Source: Microvirga terrestris (GTDB lineage: Bacteria > Pseudomonadota > Alphaproteobacteria > Rhizobiales > Beijerinckiaceae). Taken from it: a DNA stretch of 64,000 nucleotides. The position numbers were made by a program, and so were the translations under genes. How positions within the stretch are numbered: position 1 is the stretch's first letter; every line of letters begins with the position of its first letter. Under the pieces are notes generated by a model. It was not told where the DNA came from, did no database searches, and saw only the letters and a program-made list of their open reading frames with translations. Positions 1 through 64,000 of this stretch are shown piece after piece. The stretch lies in NCBI RefSeq assembly GCF_015694425.1, contig NZ_JADQDN010000002.1, positions 124,001 to 188,000 of the forward strand, in the 5' to 3' direction.

Positions 1-2
1 AC

Positions 3-1082
3 TGTTGGGTCGAGGACAGCCGCATGGTGGCCCTCAATGCGCTGGATGCCTTCGAGAAGGGCGCCGACATCCGGGTGCGCACCAAGCTCACCTCCGCCCG
101 CCGCGAGGGCCAGACCTGGGTCGCCACCCTCCAGAACGTGGAGACGGGCGAGACGGAAGAAGTACGCGCCAAAGTGATCGTCAATGCGGGCGGCCCCTTC
201 GTGGCCGACGTGCTCAACGCCAAGCTCGGGCTGAACACCACCAAGAACGTGCGCCTCGTGAAGGGCAGCCACATCGTGGTGCCGAAGCTCTTCGACACCA
301 AGGAAGCGTTCATTCTCCAGAACACGGACAAGCGGATCGTCTTCGCCATCCCCTACCAGGAGAGGTTCACCCTCATCGGCACCACCGATATCCCGGTTGA
401 GTCCGTGCCGGACAAGAAGGTGGAGATCACCCCCGACGAGGTCCAATACCTCTGCAACGTGGTGAACCACTTCTTCAAGCGCGAGGTGACCCCGGCCGAA
501 GTGGTGTGGACCTATTCCGGCGTGCGCCCGCTCTTCGACGACGGCTCGACCAACGCCTCGGCGGTCACCCGCGACTACGTGTTCGACATGGACGCCCCGC
601 AGGGCCAGGCGCCGGTGTTGTCGATCTTCGGTGGCAAGATAACCACCTTCCGCAGGCTCTCCGAACACGCCCTCGATGAGTTGAAGGCCTATTTCCCGAA
701 CATGAAGCCGTCCTGGACGGAAAAGGCCAAGATGCCGGGCGGGGACATGCCGGACGCCGATTTCGACCGCTTCTTCGCCACCGTGCGTCAGCGCTGGCCC
801 TTCCTGCCCGAGCAGATCGCGCACCGCCTCGCCCGCGCCTACGGCACGCGGATCGAGGAGCTTCTGGGCTCCGCCAAGTCTATGGCCGATCTCGGCGAGG
901 ATTTCGGCGCTGGGCTGACGGCGTCCGAGGTAGACTATCTTGTGCGCCGCGAATGGGCACGCTCCGCCGAGGACATCCTCTGGCGCCGTTCCAAGCTCGG
1001 GCTGCATGTGCCGGTTGACGCTCCGACCAAGATCGATGCCTATTTGGCCAGGACAAAAGCAACCGCCGTCGCGGCTCAATAA
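3..1082 (+). CDS. glpD: Glycerol-3-phosphate dehydrogenase, C-terminal part (5' end outside window)
   Basis: Aerobic FAD-dependent glycerol-3-phosphate dehydrogenase, which oxidises glycerol-3-phosphate to dihydroxyacetone phosphate at the inner membrane and passes electrons to quinone. The frame is open from the first bases, reading C-W-V-E-D-S-R before the first ATG at 24, so the N-terminal FAD-binding half lies upstream of the window. Visible are the substrate/FAD domain motifs VNAGGPF and KGSHIVVPK, the GTTDIP strand and the C-terminal helical cap domain (about the last 130 residues). The stop is 15 bases before glpK, so the two are co-transcribed and act in sequence in glycerol use. The family assignment is secure; only the missing 5' end limits it. 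Confidence 0.95.
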   Translation, partial: CWVEDSRMVALNALDAFEKGADIRVRTKLTSARREGQTWVATLQNVETGETEEVRAKVIVNAGGPFVADVLNAKLGLNTTKNVRLVKGSHIVVPKLFDTKEAFILQNTDKRIVFAIPYQERFTLIGTTDIPVESVPDKKVEITPDEVQYLCNVVNHFFKREVTPAEVVWTYSGVRPLFDDGSTNASAVTRDYVFDMDAPQGQAPVLSIFGGKITTFRRLSEHALDELKAYFPNMKPSWTEKAKMPGGDMPDADFDRFFATVRQRWPFLPEQIAHRLARAYGTRIEELLGSAKSMADLGEDFGAGLTASEVDYLVRREWARSAEDILWRRSKLGLHVPVDAPTKIDAYLARTKATAVAAQ

Positions 1083-1097
1083 GTTTCGGGGAAGGAA

Positions 1098-2594
<1,497 letters not shown>

Positions 2595-2642
2595 ACTCGC
2601 GAAAGAAGGCGGCAGATCCTCCTGCCACTCATAACCTCAGGC

Positions 2643-3062
2643 TCAGGCCAGAGCTGCGCGGATCTTGTCGGCCATTGCTGCGAGCACGTCCGGCCTCTCC
2701 ATCTGGCCCGTATGGGGCTTCAGCGCTACGCCCTCGAAGCGGGGGATGACGTGGAAGTGGATATGGAAGACTACCTGTCCGCCAGCGCTCTCATTAAATT
2801 GCTGGACCGTCAGGCCGTCGGCTGAAAGCGCTGTCTTCACCGCGTTTCCGACGATCTGCACGGCCTTCGCGAGCTCCGCAAGATCGTCAGGCTCAACGTC
2901 GAGGAGGTTGCGTGCCTTCGCCTTGGGAATGACCAGAACGTGTCCGTCACCCCGGGGCATGACATCCATGAAGGCCAGGACCCGGTCCGTCTCGTAGACC
3001 TTGTGGCAAGGCAGCTCGCCGCGAAGGATCTTCGCGAACACGTTGTTGTCGTCGTAGGTCAT
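2643..3062 (-). CDS. HIT-family hydrolase (histidine triad nucleotide-binding protein)
   Basis: Histidine-triad protein of the HinT/Fhit superfamily, 139 residues, typical length. The catalytic motif H-I-H-F-H lies at residues 100-104, followed by VIPRFEG. The N-terminal half has the conserved ILRGELPCHKVYE and MPRGDGHVLVIPK segments. Such proteins hydrolyse nucleoside phosphoramidates or dinucleoside polyphosphates in the cytosol; the exact substrate cannot be told from sequence. It converges with glpK, 48 bases apart, and is transcribed alone from the opposite strand. Confidence 0.93.
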   Translation of the reverse strand: MTYDDNNVFAKILRGELPCHKVYETDRVLAFMDVMPRGDGHVLVIPKAKARNLLDVEPDDLAELAKAVQIVGNAVKTALSADGLTVQQFNESAGGQVVFHIHFHVIPRFEGVALKPHTGQMERPDVLAAMADKIRAALA

Positions 3063-3433
3063 CGTATCCCTTCTCCTCCACGGTTTCTGCAGGAGCGCCG
3101 CAGCCCTGCGCGTTCCTTATACTGGTGCCCCCCCGAGCGCTACTACGCGGCTCTCTTCCTCATACGAACTTACAATCTCGGCCGAATTGAATTCAGCTTC
3201 GAGATTTTAGTCCTCCCACTCGTTCTTCTATGACTTAACTTCAATAGGACTGGCCGTCGGCAAATATAGATGCCATCCAGCATCTGTATCGGGGCAAGTA
3301 CCTGCTAGGTGCTTGTTCCCATGAACAAGATGTTGCCTTGTTTCCTCCAGCCAAACATTTGCCTCAAACGCGCCAAATCGTGAGGTCTGAATAATTTCGT
3401 AAAATTTTTTGCAAAGGTTGACCCTTCCTAACC
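3063..3433. other. Intergenic region upstream of the HIT gene
   Basis: A gap between the start of the HIT gene and the EcfG-type promoter of the KGG gene, so it should hold the HIT promoter on the minus strand. It is AT-richer than the flanking genes. Open frames in it show no recognisable protein and no good ribosome site. I see no stable hairpin, repeat or RNA gene. Confidence 0.5.
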
Positions 3434-3458
3434 GGAACCATCGATTCCGCGAGCGGTT
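3434..3458 (+). promoter_or_regulatory. Near-consensus EcfG promoter of the KGG stress gene
   Basis: GGAAC at 3434-3438 and GGTT at 3455-3458 with a 16-base spacer. Eight other sites in this island have an exact GGAAC-N16/17-CGTT; here the first -10 base is G instead of C. It lies 36 bases before the ATG of a gene of a known stress-induced family, which supports it. Confidence 0.6.
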
Positions 3459-3494
3459 GATGAAGCACGAACACCACTCGATTAGGAGGCATAA

Positions 3495-3686
3495 ATGGCA
3501 GGTGGTTCGACCTCGAAGCGTGGCTTCGCGTCGATGGATTCCGACCGGCAGCGTGAAATCGCCAGCAAGGGCGGCAAGAGCGTTCCCGCCGAGAAGCGTT
3601 CCTTCTCACAGGACCGTGAACTCGCCTCGGAAGCTGGCCGCAAAGGCGGTCAGGCCTCGGGCAATACCCGCGGCAACCAGGAATAA
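3495..3686 (+). CDS. KGG-repeat stress-induced protein (con-10 family)
   Basis: A 63-residue, very hydrophilic, glycine- and lysine-rich protein with two KGG repeats: SKGGKS at residues 24-29 and RKGGQAS at 49-55. The KGG repeat is shared by con-10-like general stress proteins, small disordered proteins induced in stationary phase or desiccation; the molecular role is not established. The start is fixed by an AGGAGG site five bases before the ATG. A near-consensus EcfG promoter lies upstream and a strong terminator just downstream, so it is monocistronic and probably under the general stress response. Confidence 0.9.
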   Translation: MAGGSTSKRGFASMDSDRQREIASKGGKSVPAEKRSFSQDRELASEAGRKGGQASGNTRGNQE

Positions 3687-3708
3687 GCATTCATCTATTC
3701 CAATAATC

Positions 3709-3734
3709 AAAGGGGCCGCTCAGCGGCCCCTTTT
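3709..3734 (+). terminator. Intrinsic terminator of the KGG gene
   Basis: An 11-bp perfect stem (3709-3719 with 3723-3733) closed by a three-base loop and followed by a short T tract. It lies 22 bases after the KGG stop codon. Confidence 0.9.
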
Positions 3735-3766
3735 ACTTGGCTCAAGCCCCCTATTAGACCGAATAC

Positions 3767-4318
3767 CTATTGATGCCTGAAATTGAGTTCAGCGCGCCTC
3801 AAAGCCGTCTCGACGAGAACCTCCTCAGCTGTCCCCACACCCAGCATGGCGCGCAGTTCAGGAAGGCTCGGAACTTCGAATGCCACAGCGCCAAGCTCGA
3901 TCTGCCGCACGAGATCTCCTGCCAAGGCCGACATGAAATCGAGCGACACGATGTCGAGATAGCGAGCGGCCTCAAGAGCCACCTCCGGGGAGGCGTCGCG
4001 TGAGGCACCGATCAGCGTCAGAAGGGAATATTCATCCAAGCTTCCGTGCCGGGACCCGACCGGCCTATGGATGAACGGTCGTCCGCGCTGCCGGGTCAGG
4101 GCAAAAGCTAGCAGAAGCGCATCCGACACAATCCCCTTCGCCGTGTCGGGTTGCGTATAGGTTGCGAGCGCCTGTTCAGGTCCGTCGAGCAGAGCTAGAT
4201 CGTAATGGTCCTCAAGACGGTTGAGGGAACGGAACACGTCAACGACCGCGACGGTGCTCGGATGGAGCAGGACCGCCACGGGGTTAGGGCCAGACGGAAG
4301 TGACAATGCTTCTACCAT
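3767..4318 (-). CDS. Hypothetical protein, 183 aa
   Basis: No family recognised. A 183-residue soluble protein without signal peptide or membrane segment, leucine- and alanine-rich and probably mostly helical. Segments that look structured are VAVVDVFRSLNRLEDHYDLALLDGP near residues 23-47 and ALLLAFALTRQRGRP near 66-80. The start has an AAGG site nine bases upstream. Codon use fits the host, and the frame stays open for 183 codons with strong third-position GC, so I regard it as a real gene. It is convergent with the KGG gene. No EcfG promoter is visible upstream, unlike most neighbours. Confidence 0.7.
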   Translation of the reverse strand: MVEALSLPSGPNPVAVLLHPSTVAVVDVFRSLNRLEDHYDLALLDGPEQALATYTQPDTAKGIVSDALLLAFALTRQRGRPFIHRPVGSRHGSLDEYSLLTLIGASRDASPEVALEAARYLDIVSLDFMSALAGDLVRQIELGAVAFEVPSLPELRAMLGVGTAEEVLVETALRRAELNFRHQ

Positions 4319-4716
4319 AAAGAAAAACCTTGAACTGCTGGCCGCCTAGACTCCGGGTCCGGCGGGGATCACATGCGGCCATGCCGGAACAACAAGATGG
4401 CGCCTCAACATCAGAGGACAGGTCACATCATCTTGGTGACAGACGGAAATCATGCCGCTCAGCATGGAGGCCACCGATGGCTTGTCCCGGGCGGGAGAAC
4501 TTGAGGTCAGCCTGGAGAACTCATCGGGCAGTTCTTCCTGGCATAAGACGGCATCCAGCTCGTTCGTCGCAGTCATGGCTCCCTCCGCATCTTGCTTAAC
4601 GGCAACGTATGCCTTGGACCCCGGTTCCTTATTCCTCAGGAAGTCCAGGTCGCACAGCAGAGGATGGTGGGAGACGGCCAGAAAATCAGAAGCCAGGAAA
4701 GTTTCGAAAATTCTTT
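4319..4716. other. Region without a supported gene
   Basis: Overlapping open frames exist on both strands (about 4346-4780 minus, 4452-4748 plus), but none resembles a protein family, they exclude each other, and the minus one has no ribosome site. A GGAAC at 4385-4389 has no partner -10 element. The stretch may be the leader side of the small-RNA candidate that follows. Confidence 0.45.
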
Positions 4717-4741
4717 GGAACTGGACGGCGACAAGGCAGTT
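4717..4741 (+). promoter_or_regulatory. Near-consensus EcfG promoter of second small-RNA candidate
   Basis: GGAAC at 4717-4721, a 16-base spacer and AGTT at 4738-4741. The -10 differs from CGTT by one base. It points at the C-rich-loop element and terminator that follow within 75 bases, and no protein gene starts behind it. Confidence 0.45.
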
Positions 4742-4747
4742 AAGTTG

Positions 4748-4816
4748 ATAACCGGTCCGAATGCCCCCTTGGACTGGCACCTTTAAGGCGCAGCTTTATG
4801 GCTGCGCCTTTTATTT
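4748..4816 (+). ncRNA. Candidate stress small RNA with C-rich loop (GsrN-like design)
   Basis: Seen in the sequence: a 7-bp stem with one G-U pair, 4752-4758 with 4771-4777, enclosing a 12-base loop with five consecutive C (4759-4770). An intrinsic terminator with a 10-bp stem follows (4785-4794 with 4801-4810), then a T-rich tail. A near-consensus EcfG promoter lies just upstream, so the predicted transcript is about 65-70 nt. The same plan (5' stem with C-rich loop, then terminator) occurs in the stronger candidate at 6659. A small frame ending at 4786 reads into the terminator, so a short-peptide mRNA remains possible. The start is estimated from the promoter. Confidence 0.5.
4785..4816 (+). 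terminator. Intrinsic terminator, plus strand
   Basis: A 10-bp perfect stem (4785-4794 / 4801-4810) with a six-base loop, then TTATTTT. The T tract follows only on the plus strand, so it ends a rightward transcript even though the next gene (PRC-barrel) runs leftward. Confidence 0.85.
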
Positions 4817-4909
4817 TGTGTGGTAGGCCAGCTTGACACAGACAATAGGCACGAAAGCGGCGCCTGGGTTTCCCCAAGCGCCGAACAATCTTCCCGCTAG
4901 GACAGCAGG

Positions 4910-5650
4910 TTACGGCTTCGGAGCCGTCGAAGTGCCCGACTGGCCGGCAGAGCCGGTGGTCGAGTTTCTGTTGTTGTCGCCATCCTCGTCGAACGCAGGA
5001 GCAGCCTGGAGCTGATCCTTGGTCATACGCAGAACCACGCGCTCAGGCTGGTTCTGGTTGCTCGAGGTGTTGCTGGCCGTCATGTTGGACGATCCGGCCG
5101 TGGTGCCCGATCCAGTCGCAGTGGTGTTGCCCGTCGTGGTCGAACCCGTCGTAGCGACATTGCTGTTGCCACTGTTGCTGCTGTTCATGGCCTGAGCCTG
5201 CTGGGCGTTCATGAACTCAAGGGCTTTGAACGGAACAGCCACGTCCTTCTCACCGATTCCGAGAAAGCCACCGACGCCGACCACCGCCGCCATGATCTGA
5301 CCGTTGCGGTCCATGATGACGTCATTGATGTCGCCGATCGATTCGTTGTTCGAGCCAATCACACGGGTTCCGATCAGATCGGAGGCCATCATCTGGTTGG
5401 TTTCCATTTTGGTCATGAACTGACCCTGCATGCCGCCGCTCTGGCTCATGGTCGACGAGGACTGGCTCATTGTCGACGAAGAACCCGATGCGCCGGGCTG
5501 CATGGCCGGCGAACCGGTCGAGGTGGTGCCGGTGCCGGACGCGGCCGGACGGTCAGTCGGAGCCGAGGGAGTGGTAGAGGTCTGTGCAAAGGCGGGCGCA
5601 GCCGCGAAAGCCGTCACTACAAGGCAAGCTGCCATATGCTTCTTCAGCAT
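4910..5650 (-). CDS. Exported PRC-barrel domain protein
   Basis: A 246-residue periplasmic or cell-surface protein. Residues 1-23 are a Sec signal peptide ending A-F-A-Q. Residues 24-80 are Ser/Thr/Pro/Met-rich and low in complexity. A PRC-barrel follows at about 90-147, seen as SDLIGTRVIGSNNESIGDIN, VIMDRNGQI, VVGVGGFLGIGEKDVAVP. Then comes a Ser/Asn/Thr-rich linker (150-200) and a short acidic tail module. PRC-barrels are small beta domains used for protein docking; in Hyphomicrobiales exported versions are common and often stress induced, but the partner is unknown. The ribosome site CAGGAGA precedes the ATG. An exact EcfG promoter lies upstream. Confidence 0.88.
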   Translation of the reverse strand: MLKKHMAACLVVTAFAAAPAFAQTSTTPSAPTDRPAASGTGTTSTGSPAMQPGASGSSSTMSQSSSTMSQSGGMQGQFMTKMETNQMMASDLIGTRVIGSNNESIGDINDVIMDRNGQIMAAVVGVGGFLGIGEKDVAVPFKALEFMNAQQAQAMNSSNSGNSNVATTGSTTTGNTTATGSGTTAGSSNMTASNTSSNQNQPERVVLRMTKDQLQAAPAFDEDGDNNRNSTTGSAGQSGTSTAPKP

Positions 5651-5709
5651 TGCTTATTTCTCCTGAGGGTACATTAAATCGCGTTAAGCGCCAAAGTGCG
5701 CGAGGACTA

Positions 5710-5734
5710 AACGCCCAGCATGCGCAACCGTTCC
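5710..5734 (-). promoter_or_regulatory. EcfG promoter of the PRC-barrel gene
   Basis: Read on the minus strand: GGAAC (5734-5730), a 16-base spacer, CGTT (5713-5710), 60 bases before the start codon. Exact match to the alphaproteobacterial general-stress promoter pattern. Confidence 0.8.
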
Positions 5735-5983
5735 GAATATCAACTTCTTCAAGACAATGTGAATGGTTCGTCTAACCTGATAGGCCAATCTGAATACTAA
5801 TTAATATTTTAAGAGCAGGGAATTAGTTCTGCTGCTTCTTGTGAGAAAGCAGGAGTAAGACTTACATTAGCAGGAACCTGCGCCAAGAGAATTGGTTCCC
5901 GCGCCGTCTCGGAGACAATACCGCATCGGGATTCACTCTGGCTCATGGGGTGACCGACCCCTCGCTCCAGAGAGCCACATCCA

Positions 5984-6514
5984 TCAGGAGAGCGACTGCT
6001 CAAGGAGCGCCAGGCAAAGGCTTGGCATCCTGTCGGCGCTCGCCTTGGCCAGAGGGCTGACATCGCCGAGGCAACCGACTGGTTTGCGCATTTTAGGTTT
6101 TGGCCCGCTGGGAGCCTCGTTCCCTTCCCGCTGGCTGACGGGATGCTGGGTGGCGGGAGCCTGCATCTCCTCCTTGAGAGTGACAACAGGCAGATCCGTG
6201 TCGCGGGCGTAGATGGTGGTTCCCGTGAGAGGGTCGGACTTGTAGAGCACCGTCCCATCACGATCGCGTAGGATCACCGCCGCCTGGGCGACACCCACAA
6301 GCTCAACAATGGACACGGTGGCTGGGTTTGTACTCGGAACGGGGGCAAGCATGCGATCTCCCTTTGTGGGAGCGTTCATGCGCTGGGGCAGTCCGGCGTC
6401 GGCAAGGACCTCGGATTGCGCCTGATCAGACATGTTGAATGAGGCAGGAACGAAGCTTCCTGCAACGAAGAAGATTCCAGCCAGTCCCACCAGTGCCATA
6501 GGGATACGGAACAT
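5984..6514 (-). CDS. Unknown membrane-anchored or exported protein under EcfG control
   Basis: About 176 residues. I chose the ATG at 6514 because AGGAGAG precedes it and because an exact EcfG promoter (-10 at 6555-6558) would overlap the in-frame ATG at 6556. The N-terminus MFRIPMALVGLAGIFFVAG is a signal peptide or membrane anchor. The middle (about residues 65-110) has a compact VELVGVAQAAVILRDRDGTVLYKSDP segment that looks like a small beta domain. The C-terminal 40 residues hold two Cys in KPVGCLGDVSP and SLCLALLEQS. I do not recognise the family. Promoter and neighbours imply a general-stress function in the envelope. Confidence 0.75.
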   Translation of the reverse strand: MFRIPMALVGLAGIFFVAGSFVPASFNMSDQAQSEVLADAGLPQRMNAPTKGDRMLAPVPSTNPATVSIVELVGVAQAAVILRDRDGTVLYKSDPLTGTTIYARDTDLPVVTLKEEMQAPATQHPVSQREGNEAPSGPKPKMRKPVGCLGDVSPLAKASADRMPSLCLALLEQSLS

Positions 6515-6554
6515 CCCTCTCTCCTGCTCTTCAACCTCGACGTTTCGAAAATTC

Positions 6555-6579
6555 AACGCGACCGTATCTTTGATGTTCC
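6555..6579 (-). promoter_or_regulatory. EcfG promoter of the unknown exported protein
   Basis: Minus strand: GGAAC (6579-6575), 16 bases, CGTT (6558-6555). Exact. It is divergent from the small-RNA promoter 48 bases away. Confidence 0.8.
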
Positions 6580-6626
6580 TGCACCCTTACGCAGGAGAGA
6601 AGAATAAAAAGGGCGATAAAAAACCT

Positions 6627-6652
6627 GGAACCTTTATTTTCGATAGGACGTT
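6627..6652 (+). promoter_or_regulatory. EcfG promoter of the GsrN-like small RNA
   Basis: GGAAC at 6627-6631, a 17-base spacer, CGTT at 6649-6652. Exact consensus. No start codon with a ribosome site follows before the terminator at 6713, so its product should be an RNA. Confidence 0.82.
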
Positions 6653-6658
6653 CTTAAG

Positions 6659-6739
6659 GTACCGGCCTCCTGGTCCTCCCCGCATTCCCCTTGTGCATTG
6701 GCCGGCACCTTAGACGGGCTTCAGAGCCCGTCTTTTTTT
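6659..6739 (+). ncRNA. GsrN-like general-stress small RNA
   Basis: Predicted transcript of about 80 nt between an exact EcfG promoter and a strong terminator, in the gap between the unknown exported protein and phyR. The 5' part folds into a long stem: AAGGT (6656-6660) and CCGGCC (6662-6667) pair with GGCCGG (6700-6705) and ACCTT (6707-6711), leaving one A-C mismatch. It exposes a 32-base loop with the C runs CCTCC, CTCCCC and TTCCCC. The terminator hairpin follows directly. Known biology: Caulobacter GsrN is a sigma-T-dependent small RNA with a C-rich target-recognition loop that acts on stress mRNAs such as katG. Identity is inferred from architecture, promoter and location, not from alignment. 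Confidence 0.78.
6713..6739 (+). terminator. Intrinsic terminator of the GsrN-like RNA
   Basis: An 8-bp stem (6713-6720 with 6725-6732), a four-base loop, then seven T (6733-6739). The T run exists only on the plus strand. Confidence 0.93.
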
Positions 6740-6763
6740 GCGCCCAATACATGCACACAAAAG

Positions 6764-6791
6764 AATAGCCCGGCGTTTAAGCCGGGCTATT
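6764..6791 (-). terminator. Intrinsic terminator of phyR
   Basis: An 11-bp perfect stem (6764-6774 with 6781-6791) around a six-base loop, followed on the minus strand by CTTTTG. It lies 28 bases after the phyR stop and faces the small-RNA terminator, so the two convergent transcripts end within about 80 bases. Confidence 0.8.
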
Positions 6792-6818
6792 ACTATTCAG
6801 GCTGGTATCCGTCTGGAC

Positions 6819-7625
6819 TTAGGCAGTCGCAGCGCGCGCCTCGCGCCGGCGAGCGCTCTGCTGGAAGAACAGCGCCTGACTGATGACGGCGGACACATTG
6901 GCCGGCTGGAAGGGCTTGGCGATCAGGAAGGCCGGCTCCGGGCGCTCACCTGTGAGGAACCGCTCGGGATAGGCCGTGATGAAGATGACCGGAACCTCGA
7001 AGGACTTGAGGAGGTCGTTGACCGCATCGAGGCCGGAGCTTCCGTCCGCCAGCTGGATATCCGCAAGGATCAGTCCCGGCTGCTTTGCAGCAGCCAGCTT
7101 AACGGCTTCGGTGCGCGTGCGGGCGACGCCGGTGACGTTATGACCCAAGCCTTCGACAAGGGCCTCGAGATCCATGGCGATCAGGGGCTCATCCTCAATG
7201 ATGAGGATGTCCGTAGCCATATCGGCCGCAAGCTCGCGGCCCGCTTCGTCGACGAGGTCGCGCACGGTCCGTGTGTCGACATCGAGGATCTGGCCGACTT
7301 CCTCTTCTCCAAAGCCTTCGAGGCAGGAGAGAAGGAAGGCCTGACGGGGAAGCGGCGTGATCTGACCGAGCCGAACCTCGGCTGGCAGGTCGCGCTGGAT
7401 CTGCTCGCTCCGGCCGTTCACCGACAGGGAATTCCAGATCCGGGTGAACACCTGAAAGAGTTCAACCTTCACGTTTCCGGAAGGGCCGATCGTCTCAGGT
7501 TCGCTTACAAGCGTTTCGAGAGTTGCGGCGACATAGGCGTCCCCAGCCATCTGGCTGCCTGTGAGAGCGCGCGCGTAGCGGCGAAGGTATGGTAAGTGCT
7601 GGACGACAAGCTGGGCTGTCGACAT
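6819..7625 (-). CDS. phyR: General stress response anti-anti-sigma factor PhyR
   Basis: 268 residues with the PhyR arrangement: an N-terminal sigma-factor-like domain (about 1-130) and a C-terminal receiver (about 138-262). Receiver residues are visible: acidic E144/D145, phospho-acceptor D189 in LILADIQ, T217 in FITAYPERFLTG and K237 in AKPF. On phosphorylation the sigma-like domain is exposed, binds NepR and frees EcfG. It is divergent from nepR-ecfG with back-to-back EcfG promoters, so it is autoregulated by the sigma factor it releases. No PhyR-type histidine kinase (HWE or HisKA2) gene is seen in the window. Confidence 0.96.
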   Translation of the reverse strand: MSTAQLVVQHLPYLRRYARALTGSQMAGDAYVAATLETLVSEPETIGPSGNVKVELFQVFTRIWNSLSVNGRSEQIQRDLPAEVRLGQITPLPRQAFLLSCLEGFGEEEVGQILDVDTRTVRDLVDEAGRELAADMATDILIIEDEPLIAMDLEALVEGLGHNVTGVARTRTEAVKLAAAKQPGLILADIQLADGSSGLDAVNDLLKSFEVPVIFITAYPERFLTGERPEPAFLIAKPFQPANVSAVISQALFFQQSARRREARAATA

Positions 7626-7674
7626 TCGCTTCCCCTTAATTGTGCTTTTGACTCGTTGTACCGATGGTTCCTTT

Positions 7675-7699
7675 AACGCGGCAAAGCTGCAAAAGTTCC
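7675..7699 (-). promoter_or_regulatory. EcfG promoter of phyR
   Basis: Minus strand: GGAAC (7699-7695), 16 bases, CGTT (7678-7675). Exact, 49 bases before the phyR start. Confidence 0.85.
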
Positions 7700-7706
7700 G
7701 TCGAGT

Positions 7707-7731
7707 GGAACCGGGTGCAGCAATGAGCGTT
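7707..7731 (+). promoter_or_regulatory. EcfG promoter of nepR-ecfG
   Basis: GGAAC 7707-7711, 16 bases, CGTT 7728-7731. Exact, 76 bases before nepR. Its -35 lies only seven bases from the -35 of the divergent phyR promoter. Confidence 0.85.
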
Positions 7732-7807
7732 ATTGCTCGAAAACGAATATATGGATACTGCCAAGGTTGGCTACCCCGGATAAACGACGGGTGGCAAGGG
7801 GAAGAAT

Positions 7808-8029
7808 ATGACGGTTGATAAGGGGAACAAGCTCGCTCGGGTCAGTCTCGACAACGGCTCCGGCGAAAAGCTTGCAACCGATCCTAAACTCGACAGCGGC
7901 AGCCAGAAACGTATCGGCGACCAACTCCGCGCCATGTACGACGAGCTCATGCAGCAGCCCGTCCCGGACCGTTTCCGGGATCTGCTCGACCAATTGGACA
8001 AGAACGGCCGAAAGGGCGGGTCTCAATGA
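7808..8029 (+). CDS. nepR: Anti-sigma factor NepR
   Basis: 73 residues. The NepR core is clear: IGDQLRAMYDELMQQPVPDRF followed by a helix LLDQLD. NepR sequesters EcfG in unstressed cells and is captured by phosphorylated PhyR under stress. The ATG follows AAGGGGAAG. The stop overlaps the ecfG start (ATGA at 8026-8029), so anti-sigma and sigma are translationally coupled. The flanking tails are disordered and variable, as usual in the family. Confidence 0.95.
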   Translation: MTVDKGNKLARVSLDNGSGEKLATDPKLDSGSQKRIGDQLRAMYDELMQQPVPDRFRDLLDQLDKNGRKGGSQ

Positions 8030-8571
8030 CCCTAGAGCCGGAGCCCGAGTTACGGGAGGCTCTTCTGGCGGCGGTTCCCAGCCTCCGCGCCTTTGCCATC
8101 TCGCTCTCAGGCCAGGTCGACAGGGCCGATGATCTTGTTCAGGACACTCTGCTGCGGGCCCTTTCCAATCTGCATCGGTTCGAACCCGGCACGAATCTGA
8201 ATGCATGGCTCTTCACCATCCTGCGCAATCTCTTCCATTCCGAATACAGAAAGCGGCGCCGGGAGGTGGAAGACCCTGATGGCTCCTATGCCGGACGGCT
8301 GAAGGTGCAGCCCGAGCAAGGTGCCCACCTGGATTTCGAGGATTTTCGCAGCGCCCTCTCCCAGCTTCCCTCCGACCAGCGGGAGGCCCTTCTGCTGGTC
8401 GGGGCCTCAGGCTTCTCCTACGAGGAAGCTGCGAACATCTGCGGCTGTGCCGTGGGCACCATCAAGAGCCGCGTGAACCGGGCGCGATTGCGCCTCGCGT
8501 CGCTACTGAATGTTAACGACATCGAGGATCTCGGCCCCGACAGCATGACCCGGGCGGCCCTGCAGGGCTGA
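8026..8571 (+). CDS. ecfG: General stress ECF sigma factor EcfG (ECF15 type)
   Basis: 181 residues. Region 2 is at about 20-85, with QVDRADDLVQDTLLRAL and the FEPGTNLNAWLFTILRN helix. Region 4 is at about 110-165, with LPSDQREALLLVGASGFSYEE and the HTH AANICGCAVGTIKSRVNRAR. It directs RNA polymerase to GGAAC-N16/17-CGTT promoters, many of which lie within 5 kb here, including its own. A hairpin 29 bases after the stop probably ends the operon. Confidence 0.95.
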   Translation: MTLEPEPELREALLAAVPSLRAFAISLSGQVDRADDLVQDTLLRALSNLHRFEPGTNLNAWLFTILRNLFHSEYRKRRREVEDPDGSYAGRLKVQPEQGAHLDFEDFRSALSQLPSDQREALLLVGASGFSYEEAANICGCAVGTIKSRVNRARLRLASLLNVNDIEDLGPDSMTRAALQG

Positions 8572-8600
8572 CGCCATAGAATTCGACACTCCCAAATGCC

Positions 8601-8627
8601 GAACGCCGCCCGATGAAGGCGGCGTTC
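8601..8627 (+). terminator. Hairpin after ecfG (probable terminator)
   Basis: A perfect 10-bp GC-rich stem (8601-8610 with 8618-8627) with a seven-base loop. No T tract follows on either strand, so it may end transcription weakly or only protect the 3' end. It lies between the convergent ecfG and DUF1328 genes. Confidence 0.6.
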
Positions 8628-8651
8628 GACGTCAAATATGCCGTAGTGGCA

Positions 8652-8825
8652 TCACATAGGGCTGCGTCCGCGTAGCAGGCCGATGACGGCCGAGATCGCG
8701 AACAGCACGATTGCGACGAAGAAAATCAGCTTCGCGATTTCAACCGCGGTGCCGGCGATGCCCCCGAAGCCGAACAGAGCTGCAACGAGAGCGATGATGA
8801 GAAAAGTGACTGCCCAACCCAGCAT
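8652..8825 (-). CDS. DUF1328 small membrane protein (YtjA family)
   Basis: 57 residues with two membrane segments: residues 3-20 ([17 protein letters not shown]) and about 30-51. [16 protein letters not shown] sits between and into the second. Length, the W near the N-terminus and the G-I-A-G-T turn fit DUF1328, a widespread inner-membrane family of unknown mechanism that is often stress responsive. The ribosome site GAGGT lies seven bases before the ATG. An exact EcfG promoter is upstream. Confidence 0.88.
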
Positions 8826-8876
8826 GGTGTTACCTCATTAACATGACAATCGACTGTAAGCCGATGATGTTCAAAC

Positions 8877-8902
8877 AACGCCAAGCGCGACTGTAAGGTT
8901 CC
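8877..8902 (-). promoter_or_regulatory. EcfG promoter of the DUF1328 gene
   Basis: Minus strand: GGAAC (8902-8898), 17 bases, CGTT (8880-8877). Exact, about 50 bases before the start codon. Confidence 0.82.
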
Positions 8903-8970
8903 GCGTTTCGTCATTCATTGTGGCTGTTCATCAGTCGTTCAACAGTAATCTTTCAGGCTTTTGTTCACAT

Positions 8971-8995
8971 GGAACTCGACTTCCCCCTGCACGTT
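8971..8995 (+). promoter_or_regulatory. EcfG promoter of a small membrane protein gene
   Basis: GGAAC 8971-8975, 16 bases, CGTT 8992-8995. Exact. It lies inside a longer open frame and thereby shows that the real start is the later ATG at 9024. Confidence 0.8.
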
Positions 8996-9023
8996 TTCAA
9001 GAACACTTTGGGAGAGATGGCCA

Positions 9024-9227
9024 ATGAATCGTTCGGTTGCCCTTCGTGCACTTCTCATCTTTGCTGTTGTTGCTGTCTTTTCAGCGATCACCGGCGTGGC
9101 TTCTCAAGTTGAAATCGCGGAAGTTCTTTTTCTGATCGGCGGCTCTCTCTCGGCGGTCATGCTGTTCTTCGCACGGATGACGCCTTCGCAAAGTCCAGTT
9201 CCGGTGCGCGTGCGCCACAGACGCTGA
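9024..9227 (+). CDS. Small two-helix membrane protein under EcfG control
   Basis: 67 residues. The start at 9024 follows GGAGAGATGG and sits 29 bases after the EcfG -10 element. Two hydrophobic segments: about residues 5-23 (VALRALLIFAVVAVFSAI) and 30-48 (AEVLFLIGGSLSAVMLFFA), then a basic tail ending R-H-R-R. The layout recalls the divergent DUF1328 protein, including VEIAEVLFLI against VEIAKLIFF, so the two may be distant relatives. Function unknown; inner-membrane location inferred. A T-rich terminator follows. Confidence 0.78.
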   Translation: MNRSVALRALLIFAVVAVFSAITGVASQVEIAEVLFLIGGSLSAVMLFFARMTPSQSPVPVRVRHRR

Positions 9228-9252
9228 TTACTCCGGCAGCGCCACGAATATT

Positions 9253-9284
9253 GGGCGGCTCGAAAGAGCCGCCCTTCTTGTTTC
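9253..9284 (+). terminator. Intrinsic terminator between the small membrane gene and the SDR
   Basis: A 9-bp stem (9253-9261 with 9266-9274) with a GAAA tetraloop, followed by TTCTTGTTT. It serves the rightward gene; the convergent SDR ends at its edge. Confidence 0.85.
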
Positions 9285-10143
9285 ACGCCTCCGTAGGATC
9301 GCCTCCATTCGGGTGCAGGACCGATCCGGTGATGTAGGAAGAATCTTCGGATGCCAGGAACAGGTAGGACGGCGCCACCTCGTTCGGCTGGCCTGGGCGC
9401 TTCATGGGCGTGTTCGCGCCGAACTGCTTCACCTTCTCGGCCGGGAAGGTCGAGGGGATCAGCGGCGTCCAAATTGGGCCGGGCGCCACGCCGTTCACGC
9501 GAATGCCCTCAGCCGCAAGCTTCTGCGCCAATGACCGGGTGAAGGCCACGATCGCGCCCTTGGTGGCGCTGTAATCGAGCAGATCACCGCTGCCGCGATA
9601 GGCCGTGACCGAAGTGGTGTTGATGATGGCAGCGCCCTTCTTGAGATGGGGCATCGCCGCCTGCACCATGTAGAAATAGCCGAAGATGTTGGTGCGGAAG
9701 GTGCGGTCGATCTGATCCGGCGTGATCTCGTCGATTTCCTTTTTCGGGTGCTGTTCCGCAGCATTGTTGACGAGCACGTCGAGCTTGCCGAATTTTTGAA
9801 TCACCTGATCCACCGCCGAGCGGCAGAAGCCGGGATCGCCCACATCGCCTGCGATGGTCAGGCACGAGCGCCCTTCCCTCTCCACGAGACGCTTCGTCTC
9901 CTGTGCGTCCTCGTTCTCGTTCAGATACATGATCGCGAGATCGGCGCCCTCGCGGGCAAACAGAACGGCCGTTGCGCGCCCGATGCCACTGTCTCCACCG
10001 GTGATGAGGGCAACCTTGCCTTGCAGCCGGTTGCTGCCCGGATAGCGTGGCTCGTAATCGGGGCGCGGATTCATCTCGGTCTCGTGGCCGGGCTGCTGGT
10101 CCTGGACCTGAGGCGGCAGGGTTTGGTTCTGGTCGGAGCTCAT
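9283..10143 (-). CDS. SDR-family oxidoreductase, general-stress type
   Basis: 286 residues from the ATG at 10143; a longer frame exists, but its extension would cover the promoter region. An N-terminal tail rich in P and Q (to about 35) precedes a classical short-chain dehydrogenase fold: TGGDSGIGRA (NAD(P) loop), LVNNAA, catalytic Ser in NTTSV, Y-S-A-T-K and PGPIWTPL. The tail plus core matches the group of Bacillus general stress protein 39 and YghA-like aldehyde/alcohol dehydrogenases. The substrate is not known. An exact EcfG promoter places it in the stress regulon. Confidence 0.9.
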   Translation of the reverse strand: MSSDQNQTLPPQVQDQQPGHETEMNPRPDYEPRYPGSNRLQGKVALITGGDSGIGRATAVLFAREGADLAIMYLNENEDAQETKRLVEREGRSCLTIAGDVGDPGFCRSAVDQVIQKFGKLDVLVNNAAEQHPKKEIDEITPDQIDRTFRTNIFGYFYMVQAAMPHLKKGAAIINTTSVTAYRGSGDLLDYSATKGAIVAFTRSLAQKLAAEGIRVNGVAPGPIWTPLIPSTFPAEKVKQFGANTPMKRPGQPNEVAPSYLFLASEDSSYITGSVLHPNGGDPTEA

Positions 10144-10213
10144 AGGGTCATCCCTTGTGCGGAAAGGATGCGGGCCTCCTGCCGACCGTAGCGAAAGGCC
10201 GATACAAACGACG

Positions 10214-10241
10214 AAGCCCGCGTTGAAGCTCAACGCGGGCT
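10214..10241 (-). terminator. Hairpin after the permease gene, overlapping the SDR promoter
   Basis: A long perfect inverted repeat (AGCCCGCGTTGA about 10214-10225 with TCAACGCGGGCT about 10230-10241). On the minus strand it is followed by a weakly T-rich stretch, so it can end the permease transcript. One arm contains the -10 element of the SDR promoter. Confidence 0.65.
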
Positions 10242-10256
10242 CGAAAAGCGTGTTCC
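10232..10256 (-). promoter_or_regulatory. EcfG promoter of the SDR gene
   Basis: Minus strand: GGAAC (10256-10252), 16 bases, CGTT (10235-10232). Exact. It would give a leader of about 80 nt before the SDR start. Confidence 0.7.
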
Positions 10257-10268
10257 TGGAAAGGCTGG

Positions 10269-11600
10269 TTAGTGCACGGTCTCAGTGCGGTCCGCCGTGC
10301 TCGGTGCCATGCTCAGGAGGTGGTAGAGGATGATGGCCCCGAAGGTCGCCGTCCCGATACCATCCAGGGTGAAGCCAGCCACATTCAGCTTGAAGTTGCC
10401 GGCGCCCAGAATCAGGGCCACAGCCACCGTGATGAGATTGCGCGGGTTCGAGAAATCGACCCGGTTCTCCACCCAGATCCGACCTGCGGTCGCAGCGATG
10501 AGGCCGAAGACCACAATGGAGAGGCCGCCGAGCACGGGCCCGGGGATCGTGCCGATGAAGGCGCCGAACTTAGGGGAAAGGCCGAGCAGCAGCGCGAAAG
10601 CCGCGGCGATGAGGAAGACCAGCGTGGAATAAATCCGGGTCACGGCCATCACGCCCATGTTCTCGGCATAGGTGGTCATGCCCGTTCCGCCGGAAGCCCC
10701 CGACAACATGGTGGCAATGCCGTCGCCCATGAAGGCACGGCCCAGATAGGGATCGAGGTTGCGGCCCGTCATGGCACCGATGGCCTTGATGTGCCCGAGA
10801 TTCTCGGCCACCAGGATCACGGCCACCGGAGCGATCAGGCTCATGGCGCGCATGTCGAAGACAGGGCTCTGGAAGGACGGCAGGCCGAACCAGGCCGCCG
10901 CGCTGATCTTGGCGAAATCGATGGGCTGGCCGAGGCCCAGCACGTTCGCGCAGATGAAGTAGACCAGGTAGCCCAGCACACCGCCGACCAGCACCGGCAG
11001 GCGACGCCACATGCCGGGCGCATAGACCGCCACCAGGCCGACGGCCACGACGGTGGTAAGCGCGATCCAGCGGGCGAAATCGCTGCCGTTCTGGTTATCG
11101 GGCGTGACCCCGGAGGCGCTGTTGATCGCAATCGGCGCGAGCACGAGACCGATGGCAGCCACGATGGCACCCGTGACCACCGGCGGCATCAGCCGCTCGA
11201 TCCAGCGATGGCCCGCCAGCTGCACAACAAGTCCGACGAGGAAATAGAGCGCACCGGCCGCGATGATGCCGCCGAGCGCCAAGGGGATGTTCGGATTGGG
11301 GCTGCCCACGCTCGCGCCGGTGGCGACGAGGACGGGACCGATGAAGGCGAAGCTGGAGCCCAGATAGCTCGGCACCCGGCCGCCGACCACGACGAAGAAG
11401 ATCAGGGTCGCGATGCCGGAGAACAGGATCGAGACGTTCGGATCGAAGCCCATTAGGATCGGAGCTAGCACGGTTGCGCCGAACATGGCGACCACATGCT
11501 GCAGGCCGACAACCACCATCTGGCCGGTCGGCAGCCGCTCGTCGGGCATGATGACGCCTTCCGTCTTCAAGCTCCATCGCGGCAGGAAACCATCCCTCAT
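10269..11600 (-). CDS. Uracil/xanthine permease, NCS2 family
   Basis: 443 residues from the ATG at 11600, which follows GGGGGT; earlier in-frame starts add an N-terminus unlike the family. About 12-14 membrane segments start at LQHVVAMFGATVLAPILMG. The substrate-site glutamates occur in VAENLGHIKA and YAENMGV, matching the two key Glu of UraA, with the SGASGGTGMTTY stretch between them. NCS2 proteins are proton symporters for uracil or purines; sequence alone does not settle which. No pyrimidine or purine catabolic gene is adjacent. Confidence 0.9.
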   Translation of the reverse strand: MRDGFLPRWSLKTEGVIMPDERLPTGQMVVVGLQHVVAMFGATVLAPILMGFDPNVSILFSGIATLIFFVVVGGRVPSYLGSSFAFIGPVLVATGASVGSPNPNIPLALGGIIAAGALYFLVGLVVQLAGHRWIERLMPPVVTGAIVAAIGLVLAPIAINSASGVTPDNQNGSDFARWIALTTVVAVGLVAVYAPGMWRRLPVLVGGVLGYLVYFICANVLGLGQPIDFAKISAAAWFGLPSFQSPVFDMRAMSLIAPVAVILVAENLGHIKAIGAMTGRNLDPYLGRAFMGDGIATMLSGASGGTGMTTYAENMGVMAVTRIYSTLVFLIAAAFALLLGLSPKFGAFIGTIPGPVLGGLSIVVFGLIAATAGRIWVENRVDFSNPRNLITVAVALILGAGNFKLNVAGFTLDGIGTATFGAIILYHLLSMAPSTADRTETVH

Positions 11601-11777
11601 GACTACACCCCCAAGTATGACATCAAATGTCTGACACCTGGGGCTGCACCGTAGCCTCGCGGCCTGTGGAATGGCTAGGTGCGATAAGGACTTATTAACC
11701 GGCACGACAACCCAAATTCTGGACAAGTGCCGTTTTGACCGTCACATCTCGAACGATAGGCCTCAAGAGGGATCGCG

Positions 11778-12797
11778 ATGCGCAAGAACCATGACGTGCC
11801 GGCGGGCACCGTGCACAGCCTCTGGATCGAGAGCGATTGTCTGAAAAACAACCTGCTCGGCGATCCTTCCCGACGCCGGGTCGACGTCTATGTGCCGGCC
11901 GGACATGACGGCCACAGCCTGCCCCTCCTGGTCGATCTCGTCGGCTACACGGCCGGCGGCCCGGCCCACACCAACTGGAAGAACTACGGCGAGAACGTGC
12001 CCGAGCGCCTCGACAGGCTAATCGGCACCGGCGCCATGCCGCCCGTTGCAGTGGCCTTCCCCGACTGCTTCACGCGTCTTGGCGGCAACCAATATGTCGA
12101 CAGCGCTGCCATGGGCCTCTGGGAGACCTTCCTGATCCGCGAGATGCTGCCCTTCGTCGAGGAGCGCCTCGGTTGCGGCGGCGACGGACGCCGGGGCGTG
12201 TTCGGCAAAAGTTCGGGCGGCTACGGCAGCATGGTGCATGCGCTGCGCCACGGTGGTTCCGTTTGGTCAGCCGCCGCCTCGCATTCGGGTGATGTGGGCT
12301 TCGAATACCTCTACCATTTGGGTGAGTTCGCCGGAGCGCTCCGCCATCTGGTGGATTACGGCATGTCCATCGAAGCCTTCCTCCGCAAGTTAGAGGCAGG
12401 GCCTAAGGCGAAGGACAAGGACTGGCACATTCTGATGCTTCTCGCCCAGGCGGCGAGCTTCGATCCCGACCCGAGCCAGTTCTACGGTGTCCGCCTGCCG
12501 GTGGATCTCGAGACCTGCGAGATCATCGAGGAGCGCTGGGCCAACTGGCTGCGCTGGGACCCGCTGCGCCTAGTGGACGACGCGAAGCATCTGCAGAACC
12601 TGCGCCAGCTCAAGGCCTTCTACATCGATTGCGGAGATATCGACCAGTACAACATGGTCTATGGCTCACGGATCATGCGCCGGAAGCTCGAGGCCGCAGG
12701 TATTTCCCACGTTTACGAGGAATTCCACGACGACCACTCCTCCGTGGACTACCGGATGGACATCAGCCTGCCGCTCCTGGCGAAAGCGCTCGCTTAA
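11778..12797 (+). CDS. Alpha/beta-hydrolase esterase, enterochelin-esterase-like
   Basis: 339 residues, no clear signal peptide. The nucleophile motif G-K-S-S-G-G is at 143-148, with Ser145 the likely nucleophile; VDLVGYTAGGP forms the oxyanion side and FHDDHSS near residue 317 supplies the catalytic His. The fold matches the D-esterase/Fes group (PF00756), acting on esters of siderophores or acylated sugars, but no siderophore genes are near, so the substrate is open. Its 3' end overlaps the convergent flavoprotein gene by four bases. Confidence 0.82.
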   Translation: MRKNHDVPAGTVHSLWIESDCLKNNLLGDPSRRRVDVYVPAGHDGHSLPLLVDLVGYTAGGPAHTNWKNYGENVPERLDRLIGTGAMPPVAVAFPDCFTRLGGNQYVDSAAMGLWETFLIREMLPFVEERLGCGGDGRRGVFGKSSGGYGSMVHALRHGGSVWSAAASHSGDVGFEYLYHLGEFAGALRHLVDYGMSIEAFLRKLEAGPKAKDKDWHILMLLAQAASFDPDPSQFYGVRLPVDLETCEIIEERWANWLRWDPLRLVDDAKHLQNLRQLKAFYIDCGDIDQYNMVYGSRIMRRKLEAAGISHVYEEFHDDHSSVDYRMDISLPLLAKALA

Positions 12798-13741
12798 GCC
12801 CCGCCTGGTTCATCCTCGGTGGGTAGTTCGCAATGATTGTGGATGTGGGTTGCCGCAACGGCTGCGTGGCCCATGCCCACGACGATCTGGTCGAGACCCC
12901 GGACGATGTCGCCGGCCGCGTAGAGGCCCTTGACGGTGGTCTGGCAGTGGCTGTCGACGATCAGGCTGCCCGAGGGGTCGTGCTCTGCGCCTAAGGCGAT
13001 CGCGAGGTCCGAGCGGTACTTGAGGCCAAGCGCCGAATAAAGCACGTCGAAGCGATATTCCTTGCCGGCCAAGTTCACGGCAGAGATCCGGTCGTTCTCC
13101 ATGGCGAGAGACTCGACCGGGGCCTCGACGACCTTGATCCCGTGCTCGTCGAGCCTCCCTTGCTGCTCCGGGTTGAGTTCCAGATGCTGCCCCAAGGTGA
13201 GGAGGGTCACATCCCGGGAATAGGTGCGGGCGATGAAGACCGCCTCCCCTATGCCGTGGGCACCATAACCAATGACGGCGATCTTCCGGTCACGGGATTC
13301 GTAGCCGTCGCAGATCGGGCAGTAGCGGACGAGGCCGCGCTGGACGGCATTGGGTACATTGGGCAAATCAGGCTCGACATCGACCGCTCCCGTGGCGAGC
13401 ACCACCCGGCGGGCGGCGATCTGCCTCGTGGAGCTACTATTGTCCTCCAGCAAGGCAATGAAACGGTCGGGCTGCTTGCGCAGACCCGTGACCATGCCGG
13501 GCAGAATACAGTCCCCATATTGGTCAAGATTCGTCCGAGCCCGGGCCAGGATATCCTTGCCGGAGATGCCCTCGGCGAAAACCGGGATGTTGTGGCTGGT
13601 CGGGATCCAGGACGCCCGTGGGGACCCGCTATCGACCACGGCAAAACGGCGCTTGAACCGGGCCAGATACAAAGCCGTCGTAAGCCCCGCCGGCCCGCCA
13701 CCGACGATCAGGCAGTCCAAGATATCCCCATTGGCCGCCAT
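12794..13741 (-). CDS. Thioredoxin-reductase-like NAD(P)/FAD oxidoreductase
   Basis: 315 residues with the two-dinucleotide-domain layout of low-molecular-weight thioredoxin reductase. GGGPAGL (14-20) binds FAD, C-P-I-C-D-G (141-146) is the redox disulfide, GYGAHGIGEA is the NAD(P) loop and YAAGDIV is the C-terminal FAD contact. The classical active site is CATC. The enzyme may reduce a thioredoxin or act as a disulfide oxidoreductase of the ferredoxin/flavodoxin reductase type. The ATG lies at 13741. Transcribed alone and convergent with the esterase. Confidence 0.88.
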   Translation of the reverse strand: MAANGDILDCLIVGGGPAGLTTALYLARFKRRFAVVDSGSPRASWIPTSHNIPVFAEGISGKDILARARTNLDQYGDCILPGMVTGLRKQPDRFIALLEDNSSSTRQIAARRVVLATGAVDVEPDLPNVPNAVQRGLVRYCPICDGYESRDRKIAVIGYGAHGIGEAVFIARTYSRDVTLLTLGQHLELNPEQQGRLDEHGIKVVEAPVESLAMENDRISAVNLAGKEYRFDVLYSALGLKYRSDLAIALGAEHDPSGSLIVDSHCQTTVKGLYAAGDIVRGLDQIVVGMGHAAVAATHIHNHCELPTEDEPGGA

Positions 13742-14027
13742 CCCACTTCCTTCCTTATATGGACGCAGGAGTCACAACACCTGGGGAGGGAAAAAGATCA
13801 GAAACGCGACATATGCGCTCAAAGCGGCCAGAGGCTTGTCCCGCCTTCAGAGCATCATACTGCCAAACACATGAAATGGCTGCCAAAATTTATTGGGTGA
13901 AACCGCCAAGCCGACGCCAAAATTAGACAAACCGCTGCAGCGCAAGTGCTCTCGCCCAGGCTTCCCTTGTAAAGCATGGAACTGTATGACCTCCCTCAAA
14001 TGAGGCTAGACATAGAAGCTTGGGCGA

Positions 14028-16079
14028 ATGGCTAACACGAGTGCCAAACGACAAAATTATCGCCCCGAGATTCAGGGCATCCGGACGATCGGTGCGCTGC
14101 TGGTCGCTTGTTTTCATATCTGGGGCGGGCGGGTCTCGGGCGGCGTAGACGTGTTCTTCGTCATCTCCGGCTTTCTGATCACGGGTTCGCTCTACAAGGA
14201 AGTTCAGCACAGCCAGACGATTGACGTGATCGCGTTCTGGGGGCGGATCGCCAAGCGCGTCGCCCCCATGGCCTATCTGGTGCTCACCCTCACCCTCGCC
14301 GCCGCCGTGCTGTGGATGCCCCAGTCTCGGCAAGCCGGCTTCTTGTCCGAGGTTCTCTACAGCGCCGTTCATCTTGAGAACATCAAGCTCATGATGAATT
14401 CGGTTGACTACCTAGCCCGTGAGGAGGCTCCCAGTCCGGTTCAGCAGTTCTGGGCTTTGTCGGTCCAGGTGCAATTCTACGCCTTGTGGCCCTTCCTGTT
14501 GCTGGGCGTGGCCCTCGCAGCCCGGAAGCTTCGCGCCGGAGCCTCCGCCTACCTTGCCGCCCTGACAGCGATATTTCTAGGCTCTCTGGCCTATTCCGTC
14601 CTGCAGACGCGGCTTGATCCCTCCCCCACCTACTTCAACACCTTGGCCCGAATGTGGGAGTTTACCCTGGGGGGAATCCTGGCGGTCTCTCTTCCTTATG
14701 TGCGGTTGCCGGAGCGTTTGCGCGAGATCGCCGGATGGGCTGGGCTGCTGCTGGTGGTAAGCTGCGGCTTCTTGGTTCCCGCCTCCGCCCATTATCCTGG
14801 CTATATCGCGCTGTGGCCGACCCTCGGAGCAGGACTGGTCCTCATGTCGGGTGGCGATAGGACGCGGTTCGGCGCTGACCGGATCCTGGCTTGGAGGCCA
14901 CTTGTTGCCATCGGGGAGATCTCGTTCTCGTTCTATCTCTGGCACTGGCCGGTTCTGATCTTTGCCCTTCTCATCAGCGGTAAGACCCAGCTTGGCCTCC
15001 AGGCTGGACTGGCGGTGATCGCGATTGCGCTGGGCGGCGCCTACGTGACCGCCCGCTGTCTGGAGCAGCCAATCCACCGCTCATCGATCGGACAGAGCAA
15101 GGCTTGGCACATCCACTTTATGGGCGTCGCTTTGGCTCTGCCGGTGATTGTTACGGCCAGCGTATGGCTCAATGCAAACGAGAGAGAAGAAGCCCGCCAG
15201 AGAGAAGCCATTGAGCGCAGAAACAAGGACTATCCGGGTGGCTCCCTACCGATATCACGTGCGAACCTGTTGCAGCCGGGGGTTCCGATTTACCCCAAGA
15301 CAAAATGGGTCAAGCACAAGCACCCAAATCGCTGTCAGCAGAATGAGAGAGATCCTGAGGTCACTATGTGCAATTATGGTGTTCAGATAGGAGCACGCAA
15401 GACGATTGCCCTTGTTGGCGGGTCGCACTCGGAACACTGGCTGCCCGCTCTTGAAGGGATCGCTCACGAAAACAATTGGAACATCGTCGCGATTACAAAG
15501 AGCGCATGCGCGTTCATGGATGGTGCAGGGGGACGAGCTCCCCACTGTGTCAAATGGAACGAAAGTGTTCATGATGAACTGAGCAAGCTGAAGCCTGATG
15601 CTGTAGTCATGACGTCGACGCGTCAGTCGGGCAATTCAAAGAATTGGAAAGAGGCGGTCCCTCACGGTTACCTGAAGAGCTGGGAGAGGTTGGCCAAGCA
15701 TGGCATCACCGTGATCGCCATTCGGGATAATTCACGGTTTGGAAAGAACAATCTCGAGTGCGTGGATGCGAACCCAACCGATATCATGAAGTGCGCCCGG
15801 CCTCGGGCTGAAATTTTCGATGAGGTGGATCCTACAACCAGGCTTGAGAATAAGCCGGAGAATGTCAGCTTTATTGATCTTACAGATAGGTTCTGTGACG
15901 ATACACATTGCTTCCCAGTGATCGGCAACGTTCTGGTTCTAAGAGACTCCCATCATATTTCGATCGAATACGCCCGCACACTCGCTACTCCTCTCGGAGA
16001 GCGAATGAGGCAGGTGCGACCGGACTTATTTCAGACTCCTTCCGACACGCGAGAGAGCTCAGTCCTGGAGACAAGGTAG
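14028..16079 (+). CDS. Acyltransferase-3 / SGNH O-acetyltransferase (OafA-like)
   Basis: 683 residues. The N-terminal acyltransferase-3 domain (about 10-360) begins YRPEIQGIRTIGALLVACFH and has about ten membrane helices; the normal catalytic-His region R..A....H is present. A periplasmic SGNH-hydrolase-like domain (about 415-660) follows, with block I as GGSHSEHW and the late D-S-H-H motif in LRDSHHIS. Proteins of this type add O-acetyl groups to O-antigen or peptidoglycan sugars across the inner membrane. The block I Asp of the usual GDSH is Gly here. It opens the polysaccharide locus. Confidence 0.9.
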   Translation: MANTSAKRQNYRPEIQGIRTIGALLVACFHIWGGRVSGGVDVFFVISGFLITGSLYKEVQHSQTIDVIAFWGRIAKRVAPMAYLVLTLTLAAAVLWMPQSRQAGFLSEVLYSAVHLENIKLMMNSVDYLAREEAPSPVQQFWALSVQVQFYALWPFLLLGVALAARKLRAGASAYLAALTAIFLGSLAYSVLQTRLDPSPTYFNTLARMWEFTLGGILAVSLPYVRLPERLREIAGWAGLLLVVSCGFLVPASAHYPGYIALWPTLGAGLVLMSGGDRTRFGADRILAWRPLVAIGEISFSFYLWHWPVLIFALLISGKTQLGLQAGLAVIAIALGGAYVTARCLEQPIHRSSIGQSKAWHIHFMGVALALPVIVTASVWLNANEREEARQREAIERRNKDYPGGSLPISRANLLQPGVPIYPKTKWVKHKHPNRCQQNERDPEVTMCNYGVQIGARKTIALVGGSHSEHWLPALEGIAHENNWNIVAITKSACAFMDGAGGRAPHCVKWNESVHDELSKLKPDAVVMTSTRQSGNSKNWKEAVPHGYLKSWERLAKHGITVIAIRDNSRFGKNNLECVDANPTDIMKCARPRAEIFDEVDPTTRLENKPENVSFIDLTDRFCDDTHCFPVIGNVLVLRDSHHISIEYARTLATPLGERMRQVRPDLFQTPSDTRESSVLETR

Positions 16080-16235
16080 ACACTTGGCGCTGCAGCAGTG
16101 TACCTCTGCAGCGCGCTGAAGACTGAGGAAGCCAGTCATGTGAGAGTTAGTGCTCTAGACCGGATGCAGCAAGTATGTCCCAAATACTTTGAATTCCGCA
16201 TTAGGCTGCAATTCGTCCTTCCTCCAAACGACAAA

Positions 16236-16613
16236 CTAATAATACCCTAAAGTGGTCAAGCCTTGCTCGAATGAAATCTGAGCCTGCACACCCAGAATCT
16301 TCGCGGCCAATTCTGGGGCGCCCAGCGAACGGCGTATATCTCCGGGACGTCCAAGATCATGCACGATCCTGCCCTTGTAACGCTTAATGAGCGTGTTCCC
16401 CAGTTCAAAGACTGACGTTCCCCTCCCAATGCAGCCGTTCGTCACGGGAGTTGAAGCATCGGACTCCTCCATGGCTGCTGCGAGGAAACGTGTCACATCG
16501 GAGACACGGACGAAGTCCCGGCTCTGGCTTTCATCTCCATAGATGACCAAATCCTGGCCATCCATTGCTCGTTGCAGGAAGCTCGGACAGGAGGTTTGCT
16601 CGTTTAACTTCAA
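16236..16613 (-). pseudogene. Remnant of an NAD-dependent sugar epimerase/dehydratase (C-terminal third)
   Basis: 125 residues matching only the end of a GalE-type SDR: a linker, IYGDESQSRDFVRVSDVTRFL, a variable middle and a closing region LGAPELAAKILGVQ...FEQGL. A complete enzyme has about 310 residues with an N-terminal GxxGxxG loop; nothing in frame upstream encodes it and the adjoining DNA has stops. The gene is therefore 5'-truncated, probably by an old deletion at the edge of the locus. Confidence 0.75.
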
Positions 16614-16732
16614 GCCTGACCACTACTCGGGCTACGAGGCCCCCGCACATTAAGTAACATAGTTGCACTTCTCAAAAAGGACCCGGCACGATAAAAGGAT
16701 CGTTTGATCGTCAAGGCTGCAGACTCGAGAGA

Positions 16733-18802
16733 ATGACTAATCCGATTAAATCTTCAGAACCGGCCGATGTGCCTCCCCCCCTGAGCATCGTTATCGGTAT
16801 TCGGAACTGGGGCTTGGATCGCCTTCAAATTGCCCTAAGGTCACATCGAGCATCCGACATTCATGACCTGGAAATCGTCATTTCAGATTACGGATCAGCC
16901 AATTGCGACGATGTTTTCAGGATTGCCGAGACTTACGACTGCAAGTACATCTATAGCAAAGCTGAGGTTTGGAGCAGATCGGCCGCCCTGAATGCAGGAA
17001 TTGCGAAGGCCAGCAGCGACAATATCCTCACAACGGACGCAGACATTATCTTTGCGCCTAAATCTCACGGCATCCTGCTTGAGAACCTTCGGCAGATGCC
17101 CGATTCCGTTCAGATTATCCAATGCCGTGATCTGCCCGAAGGCTTTGGATCGGACAACCTGTCGCAATTCGACTGGCATCAGCTCTTCCAGGTTTCGTCC
17201 ATCCGCCCGCGGTGGGGCATGGGCGGATCGGCGACGTTCAAAAGGGATATCTTCGCGCGGATCCATGGCTTCGATGAGCGCATGACCGTCTGGGGCGGAG
17301 AAGACAATGATTTTGTCCAGCGTGCCCGCAGGTCAGGAGCGATCCTAAACTGGATCGGGGACCCGGAAGCCCTGATCTATCACATTTGGCATGCGCCGGA
17401 TTCGAGAGGTACGTCTTCTGCGGGTGTGAAAGTCGTCGAGAGCAATAAGAAGATCCTTCAGGAAGACCGCACGATGGTCAGAAACCTGTCACGGTCCTAT
17501 CGCAGCGCTACAAGTTCAGTTCCAACGGTATCTATTGTCATTGCGACGAAGAACCAACCGGATCTGTTGCGGGAATCGGTATCGAGTTGTCTCCGACAAA
17601 CATTCGAGGATTTCGAGATTATCGTCGTTGATGATGGATCGACCCCGGAACTGCGACCGTCACTGGACGACCTTGATGATCCGCGGCTGAAGGTGCTGCT
17701 CCTAAAGGACAGCCGAGGCCTTGCGTTTGCTAGGAATTATGCCAATGCCATGGCGCGAGGAGAGTTCATCGCCATTCACGATGACGACAACCTGATGCTG
17801 CCTCAGAGGCTCGACCGCCAGCTTAGTGCAATCGTCGACGACTGCGCGGGGTCGTACGGTGGCTACATCGATTTCGATGAAACGGGTGCGCTGACATCGA
17901 ATCCAGGGCGCACGACATTCGACTTCGCATCTATGATGTTCCGAAGCCCTCTCGCCCATGGCACTGTTCTCATCAGACGACGGGTGCTTGAGTTTTATAG
18001 GTACAACGACAATTTTGGCGCGAATTCAAGCCACGATCTGCTGACCAGGATTGCGCGAGGAGGTGTCAGCTTGGCCCATTGCGGCCGCCATGTCGTTCTT
18101 CGTCGCCGACACACACACAAGTCGGCTGAGGCGCATAGCTCCCTTCAGAAATCAGTTTCTGGAATAAGCAAAACTATGGCTCGAAGCGCCTTATCCGCAA
18201 ATCTCGATCAGCAGTATCTAAAAGCGTCGAGAGCGAACCCCGAGGCTGACATTCCCCTCTGCGATTTTATCGAAGCGGCCGGTCACCTACCATCGCGTCT
18301 AATGTCAAAGAGAATGAAGATTGAGTTTGGGGAGAACTTACCAGTTAGCCGCAATATCTCTGCGATGCTGGCGTCGATCCTCAGTGATTACCGTGAGATC
18401 AACATCGCGTTTGGCACGACCGCGCACAAAGGCATCAAAGCCGTTACGATCACGGCTCCTGATGAAGCAAGCCGAGGAAAAATCATGTCTGCACTCTCGG
18501 GAGCAGGTCCGGTTAAGGGGGTGAACGAAATCATGCTCCCGACCGTGTATCCGAATCTTACCATGCTTGAAGCCGCATTCAAAGCCAAAACCCACGCGGA
18601 GAGAGCTGACATTGATGTCGGCACCGATATCGAGGGGGTCCTGCACGTCTTGGAAAAACACAGCAGTTGCTGCTTCCTGTCTGTAAATGAAGAATCCGGA
18701 TATCGGCTAGGCCTGCCGCCGCTCGACGGACCCGTGAAGGCCCTTCTATGTGCAAAGCTCAGGCGCTTTGGCCCTAACGAGTGTCTCGACGCAGGGGAAT
18801 GA
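16733..18802 (+). CDS. Tandem GT2 glycosyltransferase (chondroitin-synthase-like)
   Basis: 689 residues. The first GT2 domain (about 15-225) carries TTDADIIF and the galactosyltransferase-type WGGEDNDFV near 187. The second GT2 (about 260-480) starts SIVIATKNQPDL and has VVDDGS and IHDDDN (DXD-like). The last 200 residues are unassigned. Two different GT-A domains on one chain suggest addition of two sugars in alternation or sequence, as in polymerising synthases. Cytoplasmic, using nucleotide sugars. Its stop overlaps the start region of the next gene, so the three genes 16733-20485 form one operon. Confidence 0.87.
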   Translation: MTNPIKSSEPADVPPPLSIVIGIRNWGLDRLQIALRSHRASDIHDLEIVISDYGSANCDDVFRIAETYDCKYIYSKAEVWSRSAALNAGIAKASSDNILTTDADIIFAPKSHGILLENLRQMPDSVQIIQCRDLPEGFGSDNLSQFDWHQLFQVSSIRPRWGMGGSATFKRDIFARIHGFDERMTVWGGEDNDFVQRARRSGAILNWIGDPEALIYHIWHAPDSRGTSSAGVKVVESNKKILQEDRTMVRNLSRSYRSATSSVPTVSIVIATKNQPDLLRESVSSCLRQTFEDFEIIVVDDGSTPELRPSLDDLDDPRLKVLLLKDSRGLAFARNYANAMARGEFIAIHDDDNLMLPQRLDRQLSAIVDDCAGSYGGYIDFDETGALTSNPGRTTFDFASMMFRSPLAHGTVLIRRRVLEFYRYNDNFGANSSHDLLTRIARGGVSLAHCGRHVVLRRRHTHKSAEAHSSLQKSVSGISKTMARSALSANLDQQYLKASRANPEADIPLCDFIEAAGHLPSRLMSKRMKIEFGENLPVSRNISAMLASILSDYREINIAFGTTAHKGIKAVTITAPDEASRGKIMSALSGAGPVKGVNEIMLPTVYPNLTMLEAAFKAKTHAERADIDVGTDIEGVLHVLEKHSSCCFLSVNEESGYRLGLPPLDGPVKALLCAKLRRFGPNECLDAGE

Positions 18803-18803
18803 T

Positions 18804-19751
18804 TTGCAGACTGAAACCGTACTCAATCCCACAGAGCGGGTTACAATCATCAAGTTCACGCCCGAACAATACGATGCATTTCCGCTGTCATCCACCGCTT
18901 GGCTGGATTGGCGCCTCATTGAGCGCAATCGGGACCGTGAAGCCGTTGCTCACGCCATCTTACTTTTTCCGTTCATATCCGGCCGACTTAGTCCGAGCCG
19001 CGGCTGTGGAATCGACGTTTCCCAACCCTTGCGGGGCTTCTTCTCGCCGCGGCATGTACTGGTTGAAGGGGTCGAGATGGCGCCGGCTCGCATACCCTCC
19101 GGCACGCGGACGGCGATCCTTTGCGACGGATCCTATCGTTCGGCAGCGGCGCTTGGCGCCTTCGAGCATGACCTAGCCATCAGGTTGAGCGAGAGTACCT
19201 ATACGACGTCGATTGGACCGCGCAATGCAATTGTGTCATCCAATTTCGGCTTGTTCGCGCGTCGCGACGGTCAGTTGAACGCCATCCTCCCGACCATTGC
19301 CGCCGCGGTCTTATTTGCGGAAGACTTGGGACTTGCCCGGCTTGTCCTACCGATCCTAGAGTTGACTGCTGTCGAAATCGATCTTTTCGCTCGCCTCACG
19401 ATGTTGCTGGCTGCCGTCAACATCGCTGTTGAAGCGCCGCTGCTTGGGGTCGGTTTCGAGGCGCTTCAGGAGTTTTTGGCGTCGCCCATCGGATTGGCGA
19501 CCTTTCTCTCTGAGCGACATCAGGATCGCATGCATCCAGAGGATCTGACCGACTTCTGGATTGCCAAGCTCCTGTCGGCACGCTCTGGCGGCGAAATTGC
19601 CGGAGAGAAGGAGGCCGCGAGGCGGCTTCGGGAGCTTCACGAGGCCGGAGCGGTTCTCTCTGATCGAGAGCGGGGCTTGATTATGCCCGACGGTAGCGAG
19701 CAGGAGCCGAGCATCGATGGCCCCACCAGTCAGCCGAAGACCGTGTCGTGA
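18804..19751 (+). CDS. Unknown protein in polysaccharide operon
   Basis: About 315 residues from a TTG at 18804 with AGGGG six bases upstream; a GTG at 18750 would overlap the previous gene by 53 bases and is less likely. I recognise no domain. It starts with a beta-rich region (VTIIKFTPEQYDAF...), has VLVEGVEMAPA and TRTAILCDGSYRS in the middle, and then a helical half with LFAEDLGLARLVLPILELTAVEIDLFARL. No signal peptide or membrane helix. It overlaps the next gene by four bases (GTGA), so it is coupled to a methyltransferase-like protein and probably has a role in glycan assembly. Confidence 0.75.
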   Translation: MQTETVLNPTERVTIIKFTPEQYDAFPLSSTAWLDWRLIERNRDREAVAHAILLFPFISGRLSPSRGCGIDVSQPLRGFFSPRHVLVEGVEMAPARIPSGTRTAILCDGSYRSAAALGAFEHDLAIRLSESTYTTSIGPRNAIVSSNFGLFARRDGQLNAILPTIAAAVLFAEDLGLARLVLPILELTAVEIDLFARLTMLLAAVNIAVEAPLLGVGFEALQEFLASPIGLATFLSERHQDRMHPEDLTDFWIAKLLSARSGGEIAGEKEAARRLRELHEAGAVLSDRERGLIMPDGSEQEPSIDGPTSQPKTVS

Positions 19752-20485
19752 CCTTGCTCAGAACGCTCAAACATCTCACACCTCTATCCGTTCGCCGATT
19801 TCTGAAGCACCGGCTGCCACCAACATTCGTGGCAACCGTCGCCACTTGGGCTCAATCTGGCAAAGCAGGAACCGGCGGACCGAAACTGGCCAACCGATCG
19901 TCGAGCCCTCGCCGCTTCGAATGCCCCATCTGCGGCACAGGGCTTCAGCCGCAGGAAGCCCAGCAACAGATCGAATGCGCGGGATGCGGATCCCGTCCAC
20001 ACCATCGCCGTTTGGCGCTGGCCATTTATGCGTCAATGAACGGGCCCGGCCCGGAAATTCTGGTGCTCGGGTCCGATAGTGTCACGAAGGCGATCTTCGA
20101 CGGAATAAGTAATATCGCCTTCGCGGAGGACCTCGATGCCGTGCGCTGGGAGGTGCCCTCGGGAGTTGATCTTTGCGTTCATTCATATCGGCTTGCCGGG
20201 AATTCTTTCCGCATGGGGAAAGTCTTGAAAGCCGCGGACGCCTTGCTGTCGCCGAAAGGCAGGCAGATCTTCGCGGTCGATGCATACTCGGGAGCGTGGG
20301 GGCCAATGAGGTGGCGGCAGCAGGACCGAGCCGTAATCCAATGGCTGCAGAAGAAAGGCTGGCCGCATTGCTCCGCATTCGAGCCGGACGCATTCTATGG
20401 GACAGGGGCGGCTCAGGCTTTCGGCTGCGCCGCTCCGGAGGATGCCGATGAACTGGTGGTCGTGCTCCCGAAAGCACGAGAGTAG
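19748..20485 (+). CDS. Zinc-ribbon protein with methyltransferase-like fold
   Basis: 245 residues, GTG start inside the previous stop. A zinc ribbon with C59, C62, C77 and C80 (CPICG...CAGCG) is followed by a region resembling the class I SAM-methyltransferase core: EILVLGSDSV as motif I, FAEDLD, then VHSYRLAGNSFRMGKVLKAADALLSPKGRQIF. The G-rich SAM loop is degenerate (LGSDS), so catalysis is uncertain. Zinc-ribbon methyltransferases are frequent in glycan clusters. Confidence 0.7.
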   Translation: MTLLRTLKHLTPLSVRRFLKHRLPPTFVATVATWAQSGKAGTGGPKLANRSSSPRRFECPICGTGLQPQEAQQQIECAGCGSRPHHRRLALAIYASMNGPGPEILVLGSDSVTKAIFDGISNIAFAEDLDAVRWEVPSGVDLCVHSYRLAGNSFRMGKVLKAADALLSPKGRQIFAVDAYSGAWGPMRWRQQDRAVIQWLQKKGWPHCSAFEPDAFYGTGAAQAFGCAAPEDADELVVVLPKARE

Positions 20486-20600
20486 AAGGTCCGTAAAGTG
20501 TAGCTTAGGCATCCTGAGAACACAGCAATAGCTTTCCTGCTTCATCAGGGTTCAAGCTGATATCTGCTTGGCCGATCAATCGTTGGGCGCACCCATTTCC

Positions 20601-22517
20601 ATGACTGTCGCAAAAAATATCAAGTACATTGTCCCATCAGCGGCTCGAGCCCTGATCAAGAAGAATTCTCCCGAGCTTGTCGAGAGGCTAGCGATCAGCT
20701 TGGACAGCATTCCCCTCTTCCTCAATGTGCGTGCCTGGCAGAGGCTATTACAGCCCAACCCTAATCAACGGCTGCACCCGCTTGCTCCCAAGATGTGGTC
20801 CGGCTTTGGCGAGAGGGCTGCAGGCGAGCTCGAGCGCTCAAAGCTGTCGGCGCAACGTGACCGCAAGGTTTTGGCCGCAACGGCTTGGGCTCTTGCGAAG
20901 TGGTATGCCTATAATGGCGACATCGGGAAGGCTCTCGAAAATCTCGTTCTCATGACCACTGCGGTTCCTCGAATCCGCCGGAACGTCTACGCCCAGCTTA
21001 TGATCGTGGAGTGCCTTCTCAAGCTCGGCCGGCCGGACGAGGCTCATGAATGGCTGCAATGGGCGTCGCGGAAAACGATTCCCAGAGCTGAACTTTACTT
21101 CTCGGCCGCCAACATCTGTCATGCACTTGCAGTCCGAAGCGGCTCTCTTTCGTCTGCCGATGCCGAGCGCCTTGCCCGGCTGAACCGGCCGTATGAGGAA
21201 GCGGGCTTCTCGAAAGTCGAAAAGCGCGATCCTAGCGCTCCGCTTACCCTCGGTAATCTGACAGTCCCTCACCCACGCGCTGTTGACGCATCAGTGAAGC
21301 TCAGCGTGCTGATGCCGGCCTATGATTGCGCCGCCACCCTGCCGATCGCCGTCGAGAGCATTCTGAACCAGACGTGGAATAATCTTGAGCTGGTGATCGT
21401 GGATGATCGAAGTCAGGACGATACATGGAATGTGATCGAGCGCCTTGCCCAAGGCGATAGCCGTATCGTTCCACTCCGGCACGAGCGGAATGGCGGCGCC
21501 TATGCAGCCCGAAACACAGCACTCGCACACGCCACTGGAGAGTATGTGACAGTTCACGACGCGGATGACTGGTCGCACCCGGAGAAGTTCGCCGCGCAGA
21601 TGCACTATGCCCTCTTGAATCCAGACGGCATCAGTACGACGATCGGCGTGCGGGTTTCTGAGGACCTTCGTTTCGACGTTAAAACCAACATGGCTGGCAT
21701 GCTCATGGAGAACACATCCTCACTGCTCCTGCGGACGCAAATCCTCGCTGATCTCGGCGGATGGGACAGGACCAGAGTCGGCGCGGACTCCGAACTCTAT
21801 GAGCGTGTCAAGACCAAGCATCGGCTGACCACGAACAAGCTCTTTCCAGCTACACCTCTGACTCTCATCCTCTTCAGCGGGTCGTCGCTGACTCAGACGA
21901 AGGCCGCAGGTATCGCAACCGTCAACTACGGTGCACGCCGGCAGTACAAGGAAGCCTACCGCTTCTGGCATGCGAGCGAGTTGGCCAAACCCGAACCGGA
22001 CCTCCGCATGACGGAGACCCGTCGGTTTCCAGCCCCGCGAATTCTGCTGGGGCAGAAGGGTGAAATTACGGACATAGACCTCGTGATCGTCGGTAACTTC
22101 GCCGAAGCTGAGCACTCGACCGAACGCCAAACCGCCCAGTGGAACGCTTTGGCCCGAGCCGGCCTCAAACTGGGGCTGGTTCATTGGCCATCCTACCGGC
22201 GGGCGGAAGCCAACATCGCCTCGCCCGTTCGCACGGCCCTTGCCATCGGGCTCGCACAGAACATCGTTCCGGGTGAGGCCGTGTCATGCACGACTGTTAT
22301 CGTACTCGGCTCCGATCTGCTCAACGACGCTCCTCATCCTTTGCCGAGCATTCGAACCGAGCGCCTGTATGTGGTGACTGAGCTTGGCCTCTCTGACGAG
22401 CAGCATGAAGCCTTCAGGCAACGCTTCGGCTGTGCTCCAGTCGTGAGCGGTGCAGATTACGCCGAGCCTGTACTGGCCGAGTTGACATCTAAGGGGTTGA
22501 GTTCGGCCCCGGCGTGA
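20601..22517 (+). CDS. GT2 glycosyltransferase with N-terminal helical-repeat region
   Basis: About 638 residues from the ATG at 20601 (a TTG at 20568 adds 11). Residues 1-230 are helical with TPR-like pairs such as LMIVECLLKLGRPDEAHEWLQ. The GT2 domain begins near 232 with LSVLMPAYDCAATLP, then VIVDDRSQDD, AARNTALAHATGEYV and HDADDW, the last being the metal-binding DXD. The C-terminal 170 residues hold a second alpha/beta region (DLVIVGNFAEAEHS). The gene at 22655-24235 on the other strand has the same plan and is a diverged paralogue. Substrate unknown. Confidence 0.85.
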   Translation: MTVAKNIKYIVPSAARALIKKNSPELVERLAISLDSIPLFLNVRAWQRLLQPNPNQRLHPLAPKMWSGFGERAAGELERSKLSAQRDRKVLAATAWALAKWYAYNGDIGKALENLVLMTTAVPRIRRNVYAQLMIVECLLKLGRPDEAHEWLQWASRKTIPRAELYFSAANICHALAVRSGSLSSADAERLARLNRPYEEAGFSKVEKRDPSAPLTLGNLTVPHPRAVDASVKLSVLMPAYDCAATLPIAVESILNQTWNNLELVIVDDRSQDDTWNVIERLAQGDSRIVPLRHERNGGAYAARNTALAHATGEYVTVHDADDWSHPEKFAAQMHYALLNPDGISTTIGVRVSEDLRFDVKTNMAGMLMENTSSLLLRTQILADLGGWDRTRVGADSELYERVKTKHRLTTNKLFPATPLTLILFSGSSLTQTKAAGIATVNYGARRQYKEAYRFWHASELAKPEPDLRMTETRRFPAPRILLGQKGEITDIDLVIVGNFAEAEHSTERQTAQWNALARAGLKLGLVHWPSYRRAEANIASPVRTALAIGLAQNIVPGEAVSCTTVIVLGSDLLNDAPHPLPSIRTERLYVVTELGLSDEQHEAFRQRFGCAPVVSGADYAEPVLAELTSKGLSSAPA

Positions 22518-22654
22518 GTCCCCGCGGATCTCAGCAGTCGATTGAAATCACCCGCACAGAAGTCGGCCCTGCCTCGTCGCTGATCGCTCAGCCAACGCCC
22601 GTGTGGAAGCGGCGTTGTTGGCGGGACCGGTCATTCATGAGCCGGGCCCGGCAC

Positions 22655-24235
22655 TCAGGAGCAATGGTCGGGCGACGGGGCGAGACTGTCCGGTATCGGA
22701 AACGGCCGCTTCTCAAGAGGAAAAGGCACGTTGAGCAAGTTCGTGGTCTCATGCCAGAGGCCGAAAGCTCTGCGATATGCGCTTCGTGCAGGACTGAAGA
22801 GGCCCAAATCGCTGTCGATCTGGAATGCCCCTCCCCCCGAGAGACTTGCGTCCGACCAGCTCACGAAGGAAAGCAGCTTGTCGATCTTCCGTATAGACCG
22901 CGAACCGAACGCCCGACTCATCCTGAGATGAAACTCCCCATCGCCTGCCGCGCGCACAGAGTCATAGTATCCTATCGTTTCTAGGACCGGCTTTCGTCGG
23001 AACATCAGCGACGAAGCATCTGGCCTGAAGTACCCGTTCAGAGCCCTGAAGCCGCGCTGTTTGGAGCAGCGAACATGATCCACCCAAGTCGCAATGATCG
23101 ACTGATCGCGCCGGAGCTCGGCAACCGCGGTAGCGATCTTCTGCGGGTGAGCCCAATCGTCGGCGTCCTGATTGGTCACGAACTCACCCGTGGCGGATAC
23201 AAGCGCCATGTTCCTGGCAACAAATACGCCCGAGTTGCGCTCTATGGACAACAGGCGAAAGCGTGGGTCGGCATCACGGAACTGCGCCACGATGCTGGCA
23301 GTGTCATCGGTGCTCGCGTCGTCCACGACGATCACCTCGAAGTCGCGGTAGGTCTGGTTGCGCAAGGATTCCAGGACATACGGAATGGTTCCTGCGCTGT
23401 TGTAGGCCGGCACCAGGACCGAGACGAATGGTCCCTGCATAGGAGGAGTGGCCGGCGCACCTTTTAGATTCTCGCAGGCGAACGGTGCACTCTCATCCTT
23501 CAACTGGATCGGTGTTAGGTCCTGTTTCGAGAGGACCGAGTTGATTGAGGCAAGCTGAAGGTCATATCGTCCGCTCCAGAAGTGGAGCTGAGCATCAAAA
23601 ATGTCTAGTTTCATTCTCGCCCTGGCGCTGCCCGCTGCGTCTCGTAGCGCCTTCTCCAAAGCGATCGCGTCTTGCTCCCAGCCTTTCTCGCGAAGATCGT
23701 GGGCGCATTTGAGGATCGTGTCGAACTGCTCCGCCGCCAGCCAAGTCCGTTGAGAGACAATCCGTTCCACCACAAACCTATGCGCATTCGATCCCATTCT
23801 TTCGGCGAAAGGGCGGACCTTGTTCAGGAACTCGGACGTGGCCATCGAATTCGGTTCGTTCAAGGCACCCTGGATGATCCCAGCAACCGCATCGAATTGC
23901 TTCAGATTGGCAGCCGCTAGAAGATAGATGTGCCGGTAGGCAAAGTCCTTCCTGTGCTCTTCCGGCATCGCTTCATATGCCTGGATGACATCATTGAATC
24001 GGTGTGCCGAGAGATAGCAATCGAGCAGTATGCGCCAGGCCCGAGCATTCTTCGTCTCCAGGTTCTCGATCTGCGCGGCCGCGGCATTGAAGTTGCCTGC
24101 GTCCATGTTCCTCCTAGCATGCTCGAGCGCAACGGTCTGGCGGCTGAAGCCGATCGTCCTAGCCCGCGACACTGTCCTTCGAAGGAGATCGATCTTTTTG
24201 AGCCGTGAGACTGTGCTTCGGAGGAAACGTTGCAT
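22655..24235 (-). CDS. GT2 glycosyltransferase with N-terminal helical repeats (paralogue)
   Basis: 526 residues: basic helical N-terminus, TPR-like repeats at about 30-170 (ARAWRILLDCYLSAHRFNDVI), and GT2 from about 270 with FVSVLVPAYNSAGTIP, VVDDAS, ARNMALVSATGEFV and NQDADDW. It ends soon after the catalytic domain, so it lacks the extra C-terminal region of the convergent paralogue. It heads into the rml genes on the same strand, starting 42 bases beyond the rmlA stop, so it is likely the last gene of that operon. Confidence 0.85.
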   Translation of the reverse strand: MQRFLRSTVSRLKKIDLLRRTVSRARTIGFSRQTVALEHARRNMDAGNFNAAAAQIENLETKNARAWRILLDCYLSAHRFNDVIQAYEAMPEEHRKDFAYRHIYLLAAANLKQFDAVAGIIQGALNEPNSMATSEFLNKVRPFAERMGSNAHRFVVERIVSQRTWLAAEQFDTILKCAHDLREKGWEQDAIALEKALRDAAGSARARMKLDIFDAQLHFWSGRYDLQLASINSVLSKQDLTPIQLKDESAPFACENLKGAPATPPMQGPFVSVLVPAYNSAGTIPYVLESLRNQTYRDFEVIVVDDASTDDTASIVAQFRDADPRFRLLSIERNSGVFVARNMALVSATGEFVTNQDADDWAHPQKIATAVAELRRDQSIIATWVDHVRCSKQRGFRALNGYFRPDASSLMFRRKPVLETIGYYDSVRAAGDGEFHLRMSRAFGSRSIRKIDKLLSFVSWSDASLSGGGAFQIDSDLGLFSPARSAYRRAFGLWHETTNLLNVPFPLEKRPFPIPDSLAPSPDHCS

Positions 24236-24277
24236 ATGGAATGGACAGCCTTCTGGTGCTGGTGTCGGAGGGTTCCG

Positions 24278-25171
24278 CTACCCGAGCAATTTGCGAGGCA
24301 AACGCTCTGCATCTTCTGCAATTCGGAGCAGATACTGACCATAAGTGCTTTTCGAAAGCGTCGATCCGAGAGACACGAGTTGAGCGCGGTCGATCCAGCC
24401 GCTCGTGAAGGCGATTTCCTCCGGACATGCGATGCGGAATCCCTGACGCTTCTCGAGCGCGCGCACGAACTCGGAGGCCTCGACCAAGCTGTCCGGCGTA
24501 CCGGTGTCTAGCCAGGCATAACCCCGGCCCATTAGCTCGACTTGGAGCTCACCCATCTCAAGATAGGCGCGGTTCACTTCCGTGATTTCGATTTCGCCGC
24601 GAGGGGAGGGCTTCAGGCGTGCGGCAATGTCGACCACCTGATGATCATAGAAATACAGCCCCGTAACGGCCCAGTTCGAGCGGGGAACCCTAGGCTTCTC
24701 TTCGATCGAAACTGCTTTGCCGTTGCTGTCGAACTCAACAACACCATACCGCTCCGGATCCGTAACATGGTATGCGAAGACGGACGCGCCGGAGGTTCGG
24801 CGTGCCGCGGAACGCAGAAGATCAGTCAATCCGTGGCCGTAATAAACGTTGTCTCCGAGAATCAGCACGGACGGCCCACCTGCTACGAAGTCAGCACCGA
24901 TAACATAGGCTTGAGCAAGCCCTTCGGGTTTTGGTTGCTCCGCATAGGACAAGCGAATACCCCACTGCTCGCCGGTACCCAAAAGCTGCTTAAACCGCGG
25001 CAGGTCATCCGGCGTGGAGATGATGAGAATATCGCGTACTCCCGCCAGCATTAAGGTTGTCAGCGGATAGTAGATCATTGGTTTGTCGTAGATCGGCAGC
25101 AACTGCTTTGACGTAACATACGTCATAGGATGCAGGCGGGTTCCGCTGCCACCGGCCAAGATGATGCCCTT
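24278..25171 (-). CDS. rfbA: Glucose-1-phosphate thymidylyltransferase RmlA/RfbA
   Basis: 297 residues from the ATG at 25171, set by AAGGAG eight bases upstream. Nucleotidyltransferase signature [18 protein letters not shown] and the [10 protein letters not shown] block are canonical, as is LGDNVYYG. It makes dTDP-glucose from glucose-1-phosphate and dTTP, the entry step to dTDP-6-deoxy sugars. It follows rfbB and rfbC in a compact operon. Confidence 0.95.
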
Positions 25172-25219
25172 CATCGCTATGCTCCTTGATATCCCTAACG
25201 TCACCGGGGCGAGCCTGAT

Positions 25220-25777
25220 CTACGGGAAGTAGACCGGAAGTTCGGCAAGCGTTGGCTGGCGGCGGTCTTTATCGGAAAGAACGGCTCGGGATGGATCGAT
25301 TGGCCACTCAATCTCGAGAGAAGGATCATCCCAGAGCAATCCATGATCATGAGCAGCAGAGTAATATGACGAAACTTTATAATGGATTTCTGTATCAGGC
25401 TCGAGTGTACAGAAGCCGTGAGCGAAGCCTATCGGCACAAACATCTGGCGGCCATTTTCCGCTGAAAGCTCAACGGCAACGTGTTTTCCATAGGTCGGAG
25501 AGGACCGCCGAATATCAACGACAACATCAAGAATAGAGCCCCGCATGACACGGATCAGCTTGGCCTGAGCAAACGGATCGGCTTGGAAGTGCAGGCCTCG
25601 CACAGTGCCTGCTGACGCGGAACGAGAACAATTGTCCTGAACGAAATCGACCGTGATGCCCGCCTCGGCAAAACGTTGCTTGTGAAAAACTTCCGAAAAA
25701 TATCCACGGCTATCGCTCAGGCGCCTTGGCGTAATCACCTTTGCATCAGGGATTTTCGTTGGCTCCACGCTCAGCAC
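25220..25777 (-). CDS. rfbC: dTDP-4-dehydrorhamnose 3,5-epimerase RmlC/RfbC
   Basis: 185 residues, GTG start preceded by GAGGA. Cupin fold with the family motifs SDSRGYFSEVF, VRGLHFQ (catalytic His) and a Tyr/Asp-containing GFAHGFCTL stretch. It converts dTDP-4-keto-6-deoxyglucose to dTDP-4-keto-rhamnose. The next enzyme, RmlD, is not encoded in this window. Confidence 0.95.
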   Translation of the reverse strand: MLSVEPTKIPDAKVITPRRLSDSRGYFSEVFHKQRFAEAGITVDFVQDNCSRSASAGTVRGLHFQADPFAQAKLIRVMRGSILDVVVDIRRSSPTYGKHVAVELSAENGRQMFVPIGFAHGFCTLEPDTEIHYKVSSYYSAAHDHGLLWDDPSLEIEWPIDPSRAVLSDKDRRQPTLAELPVYFP

Positions 25778-25860
25778 GGTTCATCCTCATTCTGTTTTGA
25801 CTGCTTCAACATGCTTGAACGGTGTCACTCGCAGTAGCCGAGTCAGCCCACATCTGCGAG

Positions 25861-26922
25861 TCAAACCGCCACTCCGAGCCGCTCACCCTGATAGACGCCG
25901 GAGCGAACGCGCTCCCACCAGGCTTGATTGTCGAGATACCAGGAGACGGTCTTCCGGAGCCCGGTCTCAAAGGTTTCGACCGGACGCCATCCCAACTCGC
26001 GCTCGATCTTGCTGGCGTCGATGGCATAGCGCAAATCGTGGCCCGGCCGATCGGTCACGTACGAAATCAGCTTTTCTCGGGGCCCGATCGCGTTGCTCGG
26101 CGCCATCTCATCGACGAGCTGACAGATAGAGCGCACGACGTCGATATTCGTGCGCTCGTTCCATCCGCCGATGTTGTAGTTCTCGCCCACCCTGCCCTTT
26201 TCAGCCACGAGGGTTAGCGCGTCAGCGTGGTCCTCCACGTAGAGCCAGTCGCGCACATTCTCGCCCAGTCCGTAAACGGGCAGAGGCTTTCCCTCGAGCG
26301 CATTCAGGATCATGAGAGGGATGAGCTTCTCAGGGAAATGGTAAGGTCCGTAATTGTTAGAGCAGTTGGTGATCAGCGTCGGCAGGCCGTAGGTGTGGTG
26401 CCAAGCGCGCACGAAATGGTCCGACGCAGCCTTCGACGCTGAGTAAGGCGAATTGGGATGATACGGGTAATCCTCATGGAAGAATCCTTCCTGGTTAAGG
26501 GATCCGAAAACTTCGTCAGTCGAGATGTGATGGAAGCGGAATGTATCGCGACGCGCGGCATCAAGACTATTCCAGTAAGCCAGGGCTGCTTGGAGCAGTG
26601 TGAAGGTGCCGACGACGTTCGTCTGCACGAACTCTCCAGGACCGTCGATCGAGCGGTCAACATGGCTTTCGGCGGCGAGATGCATGATCACGTCCGGCTG
26701 ATACTCATCGATCACGGTCTTTATCCGCTGGGCGTCGACGATATCAGCGCGCATGAAGCGATATCGTTCGCTGCCTGCGACAGATCTGAGGGAGTCGAGA
26801 TTTCCCGCGTAGGTGAGTTTATCGACGACGAGAACCTCATGCGGCGTACTGGCAATAAGCTTGCGCACGACGGCTGACCCAATAAACCCGGCGCCTCCGG
26901 TGACCAAATATCGCTTTGCCAT
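25861..26922 (-). CDS. rfbB: dTDP-glucose 4,6-dehydratase RmlB/RfbB
   Basis: About 353 residues from the ATG at 26922 (an in-frame ATG seven codons earlier is possible). Extended [28 protein letters not shown], catalytic STDEVFG and [19 protein letters not shown]. It forms dTDP-4-keto-6-deoxyglucose, a branch point used by RmlC and also by the aminotransferase at 44731. It is the first gene of the rfbB-rfbC-rfbA group. Confidence 0.95.
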
Positions 26923-27126
26923 GACTCGTGCTCTCTCCATCAACAGTTAGCATCGGCACTGCTGTGCAAGTCCCGCTCTTTGATGCGAGCAGCCCGCTTT
27001 TCGCTTTCCGGCGAGGGTTCTAGCCTATCAAAGTAATATCGTCCACGGCTTCCGACGTCACGTCTGCCTGCGGGGCAAAAAGCCACAATTGAGCCCTTTC
27101 TCAACTCCAGGTAGAAAAACTTGTCT

Positions 27127-29142
27127 CTAATTCATCCGTTGCATTGACCGGAAATAGCCCACCGCTTCCTTGCGGATCCGCTCCAACAGCGGGTGCTCCT
27201 CCACCTGACGGTAGGCGGCGAGGATCTTGTCGGCTCCGTAGAGATCCCGCAGCCGCCTCCAGGCTTCCGCCATGTGAACGACCCGCTTTTCCTCATCGAT
27301 GCTCCTCGACTTGCGGTGAAAGACGAAGGTATTGGTTGCCACGGCGAGTTCGAAGCCCGCGGCGCGAGCCCGGAAGCAGTAGTCGTTCTCCTCGCCGTAA
27401 AACAGCTTGAAGTTCACTTCATCGAACAACCCGATGCTTTCAATGACGTCCTTCTTGATGCCAAAGCAAAAGCCGTGAACCAGCGGAATTCGAGGCACGA
27501 GATCCGCCTTGCTCCAGGTCTCACAGGCTAGGTCGAGATCGGAGTGTTCCAGGCCACACGGTAGCGGATTAATGGTTGTGTTGTTGCCTTTGTCCTTGAT
27601 CCGAGGAATGGACTGCGCTCCCGCCGCGTTCGAGAGCGGGCCGACAATGCCGATCCTGTCGCTCTGGTTGGCTGCATCGAGCAATTTTAAGGCCCAGTTG
27701 GGACTCACGATCGTGTCGCTGTTGAGAAGGATGCGAAACCCGGCTCCCGCGGCGGCAAGGCCACGATTTGCGGAACGCGTGTACCCCAAATTGTGTTCGT
27801 TTTCGAGCAGGACAACCCGGTCCCGGGCCGCTGAAAATTCTCGCAGATAGGAGGTTGTCGCCTCGTCGGAACGATCATTGACGACAATAATCCTGTGACT
27901 TGGCAACAGGCTCGCCCAAGCCGCCTCTAGGCAAAGCCGAACGTCGTCGACAGCGTTGTGAACGCAGACGATTATATCGATGGGAATGTCGCATAAAGGC
28001 TTCAGCCGCTCCCTCTTGACGTCGGCGAAGCTCAACCCAGCTGAAGGGTCGGCGACATTGCCGAGCTTTACCAGGATATCCGGAACCTTCAAAGCCCGCG
28101 CGACGCTGTGGCGAAAATAGGAGAAGTCCTCGTGGTCTCTGACGGACGCACCCTGCGGCAGAAGCGGAACGAGTTGGAGAGCTGGATGGCTGTAGTTGAC
28201 CCATGCCAAGGCGAGTTGATCTCTACGGCTGAAGCTTTCGATCTGCTGCCACCAAGCGTGAAGGGCGTCGGCAGTCTCCTGATTTTTGAGGAGAACGATC
28301 ATGAAGCCAGTCTCGAATAGCGGCTGGTTCAAGGGTAGACCAGCGCTCCTATAGTGCTCGACCTGTACATTGATGAGCTTTGCAGCATCCTTCTTAAGCC
28401 GCTTGCAAGCTTCGGCCTCCTCATAGAAGCATGTGCGATGTGGGTGAGATACCAGACCAAGCTGGGCGCCCTGCTGCCTGACCATCTCGATATAGCGATG
28501 TACATCGCCTCTGAAGATGATGTTGGCATCCAGCCATACGGCAGCCTCGTGGGTCGGGAACAGCTCGTGCGGATGCGTCTTGACCCAGCGGGCAATCCTT
28601 GTTGGATCAGGGTGATAGTATGGCGAGGACCGCATCTGCCATACACCGTAATCGTTCCGCGGGCGATCGGTGAAACACACGTACTCGACATCGGGATCAA
28701 TGCGATCTGGGAGAAGCAGATTATCGTATTCGCCAAAGATAGCCGTGTAAAAGACGATTCTCCGGCCTTCCGGTGCAGCGGAACGATAGACAGAAATCTG
28801 CCGCCCGATATCGTCTTCCACATCCCATCGATTGTCGAAGAATGCCTGCGCGACCCGCCTCGGAAGTCTTGTCGCGAGAAGGTCCTTCGTTCGATCAAGA
28901 CCGCGATGCACCACAGCGGCAAAGCCGGGAAGACGCCTGGCCAGCAGGCGCAAAGGGCGTGTCACTGTCCAGGATAGGGACCCCCTTAGCCCGTTGATTT
29001 CCGATCGCAGTTCCCGGATCGTGGCATTAAGTTCCGCGATCTCGTCCCTTTGTTGCTGGACCTGCTCCTGCAGCGAGGCGCCATTCTTTGAAACGCTAGG
29101 ATCATCAGTTTGGGACGTGTAACGGGGAAAATCCTGGGTCAT
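27127..29142 (-). CDS. DUF616-GT2 fusion glycosyltransferase with coiled-coil N-terminus
   Basis: 671 residues from the ATG at 29142 (an upstream TTG is less likely). A coiled coil (about 25-60) ends in the motif SLSWTVTRPLR. A DUF616/TOD1-like domain (about 120-330) shows VFYTAIFGEYDNLL, YVCFTDRPR and AVWLDANIIF, the last like a metal-binding DxN. A GT2 domain follows from about 390 with IIVCVHNAVDDV, NDRSDEA, NLGYTRSANRGL and LLNSDT, then FCFGIKKDVIESIG and FFGEEND-type residues. Two catalytic modules imply a bifunctional transferase. It sits between the rml genes and the ABC exporter. Confidence 0.85.
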   Translation of the reverse strand: MTQDFPRYTSQTDDPSVSKNGASLQEQVQQQRDEIAELNATIRELRSEINGLRGSLSWTVTRPLRLLARRLPGFAAVVHRGLDRTKDLLATRLPRRVAQAFFDNRWDVEDDIGRQISVYRSAAPEGRRIVFYTAIFGEYDNLLLPDRIDPDVEYVCFTDRPRNDYGVWQMRSSPYYHPDPTRIARWVKTHPHELFPTHEAAVWLDANIIFRGDVHRYIEMVRQQGAQLGLVSHPHRTCFYEEAEACKRLKKDAAKLINVQVEHYRSAGLPLNQPLFETGFMIVLLKNQETADALHAWWQQIESFSRRDQLALAWVNYSHPALQLVPLLPQGASVRDHEDFSYFRHSVARALKVPDILVKLGNVADPSAGLSFADVKRERLKPLCDIPIDIIVCVHNAVDDVRLCLEAAWASLLPSHRIIVVNDRSDEATTSYLREFSAARDRVVLLENEHNLGYTRSANRGLAAAGAGFRILLNSDTIVSPNWALKLLDAANQSDRIGIVGPLSNAAGAQSIPRIKDKGNNTTINPLPCGLEHSDLDLACETWSKADLVPRIPLVHGFCFGIKKDVIESIGLFDEVNFKLFYGEENDYCFRARAAGFELAVATNTFVFHRKSRSIDEEKRVVHMAEAWRRLRDLYGADKILAAYRQVEEHPLLERIRKEAVGYFRSMQRMN

Positions 29143-29280
29143 ATGCCCGAGACCTTGCTGCTCAGAACCCGCGAGCCCGGCCAAGAGCGGCTTGAGCTTG
29201 CTGAACCCGAGACGAGCATGCTGTTTTTAGCGTCAGTTTCATGCCCATCACCCTTGAGCCTTTTCGACAGCACGACAGGA

Positions 29281-30048
29281 TCACTTGTCCTTAGCCTCTA
29301 CACCCATAGAGACAGCATATGCATCGATGATCTCATCGATGGGCCCGAATGCTTTGATTCGACCGTGCTCCAAGATGACCGCCTTGTTGCAGAGGTCTCG
29401 CAACACCTTGTTGGAATGGGAAGCAAGGACCAGAAGCTTGGAGTCACGAGCGAAATTCTCCAGTTGCTCATTGGCTTTCTTCAAGAATCGTGCATCACCG
29501 GTTGCAACCACCTCATCCAATAATAGAATGTCGGTTTGCACATGTGTGGAAATCGCAAAGGCCAAACGCGCCCGCATGCCAGAGGAATAGGTGCGCATCG
29601 GAAGATCGAGAAAGTCTCCGAGTTCGCTGAATTCTGCAATGGCATCAGCCTTCTTCTTCAGATCAGCTTTGCTCATCCCCAGATAGAGACCACGAATGAA
29701 TATGTTGTCGTAGCCGGTGGAATCCATGTCGAGACCAAAGCCGAGATTCAGCAGTGGTGCCACACGTCCTTGAACGGTGACCCGCCCGTGGGTCGGCGGA
29801 TAGAGCTTCGCCATCACGCGCAGGAGCGTTGTCTTGCCTGCACCATTGTGTCCCAACAGAGCCAAACGATCCCCCGGTCCCAGCGTGAGCGACAGTTGAT
29901 CCAGGGCGCGAACCACCATTTGGCCCGACGGCCCCAGCGACAACTGCCCACCGATGTGGCTCTCCTTCGACGACGACTGCCGCCTGTCAGACTTCGACGC
30001 CTGGACTGGAAATTCGAGCGTTATGTTTTCAAGCTTTATCAGCGCCAT
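29281..30048 (-). CDS. wzt: Polysaccharide ABC exporter ATPase (Wzt/KpsT type)
   Basis: 255 residues. Walker A G-H-N-G-A-G-K-T-T, ABC signature YSSGMRARLAFA, Walker B LLLDEVVATGD and a switch His in ASHS. This is the ATPase of the exporter that carries a lipid-linked polysaccharide across the inner membrane. It lacks the extra C-terminal carbohydrate-binding domain of O9a-type Wzt, so chain-terminus recognition is not built in. GAGGTGA precedes the ATG and the permease gene is nine bases upstream. Confidence 0.92.
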   Translation of the reverse strand: MALIKLENITLEFPVQASKSDRRQSSSKESHIGGQLSLGPSGQMVVRALDQLSLTLGPGDRLALLGHNGAGKTTLLRVMAKLYPPTHGRVTVQGRVAPLLNLGFGLDMDSTGYDNIFIRGLYLGMSKADLKKKADAIAEFSELGDFLDLPMRTYSSGMRARLAFAISTHVQTDILLLDEVVATGDARFLKKANEQLENFARDSKLLVLASHSNKVLRDLCNKAVILEHGRIKAFGPIDEIIDAYAVSMGVEAKDK

Positions 30049-30057
30049 CGCTTCACC

Positions 30058-30840
30058 TCAAACCCAGAACGCAATGCGCCGACGCCAATGGGCATAGATC
30101 GGCACGGTGATACCCCAACCAACCGCTGTGATCCCGATGGCCACCGCCCAGACTAAGGTCGTCGGGGCCTGCCCGAGCAGTGGTGCGCGTAGGAGCTCGA
30201 TAAAATAATAGAACGGATTGAAATCCACGAAGATCGTGCGAATTCCGGTGACACTATCCGGATACCAGAGGATCGGCGTCACGAAAAAGGCGAGACGCAT
30301 GGCGTTTGGGATCATCTGCCCCACGTCCCTGTAACGCACGTTGATGAGACCAAGCAGCAGCGCAACCCAAATCCCGTTGAGAAACACAAGCATCAAGGCG
30401 GGCAGGATCAGGATGACATTAGGAAATGGCGACACACCGTAGAGAACAACAACCGCAATATACACAAGGGAGTTGAAGCTGAGGATGATCAAATTCTTCC
30501 AGAGAAGCTTATAGATATAGACGGTCCTCGGAACGGGGATCTCCCGGATCGCAGTGGCATTTCCGACAAAGGCGTCTTTCCCTTCGAGCACGAGAGCATT
30601 GAGAAAAACCCATACCATATAGCCAGTGACGAGATGGGGGATATAGTCGGACATCGGATGGCTCATGATCCCGCCATACAGGCTGCCGATGCAGATCACG
30701 AACAAAGACAGGCTCAGCGTATTCCAGAACGGACCGATACGCGAGCGACGGTGACGTGTCTGCACATCCCGCCACCCCAGCGTCATCCACAACTCACGCC
30801 AGCGCCAGCCGTCGCGAACCTCTTGCAGGACATCCAACAT
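30058..30840 (-). CDS. wzm: Polysaccharide ABC exporter permease (Wzm type)
   Basis: About 260 residues from the ATG at 30840; a TTG at 30915 would add 25 residues. Six membrane segments of the ABC-2 type, starting after the cytoplasmic WRELWMTLGWRDVQTRHRRS amphipathic stretch, which is typical for Wzm. It pairs with the ATPase gene nine bases downstream. Together they predict an ABC-transporter-dependent route rather than a Wzx/Wzy route; no wzy or wzx candidate is evident. Confidence 0.9.
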   Translation of the reverse strand: MLDVLQEVRDGWRWRELWMTLGWRDVQTRHRRSRIGPFWNTLSLSLFVICIGSLYGGIMSHPMSDYIPHLVTGYMVWVFLNALVLEGKDAFVGNATAIREIPVPRTVYIYKLLWKNLIILSFNSLVYIAVVVLYGVSPFPNVILILPALMLVFLNGIWVALLLGLINVRYRDVGQMIPNAMRLAFFVTPILWYPDSVTGIRTIFVDFNPFYYFIELLRAPLLGQAPTTLVWAVAIGITAVGWGITVPIYAHWRRRIAFWV

Positions 30841-30991
30841 ATTCGAACCGTTGGTTCTCAACTTCGCTTCCTTGATTCCATTCCTGACGTTCGAGGGCTG
30901 AACCCGAGAAGCCAAACATATCTAAACTTGGTCCTACACCCAATAATGAGGCAGTAGCTCTCTTCTCTCGGATGTCCTCACATCTGCGCGT

Positions 30992-32299
30992 TCACGCCTT
31001 CACTACATTGTTGCGGACACCCAGATATCGCCCACGCGTATCCACGATAAGCTTCGCGTGCTTTTCAATGATGTCATAGTCGAACTTGTCGTGGTCCGTT
31101 GCGAGAAGCACCAGATCATAATCGGCAAGCGTCTCGGGAGTCAGCTCGACGCTCCTGAGATCGAAGGAATAGCGCCGCATCTTCGGGAAGCTCGGGACAT
31201 GCGGATCGCTGTAGGCGATCTGCGCGCCCTTGTCCTGGAGCAACGTCATCAGCTCGACTGAGGGCGATTCCCGCATGTCGTCGACGTTCTTTTTGTAGGC
31301 GATGCCAAGAACAAGGATCTTGCTGCCGCGGATCGGCTTCTCGCGCTCGTTGAGGGCATCGGCGATCTTGTCGACGACCCATTCCGGCATCGTGCTGTTG
31401 ATCTCGCCGGCAAGCTCAATGAAGCGCGTATGGAGGCCATACTCGCGCGCCTTCCAGGTCAGGTAGAACGGATCGATCGGGATGCAGTGCCCGCCCAGGC
31501 CCGGGCCGGGATAATAGGGAACGAAGCCGAACGGTTTGGTCGCGGCGGCCCGAATGACCTCGTGGATATCGATTCCCATCCGGTCGGCGATGATCTTCAT
31601 CTCGTTGACGAGGCCGATATTGACGGCGCGGTGGATGTTCTCGAGCAGTTTTGTTAACTCTGCCGCCTGGGTAGAACTCACCGGAACAACCGTGTTGATC
31701 ACCTGGCCATACAGAGCAAGGCCCACCTCGAGGCAGGACGGCGTGCTGCCGCCGCAGACCTTGGGAATATTGTGCGTGCTGAACTTGGCATTGCCCGGAT
31801 CCTCGCGCTCGGGCGAGAACACGAGAAACGCATCCTCACCGACCGTAAATCCGGCCTTCTCAAGCCGCGGGCGCAACTCTTCCTCGGTCGTACCGGGATA
31901 GGTCGTGCTCTCCAACGACATGACCTGGCCGGCTCTCAGATGCGGCAGAAGAGCATCGACGGTGTTCAGCACGAAGCTGAGATCCGGCTCGCGGTATTTG
32001 TTGAGAGGGGTAGGGACGCACAGGATCAGGGCATCCACATCGCCAGCCTGCGACAGATCGGCGGTCGGCTCGAACCCACTCTCGATGGCCTTGGTGATTC
32101 CCTCGGAGCCGATATGTTCGATATAGGTCTGCCCCTGCTTTAGGATATCGACCTTGCTTTGGTCGATATCGAAACCGACGACCTTGTAGCCAACTTCGCA
32201 GTACCGGAGCGAAAGGGGCAGACCGACATAGCCTAAGCCAACGACCCCGATGACAGCAGTTTTGTCGTTCAATTTCTTGAGCAGGCCATCTTTATGCAT
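30992..32299 (-). CDS. Nucleotide-sugar dehydrogenase (UDP-HexNAc 6-dehydrogenase, WbpA-like)
   Basis: 435 residues. The NAD loop [16 protein letters not shown] starts near residue 18. The middle helix bundle has [17 protein letters not shown], the catalytic Cys is in [20 protein letters not shown] near 270, and the UDP-binding C-terminal domain contains [17 protein letters not shown]. This subgroup oxidises C6 of UDP-GlcNAc (or ManNAc) to the uronic acid, supplying an acidic residue for the glycan. UDP-glucose dehydrogenase is less likely given the [11 protein letters not shown] segment. Confidence 0.9.
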
Positions 32300-32959
32300 C
32301 GGAAATCTCGAATTCTACCTCGTTGGACAGTGCTCCCCTTCTTTAGAGATTTCGGATGGGGTCGCACGGCTCCGGAAAGCGCAATGATACCGCGCCTACC
32401 GGAATGGGGAGGCAGTTACCCGACCTCGGAAGTAGGCTGGAACTGCTCGAAGCTCGCTATACCTCCTCGCAGTTCCATCAGCAACCCTCACCCTGACTCT
32501 CCCATCAGACGCCCTGGCGTCACGAGTTTTTTCCGCACCGACCACTAGCTGTTGCTCGACCGAACCTCCTCTCGAACCTATTAAGTGCCTAGCTGTACCG
32601 AGCCTAACGAGCGGAGTACTTGCCCTGAACCTGGGACGCTCGTCCAATGGCAATAGTCACTAATAAATCTCAACGATGCCACCAGGGCAGTGCATATCTC
32701 TGGCGCTGCGGTGCTCTTTCGCCCGAATATGGCAGAGCTTTCGGAGCACTTTGGCCAGTAATTCCGCAGGTTAAAGGATATCCTAAAGCATAGGGATGGT
32801 CAGAAGATGCCTCAGAGCTCGCCGGATATAGCCATTTTGTATGGCTAAGCTAAGAAGTAGGTTGGCAAGGGGACCTATTTCCATAGCCCTGGCGGGAGCC
32901 TCCCGAAATAAAACTGTAATTTTTTGCGTAAAACAATCAATCTTGAGGTAAAGCGCTAT
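32300..32959. other. 660-base gap without a supported gene
   Basis: A gap between the dehydrogenase start and a methyltransferase end. It should contain the promoter of the leftward operon. Frames are short with no family resemblance. I see no terminator with a T tract, repeat or IS end. The composition drops toward AT on the right side, marking the edge of the AT-richer core. Confidence 0.45.
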
Positions 32960-33622
32960 TTACGCAGGGCGCCTGAGGGCTACATCACAGTACAACAGAG
33001 GATTAAATGCTAAGTGCGTCATGGGCCATCTATGCTCAATCATAAGTTCATGGACGGCGTGGGGCACTCCGTATGGAATGAGTTCAATGGGGCTCCAAAT
33101 AGTGAAATCGTTGAAGACAATATGACCGCCCGGCTTTACCTTAGTGCGGGCTACTTCGGTATCTTTCTTTACGGCGGAATAGGAGTGGTCAGCATCCAGG
33201 TAGATCCAATCGAAGTAGTCATCCGGCATCTCAGCAAGGCGAGTTGAGGAATCGCCTTCATGCAAGATGGCTGTGGAGATGAGATTAGTATCTGTACGAG
33301 CTTTCAGCGGGTTCAGGTCGATGTCAAACAAGTGCAGCTCTGATGGTTGGCAGATGGCCAAAATCTTATCGGCATAGAGACCTTGCTGCGTCCCGACTTC
33401 CGCAATGCGCCCGCGCTTCGGCATATCTGGCAAAATATCGTCTCGACGGGGGACAACTTTGCACTCGGCTAGAAGATCTGCGGGAAGAACAGGTAAGCGC
33501 TGAAGGAGTCCTCCAGGTTGGAACCCATCATACGGGCGCATTACCTCGTGCCACTTCGCGAACGTACGATGATACCAGTCCCGCTGTTCTGCTGTCAGGT
33601 TCATGATGTCATCAAGCGCCAT
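32960..33622 (-). CDS. Class I SAM-dependent methyltransferase (Methyltransf_24 type)
   Basis: 220 residues. The SAM-binding loop is RIAEVGTQQGLYADKI, followed by LHLFDIDLNPLKA, EGDSS and DWIYLDADHSYSAVKKDTEVA, the hallmark of the Methyltransf_24 group found in glycan and antibiotic clusters. AGGAG eight bases before the ATG sets the start. It probably O-methylates a sugar or caps the chain. Transcribed alone between two long non-coding gaps. Confidence 0.87.
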   Translation of the reverse strand: MALDDIMNLTAEQRDWYHRTFAKWHEVMRPYDGFQPGGLLQRLPVLPADLLAECKVVPRRDDILPDMPKRGRIAEVGTQQGLYADKILAICQPSELHLFDIDLNPLKARTDTNLISTAILHEGDSSTRLAEMPDDYFDWIYLDADHSYSAVKKDTEVARTKVKPGGHIVFNDFTIWSPIELIPYGVPHAVHELMIEHRWPMTHLAFNPLLYCDVALRRPA

Positions 33623-34483
33623 CTTGGCTCTCCTAGTGGTAGTGTAGCCATGACTAAGGTGTCTGGTCTCAGCCAGTCAACTCAAGACATTATTACATGA
33701 ATCCTCCTATCGCGAAGACGCATGCATGCGGACAAGCCAAGGCCAAGAGTCTGTTTGAATACTTTCAGCGCCCGTTATGTCGCATTAGCAGCCCTCCCAT
33801 ATCAACATAGACTTGGCCTCTGAGACATCCACCCAGGTCTAGTTATCACACATTAGCCGGCGCCAGTGGGACATTCAGCCGGAGGTACGTTCCACGAACT
33901 GGCACCTCGGCAAGAGCTTGCCCCTGGCTCCTGACAAATGTACCGGATAATCTCGGACACGCGATCCAACAGTATACTGCCTGCCGGGCCGGAAAGTTCT
34001 TCAGCATCAAGCACAAGCCTCACCAGAGTCGCCTATATTTGATTGCGTTTGGTATCTCCCACAGATCGACGCTGCGTTCGCGTCCAGCGGGGACGGCAGT
34101 CGGCGACAGCGGCTCGATCCGCTCCTAATCCTCCGTCGGAATAGTTAGGGTTGCTCGGTCTTCCGCTAAATATGGGCCATCCGGTCACAGCTCTCTTGGG
34201 TCCACATCCCGAGCTTGAATATCACACCAACGCCTGTCTCAACCATTCTCAAAAGGGTCCCTAGCATATACCTTTGATATCTTTCTCGCGTTGCCTTTGA
34301 GTGCCGTCAATCTCTTCTGCAACTCGCTTAACCGAGGAGAGCTAAGGAAAGCCATCCCCTAGGCCATCAGACAATACCGAATGATCCGCAACATTGGCCT
34401 CCCATCGTAGATAGCAGGGACCATTTGCTTGCTCACGCTGAAGGACTGGTTTAGTCGACCAGAATCGGTCCTGGAGAACAGAA
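33623..34483. other. 860-base gap without a supported gene
   Basis: No frame of useful length, no tRNA-like fold and no clear repeat. The gap separates divergent genes, so it must contain two promoters, but most of it is unexplained. In a locus full of IS remnants it is probably decayed coding or mobile DNA; I cannot name the source. Confidence 0.45.
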
Positions 34484-35377
34484 ATGCGTATCTTCGCTGT
34501 CGCGATCACATATCATCCGGATGCGAGCATGCTAACTAAAGTCCTGCATGCGATAGCCTCGCAAGTGCAGGGTATCGTGGTTATTGATAACGGCTCTAGA
34601 AATGCTGAGGAAGTCTGCAGCATAGCCTCGGCGCTCGGAGTTCAGGTCGTAGCAAACAAACAAAATCTTGGGATAGCCAAGGCCCAGAACCAGGGAATCA
34701 AGCTAGCTCAGGCAGAGGACTTTTCGCACATATTACTACTTGACCAAGATACAGTCTTGGCACCGGGGGTTGTAGCTGATCTGGCGAGGAATCTGGCAAA
34801 CCTTGAGAAGGAGCATGGCGCAGTGGCTGCCATAGGGCCAGCATATTACGAGGTGAACAGTAGGCAACGTACGAGAGCCTACCGAGGCAGCGGCCCCCTT
34901 CTTTCGCGGATCTCAGTCGATAAAAAGATGGACCCGCTCGCCAGTGACTTTATTATTGCCTCAGGGTCGCTTATCCCACTCTCGGTACTGGAGAAGGTTG
35001 GGGAGTTTAAGGAGGAGCTCTTCATCGACCTCGTCGACGTGGAGTGGTGTTTTCGAGCGCGGGCGGCCGGATACAGGACCTTTTTATGTCCCACTGCTAA
35101 CGTAGATCACCATCTCGGGAGCGGAACTGTTTATGTAGGGCGCCGCCAAATTGCGGTCCATGCGCCTGTCCGGAACTATTATTGGGTCAGGAATGCTTTG
35201 TGGCTGGCACGACAATACTACACCCCTCTGGCATGGCGAATTTATTTGTTCAGCCGATGTCTAGCTTTTCTGGCTGTATATACAACCATGGTTGACAACA
35301 GAACTTTTAGATTCAAACTGATTGTGCGCGGCGCTCGGGACGGCCTAGCTGGCCACTTGGGTCAACTTGAATTATGA
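34484..35377 (+). CDS. GT2 rhamnosyltransferase-like glycosyltransferase
   Basis: 297 residues, GGAG seven bases before the ATG. RfbN/RgpF-type rhamnosyltransferase features: FAVAITYHPD at the N-terminus, VVIDNGS, QNLGIAKAQNQGI, LLLDQDTV (DXD) and DVEWCFRARAAGY. It probably transfers rhamnose or a related dTDP-6-deoxy sugar made by the rml genes. AT-richer than the outer locus, as are the following genes. Confidence 0.87.
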   Translation: MRIFAVAITYHPDASMLTKVLHAIASQVQGIVVIDNGSRNAEEVCSIASALGVQVVANKQNLGIAKAQNQGIKLAQAEDFSHILLLDQDTVLAPGVVADLARNLANLEKEHGAVAAIGPAYYEVNSRQRTRAYRGSGPLLSRISVDKKMDPLASDFIIASGSLIPLSVLEKVGEFKEELFIDLVDVEWCFRARAAGYRTFLCPTANVDHHLGSGTVYVGRRQIAVHAPVRNYYWVRNALWLARQYYTPLAWRIYLFSRCLAFLAVYTTMVDNRTFRFKLIVRGARDGLAGHLGQLEL

Positions 35378-35493
35378 AAAATTAATTCTGACTCTCCCAA
35401 AGCCCTGTTCCGTGACTGAAGCCTGCTCACCTAGGATCCAGACTCAATTCATCGCGCGTCTCATTCGATTATCTCATCAGCGGCGGCGAGAAG

Positions 35494-35919
35494 TTAGGAA
35501 GGAACATCAAGCCCAAGCGCCTTCGTCTGTAGATTTATTACGAGCTGATACCTTGTCGGCTGCTCAATCGGAAGCTCCACTGGATTCGCTCCCCGCAGAA
35601 TTCGGTCGACGTAATGAGCACCCCGCCTCTCGATGGCCTCAAAGTCAGGGCGGTAAGACATGAGCCCTACCGCCTCAACAAACGCACGCGGCAAGTAGAG
35701 CTCGGGTAGCTTCACCTCAGCGGCAAGATTCGGAAGGCGGTTAGGCGGGCTGTGAAACATCGCCTCGCCAGGGACCAAGAGGGCGTCCGCCCCTTGCTTT
35801 TTAGCCCTCGCTACGGCGGCAGCAAGCTCCTCAATCTCGTGCACCTCGATCATGTCAAGCGGGAAGCCGAGCTGGGCGGCTGCCGGCGGTGCTTCGATTG
35901 GGAGGAGGAGCCTGTTCAC
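35494..35919 (-). pseudogene. Fragment of an ABC-transporter substrate-binding protein (PF04392 type)
   Basis: About 140 residues matching the C-terminal half of the uncharacterised substrate-binding family of COG2984: EIEELAAAVARAKKQGADALLV, then LPELYLPRAFVEAVGLMSYRPD, YVDRILRGANPVELPIEQPTRYQLVINL. The N-terminal half and the signal peptide are missing, and DNA beyond 35919 encodes an IS5 remnant on the other strand. No permease or ATPase is adjacent. A dead fragment carried in with mobile DNA. Confidence 0.75.
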
Positions 35920-35929
35920 AACCTAATTC

Positions 35930-36158
35930 GGTGGGTTGATGAGCACCGCGATCCGCCGCGCGCCCGACCGGCGATCCCGCCTCAGCGCCATGAGGCATCG
36001 GTCGCCTGCCCTGAGTGGATCGACAACAACCGCAATGTCATCGAGCGCCTCTGGGCCGCCTCAAAGAGTGGCGGGCTGTTGCAACTCGCTACGAGAAGAC
36101 CGCATAGTCTTACATCGGCATCCTCTGTCTTGCCGCGGTCCTCGATTGGAGCAAGTCC
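35930..36158 (+). pseudogene. Decayed C-terminus of an IS5-type transposase
   Basis: Frames joined across a one-base shift read the classical IS5 ending: NNRNVIERLW, then LKEWRAVATRYEKTA and a LCLAAVLDW-like tail. The rest of the element is gone. It abuts the left end of the IS630-type element at 36161. Confidence 0.65.
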
Positions 36159-36160
36159 TA

Positions 36161-37163
36161 GAGCACCGGACCGGAAACCAGACTCTTGGGCTTCTGTGCG
36201 AGAGCAAGCTGTGATCCACTTGCTGGACCGGGAGGTGGATCATGGGTCATTGCTATTCTCTCGATCTTCGGGTGCGGGTGGTCGACTTTGTCGAGGCGGG
36301 CCATTCCTGTCGGGCCGCCGCGCACGCGGGACACCGGCTCACCGGCGCCGGACCGCCAGCGCCGTCCACCGGGACGCGGTAAGCTGGTGCCCTATGAGCG
36401 CTTCCTGATCCAGACGGTCGAGGCGAGGCCCGCTATTACCATGCCTGAGCTCGCCGCAAGGCTGCTGGAGCAGCATGAGGTGGTGGCAGCCCCTGCCATG
36501 CTCTCGCGCTTCCTGTGCCGGCGCGGCTTCTCCTATAAAAAAGCCCTGATGGCGGCGGAGTGCGCGCGCGCCAACATTCGGGATGAGCGTCGGGCTTGGC
36601 GAGACCACCGTCAGGTCCGCATGCGCCAAGAGCCGCACCGCCTGGTGTCCCTGGACGAGACCTACGTCAACACCAAGATGACGCGCCTGCGCGGGCGGGC
36701 GCGCAGAGGCCAGCGGCTGCGCATGAGCGCTCCCTTGGACACCGGAAGACCCACACCTTCATCGCAGGGCTTCGCTGTCACGAGCTGAGCGCCCCATGGG
36801 TGATCGATGGTCCGATCACCCGCTTGGCGTTTGAGGCTTACATCGAGACGCAGCTCGCGCCGACCCTCAGAACAGGGGATGTGGTGATCCTCGACAACCT
36901 CGCGTTCCACAAGAGCGAGAAGGCCGCGCAGTGTCTGAGGCAACGCGGCGCCTAGTTCCTGTTCCTGCTGGCTTGTTCGCCCGATCTCAACCCGATGGAG
37001 CAGGCCTTTGCCAAGATCAAGGCACACCTGCGCACGGCCGAGACGAGAACATTCGACGCGCTCTGGCGCGCCCTCGGCGACATCTGTGATTTGTTTGAGC
37101 CGCACGAGTGTTGGAACTTCCTCAGGGCCGCCGGCTATGCGTCCGTTTAACCGTCCGATGCTC
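36161..37163 (+). mobile_element. IS630-type insertion sequence, degenerate
   Basis: Imperfect terminal inverted repeats: 36161-36173 (GAGCACCGGACCG) and 37151-37163, whose reverse complement is GAGCATCGGACGG, matching at 11 of 13 bases. TA dinucleotides flank both ends (36159-36160 and 37164-37165), the target duplication expected for IS630. Length 1003 bp, normal for the family. Its transposase is broken. Confidence 0.82.
36242..37150 (+). pseudogene. IS630-family transposase, frameshifted and nonsense-mutated
   Basis: The ATG at 36242 reads CYSLDLRVRVVDFVEAGHS, a typical N-terminal HTH. The frame is lost near 36310-36360, resumes as YERFLIQTVEARPAITMPELA, and shifts again near 36740 (HRKTHTFIAGLRC). 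A TAG at 36953 interrupts just before [25 protein letters not shown] residues are visible as SLDETY, ILDNLAFHKS and NPMEQ. At least two frameshifts plus one stop, so inactive. Confidence 0.85.
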
Positions 37164-37413
37164 TAACAGGCTCTAAGTGATCTCCACCGAAACCATGAAT
37201 CACAAGAGCTCGTCCCGCTTAAACCTCTTTATGAGTCAGGGTCCTAGCAAGCGCAATTAAGTACAGATAAAACCGCGTTTCACAAGACAAACAAGTATCT
37301 AGCCCCTTAAGTATTGGGGCACGATTATTACATAATACATTGGCGGAGATTATACGACTCAGTGGAATCGCAAGCAGATGGAATACGTTAAGAATGTCGA
37401 TCCGAGGGATCCT

Positions 37414-38547
37414 TTATGATGAACGAGACTTACGCGACTCCAAGGCCTCAAACTTAGATTTCCAATTTTCCGATTGTCCCCTGTAGTATTCGTATTCTAT
37501 TTTCCAGTTTTCAGCCTGCCCCTTATACCATATAGCACTTTCTTCTAATGATCTCAAGCTTTCATTCACAGCGTTAAACCTTTGGATATCTATTTGTAAG
37601 TCTTGCAAAGCAAGCATGCGCTTTCCAAAAGTGATGAAGTCCTCCTCAAGTCCAAGACCTGAATTCACTAACTGAAGAAAACTACTGTAGCTTTTCAACG
37701 GGCAAGCTCGCAGCATTAGGCCGATTAACCGTTGCTGTTGCTCTCTTTCAAGCACCGAGAATTGCTCGTCGTGTATCAACCAATCAACCGCCTTCGCAAG
37801 CGACACATAGTCTTCGCGTTCATCTATTAGCGGAACAAGATGCCGAATAAGAGAATAACTCAACTCCAGAAAGGTTGCGTACGGATCTCCGTATGTAAGG
37901 CCACCCGAATGCTGCCGATAATATGTCAGCCGATCTGGTATCACATGAAACCGGCAGCCACTTCGTAACCCACGTGTCCACAGATCATAATCAGGAGCAC
38001 GTAACATTCCGAGTTCATTTGGCCCAACTCGCTTATGAAGACTTCGTCTCATCATCGTTGATGAGCGAACAATCATGTTTTGCCCGATCCACGCACCGAC
38101 TGAATTCAAGTCGTACTGTTGGTTGATCATGCCCTCTATCAACTCAGCTCTGGGATGCGCTTGACCGTTTTCATCTATAAGATTGATGTAGGTTCCTACA
38201 ACTTCTAAGCTAGGGTCTTGCATGAAGACTGCAAGTTGCCTCTCAGTCTTCATTGGGTCGATCGCGTCATCAGAATCCAAATTAACAATGAAGTTCCCGC
38301 TGGCCAACTGCACTGCTTCATTGTAACTTGGCGTAAGCCCCCGATTTTCGTTATGGATGACGAGCTTTATTCGACTATCTGCGTAAGAGTTAACTATTTG
38401 CACAGAAGCGTCGCTAGATGCGTCGTCCACCACAATAGCTTCCCAATTCGAATATGTTTGTTCCAATATGCTATCAATTGCCTGACGTATAAATCTAGCG
38501 TTGTTATATGAAAGAACTACGAATGATACTTTAGGACTCAAGAACAT
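37414..38547 (-). CDS. GT2 glycosyltransferase with helical tail
   Basis: 377 residues; AAGGAG precedes the ATG at 38547. The GT2 domain (about 5-220) shows VSFVVLSYNNARFI, VVDDASSD, NRGLTPSYNEA, NLDSDDAI and a late YRQHSGG. The last 50 residues carry a short repeat, Y-K-G-Q-A-E-N-W-K then Y-R-G-Q-S-E-N-W-K, in a helical context. Markedly AT-rich against the flanks, so probably acquired from elsewhere. It lies between two IS elements. Confidence 0.85.
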   Translation of the reverse strand: MFLSPKVSFVVLSYNNARFIRQAIDSILEQTYSNWEAIVVDDASSDASVQIVNSYADSRIKLVIHNENRGLTPSYNEAVQLASGNFIVNLDSDDAIDPMKTERQLAVFMQDPSLEVVGTYINLIDENGQAHPRAELIEGMINQQYDLNSVGAWIGQNMIVRSSTMMRRSLHKRVGPNELGMLRAPDYDLWTRGLRSGCRFHVIPDRLTYYRQHSGGLTYGDPYATFLELSYSLIRHLVPLIDEREDYVSLAKAVDWLIHDEQFSVLEREQQQRLIGLMLRACPLKSYSSFLQLVNSGLGLEEDFITFGKRMLALQDLQIDIQRFNAVNESLRSLEESAIWYKGQAENWKIEYEYYRGQSENWKSKFEALESRKSRSS

Positions 38548-38695
38548 TTACAACTCCTTCCAAGCAATAAAGAGAGACAACCGGTCGTCCAGCGTCTTGT
38601 AGTTCAAACACAGCCAGAGTTTTTGAGGTTCGCTGAGCACCTTGATAATCCTTTACTGTTAACATCTGCAATCTGCAACTGGGCTAGAGTGATCT

Positions 38696-39512
38696 GAGCT
38701 GATGAATTGGATAGCTTTTGCTAGGCTGTGCTCTCATAACTGCGCAGTCAGATGTGGGCTGAGACGAACTTGATGGCAGCTGGAAGTTTTCTGGGCTATT
38801 ATCGTATCGCAGGGCGATGCAGCGGAACTGCTTGAGCTTACTGAAGAAGCGCTCGACGAGGTTTCCATATTCATACAGCAAAGCGCTAATAATAAACGAG
38901 CCCGTGTGGTTGCTCTTCGGCAGCATCTTAGCCTCCACATTAATCTTGAGCCTGCTTGCGAATGGCGCTGCTGTCAAAACCCTATGCGCTACCAGGGTCG
39001 CGTCGGGCTAAAGCCCGCTCAGAAGCCCGTCAGCCGCAATGCGCCTGCCCCGACGTCAACATGCTGCGGATTGGGCGGCCTTCGCCGTCCGCCAGCGCAT
39101 GGATCTTGGTCATCAGGCAGCTGCGGGAACGCCCCATGCCACCATCCTGATCCCCTTTTTACCCGACGCCCCATGCTGATGGATGCGAACACAGGAGTTT
39201 TCGACCGTGACCAGGTCGCCATCGTAAGCGGCCGAGACCACTTCCAGTGGGCCGGTTCCATATGCCTGCTTCGCACACCGCCCGAAGCGATTGTAACAGG
39301 TCGTGGAGGGGCCATACAGCTTGAGGATGTCCCGCCAACGTGACACGGTTCGAAAGCGCCAGAGAATACCGTTGAACAGGCGACCGTCATCCACTCGCGG
39401 CACGTCGCGGAGCTTGTTGGGCAAGAGCGGTTCGATAATCTTCCTTTCGAAATCAGTAAGTTCATCTCGGCGCATCAGGCCCCCTCATCCGGGGGGGGTG
39501 AATCATCAACTC
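38696..39512 (-). mobile_element. IS5-type insertion sequence, degenerate
   Basis: Ends inferred from similar terminal sequences: 38696-38709 reads GAGCTGATGAATTG and the reverse complement at 39512 reads GAGTTGATGATTCA. Length about 817 bp fits small IS5-family elements. The transposase inside is on the minus strand and broken. Exact ends are uncertain by a few bases. Confidence 0.7.
38700..39475 (-). pseudogene. IS5-family transposase, frameshifted
   Basis: The start at 39475 reads MRRDELTDFERKIIEPLLPNK, the usual IS5-group N-terminus, and continues to about 39113, where the frame is lost. A downstream frame holds the C-terminal signature YGNLVERFFSKLKQFRCIALRYD, equal to the catalytic E region of intact relatives. 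The middle has several stops and shifts. Confidence 0.82.
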
Positions 39513-39645
39513 ACTGCAAATGAAAGACCTTTTATGCGTTCACGACTTAGTGTGATGCCATGCCTTCGGCCGACATCCTTGCCTGCTTCGAAACTTGTGG
39601 CTAGATACCCTACTTCCCGTTCACAGGTTCAAAAGCAAAGCTCTT

Positions 39646-40758
39646 ATGGATCGCGCAATCCCATTGTCCAGTGCCAGGAACAACGCTATCGATATTCTCA
39701 AGGGGATTGGAATAATTTTCGTAGTTATGGGCCATATGGACCCAGCGCCCATTGGATACTCCATTGTCGCATATATATATTCGTTTCACATGCCCTTGTT
39801 CTTTTGGGCAACAGGGTATTTGTCTTACGGCAGGGATGACAGAAGTTTTGTTTCTTACTTCTCCCGGAAATTCAAAAGTATTTATGTTCCTTACATAGTG
39901 TTCTTTATTATATCGACTGCCTTTGGACATCTCTTCGTACGACATGTGATTGGGCAGTACGTAATTCCATTTGAAGCAATAGCAACTGCTAAAGCACTTT
40001 TGTACTCCAGTGACTGGTTGAATCAAGTCCCGACTTTCAATTTCGCACTGTGGTTTTTGCCGCTGATGTTCGTCAGCATCTTGATGTATTTCTTCATTCC
40101 TAAAGCAAATATTTATCTTTTCTCTGCAATCATCTTAGCTATGTCGCTAGCTGTAATACCATTCCAGTCGAAGTTACCAGTGCGTCCGGTTCTGCATATC
40201 AATGTTCTTCCTATGGCGCTCGTATTCATGGGCCTCGGCCATATCTACAGACACCTAGAGACCCGGGTACGGATACCGAACCCATTCTATACAACACTCG
40301 TAGTCGGATCTCTGTGTGTAGGGATTTGGTACTCATATAGCTACGGTGGCCATATTGCTGGCATAGGAAGCTATCTGTACATTCCGGCAGCCCTTGTGAG
40401 CATAATTTTCTACTATCGTCTGGCAATTGATCTTGTAAGTAGCAAGGCATTATCGTTCCTAGGAAAGAATAGTCTCATCATATTTGGTATCCATGGTCTT
40501 GTAGCTTATACCTACCAATTCTCTCCTGTGCCAAAGTACTTTTCGGCCGCTCAAGGCCTGTTCGCATTCAACTTAAACCTACTGTACAACCTTCTAGTTT
40601 CGGTTGCGCTCTGCATTGTCCTAGTCTGGCTAAAGCGCAGGCTAACAGATGTGAGGCGGACGCTCGCGAATGGCTTCGGGAATGCATTTAGGCTTAGGGA
40701 GCCAGTGGTTCATCCGAGTGCAGTACCGACTGATGAGAGGCGCAGCCAGCTGTCGTGA
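39646..40758 (+). CDS. Acyltransferase-3 family membrane acetyltransferase
   Basis: About 370 residues from the ATG at 39646 (a TTG at 39595 is less likely). Begins NNAIDILKGIGIIFVVMGHM, the acyltransferase-3 start with the key His, followed by about ten membrane helices. The length and lack of an SGNH domain resemble fucose/sugar 4-O-acetylase-like proteins (WcaK/WbbJ-unlike, integral type). It probably O-acetylates the glycan. AT-rich, between IS elements. Confidence 0.85.
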   Translation: MDRAIPLSSARNNAIDILKGIGIIFVVMGHMDPAPIGYSIVAYIYSFHMPLFFWATGYLSYGRDDRSFVSYFSRKFKSIYVPYIVFFIISTAFGHLFVRHVIGQYVIPFEAIATAKALLYSSDWLNQVPTFNFALWFLPLMFVSILMYFFIPKANIYLFSAIILAMSLAVIPFQSKLPVRPVLHINVLPMALVFMGLGHIYRHLETRVRIPNPFYTTLVVGSLCVGIWYSYSYGGHIAGIGSYLYIPAALVSIIFYYRLAIDLVSSKALSFLGKNSLIIFGIHGLVAYTYQFSPVPKYFSAAQGLFAFNLNLLYNLLVSVALCIVLVWLKRRLTDVRRTLANGFGNAFRLREPVVHPSAVPTDERRSQLS

Positions 40759-41094
40759 TGCCAATTGTCCTATTTGGGGAGGGCAACAACATGGCAGCTG
40801 TTTTGCTGCGAGTGTCTTGTTCTCACACCAAGAGAACAGGTGGGCTCCTGTCCCGACTGACTTAACGAACAGGCTTCCGGAACCCTCAAATTCTATTCCA
40901 CGACGCAAGCTCGGTAATTATTCTTGGGAAACCCGGACAATGCCTTGATGCCTAGAAAATAATGCCCAGCCGGTCCTTGTCTGTATTATCGATCACGGCG
41001 CTGGCTGTCTGCGCCTTAGCGTCTTCAATTTGTTCATTGTCCGATTACCTGGGCCTGGCCTATACTAGCGTGCAAACTAGAGGGCTCTTGGAAA
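40759..41094. other. 336-base gap between acetyltransferase and IS5 remnant
   Basis: A 67-codon plus-strand frame at 40962 begins with a hydrophobic stretch but has no ribosome site and runs into IS sequence, so I do not call it. Nothing else is visible. Confidence 0.4.
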
Positions 41095-41545
41095 TTAAGC
41101 TGTTGCACGGGCTAATCTTTTTGTCATCAGGCCGCACATCGCGAGATAGAACCACGTCTCGGTGATAATCGAAAGGCGCTCCCAATCCTTGGCCAGGCGA
41201 CGGTTGCAGATGAGCCACGCGAAGGTCCGCTCTACAATCCAGCGCTGGGGCAGAACACCAAACCCAGCTGGCATTTCTGGCCCGGGCTGATCAGCCGGTA
41301 CCCGCACCCAGCGCCGGGGGGGCGCTTCACGATCAGCAGCGTCCATTCAAATTCGGCCGAGAGTCAGGGAGGCTAGCCCATATCAGCAAACAGACCGCAG
41401 GATGTACAGGACCGCATTCAGCACCCGCCGCAGCTCATGTTCGCGAGCGCCCGCGAGGGCCGCGGGGGCAAGGAGAGGCGCGCCAACACCGCCCGCTCCG
41501 CATCGCTCAGGTCGCGGTGCCGTAGCGAAGCTTTGTCATACTCTC
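41095..41545 (-). pseudogene. Internally deleted IS5-family transposase
   Basis: The C-terminal block is clear on the minus strand: [29 protein letters not shown] (about 41110-41260), with the catalytic E. Upstream, in shifted frames near 41400-41540, are traces of the N-terminal ELRRVLNAVLYILRSG-type segment. The DDE centre between them is absent. A different IS5 lineage from the element at 38696. Confidence 0.65.
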
Positions 41546-41580
41546 TTCAAATGGGCACAACCTGAATTCTCAGACACCCT

Positions 41581-43020
41581 CTAGCACTACTTTGGCAGGT
41601 ATGGGGAACCTGGCGAGTACGGTCGACGTCTCCTTCTGAAGGAGGGTCTGCAGGAGGCTGTCATGAGCACCTCAGTTGCGAGGGAGCACGAACTTCAGTC
41701 TTGGCTCGAACCCTTCCTCAAACCCCTTCGTCATCCGGCCCGCCGGCGCATGTGCCCGCTCTATGTCGCCGGGCTGATCGGCCCCGGCGCACGCAAGAGC
41801 CTACAGCCCATCGCGGCTCGGGTAGCGCCTGCCGACTATGACCAGCTGCATCACTTCGTGGCCGTGGGGCCCTGGGATGAGGCGCCGCTGGAAGCCAAAC
41901 TCCTGGCCCATGCCAACCGGCTTGTTGGCGGGCCTGACGCCAACCTGGTGATCGACGACACGGCCCTGCCCAAGAAGGGCACCCATTCCGTCGGTGTTGG
42001 TCCGCAGTATGTCGGAGCGTTGGGCAAGAAGGCGAACTGCCAGAGCCTGGTCTCACTGACGCTTGCTAAGGGCGAGGTGCCGATCCCGATTGTCTTGCGG
42101 CTGTTCCTGCCGGAGACCTGGATCAGAGATCTTGGGCGCCTGCAGCGCGCGGGTGTGCCCGAGGCGTTCTGGATGGAGCGCTCCAAGCCGGAGATCGCGT
42201 TGACTGAGCTCCAGCAGATCATGCAAGCGGGCGTGAGCTTCGGGGCGGTGGTGGCCGATGCCGGCTACGGCATCAGCGCGCCTTTCCGCCAGGCGCTCAC
42301 GGCTCTTAGGTTGCGCTGGGCCGTGAGCACAGTGCGCATTCAGAAGGTCTACCCGGCCGATGTGCGGGTGGTGGCCTCCACCACCACCCGTGGACGGCCC
42401 CGCAAGACGCTAGTTCCGGATGCGGAAGCGATCTCGGCCGAGGTCATGCTGGCCAAGGCGTCATGGCGCCGGGTCACGTGGCGGCGCGGCACCAAGAAGG
42501 GGCCGTTGCGGGCGAAGTTCGCCGCCGTGCGTGGCGGGTGAACGACGGACCAGCGGTTCAGTTGCGCGGGCATGCCGCCCAGCATCTGCCCGGCGCTGAG
42601 GTATGGTTGGTGGGCGAGCACCGCTCGTCGGGGGAGCGCAAGTACTACCTGTCCAACTTGCCGCCTGACACGACGCTGAAGCATTTGGCGTCTCTCATCA
42701 AGGCTCGATGGGTGTGCGAGCGGGCGCACCAGCAGCTCAAGGAAGAGCTTGGGCTCGATCACTTTGAGGGGCGCTCGTGGCGCGGACTGCACCGGCATGC
42801 ATTGCTGACGCTGATTGCCTATCTGTTACTGCAGCATCTGCGTTTGCGGGCCGCCAAAGGGGGAAAAAGAAAAGCCAGCGGACCGCCACCACAACCCAGC
42901 TTGCCGGCAATCCGGTGCATGCTGCTCGATCGTCTGGCGCACTCCATGCACGTGCGATGTCCGATGTGTCGGGCTCGCTTCACTCTTGGTTCAATGATGA
43001 GAGTGCCAAAGTAGTGCTAG
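41581..43020 (+). mobile_element. IS701-type insertion sequence, copy A
   Basis: Perfect 17-bp terminal inverted repeats: CTAGCACTACTTTGGCA at 41581-41597 and its complement at 43004-43020. The outer four bases, CTAG, are probably the target duplication. Total 1440 bp. The right CTAG is shared with the next element. Confidence 0.88.
41663..43014 (+). pseudogene. IS701-family transposase, single frameshift
   Basis: The ATG at 41663 follows GAAGGAGGG. The first frame runs 292 codons with VIDDTALPKKG (first Asp) and VVADAGYGI (second Asp), then shifts near 42530. The rest continues in the next frame with [20 protein letters not shown] and [22 protein letters not shown] (catalytic Glu), ending inside the terminal repeat. 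One indel separates it from a full-length product of about 450 residues. Confidence 0.88.
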
Positions 43021-44438
43021 CACTACAATTGCACCTTGCGTTTGCGATGGGAGACTTGCGCCATCGCTTGATGCGCGCGCCGCCACGCAGACCAGGCGAT
43101 TACGAAGGCAGGCTCGATCCGACGTTGCTGGAGGCGCGTGGCCACGCCACGGATTTCCTGGACAGACCATCGTACCAGCGCTGAAGCCTGGCTTCGTCGG
43201 TTCTTTTTTGGGGTGAGCTCAGGCTGTTGGCGCGCTCGCGCACCACTGTCATCATGGCAAAGGCCAGCGTCACCACCGAGACATGCCGATGCCAGCCATG
43301 CCACGAGCGCGTCTCGTTGTGCGTCAGCCCCGACTCCGTCTTGGCGGTCTCGAACGCGTCCTCGATCGCCCAGCGCTGGCCCTCCACCCGCACCAGGATC
43401 TCGATCGGCGTGCCAGCCGGACACCAAGTCGAGAAGAACGCCAGATCCCCTTCAACGATGGTGCGTCGGATCAGCAGACCGCGCGTCCACCAGCCGGTGA
43501 GGTCCTCGTTGTATTCCTCCGTCTCGAGATCCGCCAACGCGACATAGGCCCATTCATACAGGCGCGCCCTTGGTGCCGTCGCCCGCCGACAGGCGCTGCC
43601 AGACCTCAGACGGAAGAACCTGCGCGATCGGCTCGGCCGTACCGGCCACTTCAGGTTTGTCGATCCAGGACGAGAACTGATCAGTTGCATGCGCGCCCAA
43701 CACATAGCCCTTGCCGGCCCGGCGCAGCTGCATCTCGATTCGGCCCACGCCATAGATGGTGTCGGTGGCCACCCAGGCGAATGGCGCACCGGCTGCAAGA
43801 GCGCGCTCGATCATCTGCGCGGCGATCTCGGGTTTGGTGACGAAGCCGATTCTGTCGGGAACCTGAGCGGCGGTCCGACGCTCGGGCGTGTTGATCCAGT
43901 CCTTGGGCAGATACAGCTGGCGATCGATGAAGGCGCAGCCCTTGTTTGAGACGTACCCCGCAAACACACCAATCTGGCAGCTGGTGATCTTACCCGACGA
44001 TCCGGTGTACTGGCGCCCCATCCCCCACGAGCCCACACCGTGCTTGAGAAAGCCAGTTTCATCAATGACGAGTACGGCCTCGGGCGTGGCGAGCGTCTCG
44101 AGCGCGTACTCGCGCACCATGTCCCGCAAGGCGTCCGCCTCCCAGTGGCTGCGGCCGAGCACCGCCTGCTTGCGCCAGGGCCCTCGATCGCCAGCGGCTT
44201 CGGCGCGCATCCAGCCGGTCTTGCGCCGCTCGGGGCCGAGCAGTCCGTCAAGAAAGGCAGCGGCCGAATTCGCGACACTCGGATGAGCAAACAGGGATTT
44301 GAGGTGAGCTTTCACCTGACGCAACTCCACACACCAGAGTTCGAGCATTTGCTCGACGGCTACACCCGTCATGGCAGCCTCCCGGGTCAGATCAGGAGAT
44401 TATGAGCCCATGAGCAGCGGGTGCAACTGTAGTGCTAG
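43017..44438 (-). mobile_element. IS701-type insertion sequence, copy B
   Basis: Terminal repeats CTAGCACTACAATTGCACC (43017-43035) and, as complement, 44420-44438, matching at 18 of 19 bases. The first eleven bases are the same as in copy A, but the inner bases and the transposase differ, so this is a related element and not a duplicate. It shares CTAG 43017-43020 with copy A and points the other way. 1422 bp. Confidence 0.86.
43023..44372 (-). pseudogene. IS701-family transposase, two frameshifts
   Basis: The ATG at 44372 opens a 272-codon frame with VLVIDETGFLKHGVGSWG and WVATDTIYG. The frame shifts near 43555 to GARLYEWAYVALADLE... and RWAIEDAFETAKTESGLTHNETRSW, then again near 43205 at a run of six T, to the normal ending QASALVRWSVQEIRGVA. 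Catalytic residues survive but are split over three frames. Confidence 0.87.
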
Positions 44439-44730
44439 CGCGTCCGCAACGTTCTTTCTCCACTTGACGCGATAACAAGCGTTTACCTCAGACGCTCGTT
44501 GGCTTGCATGTCATTGCTCTGGTCTGTCCTATGCTGCTACAGGCCGCAAGCTATGTCGCAGTCCCCAGCACCTTTTAAAAATTTCCACATAAGCAGAATG
44601 TTAAATGAGCATACTAAGTGGAAGCTATGGCGAATCCGTCCAGAGAGTTTAAAACGTACTTCTCACTTGTTAAAGCTTGGCTCCGTGCTGCTATACGGCT
44701 GAAGATCGCTTCACATACAAGGTTTTGTAA

Positions 44731-45864
44731 ATGAAAGTCCCGTTCAATCGTCCCAGTCTTGCAGGCAAGGAACTTGACTATATCCAAGAGGCGGTTTCCC
44801 TTGGGCAACTTGCTGGCGATGGGAATTTTACAATAAGGTGTCAAAATAAACTAAGCGCATACATTGGGGCAAATGCAGTTCTTCTTACCCACTCCTGCAC
44901 GGCAGCGCTCGAAATGGCCGCAATACTAATAGGAGTTGAACCTGGGGACGAGGTCATCATGCCTTCATACACCTTTGTCTCAACAGCCAACGCCGTGGCG
45001 CTCCGCAGGGGAATCCCAGTCTTCGTCGACATTCGTCCGGATACACTCAACATTGACGAGGATCTTATCGAGTCCGCAATAACCTCACGCACAAAAGCAA
45101 TTTTTCCAGTACATTATGCAGGCGTGCCTGCTGAAATGGACCGCATCGTCCAAATCGCGAATAGACACAGCCTGTATGTAGTGGAGGACGCAGCTCAGGC
45201 CTTGGGCTCGACTTACAATGGCCGCAAAGCTGGCTCACTTGGGCATCTCGCCGCGTTCAGCTTCCATGAGACAAAAAATATTATTTCCGGAGAAGGAGGT
45301 GCGCTCGCGATCAATGACGGATCTCTTCTTGAGCGAGCCGAAATCATCAGAGAGAAAGGTACTAACCGCAAACGCTTTTTTCGCGGCCAAGTCGACAAAT
45401 ACACGTGGGTTGATGTTGGATCTTCTTTCTTGCCGGGAGAGTTGATAGCTGCGTTCCTATGCGCCCAACTGGACGAACTAGATACCATAGGTTCCAACAG
45501 AATGGCATCGTGGACAAAATATGACGATGCTTTGCAGGGATTTGCAAGCAGAGGAGTTAGAACTCCTATTGTGCCTCCGGGACGCACACATAACGCTCAC
45601 CTTTATTATATTATTCTGCCTACCCCCGAAATGAGACAGAAACTCATTGCCTTATTAAGACAGGATGGAATCAATGCACCATTCCATTATGTTCCGCTAC
45701 ACAACTCACCGGCAGGAACTAAACTCGCAAGAACGAGTGGCGACCTTTTTCACACGCAAGACTTGAGTGAGAGGTTAGTTCGATTGCCACTTTACCCTCA
45801 CATCGATTCGCAGCTGGACTATGTGATAGAACGCGTCATAAGGCATCTGGACGCTCTTCTTTAG
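44731..45864 (+). CDS. dTDP-4-keto-6-deoxyhexose aminotransferase (WecE/RffA type)
   Basis: 377 residues, DegT/DnrJ/EryC1/StrS family, PLP-dependent. It starts VPFNRPSLAGKELDYI and has GDGNFT, SCTAALEMAA, MPSYTFVSTANAV and VEDAAQALGS; the Schiff-base Lys is in SFHETKNIISGEGGAL. Length and motifs fit WecE, which aminates C4 of dTDP-4-keto-6-deoxyglucose to give dTDP-Fuc4N, though a Qui4N product (VioA-like) is possible. Its substrate is made by rfbA/rfbB in this locus. The formyltransferase follows 31 bases later. AT-rich like the island core. Confidence 0.92.
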   Translation: MKVPFNRPSLAGKELDYIQEAVSLGQLAGDGNFTIRCQNKLSAYIGANAVLLTHSCTAALEMAAILIGVEPGDEVIMPSYTFVSTANAVALRRGIPVFVDIRPDTLNIDEDLIESAITSRTKAIFPVHYAGVPAEMDRIVQIANRHSLYVVEDAAQALGSTYNGRKAGSLGHLAAFSFHETKNIISGEGGALAINDGSLLERAEIIREKGTNRKRFFRGQVDKYTWVDVGSSFLPGELIAAFLCAQLDELDTIGSNRMASWTKYDDALQGFASRGVRTPIVPPGRTHNAHLYYIILPTPEMRQKLIALLRQDGINAPFHYVPLHNSPAGTKLARTSGDLFHTQDLSERLVRLPLYPHIDSQLDYVIERVIRHLDALL

Positions 45865-45895
45865 TGTGTGCTGATCATGGGGAGTGCAATCATCA

Positions 45896-46789
45896 ATGAT
45901 AACTGCAGATCGAAAGGTCATTGTTTGTGCGGCTGGACTCAAAGGCGCCAATTTCGTTCGCGGTCTTGTGAACCATGAGATCCGATTAGATAGGATTTAT
46001 GCTTATAAGCAACCGGATGATCATTCTGATAGCTTTTTCTCAATCAAGCAACTCGCCGAGACGATGCAAATTGAATTTCGGGAAAGTAGGAAGCCTGAGT
46101 TTTCTTCAAGTGATCTGATATTCATTATTGGCTGGCAGTATATGTTTGCTACGATCACTCCTTTCTCCGTAGTATTTCACGATTCATTGCTGCCAAAATA
46201 TAGAGGATTTGCACCAACCGTTACTGCTCTCCTTAAAGGGGATACTCAAATAGGCGTAACGGCGCTCACGCCAACACCGGGTGTTGATGAAGGACCTATT
46301 ATTGGTCAATTGGCAGTTCAGATAGCGTACCCTATCAAAATCAAAACCGCCCTTGATCTGCAATCAGATCTCATGATTAGCTTGGCAACCCAGATCCACA
46401 GACAATGGTCGGAGGGATTTTTCACGACCTGTGAACAAGAACACGCGCGGGCCACGTATAGTCTATGGCGAAACGATGCAGATTACTTAATCGACTGGTC
46501 AAAGACGGCAAGTGAGATTGTACGGGCAATTGATGCGCTTGGATATCCGTACTCTGGTGCACGAACTACAGCTAATGGGGAAACCCTTATTATTGAAAGT
46601 GCATCTGAGGTTGATGATTTGAACTTTGAGATCAGACAGCCAGGTAAGATATGGACCCTCGATGGGGGACGGCCGCTTGTTGTCTGCGGATCGGGCCTTT
46701 TAAGGCTTGAAGATTGTCGTACACTAAATGGAGCTCGTTACGATTTCCGTCGCACGCGTATCAAGCTAGGCGAGTCCCAACTCAAGTAA
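45896..46789 (+). CDS. Sugar N-formyltransferase (methionyl-tRNA formyltransferase fold)
   Basis: About 297 residues from the ATG at 45896 with GGGGAG upstream; a GTG at 45884 is the alternative. The formyltransferase core shows FIIGWQYM, FHDSLLPKYRGFAPTVTALLKG (catalytic His) and TPGVDEGPI (catalytic Asp); the usual Asn before the His block is not evident. A C-terminal region with LWRNDADYLIDWSKTASEIVRAIDALGYPYSGA follows. Enzymes such as VioF or FdtF transfer formyl from N10-formyl-THF to the 4-amino group of dTDP sugars. Directly downstream of the aminotransferase, so the product should be Fuc4NFo or Qui4NFo. Confidence 0.88.
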   Translation: MITADRKVIVCAAGLKGANFVRGLVNHEIRLDRIYAYKQPDDHSDSFFSIKQLAETMQIEFRESRKPEFSSSDLIFIIGWQYMFATITPFSVVFHDSLLPKYRGFAPTVTALLKGDTQIGVTALTPTPGVDEGPIIGQLAVQIAYPIKIKTALDLQSDLMISLATQIHRQWSEGFFTTCEQEHARATYSLWRNDADYLIDWSKTASEIVRAIDALGYPYSGARTTANGETLIIESASEVDDLNFEIRQPGKIWTLDGGRPLVVCGSGLLRLEDCRTLNGARYDFRRTRIKLGESQLK

Positions 46790-46873
46790 GAAGTAGCGCC
46801 CACCCTTTGAGAAGCCTACGCACTCGACGGATTGTCGCATTTGATCTGCCGCTTTCTCAATGATCAACCTAAC

Positions 46874-47782
46874 TTAGATATGTTCTTCTACAAGGATTTT
46901 GGGGATCAGCGTATCGAAGTCTGGTGGGATCGGCGCTAGATTGAGTGCGGTGAGACGCTCTATGCTCCCGACAAGCAGCGGCATATCGCCAGGTCGAAGC
47001 AGATCGGCATCGATCTTCACCTGTACTGCGCGACCACTCGCTGCAATTAACGCGTTGAGAAGCGTTCCAATTCGATAGGCGCGCCCGCTGCAAATATTGA
47101 CAATAGGCCACGACCATTGCGGCATATGTGCCAATGCTAGAAGGATGCGCGCGGCCTCAGACACATCAATAAAGTCGCGGCGCGCTTCAAGATCCCCGAC
47201 GTTGATGATGCCACCGCTCGATGCTGCGTTGGCAATCTGTCTTACAAAGGATGGCAAGGCGAGTTTGGACGGCATACCCAATCCAACCGGATTGAACAGG
47301 CGTGCACTCATGATAGGAAGTCCGCGTTCCGCTGCAGCAACCCCTAAAAGCGTTTGAGTGTATTTGGATATGCCGTAGTCGCTGCGAGGGTGGCAGGGAT
47401 GGTCCTCCCGAACTGGCATGGCGTCAGGGCCGACATATCCATACTCCGCGGCCGACCCAATAAGGATAGCCCGGGGCGGCCGTGCCATTCCTGCCATTGC
47501 GGCAATCAGGCCCGCTGCCGGAAGAGTGTTGGCCTCCAAAAACTGTCCGGGATTGTTTGCATGGGTTGCGCCGGCACAGTGAATCACCGCATCGGCCTGA
47601 CTCCTATCCAAGGCCTGCTCGAACTCAGCCCTGCCCCAGGGACCTTTCCCCAAAGGGATCTTGGCGCCTGAAGCCTCTCCCTGGTCGCGGGTCGCACAGA
47701 TAATCTGCACGCCAGCTACTGCGGGTGAGGCCAAGATATGCCGTCCCAGGAAACCGCCTGAGCCTGTGAGCAGGATACGCAT
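46874..47782 (-). CDS. NAD-dependent sugar epimerase/dehydratase (extended SDR)
   Basis: 302 residues. NAD loop LLTGSGGFLGRHIL, VIHCAGATHANN, IGSAAEYGYVG and catalytic Y-G-I-S-K (YGISKYTQTLLG). It binds a nucleotide sugar and may be a 4-epimerase or 4-reductase. Its start overlaps the stop of the nucleotidyltransferase gene by one base, so it is the last gene of the three-gene leftward operon 49524-46874. Confidence 0.85.
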   Translation of the reverse strand: MRILLTGSGGFLGRHILASPAVAGVQIICATRDQGEASGAKIPLGKGPWGRAEFEQALDRSQADAVIHCAGATHANNPGQFLEANTLPAAGLIAAMAGMARPPRAILIGSAAEYGYVGPDAMPVREDHPCHPRSDYGISKYTQTLLGVAAAERGLPIMSARLFNPVGLGMPSKLALPSFVRQIANAASSGGIINVGDLEARRDFIDVSEAARILLALAHMPQWSWPIVNICSGRAYRIGTLLNALIAASGRAVQVKIDADLLRPGDMPLLVGSIERLTALNLAPIPPDFDTLIPKILVEEHI

Positions 47783-48504
47783 CAGACAGTTTTGCGAGGC
47801 GAGAAGGCTTCGGGGTCGCGCTCAACAATCTGCTGAGCTAGCGCGAAATCTTCGGGCCGGCCGATATCGAGCCAGGTGCAGTCCTGCTGGTGGCAGCGGA
47901 CCAGCATGTCGGCCTGCGTCATCGACTGCATCAGGACGGGCATGTCGAGGTATTCGCCCGGCACCAGCCAACGCTGCACAGCCTGACGGTTCAGCACGTA
48001 GAGACCCATACTGACAAGATGCTGGTAAGTAGGCTTCTCGCGATACCCCACCATGCGCATACTATCGTCGACCTCAAGCAAACCGAACTCGGATCGGAGC
48101 TCCCGGCGATAAGTACCAATGGTCGCCGCAGCGCCGCTCTCTAGATGGTCTGAAACCATCCGACCGATATCCAAGCTCGTGAGAAGATCCCCGTTCGTGA
48201 GGATGAAGTTGTCTTCAAGTTTGTCTAAGACTAGGCCCATAGGACCTGCTGTACCTAAGGGCTTATCTTCAACACTATAGGTAATCGAAAGGCCAAAGCG
48301 CGACCCGTCCCCGAAGAAAGCTTCAATGAGATGTCGCAAATGGTTGACCGCGATAATGATGTTGGTCACGTTCGCGGCTCGGAGTTGACGGAGCAGGATT
48401 TCAAGTATGGGCTTATCGCCCAAAGGCATAAGGGGTTTGGGAAACAAGGCAGAATATGGGTGCAGGCGTGACCCCTTGCCCCCGGCCATGATGATTGCCT
48501 GCAT
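47782..48504 (-). CDS. Sugar-phosphate nucleotidyltransferase
   Basis: 240 residues, NTP_transferase fold: MQAIIMAGGKGSRLHPYSALFPKPLMPLGDKPI at the N-terminus and LTNGDLLTSLDI with the metal Asp. Close in type to the nucleotidyltransferases beside LegB-like genes that activate a sugar-1-phosphate (mannose- or glucosamine-1-phosphate GTP/UTP type). The sugar and nucleotide cannot be fixed from sequence. It lies between the two SDR genes, 15 bases after the first. Confidence 0.87.
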   Translation of the reverse strand: MQAIIMAGGKGSRLHPYSALFPKPLMPLGDKPILEILLRQLRAANVTNIIIAVNHLRHLIEAFFGDGSRFGLSITYSVEDKPLGTAGPMGLVLDKLEDNFILTNGDLLTSLDIGRMVSDHLESGAAATIGTYRRELRSEFGLLEVDDSMRMVGYREKPTYQHLVSMGLYVLNRQAVQRWLVPGEYLDMPVLMQSMTQADMLVRCHQQDCTWLDIGRPEDFALAQQIVERDPEAFSPRKTV

Positions 48505-48519
48505 GATCGCCTCTTTGAC

Positions 48520-49524
48520 TCAAACCGTATAGGTTGTTGCGTTGTAAAGCCCGCGGTTGCTTGAAATAAAATCGATTCCCTGACGAAGCCCCTGGTCAAG
48601 GGAGGTCGTTGGGCGCCATCCCAGTAACTCGGCGGCCTTGCGGTTGTTGGATACCAGCTTCATGACCTCGCTCTTGCTAGGGCGCTCTCGCGACGAGTCA
48701 TGAACGATGGGCTTGTCCATTCCCATGAGGCGCAAAATGTGATGCGCGAAGTCCCCGATGCTGTATGTCTCGCCCGTTCCGAGATTAATGGTCTCCCCTT
48801 CAATTCCCGGTGTTGTAGCGGCAAGAATGAACCCCTCAACCGTGTCGGTTACAAAAGTCATATCGCGCTGCGGCGTAAGAGCCCCGAGATGAATCTCGTC
48901 CCGCACCAGAGCTTGGGAGATGATAGTTGGGATGAAGGCACGTGCAGACTGGCGTGGTCCGTACGTATTGAAGGGGCGCAGCACCACAACCGGTGTATCG
49001 AATGACAAATAGTAGGAGTCTGCAATTTTGTCCGCACCAATCTTGCTGGCTGAGTATGGAGATTGTCCCTGGAGAGGATGATCCTCATCGATCGGCGTGC
49101 GAATGGCTGTCCCATAAACCTCGGACGTGCTGGTATGAACGACGCGGCCTGTCCCTAGCCGACGGGCGGCCTCCAATACGTTGAGCGTACCCTCAACATT
49201 GGTTCGCACATAAGATCTTGGCGCGACATAGGAGTAAGGAATAGCGATGAGAGCAGCCAAATGAAGGACGATATCCTGCCCGTCGACTGCCCTGAAAACG
49301 AAGTCGCTATCCTCAATATTGCCGAAGACGACCTTGAGCTTAGTCCGGAGATCCTCTGGTATGAACTTCAGATTTCCGATCGACGATGCCGAATTGTAAT
49401 GAACCATGGCGGTCACATTCGCGCCACGCTGCAGCAGCGTCTCCACGAGATGGCTACCAATGAAGCCTGCCGCACCTGTTACCAGAATGTTTTTGCCCTT
49501 AATCACTGGGGCCTCCGTTGTCAT
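48520..49524 (-). CDS. NAD-dependent 4,6-dehydratase, LegB type
   Basis: 334 residues, extended SDR. Strong LegB-subfamily markers: LVTGAAGFIGSHLVETL, VLHLAALIAIPYSYVAPRSYV, STSEVYGTA, Y-S-A-S-K and NTYGPRQSARAFIPTII. LegB converts a nucleotide-linked GlcNAc to the 4-keto-6-deoxy form as the first step to legionaminic acid. The following synthase and cytidylyltransferase genes are not here, so the pathway probably leads to another 6-deoxy sugar. First gene of its operon. Confidence 0.85.
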   Translation of the reverse strand: MTTEAPVIKGKNILVTGAAGFIGSHLVETLLQRGANVTAMVHYNSASSIGNLKFIPEDLRTKLKVVFGNIEDSDFVFRAVDGQDIVLHLAALIAIPYSYVAPRSYVRTNVEGTLNVLEAARRLGTGRVVHTSTSEVYGTAIRTPIDEDHPLQGQSPYSASKIGADKIADSYYLSFDTPVVVLRPFNTYGPRQSARAFIPTIISQALVRDEIHLGALTPQRDMTFVTDTVEGFILAATTPGIEGETINLGTGETYSIGDFAHHILRLMGMDKPIVHDSSRERPSKSEVMKLVSNNRKAAELLGWRPTTSLDQGLRQGIDFISSNRGLYNATTYTV

Positions 49525-49607
49525 TTTGCGGGCAGCAATATATCGTCAAAGGTCTGATGTCGAGGACAGAAGCTTGGCTTGCACGGGCCTCGCGGGAGTC
49601 TGCCGAT

Positions 49608-52469
49608 CTACTCCCCTGCGGAATTCTCCGGAAAATACTCTCCCGAGCCAGCCTTGGACGCTCCGTCGCCGTCCTCAAACGACTTTCCTGCGGCGTCACC
49701 GACCAAAACACCTCGAAGGGCTTCGTCATATGCAGTAAGCATATTGCGAGCATCAAATTTCTGCTCGGCCGCAAGCCGTGCCTGCTGCTTCATCTTTTGA
49801 AGCTGGCTGGGGTTGCGGACCAACGCCGCGATCTGCGCCGCGAAAGCAGGATAATCACCAGGGGCGCAGAGACGACCGCTCACCGCGTCCTGAACGAGGT
49901 CAGGAAGCGCGCCGACCCGCGATGCAAGTACTGGAATCCCAAGAGCTAACGCCTCGAGCACTACCACAGGGCGCCCGTCCAAAAGCGACGGCAAACATAG
50001 CAAATCGTAGGAAGCAATATAGGGCGTGACATCCGGAACGGCTCCCATGAGATGGAATCGCTTGGGCGCAAAATTCGCCTCCGTGACAGCCGCCTCGACC
50101 TTTTTCGTCAGGGGCCCGGCTCCTGTCATGACGAAAGCGACCGGCACATCCTCAGGCACAAGCTTGGCGATTTCAATAAAGCCGAGAGGATCCTTCTCCT
50201 CGGACCACCGACCAGAGAACCCGATGAGGACGGTATCTTCAGAGATGCCCAATTCGTTGAGAATCTCCTGACTTTTCGGTCTCGGCGAGTAGCGCTCCAG
50301 GTCAAGACCACTTTCGATCTTGCGGATCCGGTCCTGCGCCTCCCCCTGCTCGACAAGCCAACCGTAAACCTCCTGGTTCTCGACGAGGTTGAGATCTATG
50401 AGATTCGCATGCTTCCTATTGTTGGCTGTATGACCGACCGTGTTGAAGAGTAGATCGACTACTTTCAACTTGGGATATAGCTCTTTCAGCCACTGGAGCC
50501 TGTCATAGAACGCAGCGCTTCCGACGATCCAGAGGAGGTCGATGCGCTTCGTTTGTATAAGAAAGTTGATGAAGTCGTTCCAGCGCTCCTGACCTAGGAA
50601 ACGAGGGAGATGGTAGATCTCGCTCGTCGCGCCGCGAAACCAATCCGTAGTGTCACCATGCTCTGGCCCAACCTGCACTGTCGTGACAATGATGACCCGC
50701 CATCCGACGGAACTTAAGTGCCCTGTGATCGCACTCAAGAGGCGCTCAGCACCTCCGATGATGAGGAAAGGTAAGGCCAGAAGCATCGTTGGCCGGTCGT
50801 CTGCGATATCTCGCCCAAATCGGGTTAGGTTGCGCAGCGGCTCTGGGTGGCGCCAATTTTGCACTGCAAGTTCATATGAATGCCCAATAACTTCCGGCCC
50901 CAAGACGTCTGCATTAAGCTCGCGAACGATCGTACGCTGATGCTCGATGGGTAGAACATCCTGCCCATTGCTCAGACTATTGCCGTGGATACGGTACTTA
51001 AAGAGACGTTCGCCAACAATATTCCAGAACCGTGCCCCCAAGGCGGCCGCACGCACCCAGAATAACCAATCCTCATGCACATGCCCAGTGTTCAGGTCGG
51101 AATCCCTAAATCCTCCTACCCGATCCCAGAGATCACGTTTGAAGACGGCGCATGTAGGAATGTAGTTGGCTTGAAGCATGTCTTTGAGAACCGGACGCTC
51201 AAGGCTGCCATAGCCGCCTGTTCGGTTACCAAAGAACTCAACCGCGGTCGAGACCACATCGTAGCCGAAGTGCTCTATGAGAAACACGGCTTTTTCAATG
51301 TAGGTCGGATCGATGCGATCGTCGGCGTCTAGGCAACATATATATTTGCCGCGAGCTTGACTAATGCCGAAGTTACGGTTCGCGCCTGCTCGATGCGCCT
51401 CCGACTGCAGCAGGATGCGGGTTCTTGGGAAGACCATCTCAGCCAGTTGCTGCCGCGACTCAAGCGAACTCGACCCACCCTCGACAACGATAATCTCGAG
51501 ATCTTGAAATGTCTGGGCGAGCACCGACTCCACCGACTCGGCAACGAAATGACCATAGTTGAAGCAAGGGATGACGACGCTGACCAAGGGTCGATCTGCT
51601 GGCCAAGGGTCCATGGAAGCGGTGCTGATGCTGTTCTGAATGCCAGTTCGGCTAAGCAACTCAATCGGTAAGGCAAATGGATCGCTCATCGCCGCAATTG
51701 CCCGCTTCGATTTTGCAGCGTTAGGCTTCTGCGAACCATTTTCCAAATGCTTCGAGCCCGAAGGCTTCAGAGGTTCCTCTCGTCGACGCTCAATTTTTGA
51801 CAATCGATATATCGAACGTAGCTTTAAGGTATGCCACGCGAACCAAAGCGCCCGAAGGCTTATCTGAACTGCTCGCGGGTTGTCACGTACAAGATGACGA
51901 AGTGGAGCCGTCACCTTCCAACTGATGCTGTTAGTCACCGCTTTTAGCTTTTTCTGAACCTTTTCGAGTCTCTGCTGAAATGCATCTCGCTGTTTAGCAA
52001 CGTCTTCAGCATGCCTTTGCAGATGTTGGTGAACGACCTTAACCCGTTCAAGATAATTGAGGATATTCTGATAGCGCTCCTCAAGGTCAGTAGGAACAGC
52101 GCCTGTCCCGCGAACGCGATGCTCGGCAGCGACCATCGCGTTCACCATCTGAGTGACATTTAGTCGTCTGTCATGTTCTGCTATCGCTAACTCGGCCTTC
52201 AGCTTAACAATTTCGTTCCTATATCTGGTAATCTCGGCGTTGAGATTCATGTGCAAGTCGGTCGAATGCAATTGGACGTGCGAAAGCTTCTCGCGCAACG
52301 ACAAGTTTTCGCCATGAGCACGCTGAAGCTCTACGGAGATTGCCTCCAAGCTAGCTGTATACTGGGAGGCGTGCCTGAGAGATTTCTTTTCAGCAACGTC
52401 GAAGGACTCAGCCTGTGAAATCTCAGGCACAGCTCCGTCTTGCCGAGATGGATTACAACTGTGGTTCAA
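49608..52469 (-). CDS. Large bifunctional GT2-GT4 glycosyltransferase with coiled-coil N-terminus
   Basis: 953 residues, TTG start. A long coiled coil (about 40-190) ends with NSISWKVTAPLRHLV, the motif also seen in the 27127-29142 protein. The GT2 domain (about 290-520) has VSVVIPCFNYGHFV, a VEGGS variant of VDDGS and LDADDR. The GT-B/GT4 domain (about 555-940) has FLIIGGAERLLSAI, FSGRWSEEKDPL and the E-x7-E region with LPSLLDGRPVVVLEALALG. Two active sites and a coiled coil suggest a membrane-associated scaffold making a two-sugar unit. Confidence 0.9.
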   Translation of the reverse strand: MNHSCNPSRQDGAVPEISQAESFDVAEKKSLRHASQYTASLEAISVELQRAHGENLSLREKLSHVQLHSTDLHMNLNAEITRYRNEIVKLKAELAIAEHDRRLNVTQMVNAMVAAEHRVRGTGAVPTDLEERYQNILNYLERVKVVHQHLQRHAEDVAKQRDAFQQRLEKVQKKLKAVTNSISWKVTAPLRHLVRDNPRAVQISLRALWFAWHTLKLRSIYRLSKIERRREEPLKPSGSKHLENGSQKPNAAKSKRAIAAMSDPFALPIELLSRTGIQNSISTASMDPWPADRPLVSVVIPCFNYGHFVAESVESVLAQTFQDLEIIVVEGGSSSLESRQQLAEMVFPRTRILLQSEAHRAGANRNFGISQARGKYICCLDADDRIDPTYIEKAVFLIEHFGYDVVSTAVEFFGNRTGGYGSLERPVLKDMLQANYIPTCAVFKRDLWDRVGGFRDSDLNTGHVHEDWLFWVRAAALGARFWNIVGERLFKYRIHGNSLSNGQDVLPIEHQRTIVRELNADVLGPEVIGHSYELAVQNWRHPEPLRNLTRFGRDIADDRPTMLLALPFLIIGGAERLLSAITGHLSSVGWRVIIVTTVQVGPEHGDTTDWFRGATSEIYHLPRFLGQERWNDFINFLIQTKRIDLLWIVGSAAFYDRLQWLKELYPKLKVVDLLFNTVGHTANNRKHANLIDLNLVENQEVYGWLVEQGEAQDRIRKIESGLDLERYSPRPKSQEILNELGISEDTVLIGFSGRWSEEKDPLGFIEIAKLVPEDVPVAFVMTGAGPLTKKVEAAVTEANFAPKRFHLMGAVPDVTPYIASYDLLCLPSLLDGRPVVVLEALALGIPVLASRVGALPDLVQDAVSGRLCAPGDYPAFAAQIAALVRNPSQLQKMKQQARLAAEQKFDARNMLTAYDEALRGVLVGDAAGKSFEDGDGASKAGSGEYFPENSAGE

Positions 52470-53073
52470 GTCCTATCGCTCCCAAGCCAATCCGGCCAAT
52501 TCTTTACGTCTAGCAATCCGACCGACCTAATGGCAATCCTACGGATAGTATCAATTGCTCGCAACCTATCCAGAGAAATATGGGTTTTTAATCTTACAAA
52601 CAGCAGATATGTGAGGCCGACGCGATATTATCTTAGAGATTTTGCTAGTTTAGAACACACAACTCACTCACCAAGACTCGACCGTTAGCCGCATGTCATT
52701 CGCCATTACCAAAGCCGTTCCATCTATATTGCGCCCTCATTCGTATAATAATATTGATTTTGTTTCAGGTTTATCAACAAAATAAACAGTATATTTTAGT
52801 TTAGACTCAATATGACTATACAGCCGAGAGCATTCTCGGAACCTGCTGTTTGTTTATACTGCAACGCTCCTTGGCGCAAACGGAGAATGGAACTACACCT
52901 ATAACGATTAGCTGTTAGGGAGCATGGCAAGTGAATGCCTGATACGAGCATTGGCACCTGACTCAAACACGGATGGGAACGCGAGAAAGGCGTGGCCGAT
53001 TGGCTGTCAGGCGCTGTTCGCAAGGAGGGTCGCCCGCCGTAGGGGCGCCCGATCAATCCGATCCACTCTGCCA
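52470..53073. other. 600-base gap without a supported gene
   Basis: AT-rich in the middle. Small frames on both strands (52440-52688 plus, 52796-53074 minus) lack ribosome sites and family features. It probably carries the promoter of the 49608-52469 gene on its left side. No T-tract terminator seen for the gene ending at 53074. Confidence 0.4.
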
Positions 53074-55110
53074 CTACTGAGATGCGCGCTCCGTGTCAGA
53101 GATATCTCGCGACAGCCTTTTGGCTGATGAGTTCTGAAGCAATACAGCATACTTGCTTGTCCCACTAGTTGTATAACCGAACGGCGCCACATCACGGACA
53201 ACCCGCCCCATAAAATTTCCGTCGGCCTCTTGCCATGTCATAACCGCAATCGCCGTGAAACTCTCCCCGGATTTAAGGCGATCGATCAAGTCCGGTAGTC
53301 GTCCAGAAATGACTGTGTTACGGAAAGACGGGCCAACGGCCGGATACTTGGCTGGCGCGAGATTTTGCTCCTCACCAATCCCTGCATATATAGGCATTAG
53401 CTTGTCGCTTGCTGATACCAAGAAAATCCGCTCTCCGGACCTTAACTTAGATACATAAGCTACAATAGGCTTCCAAGATGGAATCCAGTAACGGTCCCGG
53501 TTGATTTCAGTAAATTGGTTTCCAGCCAGAATTATTATCGGAACCAATGCCAATAAGGTCGCTGGCCGGAACCGTGGTTGCATATTCGCTATTACGAAAG
53601 CGATACCAGCAACCACTACTGCATATACACTATATTTAAGGACAGTTTCGCTGGGAGTATATCGAAATGAGATCTGAATTGACGACTGGACGAAGACGAC
53701 GGCACACCACGCGAGCATGGAAACTGCCAAAAGAGTGGTAATCCTGCCAATAGACCGCGCAGTAATGACAATGGCAATCAGCGATAGAATGAAGGCCCCT
53801 GTGGCATATCGAACGCTCACAAGGCTTGGCCCTAGCCAATCACTGAAAGTCGATGCGGCATATATCAGCACTGAGAGAACACATGAGGCGCCTATCAGCG
53901 CGTCATTGAAGATCTCCTTACGCTTTACGCCCAGCATGACAAGGTAGAGCGAACATCCTATCCCGAGCAGGAAGGATGCTGGCAACGCCAATCCATAAAT
54001 TGGACTCTTAAAGAACTCGGTCCAGAGCGCCAAATCGTTGGCTCGCGACAGGAGTGAGGTTTTAGGCAGAGCTTCCACACCCGGCAACTGAAAGGCACCG
54101 ATGTGAAGTGGATACGGATAAAGAGGATTACCGTAGAACATGATGTTCTTGATATAATAGTGCCCCGCGACTAACAGCGCAGTCCCGCCGGTGAGTATTG
54201 CAAATCGAGTACGATTCGCCGCCTCAGGCACCCCGGCGGAGAGGAACCCAAGACTGATCCAAGCAGTCATTATTCCGAATCCCAAGACTGGACCTGAGTA
54301 CTTTACAGCCAAGAAGGATAAGCCGCCGATTGCAAGTACGGCGGACCAAAGTCGATGCTCGGGAAGCCGGAACGATATTAAACTGACAACGAGCAGAATA
54401 AGGCCCGCGTTATAGATCATATCGTTCTTTAGAGTTCCGATCCCACTGACACCGAACCAGAACGCTGGCAACGTAATGCTGGCAGCTAAGACACCCCAAG
54501 ATAGCCAGCGGCTATTGGTCAAATACAGGGCTAGTACGTAAACCGATGCCGCCAGTAATGCCATGGCTTGAGCCGCAGGCCACCAAAGAAGCGCGTCAGT
54601 ACCGCCTAAAGCGATGATCGGGATATAGGCCACCTCCCAAAATGAACTATAGTGATATGCCATGAAATACGGAGATGAGCTATTCTTTGCCCATTCCAAT
54701 ACATAGGAGAAATTGACCAGCGAGTCCGTTTCGGAAAATGGGCCGACGCGAGATAGCCCGACTCCTACAGCAAACGCCACGAAGGCCAACAGAACTACCG
54801 ACGAAGTAAGGTGGCCTGACGTCCACGTGAATTGCGCATTTAGGTGACTGCAGCCCAGTTTCGCATAGAGAAAGACGCCAAGCATAAGGGCTATGGCCGC
54901 TATGATTATGTAACCGATGAAGCTATTCAGCCCCAAGAATGTCATAATCATAGGAATGGCCGAGGAAGCGAGCAGCTTCAATGTGAGCCAAGTACAAAGC
55001 AGAAGTGCAGTTGAGATCGCCGGCGCCGGAAGCACCCGCAGCCCAATCGGAAGTACGGCTACGAAAATCGAAATCTCGTAGAGGATATACCAGAGCGAAG
55101 TAGAAGTCAT
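53074..55110 (-). CDS. Polytopic membrane protein, probable GT-C glycosyltransferase
   Basis: About 678 residues from the ATG at 55110. Around twelve membrane helices in the first 500 residues, then a soluble periplasmic tail (about 520-678) with YWIPSWKPIVAYVSKLRSGERIFLVSASDKLMPIYAG. The first large outer loop has an acidic motif S-E-T-D-S-L near residue 128, where GT-C enzymes place their catalytic Asp/Glu. GT-C proteins use polyprenyl-phosphate sugars on the outer face. It is the last gene of an operon with HAD-UbiA, SMR-like and methyltransferase genes, which fits such a donor. Confidence 0.75.
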   Translation of the reverse strand: MTSTSLWYILYEISIFVAVLPIGLRVLPAPAISTALLLCTWLTLKLLASSAIPMIMTFLGLNSFIGYIIIAAIALMLGVFLYAKLGCSHLNAQFTWTSGHLTSSVVLLAFVAFAVGVGLSRVGPFSETDSLVNFSYVLEWAKNSSSPYFMAYHYSSFWEVAYIPIIALGGTDALLWWPAAQAMALLAASVYVLALYLTNSRWLSWGVLAASITLPAFWFGVSGIGTLKNDMIYNAGLILLVVSLISFRLPEHRLWSAVLAIGGLSFLAVKYSGPVLGFGIMTAWISLGFLSAGVPEAANRTRFAILTGGTALLVAGHYYIKNIMFYGNPLYPYPLHIGAFQLPGVEALPKTSLLSRANDLALWTEFFKSPIYGLALPASFLLGIGCSLYLVMLGVKRKEIFNDALIGASCVLSVLIYAASTFSDWLGPSLVSVRYATGAFILSLIAIVITARSIGRITTLLAVSMLAWCAVVFVQSSIQISFRYTPSETVLKYSVYAVVVAGIAFVIANMQPRFRPATLLALVPIIILAGNQFTEINRDRYWIPSWKPIVAYVSKLRSGERIFLVSASDKLMPIYAGIGEEQNLAPAKYPAVGPSFRNTVISGRLPDLIDRLKSGESFTAIAVMTWQEADGNFMGRVVRDVAPFGYTTSGTSKYAVLLQNSSAKRLSRDISDTERASQ

Positions 55111-55137
55111 GGGCAATAAACCACGAAGAAGGTCAAC

Positions 55138-56631
55138 TTACAGGATACTGGCCCCGGCAGTCAGCACAATCAGAACCATAACACCAATGATGTGACTCGT
55201 GCGATCCTTCAACGCGAACACGACCGGGTCATCATTCATCTGCTCCCGCATCGTCAGGAGGAGAATGCGAGTGTTCCAGAATAGGAGGAGCGGACATAAG
55301 ACCCATAAGGCAGCAGGCGTTCTGTATAGGCTAAGAACCGCATCGCTGGTGATGTACAATGCGAGGACGATGGTTGCGCTGAAACCACTTGCTGCCGCGA
55401 TGCCTATCAGAGCTTGGATATCACTGGTTTCATAGGCTCGACCATGAGATCCGGTTCCACGTTTCCCCTGGATTTTCACCAACTCAGTCAGTCGCTTTAT
55501 CACCGCCAGTGCAAGGAAGAGGAACATGCAAAAAGCAACCAGCCATGGTGAAATGACGATTGAAGTTGCGACGGCCCCGCCGAAGACGCGAATGCAGTAG
55601 AGGAACGCAAGCACGAAGACATCAACAAGCAGCAACCGCTTGAGGTAAAGTGAGTAACTGATCGTTGCTGTATAGTAGATTGCTATCACGCTGAGGAACT
55701 GAGGCGAGAGAGCGAGCGCAATCCCGGCAGAAGCAAGCGCTAAAAGCGGTGTCAGTAGTGCCGCATGCGTGAGTGACACTCTGCCGCTTGCAATTGGACG
55801 GTGGCGTTTCGAATGATGCTTTCGATCATGCTGCAGGTCAACCAGGTCATTGAGCAGATAAGCACTTGAAGCTGCCAACGAGAACGCGACGAAGCCCATG
55901 CAGGCCGCAACTAGCGCACCAAAATCAAACCGATGAGCGGTCAGTAGCGGAAGAAAAACGAGTACATTCTTAAACCATTGATGCGGCCGGTGAGCCCTGA
56001 TCAAGCTGGCACGGCGATCACGGGGACATATTTCGCTAAGGATTACGGCGTCCGGAGCAAACTTCCGCAAAGATTTGACGACTGAAGGCGGCGCATCAAC
56101 GACGATTTTGTGTCGTGCGTGCTGCCAAACGGGAATGTCACTTGCGGAATTCCCTATGTAGTCGAACTGCTGCGACCCGAAAGTTTCGCATACAAACCGC
56201 GCCTTCTCGGTACCAGCAAGATTGGTATCCCCGCTCGATCCTTGGGAATCGACGAAAAGCCCAACCTCCTGAGCAACAGCTTTGGCTAGGCGCTCGTCCG
56301 CAGCCGTCACTAGGTGGATTTCCCGTCCCTTCTCGTGCTCCTGTCGTATAAAGGTGAGAACCTCATCATTGAAAGGAAGAGCCCCAAAATCAATGAGATC
56401 ATACAGGGCAAGACTTGCCTTGAAGGCAGCCCGACCATTTCTCAAGGCTCGCAGGCTCGCTAGAGCATCAGCGGGGCGTACCGCGAGTAGTGCTAAGAAT
56501 GTCTCAATCAGGAGATCGGATCGTATGAGAGTCCCATCAAGATCAACGACAAGAGGGACTTCGCGATTGGCAGCGGGCGCTCGCCTCCCGTCAGTAGCAT
56601 CCGGCACTTCTACATGGCTATTCAAGTTCAT
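55138..56631 (-). CDS. HAD-UbiA fusion: polyprenyl-phosphate phosphoribosyltransferase-like
   Basis: 497 residues. An N-terminal HAD phosphatase domain (about 25-200) has VVDLDGTLIRSDLL (catalytic D-x-D) and a late GNSASDIPVW. A UbiA-type membrane prenyltransferase domain (about 210-497) has seven to nine helices with RPHQWFKN and YLLNDLVDLQHDRKHHSKRHRP, the NDxxDxxxD metal site. Relatives attach 5-phosphoribose to decaprenyl phosphate; the fused HAD could remove the 5'-phosphate. Similar fusions occur in rhizobial and mycobacterial arabinose pathways. Confidence 0.87.
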   Translation of the reverse strand: MNLNSHVEVPDATDGRRAPAANREVPLVVDLDGTLIRSDLLIETFLALLAVRPADALASLRALRNGRAAFKASLALYDLIDFGALPFNDEVLTFIRQEHEKGREIHLVTAADERLAKAVAQEVGLFVDSQGSSGDTNLAGTEKARFVCETFGSQQFDYIGNSASDIPVWQHARHKIVVDAPPSVVKSLRKFAPDAVILSEICPRDRRASLIRAHRPHQWFKNVLVFLPLLTAHRFDFGALVAACMGFVAFSLAASSAYLLNDLVDLQHDRKHHSKRHRPIASGRVSLTHAALLTPLLALASAGIALALSPQFLSVIAIYYTATISYSLYLKRLLLVDVFVLAFLYCIRVFGGAVATSIVISPWLVAFCMFLFLALAVIKRLTELVKIQGKRGTGSHGRAYETSDIQALIGIAAASGFSATIVLALYITSDAVLSLYRTPAALWVLCPLLLFWNTRILLLTMREQMNDDPVVFALKDRTSHIIGVMVLIVLTAGASIL

Positions 56632-56673
56632 GATCGGTCTTTGCTAATTGCATTGGGCCCACACCGCCGAAGA

Positions 56674-57054
56674 TCACCGAGATGCAAGCGATGGACTGGC
56701 TACGATCAAATACAACCCACTTATCGAGAGCGCAAAACCAAGAATCTGCATCCAGATGAGGCGTTCATTCAAAATCAGAAATGATATAAGTGCTATGACG
56801 AGCGAGGCTCCAGCCGTAATCAGGATGTACGCAATTCCCAACGGCATATATCGAAGTGTCATGAAGTATGCGACGAATGCACATCCATAGGATGTAATTG
56901 CGCCAACAAGCAGGAGAAGCGTTCGTGGACTATCGAGTGCGAGTAGTGATGCGAGCGAACTGCCTGATGCGAACTTGAGCAAGGTACTTGCAAGTGCATT
57001 CAAAACTATCGCCAAAAGTGCCCACAAACAACCGAAATAGGCTCCAGTATTCAT
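56674..57054 (-). CDS. SMR/EamA-like four-helix membrane protein (possible lipid-sugar flippase subunit)
   Basis: 126 residues, four membrane helices: ALLAIVLNALASTLLKFA, TLLLLVGAITSYGCAFVAYF, ILITAGASLVIALISFL and ILGFALSISGLYLIVA. The tail SPSLASR is short. Resembles the small multidrug resistance / ArnE-ArnF group, the latter moving undecaprenyl-phosphate-aminoarabinose across the membrane. The start overlaps the methyltransferase stop by four bases. It lies beside a UbiA protein and a GT-C, so a flippase role is plausible. Confidence 0.78.
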   Translation of the reverse strand: MNTGAYFGCLWALLAIVLNALASTLLKFASGSSLASLLALDSPRTLLLLVGAITSYGCAFVAYFMTLRYMPLGIAYILITAGASLVIALISFLILNERLIWMQILGFALSISGLYLIVASPSLASR

Positions 57055-57704
57055 CGATCAAAGCTCATCAGTTCGTGTGCGTACCATAAAGCGTCATATG
57101 TCTGATGAAGGCTAAGCTTTAGCCCCGCCTCGCCCGCCCACTCACGAACAGTCTCAGATGGGCAATAGGTGATCCACTGGCGCGCCATGACCAAGTCATG
57201 GAGGCGATTCATACTAGCCCTCCAAACCGGTTGGCTGCGCATGTCCTTGTAGATCAAACGCCCGCCCCGTTTGACACGCTGCGCAGCTTCCAAAAATAGA
57301 GTCCTGCGGATTGAGACTGGAACATGATGCATCATATCGATCATCATAACGGCATCAAATTGACTGTCGGGCCAATCATCCGTTCCGTTGACAACCTCGA
57401 ACTGAGTCCGCCCACGCAGTTGATCCGAAAGATTTGCCGCAGCGCGACGAGCAGATTCGATAGCGTCGCTTGACGTATCCACACCCATGGATCCTCGGAT
57501 GTGATTGGTCCTGACAAGATGCAGGCTAAGGAGACCGCTCCCGCATCCAATGTCAAATATCTGAGCGCCTGCAGGCACTTGCCGAACCAGAAGGTCCATC
57601 GGGCATATATAAGGGCGACCTCTTTGCATGAAGCGGACGAGCGGTGACGCTTCCGCATAAAGGAGGCGAGCCGTTTCCTGAAATGAGGCCAGTGCGGATG
57701 ACAT
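57051..57704 (-). CDS. Class I SAM-dependent methyltransferase
   Basis: 217 residues. SAM loop IFDIGCGSGLLSLHL (about residue 55), acidic VDTSSDAIESARRA, FDAVMMIDMMHHVP and a K-R-G-G-R-L-I-Y-K-D strand. First gene of the leftward group ending with the GT-C gene and translationally coupled to the SMR-like gene. It may methylate a sugar or the lipid carrier intermediate. Confidence 0.87.
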   Translation of the reverse strand: MSSALASFQETARLLYAEASPLVRFMQRGRPYICPMDLLVRQVPAGAQIFDIGCGSGLLSLHLVRTNHIRGSMGVDTSSDAIESARRAAANLSDQLRGRTQFEVVNGTDDWPDSQFDAVMMIDMMHHVPVSIRRTLFLEAAQRVKRGGRLIYKDMRSQPVWRASMNRLHDLVMARQWITYCPSETVREWAGEAGLKLSLHQTYDALWYAHELMSFDR

Positions 57705-57860
57705 GTCAGAGATCTTTTCGTTTGCTACTTAGTTTCTATCATCGAGCAACAGGCGCATGACGATATATCGTATATCAAAATATTATTGACACTACGACTC
57801 CAAAATTGCTCGAGTTAAAGCTTATTGTCTGAGTGTAAACATACAGGCTATTCTTCCACA

Positions 57861-59015
57861 TTAGGGCGCAGCCGACGCCCTCTTCGAAATCCCCATAAGG
57901 CTGCTGAACCTAATCGACAACAACAGTTTGCGACACGGCAACTCTATACCGTGATGAGCTGCAGCTGACAGTAAGATAAGAAGAGGAAAGAAGACCCACT
58001 CGTAATGCCAATCCAGGAGACTTGTGACGAAAATCTTCTGCAAAATCTGGTGCAACATATAAATTGCAAAGCTTATTTCCCCCAACCACACAAACGGTCG
58101 CAAGCTAAGGAGAAAACCAATCCAACCACGACCAGTAGCCAAGACGATAATCACGACTGCGAAGACCCATGAGGAACCTGCAACAGAAAACCACTGACCA
58201 ACAATGGTTGTTGGAGGCAAAGTAGCCATTCCATACGTAGAGAAGCCCGTCTTAAGCCAAAAGACTGCAAGCACGATCGCAGCCACTTCAATTATCGTAG
58301 CTATTGCTCGGCTTACACTTATGACCGACAGACGCTTCCAACAAACCCAACTTGCAAGTCCAAGGCAGAACTCAAAGCCTCGGAAGAGGGGATTTGTGTA
58401 GATGAGCATGTATGTAGATGGAGTTTCAACAGTAGCACTACCCAATGGCAGTTCCACGACATTAGCTAGTAAAGCAAGAGAAGCCAGTGGCAACAAAGAT
58501 ACAACTAGCTTCCAGTGCCAAGACGACACTATGTTCTTTAACAGAAATGGAAAGCATAAGTAGAAAAACAACTCCGTCGAAATCGACCAAGAAACAGCGT
58601 TCCATGAAAAGCTATATGCAGGAAATGGAAACAATGAATGAGTCAATAATAGATTGAAGCCTAGAACAATCCATTTATCAAACATACCCGGACCGTCGAA
58701 GGTTACAGACCCTGGCGGCACTGTCAGCACAAGAAATATTATTGCTGCAACATGTATTGGCCAAAGACGAGCAAATCGTGTCCATATAAAGCGACCGTAT
58801 GAAATATCAGGTCGAGAACTATAGACGTGAGAGAGAATAAACCCGCTAAGCACAAAGAAAAAACTAACCCCATGCACAGCCGTACCCGGGACGTATACTA
58901 ACCAGCCCCATTTGAAATAGTTAAGGCAATGCAGAAGTACTATCATGATAGCCGCAACGAATCTTAAGCTTGTAAGCGGCTTAAGATCCTCTACTTGAAC
59001 AGCTTTACCCGGCAT
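57861..59015 (-). CDS. Acyltransferase-3 family membrane protein
   Basis: 384 residues from the ATG at 59015, set by AAGGGGG; earlier TTG/ATG starts are weaker. It begins KPLTSLRFVAAIMIVLLHCLNYF, the acyltransferase-3 N-terminus with a conserved His, then about ten helices including the FFFVLSGFILSHVY and LWPIHVAAI segments. No SGNH domain. It should O-acylate a surface sugar. AT-rich, the last gene of the island on this side. Confidence 0.87.
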   Translation of the reverse strand: MPGKAVQVEDLKPLTSLRFVAAIMIVLLHCLNYFKWGWLVYVPGTAVHGVSFFFVLSGFILSHVYSSRPDISYGRFIWTRFARLWPIHVAAIIFLVLTVPPGSVTFDGPGMFDKWIVLGFNLLLTHSLFPFPAYSFSWNAVSWSISTELFFYLCFPFLLKNIVSSWHWKLVVSLLPLASLALLANVVELPLGSATVETPSTYMLIYTNPLFRGFEFCLGLASWVCWKRLSVISVSRAIATIIEVAAIVLAVFWLKTGFSTYGMATLPPTTIVGQWFSVAGSSWVFAVVIIVLATGRGWIGFLLSLRPFVWLGEISFAIYMLHQILQKIFVTSLLDWHYEWVFFPLLILLSAAAHHGIELPCRKLLLSIRFSSLMGISKRASAAP

Positions 59016-59069
59016 GATGCCCCCTTCCGCCTCTTGCTGGACGCTCGCTACCATGGAACGAGCAGTCAA

Positions 59070-59405
59070 GCCAAGGGATAGCTAATGCCACTCTGTATCG
59101 CGATGCCGTTTCTCTCTGCAATACCTGAGCAGTAATCAGGTTGAGGCTATTAGCGTCTGATTCAGACCAACCGCAATGAGGAGACCTATTATTGTCATTA
59201 AGGCCAAGGATTCGACCTACTCCAGCGTCACTGGCTTCTGGGAGAAACTCTTACACAGACGATGCTGTACATTGGTCAAGGACGTTGAGATCACTACCGC
59301 AAGCGCGGCAAATTAGATCTTCATCGCTCAAGCAAGATCAGACGCCCATGGTTGGAATGTTGGCAGAACGTTTCTACAACCCCAGCTAGAGAAAGACCCG
59401 AAGAT
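59070..59405. other. 336-base gap between acyltransferase and phosphohexomutase genes
   Basis: Marks the right border of the AT-richer polysaccharide locus; composition changes back to GC-rich at about 59.4 kb. No gene, repeat or tRNA visible. Confidence 0.4.
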
Positions 59406-60863
59406 TTAGCTTGTGTGCATTTCAGCCCTCTCCAGCCCCCATACGAGCAAGCTATCTGCCCGCTCTTGGGTTCCTGCCTCAACGTACACGCGCAGTTCCG
59501 GCGCGTTGCCCGAGGGGCGGAAGTGCACGACCTCGCCGTTCTTCGCGGTGATCCGCAAGCCATCCCGGGAACTGAATCCGGCCACGCCCCCCAGGGGCGT
59601 CATCAATTCAAACAGGAAGGCCTCATCCTGCTCCAATCGGGAGACGAAGGCTGCGCTCTTCTCTGTTGCGACGTTCTGCCGCCGGTTACTGGCGGCAGCC
59701 TTGAAGGCGAAGGCGGCTCCGATCTCAGCGAGGGACTTGTCCTGGATGACAATCTCGCGGAGAGCGCAGAGGATGGGCAGCATGGCGTCCCGGGTCGGCA
59801 GGGCTGCGAGTTGGCGGCCGTCTTGCACGATATGGGAACCGAGCAGGACACCGCCATTGGCCTCGAATCCCACAACGGCTCGGGCGCCGGACTGAGAAGC
59901 CTCGCCCATGCCCTCGATGACGTAAGGTGAGCCAACCCGGGTGCGAAGCACCATCCCGAAGGCGCCGGACGCCTCCAGAGCCGAATTGGAGGTCACAGGC
60001 GTGACGATCGTGTCCGCGCCTAGAGACTTGGCCGTGATCGCCCCAACAAGGTCACCGCGCAGAAAGGCGCCGTCTGCATCGGAAATGAGGGGGCGGTCGG
60101 CATCACCATCGGTCGAGACGATGGCATCAAGCGTGTGCTCGCCGGCCCATTGCCGCGCCAGAATCTCATCCTCCTGACGCAAAGCCTCCGTGTCGACGGG
60201 GATGAAACTCGCGGCCCGCCCTAATGGCACCGCCCGAGCGCCCAGGGTTTCGAGCATTTCGACGATGACGTCCCGCGCCACTGAGGAATGCTGGTAGACG
60301 CCGACAGTAAGTCCTTTTAGCGCCCCTGCCCCAAAGAAATCTCGATAGCGCGTCTTGTAGGCGCCGATCAGATCGGTATCGGGCGTCTGGTCCCGAAACG
60401 CGCGGGCGCTCGCTGGCACATAGGCGATACCAAGCTTGGCATGCCAAGCGAGAATGCTCGCCTCATCATTCTTATCGATCTCGCCCTGAGCCCTGTAGAA
60501 TTTCAGCCCGTTGCGGTCTTCCGGGATGTGACTTCCGGTGACCATGATCGCGGGAATGCCGAACCTCATGCCGTGATAGGCGAGTGCCGGTGTGGGAAGA
60601 GCGCCGCAATCGAGCGGGATCAGACCGGATTCCCGCAGAGCCGCGCAGCAGAGCTGGGCGATGTTCGGGCTGCTCTCGCGCAGATCCCGACCGACCAGCA
60701 CGATGTTGTTGGACGCCGCCGCCGACCCGTCTTCCTTGAGCATTTCAGCAAAAGCCCGGGTGTAGGCAAACGCTGGGACGCCGTTCAGCTCGACGACAGG
60801 CCCCCGCAGCCCGCTTGTGCCGAATTTCAGGGACGACGGAACGAATGCTGGATTCATGTCCAT
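59406..60863 (-). CDS. Phosphomannomutase/phosphoglucomutase family protein
   Basis: About 485 residues from the ATG at 60863 (M-D-M-N-P); an upstream in-frame start at 60998 adds an untypical stretch. Alpha-D-phosphohexomutase superfamily: LKFGTSGLRG, the phospho-Ser in VTGSHIPEDRNGLKFY, metal loop STDGDADRP, sugar loop GFEANGGVLLG and phosphate-binding RPSGNAPELRVY. The catalytic Ser motif here is T-G-S-H-I. It interconverts hexose 1- and 6-phosphates, giving precursors for the nucleotide sugars. Confidence 0.9.
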   Translation of the reverse strand: MDMNPAFVPSSLKFGTSGLRGPVVELNGVPAFAYTRAFAEMLKEDGSAAASNNIVLVGRDLRESSPNIAQLCCAALRESGLIPLDCGALPTPALAYHGMRFGIPAIMVTGSHIPEDRNGLKFYRAQGEIDKNDEASILAWHAKLGIAYVPASARAFRDQTPDTDLIGAYKTRYRDFFGAGALKGLTVGVYQHSSVARDVIVEMLETLGARAVPLGRAASFIPVDTEALRQEDEILARQWAGEHTLDAIVSTDGDADRPLISDADGAFLRGDLVGAITAKSLGADTIVTPVTSNSALEASGAFGMVLRTRVGSPYVIEGMGEASQSGARAVVGFEANGGVLLGSHIVQDGRQLAALPTRDAMLPILCALREIVIQDKSLAEIGAAFAFKAAASNRRQNVATEKSAAFVSRLEQDEAFLFELMTPLGGVAGFSSRDGLRITAKNGEVVHFRPSGNAPELRVYVEAGTQERADSLLVWGLERAEMHTS

Positions 60864-61078
60864 GAGGGCTTGCCTGTCTGCAATCTGGCTGCTCGAAACC
60901 GCTCGATCAAAGTGCGGTATTTTCCGATGTTCGATCAGGTGATTAATTTCGATCGCAGCCGCGCAAGTCAACGCACCCACATGGCTCGGACGGGTCACTC
61001 GGACGGGGGAGACGATTATCCGAACTACCGCAAAGGCATTGCAGCCTTAAGCCTTCCGGCTAGCCACAGAGCCCGATC

Positions 61079-62077
61079 CTAAACCCTCTCCCATGCGGAA
61101 GAGGTTTCGGATCGCCGCAAGGCATCGAGGATGCGCATGTTCAGGATGGCATCCTCCAGGCCATAGGCCAGGGGTTCAGCGCCTCGAATCGCCCGACTGA
61201 ACGCCTCTCCCTGAAGCCCATACTGATCCACCTCCGGGAACTCAATGGCCCGCGCCGAGCGATTGCCATGCGCGCTGCCGTCGTCCCCGAGGATGCGGGT
61301 CGGCCTGTCAGGAGGAGCATTGAAGGGGATCTCGATCTCGACTCGTCCCCTCGTCCCAAGCAGCTGAACCCGCTGGAACGGCACGGACTGAGTCGAGATG
61401 GTGAACGTCAGCTGCCGGCCCGTGCCGAAGTCCAGAAGAGCACTCGTGGTGCGATCAACGCCGTAGGTCGGATCACGGTCGACCAGAGCAATTGCGCGAA
61501 CAGGCTCAGCCTCAAAGAAATACCGTCCAGCCACCACCGCATAGCAGCCGATGTCCAGGAGCCCTCCCCCGCCGATGTCGGGTCGGTTGCGGATGTTGTC
61601 TGGTTCGACGTTGAAATAGGAGAAGATGACTTGGATGGAGCGTAGTTCTCCAATGTCACCGGCTCGAATGATCTCGCGGGCGCGCTGCCATTGCGGGTGG
61701 TGGCGAACCATGAAGGCTTCAGCGATCAGCACCCGTGATGAAGCTTGCTTCAATGCCTCAGCCTCGTTGGCCGTGATGGCGATCGGCTTCTCGCAGAGCA
61801 CATGCTTGCCGGCGGCAGCGGCGGCCAGCGTCATCGGGACGTGCAGATGATTGGGCAACGGATTGTAGATTGCCTCGATGTCGGAATCCGTAAGCAGCGC
61901 CTCGTAGGAACCATAGGCTCTTTCAATCCCGAGCTCCGCAGCCATCGCACTGGCGGCTTCCTCGTTTCTTGAGGCGACGGCGACCACCTGACAGAGCGGG
62001 CTCTTCATCATGCCGGGGACAACCTTCGTCCAGCCGATCTTGGCCGTGCTCAAAATACCCCAACGAACCGGCTGCAT
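61079..62077 (-). CDS. Gfo/Idh/MocA-family sugar dehydrogenase
   Basis: 332 residues. An N-terminal Rossmann domain with WGILSTAKIGWTKVV and the catalytic EKPI motif in VLCEKPIAITANEAEAL, then the C-terminal beta-sheet domain with GGGLLDIGCYAV. NAD(P)-dependent oxidoreductase on a sugar or cyclitol. GAGGAGA precedes the ATG. With the LacI regulator and sugar transporter next door it probably oxidises the imported sugar. Confidence 0.88.
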   Translation of the reverse strand: MQPVRWGILSTAKIGWTKVVPGMMKSPLCQVVAVASRNEEAASAMAAELGIERAYGSYEALLTDSDIEAIYNPLPNHLHVPMTLAAAAAGKHVLCEKPIAITANEAEALKQASSRVLIAEAFMVRHHPQWQRAREIIRAGDIGELRSIQVIFSYFNVEPDNIRNRPDIGGGGLLDIGCYAVVAGRYFFEAEPVRAIALVDRDPTYGVDRTTSALLDFGTGRQLTFTISTQSVPFQRVQLLGTRGRVEIEIPFNAPPDRPTRILGDDGSAHGNRSARAIEFPEVDQYGLQGEAFSRAIRGAEPLAYGLEDAILNMRILDALRRSETSSAWERV

Positions 62078-62121
62078 GGCTTTCTCCTCAGGCTCTCTGG
62101 TTGTGAAATGAGATCCGTATT

Positions 62122-63192
62122 TCAGACCGTGGAGCGGCGTAAGGACTTGTAGTCCTTGTGCAGAACCGGCCCTGTCGTTTCGCGTTCCAGAAGCGTCACA
62201 GGTAAGCGGATGCTCCAGTCCTCCGGCTTCATCTGGTTGTGAATCAGCTTTAGGAGAACATCGGCCCCGACACGTCCCAGTTCATGCAGCGGCTGCCGAA
62301 ACGTGGTGAGGGTGGGCTCCGTGTAATCCGCATATTCGATCCCGTCGAAGCCGATGACGGAAACATCCTGCGGGACGCGGATGCGCTCGGCGCGAACATG
62401 CTTGATGAATCCGATCGCACTTTCATCGCAGGCTGCAAAAATGCCGGTGGGGCGATCCCTCATCTGCAGAAAGGCTTCAGCCGCCGCAACGCCGGTGGAA
62501 AACACGAAGGGTCCCTCCCAGCGCACGAAATCATCCCAGCTGAAACCGGCTGCGGCAATCCCCTCGCAAAATCCTGCGAACCGCTCGGCCTCGATGATGG
62601 AGCCGAGCGTGCCAGAGATGTAGCCGAACCTGCGATGCCCGAGGCGCGCCAAATATTCCACAGCCTTCCGGGTGGCCTCCCGGTCCTGAACAACGACATT
62701 GGGGATGCCGTCCTCATGAATGGCAGCACACATGGCTACGATGGGAAGACCTGAATCCCGCATGCTACGTGCGCCGTTCTCCGGAATGTACCCGGTCAGC
62801 AGGAGGACACCGTCCACCTGGCGAGACAGGGCCAAGTCGACATAGCGGGCCTCCCGCTCCCTTCGGTTGTCCAGATTGCCGATGATGATGCCATATCCTG
62901 ACTGGGTCAGTTCATCGTCGACCCCACGGAGAATCTCGGCGAAGACGGGATTGGTAAGCCTCGGGGCGATCACCAGCACGTTCATGGTACGGCGCGTCCG
63001 GAGCTTCTGTGCGGTGCTGTTGGGGATATAACCGCTGCGCTGCACGGCTTCCATCACGAGATCGTGAGTTTTCTGCCGCACCTTGTCCGGATCGGACAGG
63101 ACGCGGCTGACGGTTGCCGTAGATACCCCAGCAAGTCGAGCAACGTCGGCGATGCGTATCTCCTTCACGGCTCGCCACCTTTTCCGACTCAT
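62122..63192 (-). CDS. LacI-family transcriptional regulator
   Basis: 356 residues. N-terminal HTH IADVARLAGVSTATVSRVLSDP (about 13-34), a hinge KVRQKTHDLVMEAVQRSGYIPN, and a periplasmic-binding-protein-like sugar domain (MNVLVIAPRLTNPVFAEIL...). GGAGGT seven bases before the ATG. It faces the ABC-transporter gene across a 159-base gap with a perfect palindrome, the probable operator, and likely represses both transporter and dehydrogenase in the absence of sugar. Confidence 0.93.
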   Translation of the reverse strand: MSRKRWRAVKEIRIADVARLAGVSTATVSRVLSDPDKVRQKTHDLVMEAVQRSGYIPNSTAQKLRTRRTMNVLVIAPRLTNPVFAEILRGVDDELTQSGYGIIIGNLDNRREREARYVDLALSRQVDGVLLLTGYIPENGARSMRDSGLPIVAMCAAIHEDGIPNVVVQDREATRKAVEYLARLGHRRFGYISGTLGSIIEAERFAGFCEGIAAAGFSWDDFVRWEGPFVFSTGVAAAEAFLQMRDRPTGIFAACDESAIGFIKHVRAERIRVPQDVSVIGFDGIEYADYTEPTLTTFRQPLHELGRVGADVLLKLIHNQMKPEDWSIRLPVTLLERETTGPVLHKDYKSLRRSTV

Positions 63193-63306
63193 GCAGGTTA
63201 CCTCCGGGCGCCACGCAAGACATGTTACCCTCTTTCACAGGTCGATAACTTGCCTTAACTTATGTCTTGACTAATAATGAAACCGCCTACAACCTATAAC
63301 ACAAGA

Positions 63307-63320
63307 TGTAATCGATTACA
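63307..63320. promoter_or_regulatory. Probable LacI-family operator
   Basis: TGTAATCGATTACA is a perfect 14-bp palindrome with the central CG step typical of LacI/GalR operators. It lies 32 bases before the start of the transporter gene, where a bound repressor would block initiation or early elongation. Confidence 0.7.
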
Positions 63321-63351
63321 AAAATCGATAAGACGCTTCTGGGAGGAAGCC

Positions 63352-64000
63352 ATGCGCATGAAGACACGCGTTTCCGCGTATACCCTTTCTGTTGCCCTGA
63401 TCTGGAGTTCCGCAGCGTTCGCTCAGCAGAAGGCAGAGGTCCTCCATTGGTGGACATCCGCCGGTGAGTCCGCATCCGTGAAGGTATTCGCAGAGCAGTT
63501 CACCAAAGCCGGCGGCACCTGGGTCGACAACGCCATCGCCGGCGGCGCCAATGCCCGCACGGCCGGCATCAACCGCATGGTCGGCGGCAATCCCCCGACC
63601 ATGATGCAGTTCAACACCGGCAAGCAGTTCGACGAACTGGTCAGCAACGCTCTGGTGCGCGATGTCGACGCACAGGCGAAGGCGGGCAAGTGGCGGGAGA
63701 TCATGCCAAAGCCGATCGTCGATGCAACGGTCCGCGAAGGCAAGTTCTTTGCAGTACCGGTCAATATTCACGGCCAGAACTGGATGTTCTACAACACGAA
63801 GGTCTTTGCCGATGCTGGCCTTGAGCCTCCAAAGACCTTCCCTGAACTGGTCGCCAGCGGCGAAAAACTGAAGGCTAAGGGCATCATTCCCATTGCTCTT
63901 GGAGGACAGCCGACCTGGGAGCACAATCTCTTCCGGGCCGTGGTCGTCGGCCATGGCGGAGCCGACATGTTCCGCCAGCTTTACGGCACCCGCAAGCCGG
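63352..64000 (+). CDS. Sugar ABC-transporter substrate-binding protein (3' end outside window)
   Basis: Open to the window end, 216 codons. GGGAGGA precedes the ATG. Signal peptide MRMKTRVSAYTLSVALIWSS to the A-F-A-Q cut (about residue 24), then a family-1 extracellular solute-binding fold: VLHWWTSAGESASVKVF, GGNPPTMMQFNTGKQFDEL and NIHGQNWMFYNTKVF. These features are typical of glucose/mannose-type binding proteins. The permease and ATPase genes should follow beyond the window. Confidence 0.92.
   Translation, partial: MRMKTRVSAYTLSVALIWSSAAFAQQKAEVLHWWTSAGESASVKVFAEQFTKAGGTWVDNAIAGGANARTAGINRMVGGNPPTMMQFNTGKQFDELVSNALVRDVDAQAKAGKWREIMPKPIVDATVREGKFFAVPVNIHGQNWMFYNTKVFADAGLEPPKTFPELVASGEKLKAKGIIPIALGGQPTWEHNLFRAVVVGHGGADMFRQLYGTRKP

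Follow-up and report, generated by a model that had tools for sequence, protein, structure and literature searches.

In Alphaproteobacteria, stress control centers on the PhyR–NepR–EcfG system, in which PhyR activates EcfG and NepR inhibits it; the best-known controls on the system are phosphorylation and protein partner switching.

Small RNAs have been described in the neighborhood of these genes. In the available portions of Tien et al. (2018; PMC5869019), GsrN of Caulobacter crescentus is an RNA of about 100 nt with an EcfG-type promoter, a C-rich unpaired 5′ loop (six C in a row) that serves recognition, and katG as its proven target; nepR and nepR-sigT mRNA co-purified with it, although no feedback on GSR transcription was found. 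BLASTn hits to GsrN are restricted there to Caulobacteraceae. The same portions describe GsrN-like RNAs beside the GSR locus, the usual place of predicted gsrN homologs, whose promoter is of the EcfG class and whose 5′ loop is C-rich: they are predicted in Rhodopseudomonas and Bradyrhizobium, and in Rhizobium, Sinorhizobium, and Brucella the prediction is joined by expression evidence. These RNAs were predicted from position and promoter only, and the available portions name no Methylobacteriaceae. ReC64 of Rhizobium etli, according to the accessible text of PMC3892343, is an 88-nt RNA of the phyR region with a mapped start and EcfG-dependent expression. In a search of the open literature that reached few subscription papers, no report of such an RNA in Methylobacteriaceae was among the matches listed.

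Here we describe sRNA1, an RNA beside phyR in Microvirga that is GsrN-like in plan, has no Rfam family, and is of a known kind, since GsrN-like RNAs beside phyR have already been predicted (PMC5869019). What is new is a target prediction, in which the loop motif UCCCCUU would pair with AAGGGGA at the ribosome-binding sites of phyR, nepR, and, on our reading, about 12 other genes.

The phyR locus and sRNA1

The window, meaning the whole 64,000-nt stretch of DNA that was analyzed, comes from a Microvirga genome of 4.2 Mb that is 99.99% complete (G000). Its PhyR is 91–100% identical to the Microvirga-labelled records among the 80 nearest named phyR loci (L050–L129), a set whose top row is a MAG labelled Rhizobiaceae. 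The features of the locus, in window coordinates, are:

6627–6652, + strand: EcfG-type promoter of sRNA1, GGAAC (6627–6631), 17 bases, CGTT (6649–6652); exact match
6658–6739, + strand: sRNA1, about 82 nt, with its start placed by promoter spacing
6662–6667, + strand: 5′ arm of the core stem, CCGGCC, pairing with 6700–6705
6668–6699, + strand: C-rich loop, UCCUGGUCCUCCCCGCAUUCCCCUUGUGCAUU, nearly invariant in 28 relatives
6682–6696, + strand: mini-hairpin GCAU/GUGC with apical 7-nt loop UCCCCUU (6686–6692), the proposed seed; RNAalifold consensus
6700–6705, + strand: 3′ arm of the core stem, GGCCGG, pairing with 6662–6667
6712–6739, + strand: intrinsic terminator, stem 6712–6733, seven T at 6733–6739; terminator scan
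6764–6791, − strand: terminator-like hairpin between the convergent genes phyR and sRNA1; terminator scan
6819–7625, − strand: phyR (Pfam PhyR_sigma2, PhyR_sigma-like, Response_reg)
7630–7637, − strand: phyR ribosome-binding site, AAGGGGAA, proposed target; 8-nt complement of the loop
7675–7699, − strand: EcfG-type promoter motif upstream of phyR; motif search
7707–7731, + strand: EcfG-type promoter motif upstream of nepR-ecfG; motif search
7795–7803, + strand: nepR ribosome-binding site, CAAGGGGAA, proposed target; 9-nt complement of the loop
7808–8029, + strand: nepR (Pfam NepR)
7820–7827, + strand: second AAGGGGAA, inside nepR at codons 5–7; present in 8 of 12 loci compared
8026–8571, + strand: ecfG (Pfam Sigma70_r2, Sigma70_r4_2)

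The original prediction placed an exact EcfG promoter at 6627–6652, and the sequence there reads as claimed, with GGAAC, 17 bases, and CGTT; from this spacing we would expect sRNA1 to start at about 6657–6659. Motifs of the form GGAACN(16–17)CGTT number 9 in the window, as against a mean of 0.95 and a maximum of 4 in shuffled sequence, and the motif search found EcfG motifs upstream of all three of sRNA1, phyR, and nepR. Two marks by which PMC5869019 recognizes GsrN-like RNAs are present: a near-consensus EcfG promoter lies directly upstream of sRNA1, and the gene stands close to phyR/nepR/ecfG, convergent with phyR at a distance of about 80 bases. The open reading frames that overlap sRNA1 span its promoter or stem. 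As a separate observation, an ORF of 190 codons without a Pfam match (5984–6556, − strand) lies divergent from sRNA1 and has an exact EcfG-type motif of its own (6555–6579, − strand).

In its EcfG-type promoter, C-rich loop, terminator, and phyR neighbor, sRNA1 bears out the resemblance in plan to GsrN that had been claimed for it, so far as the accessible text of PMC5869019 describes that RNA, and it shares order, neighborhood, and promoter class with the GsrN-like RNAs predicted there. GsrN is longer (about 100 nt, against about 82), and its run of six C is replaced in sRNA1 by CCUCCCC plus the mini-hairpin with UCCCCUU, so that the two loops are likened by description; nepR mRNA, a partner of GsrN, is for sRNA1 a predicted target. 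ReC64 is likewise comparable by description, as another short RNA in the phyR region (PMC3892343). Rfam 15 returned 0 families above the gathering cut-off in the window, and only a tRNA over 15 relative loci. A permissive Rfam search gave 21 matches, all below cut-offs, which we rejected; those inspected mostly reflected terminator likeness.

Conservation, fold, and relatives of sRNA1

Of the 37 Microvirga genomes searched with BLASTN, its own counted, 36 contain sRNA1; it was missed in G025, whose assembly is in 780 contigs. Beyond the genus, 24 genomes gave a single BLASTN match (G051), which lacks the sRNA1 plan. GGAAC stands upstream in 36/36 genus orthologs and the full GGAAC-N16/17-CGTT in 34/36. 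Conservation of promoter, core stem, and loop in near relatives, which the original prediction had set as its own test, is thus observed. More widely, 28 of the 80 phyR loci carry the loop motifs beyond the phyR 3′ end, on the strand opposite to phyR, and a variant in L062 (71 bits under R1, a covariance model that we built from the 28-relative alignment) raises this to 29/80 loci with the RNA in the same place. These 29 are labelled Microvirga, Methylobacterium, Methylorubrum, or Salinarimonas, with the MAG L050 as the exception. In a sample of 149 genomes from the GTDB family, 13 have the 19-nt loop core without any change (g1 6/6, g28 5/6, g401 2/2, none in the other 40 genera); in the sixth g28 genome (G235), R1 found a variant of the core. 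Eight of 15 loop-core places were inspected, and six have phyR and nepR adjoining; L252 is a paralog with an EcfG-like promoter, and L253 is unlike the RNA.

The predicted minimum free energy of sRNA1 is −37.6 kcal/mol, compared with −25.5 ± 2.8 for shuffled sequences (z = −4.3; 0/200 shuffles as good). The RNAalifold consensus of the 28 relatives comprises a 6-pair stem, two short inner helices (one of them GCAU/GUGC), and the terminator. A longer stem, 6656–6667 with 6700–6711, had been proposed at the outset; it does fold in this way in the window, with one mismatch (A6661/C6706), but only its inner six pairs belong to the consensus, and its outer part partly precedes the expected start of sRNA1. 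The terminator with seven T was correctly placed, with its stem at 6712–6733 and T at 6733–6739. Across the 28 relatives, stem, loop, and terminator form the conserved unit, and indels fall in the linker and terminator loop.

R1 scores the window copy, a member of its own training set, at 94.6 bits. Outside that set, it matches L037 (E = 1.7e-9), L038 (1.1e-6), L042 (1.1e-5), and L077 (7e-5), as well as Rhodoplanes L080 and L082 (3e-5 and 6e-5). In an alignment of 51 R1 matches, which was fitted to the R1 structure and whose rows are orthologs, paralogs, sRNA2 (below), and more distant loci, 95.5% of cells pair; sliding the partner positions cuts this to 25%–44%. Of the 21 pairs, 15 show double changes, and each of these belongs to one of the long helices: 6/6 pairs of the core stem and 9/9 of the terminator helix (helix 4). 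Both long helices covary while the loop stays nearly invariant. The short inner helices are without double changes, and the mini-hairpin, with no covariation support in the 51 rows, draws its support from folding. We are highly confident that sRNA1 is a real RNA; 6627–6739 almost certainly holds the promoter and gene of an EcfG-dependent small RNA.

Weaker relatives of sRNA1 lie near phyR in other Hyphomicrobiales. Removal of the 29 loci, of L074 (cut just after phyR), and of L077 from the 80 leaves 49 phyR loci. By hand selection from pattern output, 12 of these (L080, L082, L083, L085, L086, L088, L090, L091, L094, L096, L097, and L098) share a plan in which an EcfG-like promoter is followed by a stem, a loop containing CCCUCCCC or a similar sequence, and a terminator. 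These candidates occupy the strand opposite to phyR, 0.1–1.4 kb beyond its 3′ end, and their stem is often CCGGCC/GGCCGG. The Xanthobacteraceae-like loci may belong to the same group as the RNAs predicted in PMC5869019. A second model, R2, matched 13 of 51 loci at E ≤ 0.1, nine of them in its training set; among new matches, L096 and L099 reached E < 0.001, and L088 and L101 were weak, the latter on the other strand. Order- and class-wide model searches, in which 13–17 candidates were scored per listed genome, yielded five weak matches outside the family (E 0.003–0.01), and phyR, nepR, and ecfG are absent from each of these 3-kb loci. Since so few candidates were scored per genome, and since the class-wide search missed sRNA2 of the window, these searches are weak on absence. 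When 387 genomes of the class were searched for CGCCCCCC downstream of an EcfG-like promoter, 48 matched, with no GsrN recognized from the list.

Within Microvirga, the loop also appears apart from the phyR locus. Eleven further loop-bearing places (L037–L047) in seven genomes each have a GGAAC box, though several have a −10 other than CGTT, and each has a terminator-like end wherever enough sequence was displayed. The 19-nt loop core CCCCGCAUUCCCCUUGUGC is exact in 9 of the 11 and one base off in 2, whereas the stems differ (GGACCC/GGGTCC or CCGGCCC/GGGCCG). Changing stems around a fixed loop core suggest that the loop is the working, trans-acting recognition part. L042 and L045 adjoin ecfG paralogs, at 67% and 66% identity respectively, that are accompanied by a NepR-like stretch, and L039, L040, L041, and L044 adjoin a protein weakly similar to PhyR, which we read as a receiver-domain protein; in the upstream regions displayed beside L039–L042, L044, and L045, the seed is absent. 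BLASTN found no loop-bearing paralog in G000 itself.

The window does contain a second RNA of this general plan:

4717–4815, + strand: sRNA2, with EcfG-like promoter GGAAC-N16-AGTT, stem, loop GAAUGCCCCCUU, and terminator; R1 E = 0.0045

Its order is promoter, then ACCGGUCCGAAUGCCCCCUUGGACUGGCACCUUU, then terminator, and it is common to nine further Microvirga loci. Alsobacter (L104, L105) has an RNA whose loop reads ACGCCCCCUCUU, at a distance of 1.9–2.0 kb from the phyR start. The targets listed for GsrN include GGGGGCGU and UCGGGGGGCG (Table 1 in the accessible part of PMC5869019). By our reading, the sRNA2 and Alsobacter loops resemble the complement of these targets, the sRNA2 loop at least as closely as that of sRNA1; if either RNA of the window is nearer to GsrN, it may therefore be sRNA2.

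Predicted pairing of the loop

The complement of the apical loop UCCCCUU, whose predicted unpaired probability is 0.94–1.00, is AAGGGGA, found at the ribosome-binding sites of both phyR and nepR. The longer CAAGGGGAA occurs once in the window, at nepR, the sRNA1 antisense aside. The phyR leader is predicted to fold back on part of its own ribosome-binding site.

In the 29 loci with sRNA1, the longest exact complement of the loop in the 20 nt before phyR is at least 6 nt in 29/29 and at least 8 nt in 15/29, compared with 14% and 2.5% of 239 control ORFs; part of this match is expected because ribosome-binding sites are G-rich anyway, and the counts are not independent because the loci are related. 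Among 14 other loci, with loops picked by eye, the phyR complement reaches at least 6 nt in 12 and at least 7 nt in 11, against 5.3% of 114 controls for the latter. A nepR complement of at least 6 nt is found in 25/29 sRNA1 loci and 7/12 other loci, using script-assigned starts that look wrong in some loci (L064 and L066, for example).

The phyR sites differ between families in step with the loops. Most Methylobacteriaceae sites read AAGGGGA or CAGGGGA, and many Xanthobacteraceae-like loci have GGGAGGG opposite loops with CCCUCCC. In Alsobacter L104, the loop segment ACGCCCC faces GGGGCGU, a 7-nt complement within the phyR site AAGGGGCGU. L086–L091 set loop GCCCUCCC against site GGGAGGGC, L098 loop ACCCUCCC against GGGAGGGU, and L062 loop AUCCCCUUG against CAAGGGGAU; in the MAG L059 the exact complement runs to 11 nt. 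Two exceptions were noted: the phyR complement is just 5 nt in Rhodoplanes L080 and L082, and the loop of L073 lacks one C although its phyR site is the same as in L072. When loops and phyR sites were permuted among 15 loci, own pairs were better (p = 0.0085), and with one locus per loop type (10) p was 0.017 by energy and 0.0085 by run length; the corresponding tests gave p = 0.18 for nepR (14 loci) and p = 0.62 for ecfG (10 loci), neither of them significant. These replace a first, cruder rank test with hand-picked loops, in which phyR came first in 7/13 loci and which was limited to 13 because the pattern missed Methylobacteriaceae. That loop and phyR site change together between families is suggested by the sequences but falls short of proof, since the lineages are few and G-rich and C-rich stretches match by default.

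Across all 4.2 Mb of G000, there are 13 instances of AAGGGGAA-N2-9-ATG, phyR and nepR included, versus 4 when the pattern is read backwards. The 7-mer AAGGGGA precedes ATG at 55 places (54 distinct) versus 22 backwards, and about 14 of the 54 were kept by reading as plausible gene starts, again with phyR and nepR among them; the frames of L131, L142, L266, L294, L304, and L306 were excluded as unlikely starts. The remaining starts belong to groES (identified by eye), a Na/Ca exchanger, an EPSP-synthase-family enzyme (MurA-like by eye), GFO/IDH, CAP, CHAD, SLT transglycosylase, Wzz, a cyclase-domain protein, an RTX-repeat protein, and two proteins without clear family. With an estimated ~4000 genes, the chance of hitting the two named genes is about 1 in 10^5, before allowing for the seed having been chosen after the phyR and nepR leaders had been seen. 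We read phyR and nepR as the likeliest targets of sRNA1. Separately, the CAP-family gene at L140 has at its start AAGGGGAATGCG, an exact 12-nt complement of the loop.

Against this reading, the 7-mer pattern is commoner in six other Microvirga genomes, where AAGGGGA-N3-10-ATG occurs 37–105 times versus 9–30 backwards, and GGGAGGGY-N1-9-DTG is not rare in three Xanthobacteraceae-like genomes, with 11, 57, and 32 places versus 8, 21, and 6. Twelve AAGGGGATCCATG places fetched from G016 (L278–L289) were rejected, as they look like a dispersed repeat and not like ribosome-binding sites. This apparent repeat, which makes up part of the G016 count and is seen also at several places in G000, mimics a ribosome-binding site, and its open frames are often like SLPLRCAPAGNDT.

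For Methylorubrum extorquens, the accessible text of PMC4814048 considers a small RNA one possible cause of the stress-dependent rise in sigma-EcfG3 protein. Three genomes gave 22 EcfG-like matches, two of them with no listed start; AAGGGGA was not found in the 35 nt before any of their candidate starts, which leaves an sRNA acting on EcfG3 unsupported here.

Alternative readings and significance

The reading we favor, by a modest margin over its being wrong, is that sRNA1 is an EcfG-transcribed, trans-acting GsrN-like RNA whose loop seeds on the phyR and nepR ribosome-binding sites and so acts as a post-transcriptional brake or set-point. Under stress, EcfG would make sRNA1 together with phyR and nepR mRNA; the hairpin inside the C-rich loop would expose UCCCCUU; this would seed on AAGGGGA at the two ribosome-binding sites and in a small set of other mRNAs; and pairing would block ribosome entry, so that the partner switch would be braked or kept at a set-point. 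Promoter motif, structure, conservation, synteny, and complementarity can be read directly in the sequence, whereas transcription, EcfG dependence, pairing in vivo, and the direction of its effect are what we infer. The co-purification of nepR and nepR-sigT mRNA with GsrN in Caulobacter offers a precedent. Because PhyR and NepR act on EcfG in opposite senses, the overall outcome would turn on which of the two is more strongly repressed; our simplest guess is a brake, given that a complement of at least 6 nt precedes phyR in 29/29 loci and nepR in 25/29. More tentatively, and at somewhat less than even confidence, the phyR-linked RNA family as a whole may be a GSR feedback arm that represses phyR/nepR translation, in which loop and phyR site co-evolved and the loop was copied in Microvirga, in some cases beside ecfG paralogs.

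Less likely, in our view, sRNA1 is a GsrN-like stress RNA working downstream of EcfG, with structural or metabolic genes that have G-rich leaders as its targets and no role in controlling phyR or nepR; the match to their ribosome-binding sites would then be what any G-rich site gives. GsrN in Caulobacter behaves in this way, no feedback having been found in the available portions of PMC5869019, and the seed stands also at the starts of groES, the Na/Ca exchanger, the EPSP-synthase-family gene, CHAD, the transglycosylase, and Wzz. However, phyR and nepR are two of about 14 plausible seed-bearing starts genome-wide, and from family to family the phyR site varies along with the loop. Given the Caulobacter data against feedback, feedback on the core would amount to a lineage difference.

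That sRNA1 is a GsrN ortholog with the same main job, raising the catalase-peroxidase KatG against oxidative stress, seems improbable. The plan and promoter class are the same, and predicted gsrN homologs typically lie near GSR genes, but BLASTn hits to GsrN are confined to Caulobacteraceae in the accessible text (PMC5869019). Moreover, PF00141 (catalase-peroxidase) has no match in the 99.99%-complete G000, with Caulobacter vibrioides positive among the controls; GsrN's proven katG mechanism therefore cannot be copied in this genome, and protection through katG is unsupported here. The proposed targets of sRNA1 are instead the core regulators themselves. A main role in cis, by pairing with read-through phyR 3′ ends, appears about as improbable: the arrangement is convergent, and the RNA lies opposite to phyR in the 29 loci, but a terminator-like hairpin separates the two genes, and the loop-bearing paralogs elsewhere, with other stems, fit a trans-acting loop. 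A strong hairpin and terminator without a functional RNA is very improbable, given the near-fixed loop, the covarying stems, and the promoter and synteny kept across genera.

The sRNA1 family yields alignments and models for an RNA absent from Rfam 15. The favored reading extends a known kind of RNA in a specific and testable way; if true, an RNA made by EcfG and directed at phyR and nepR would add translational feedback to the stress core.
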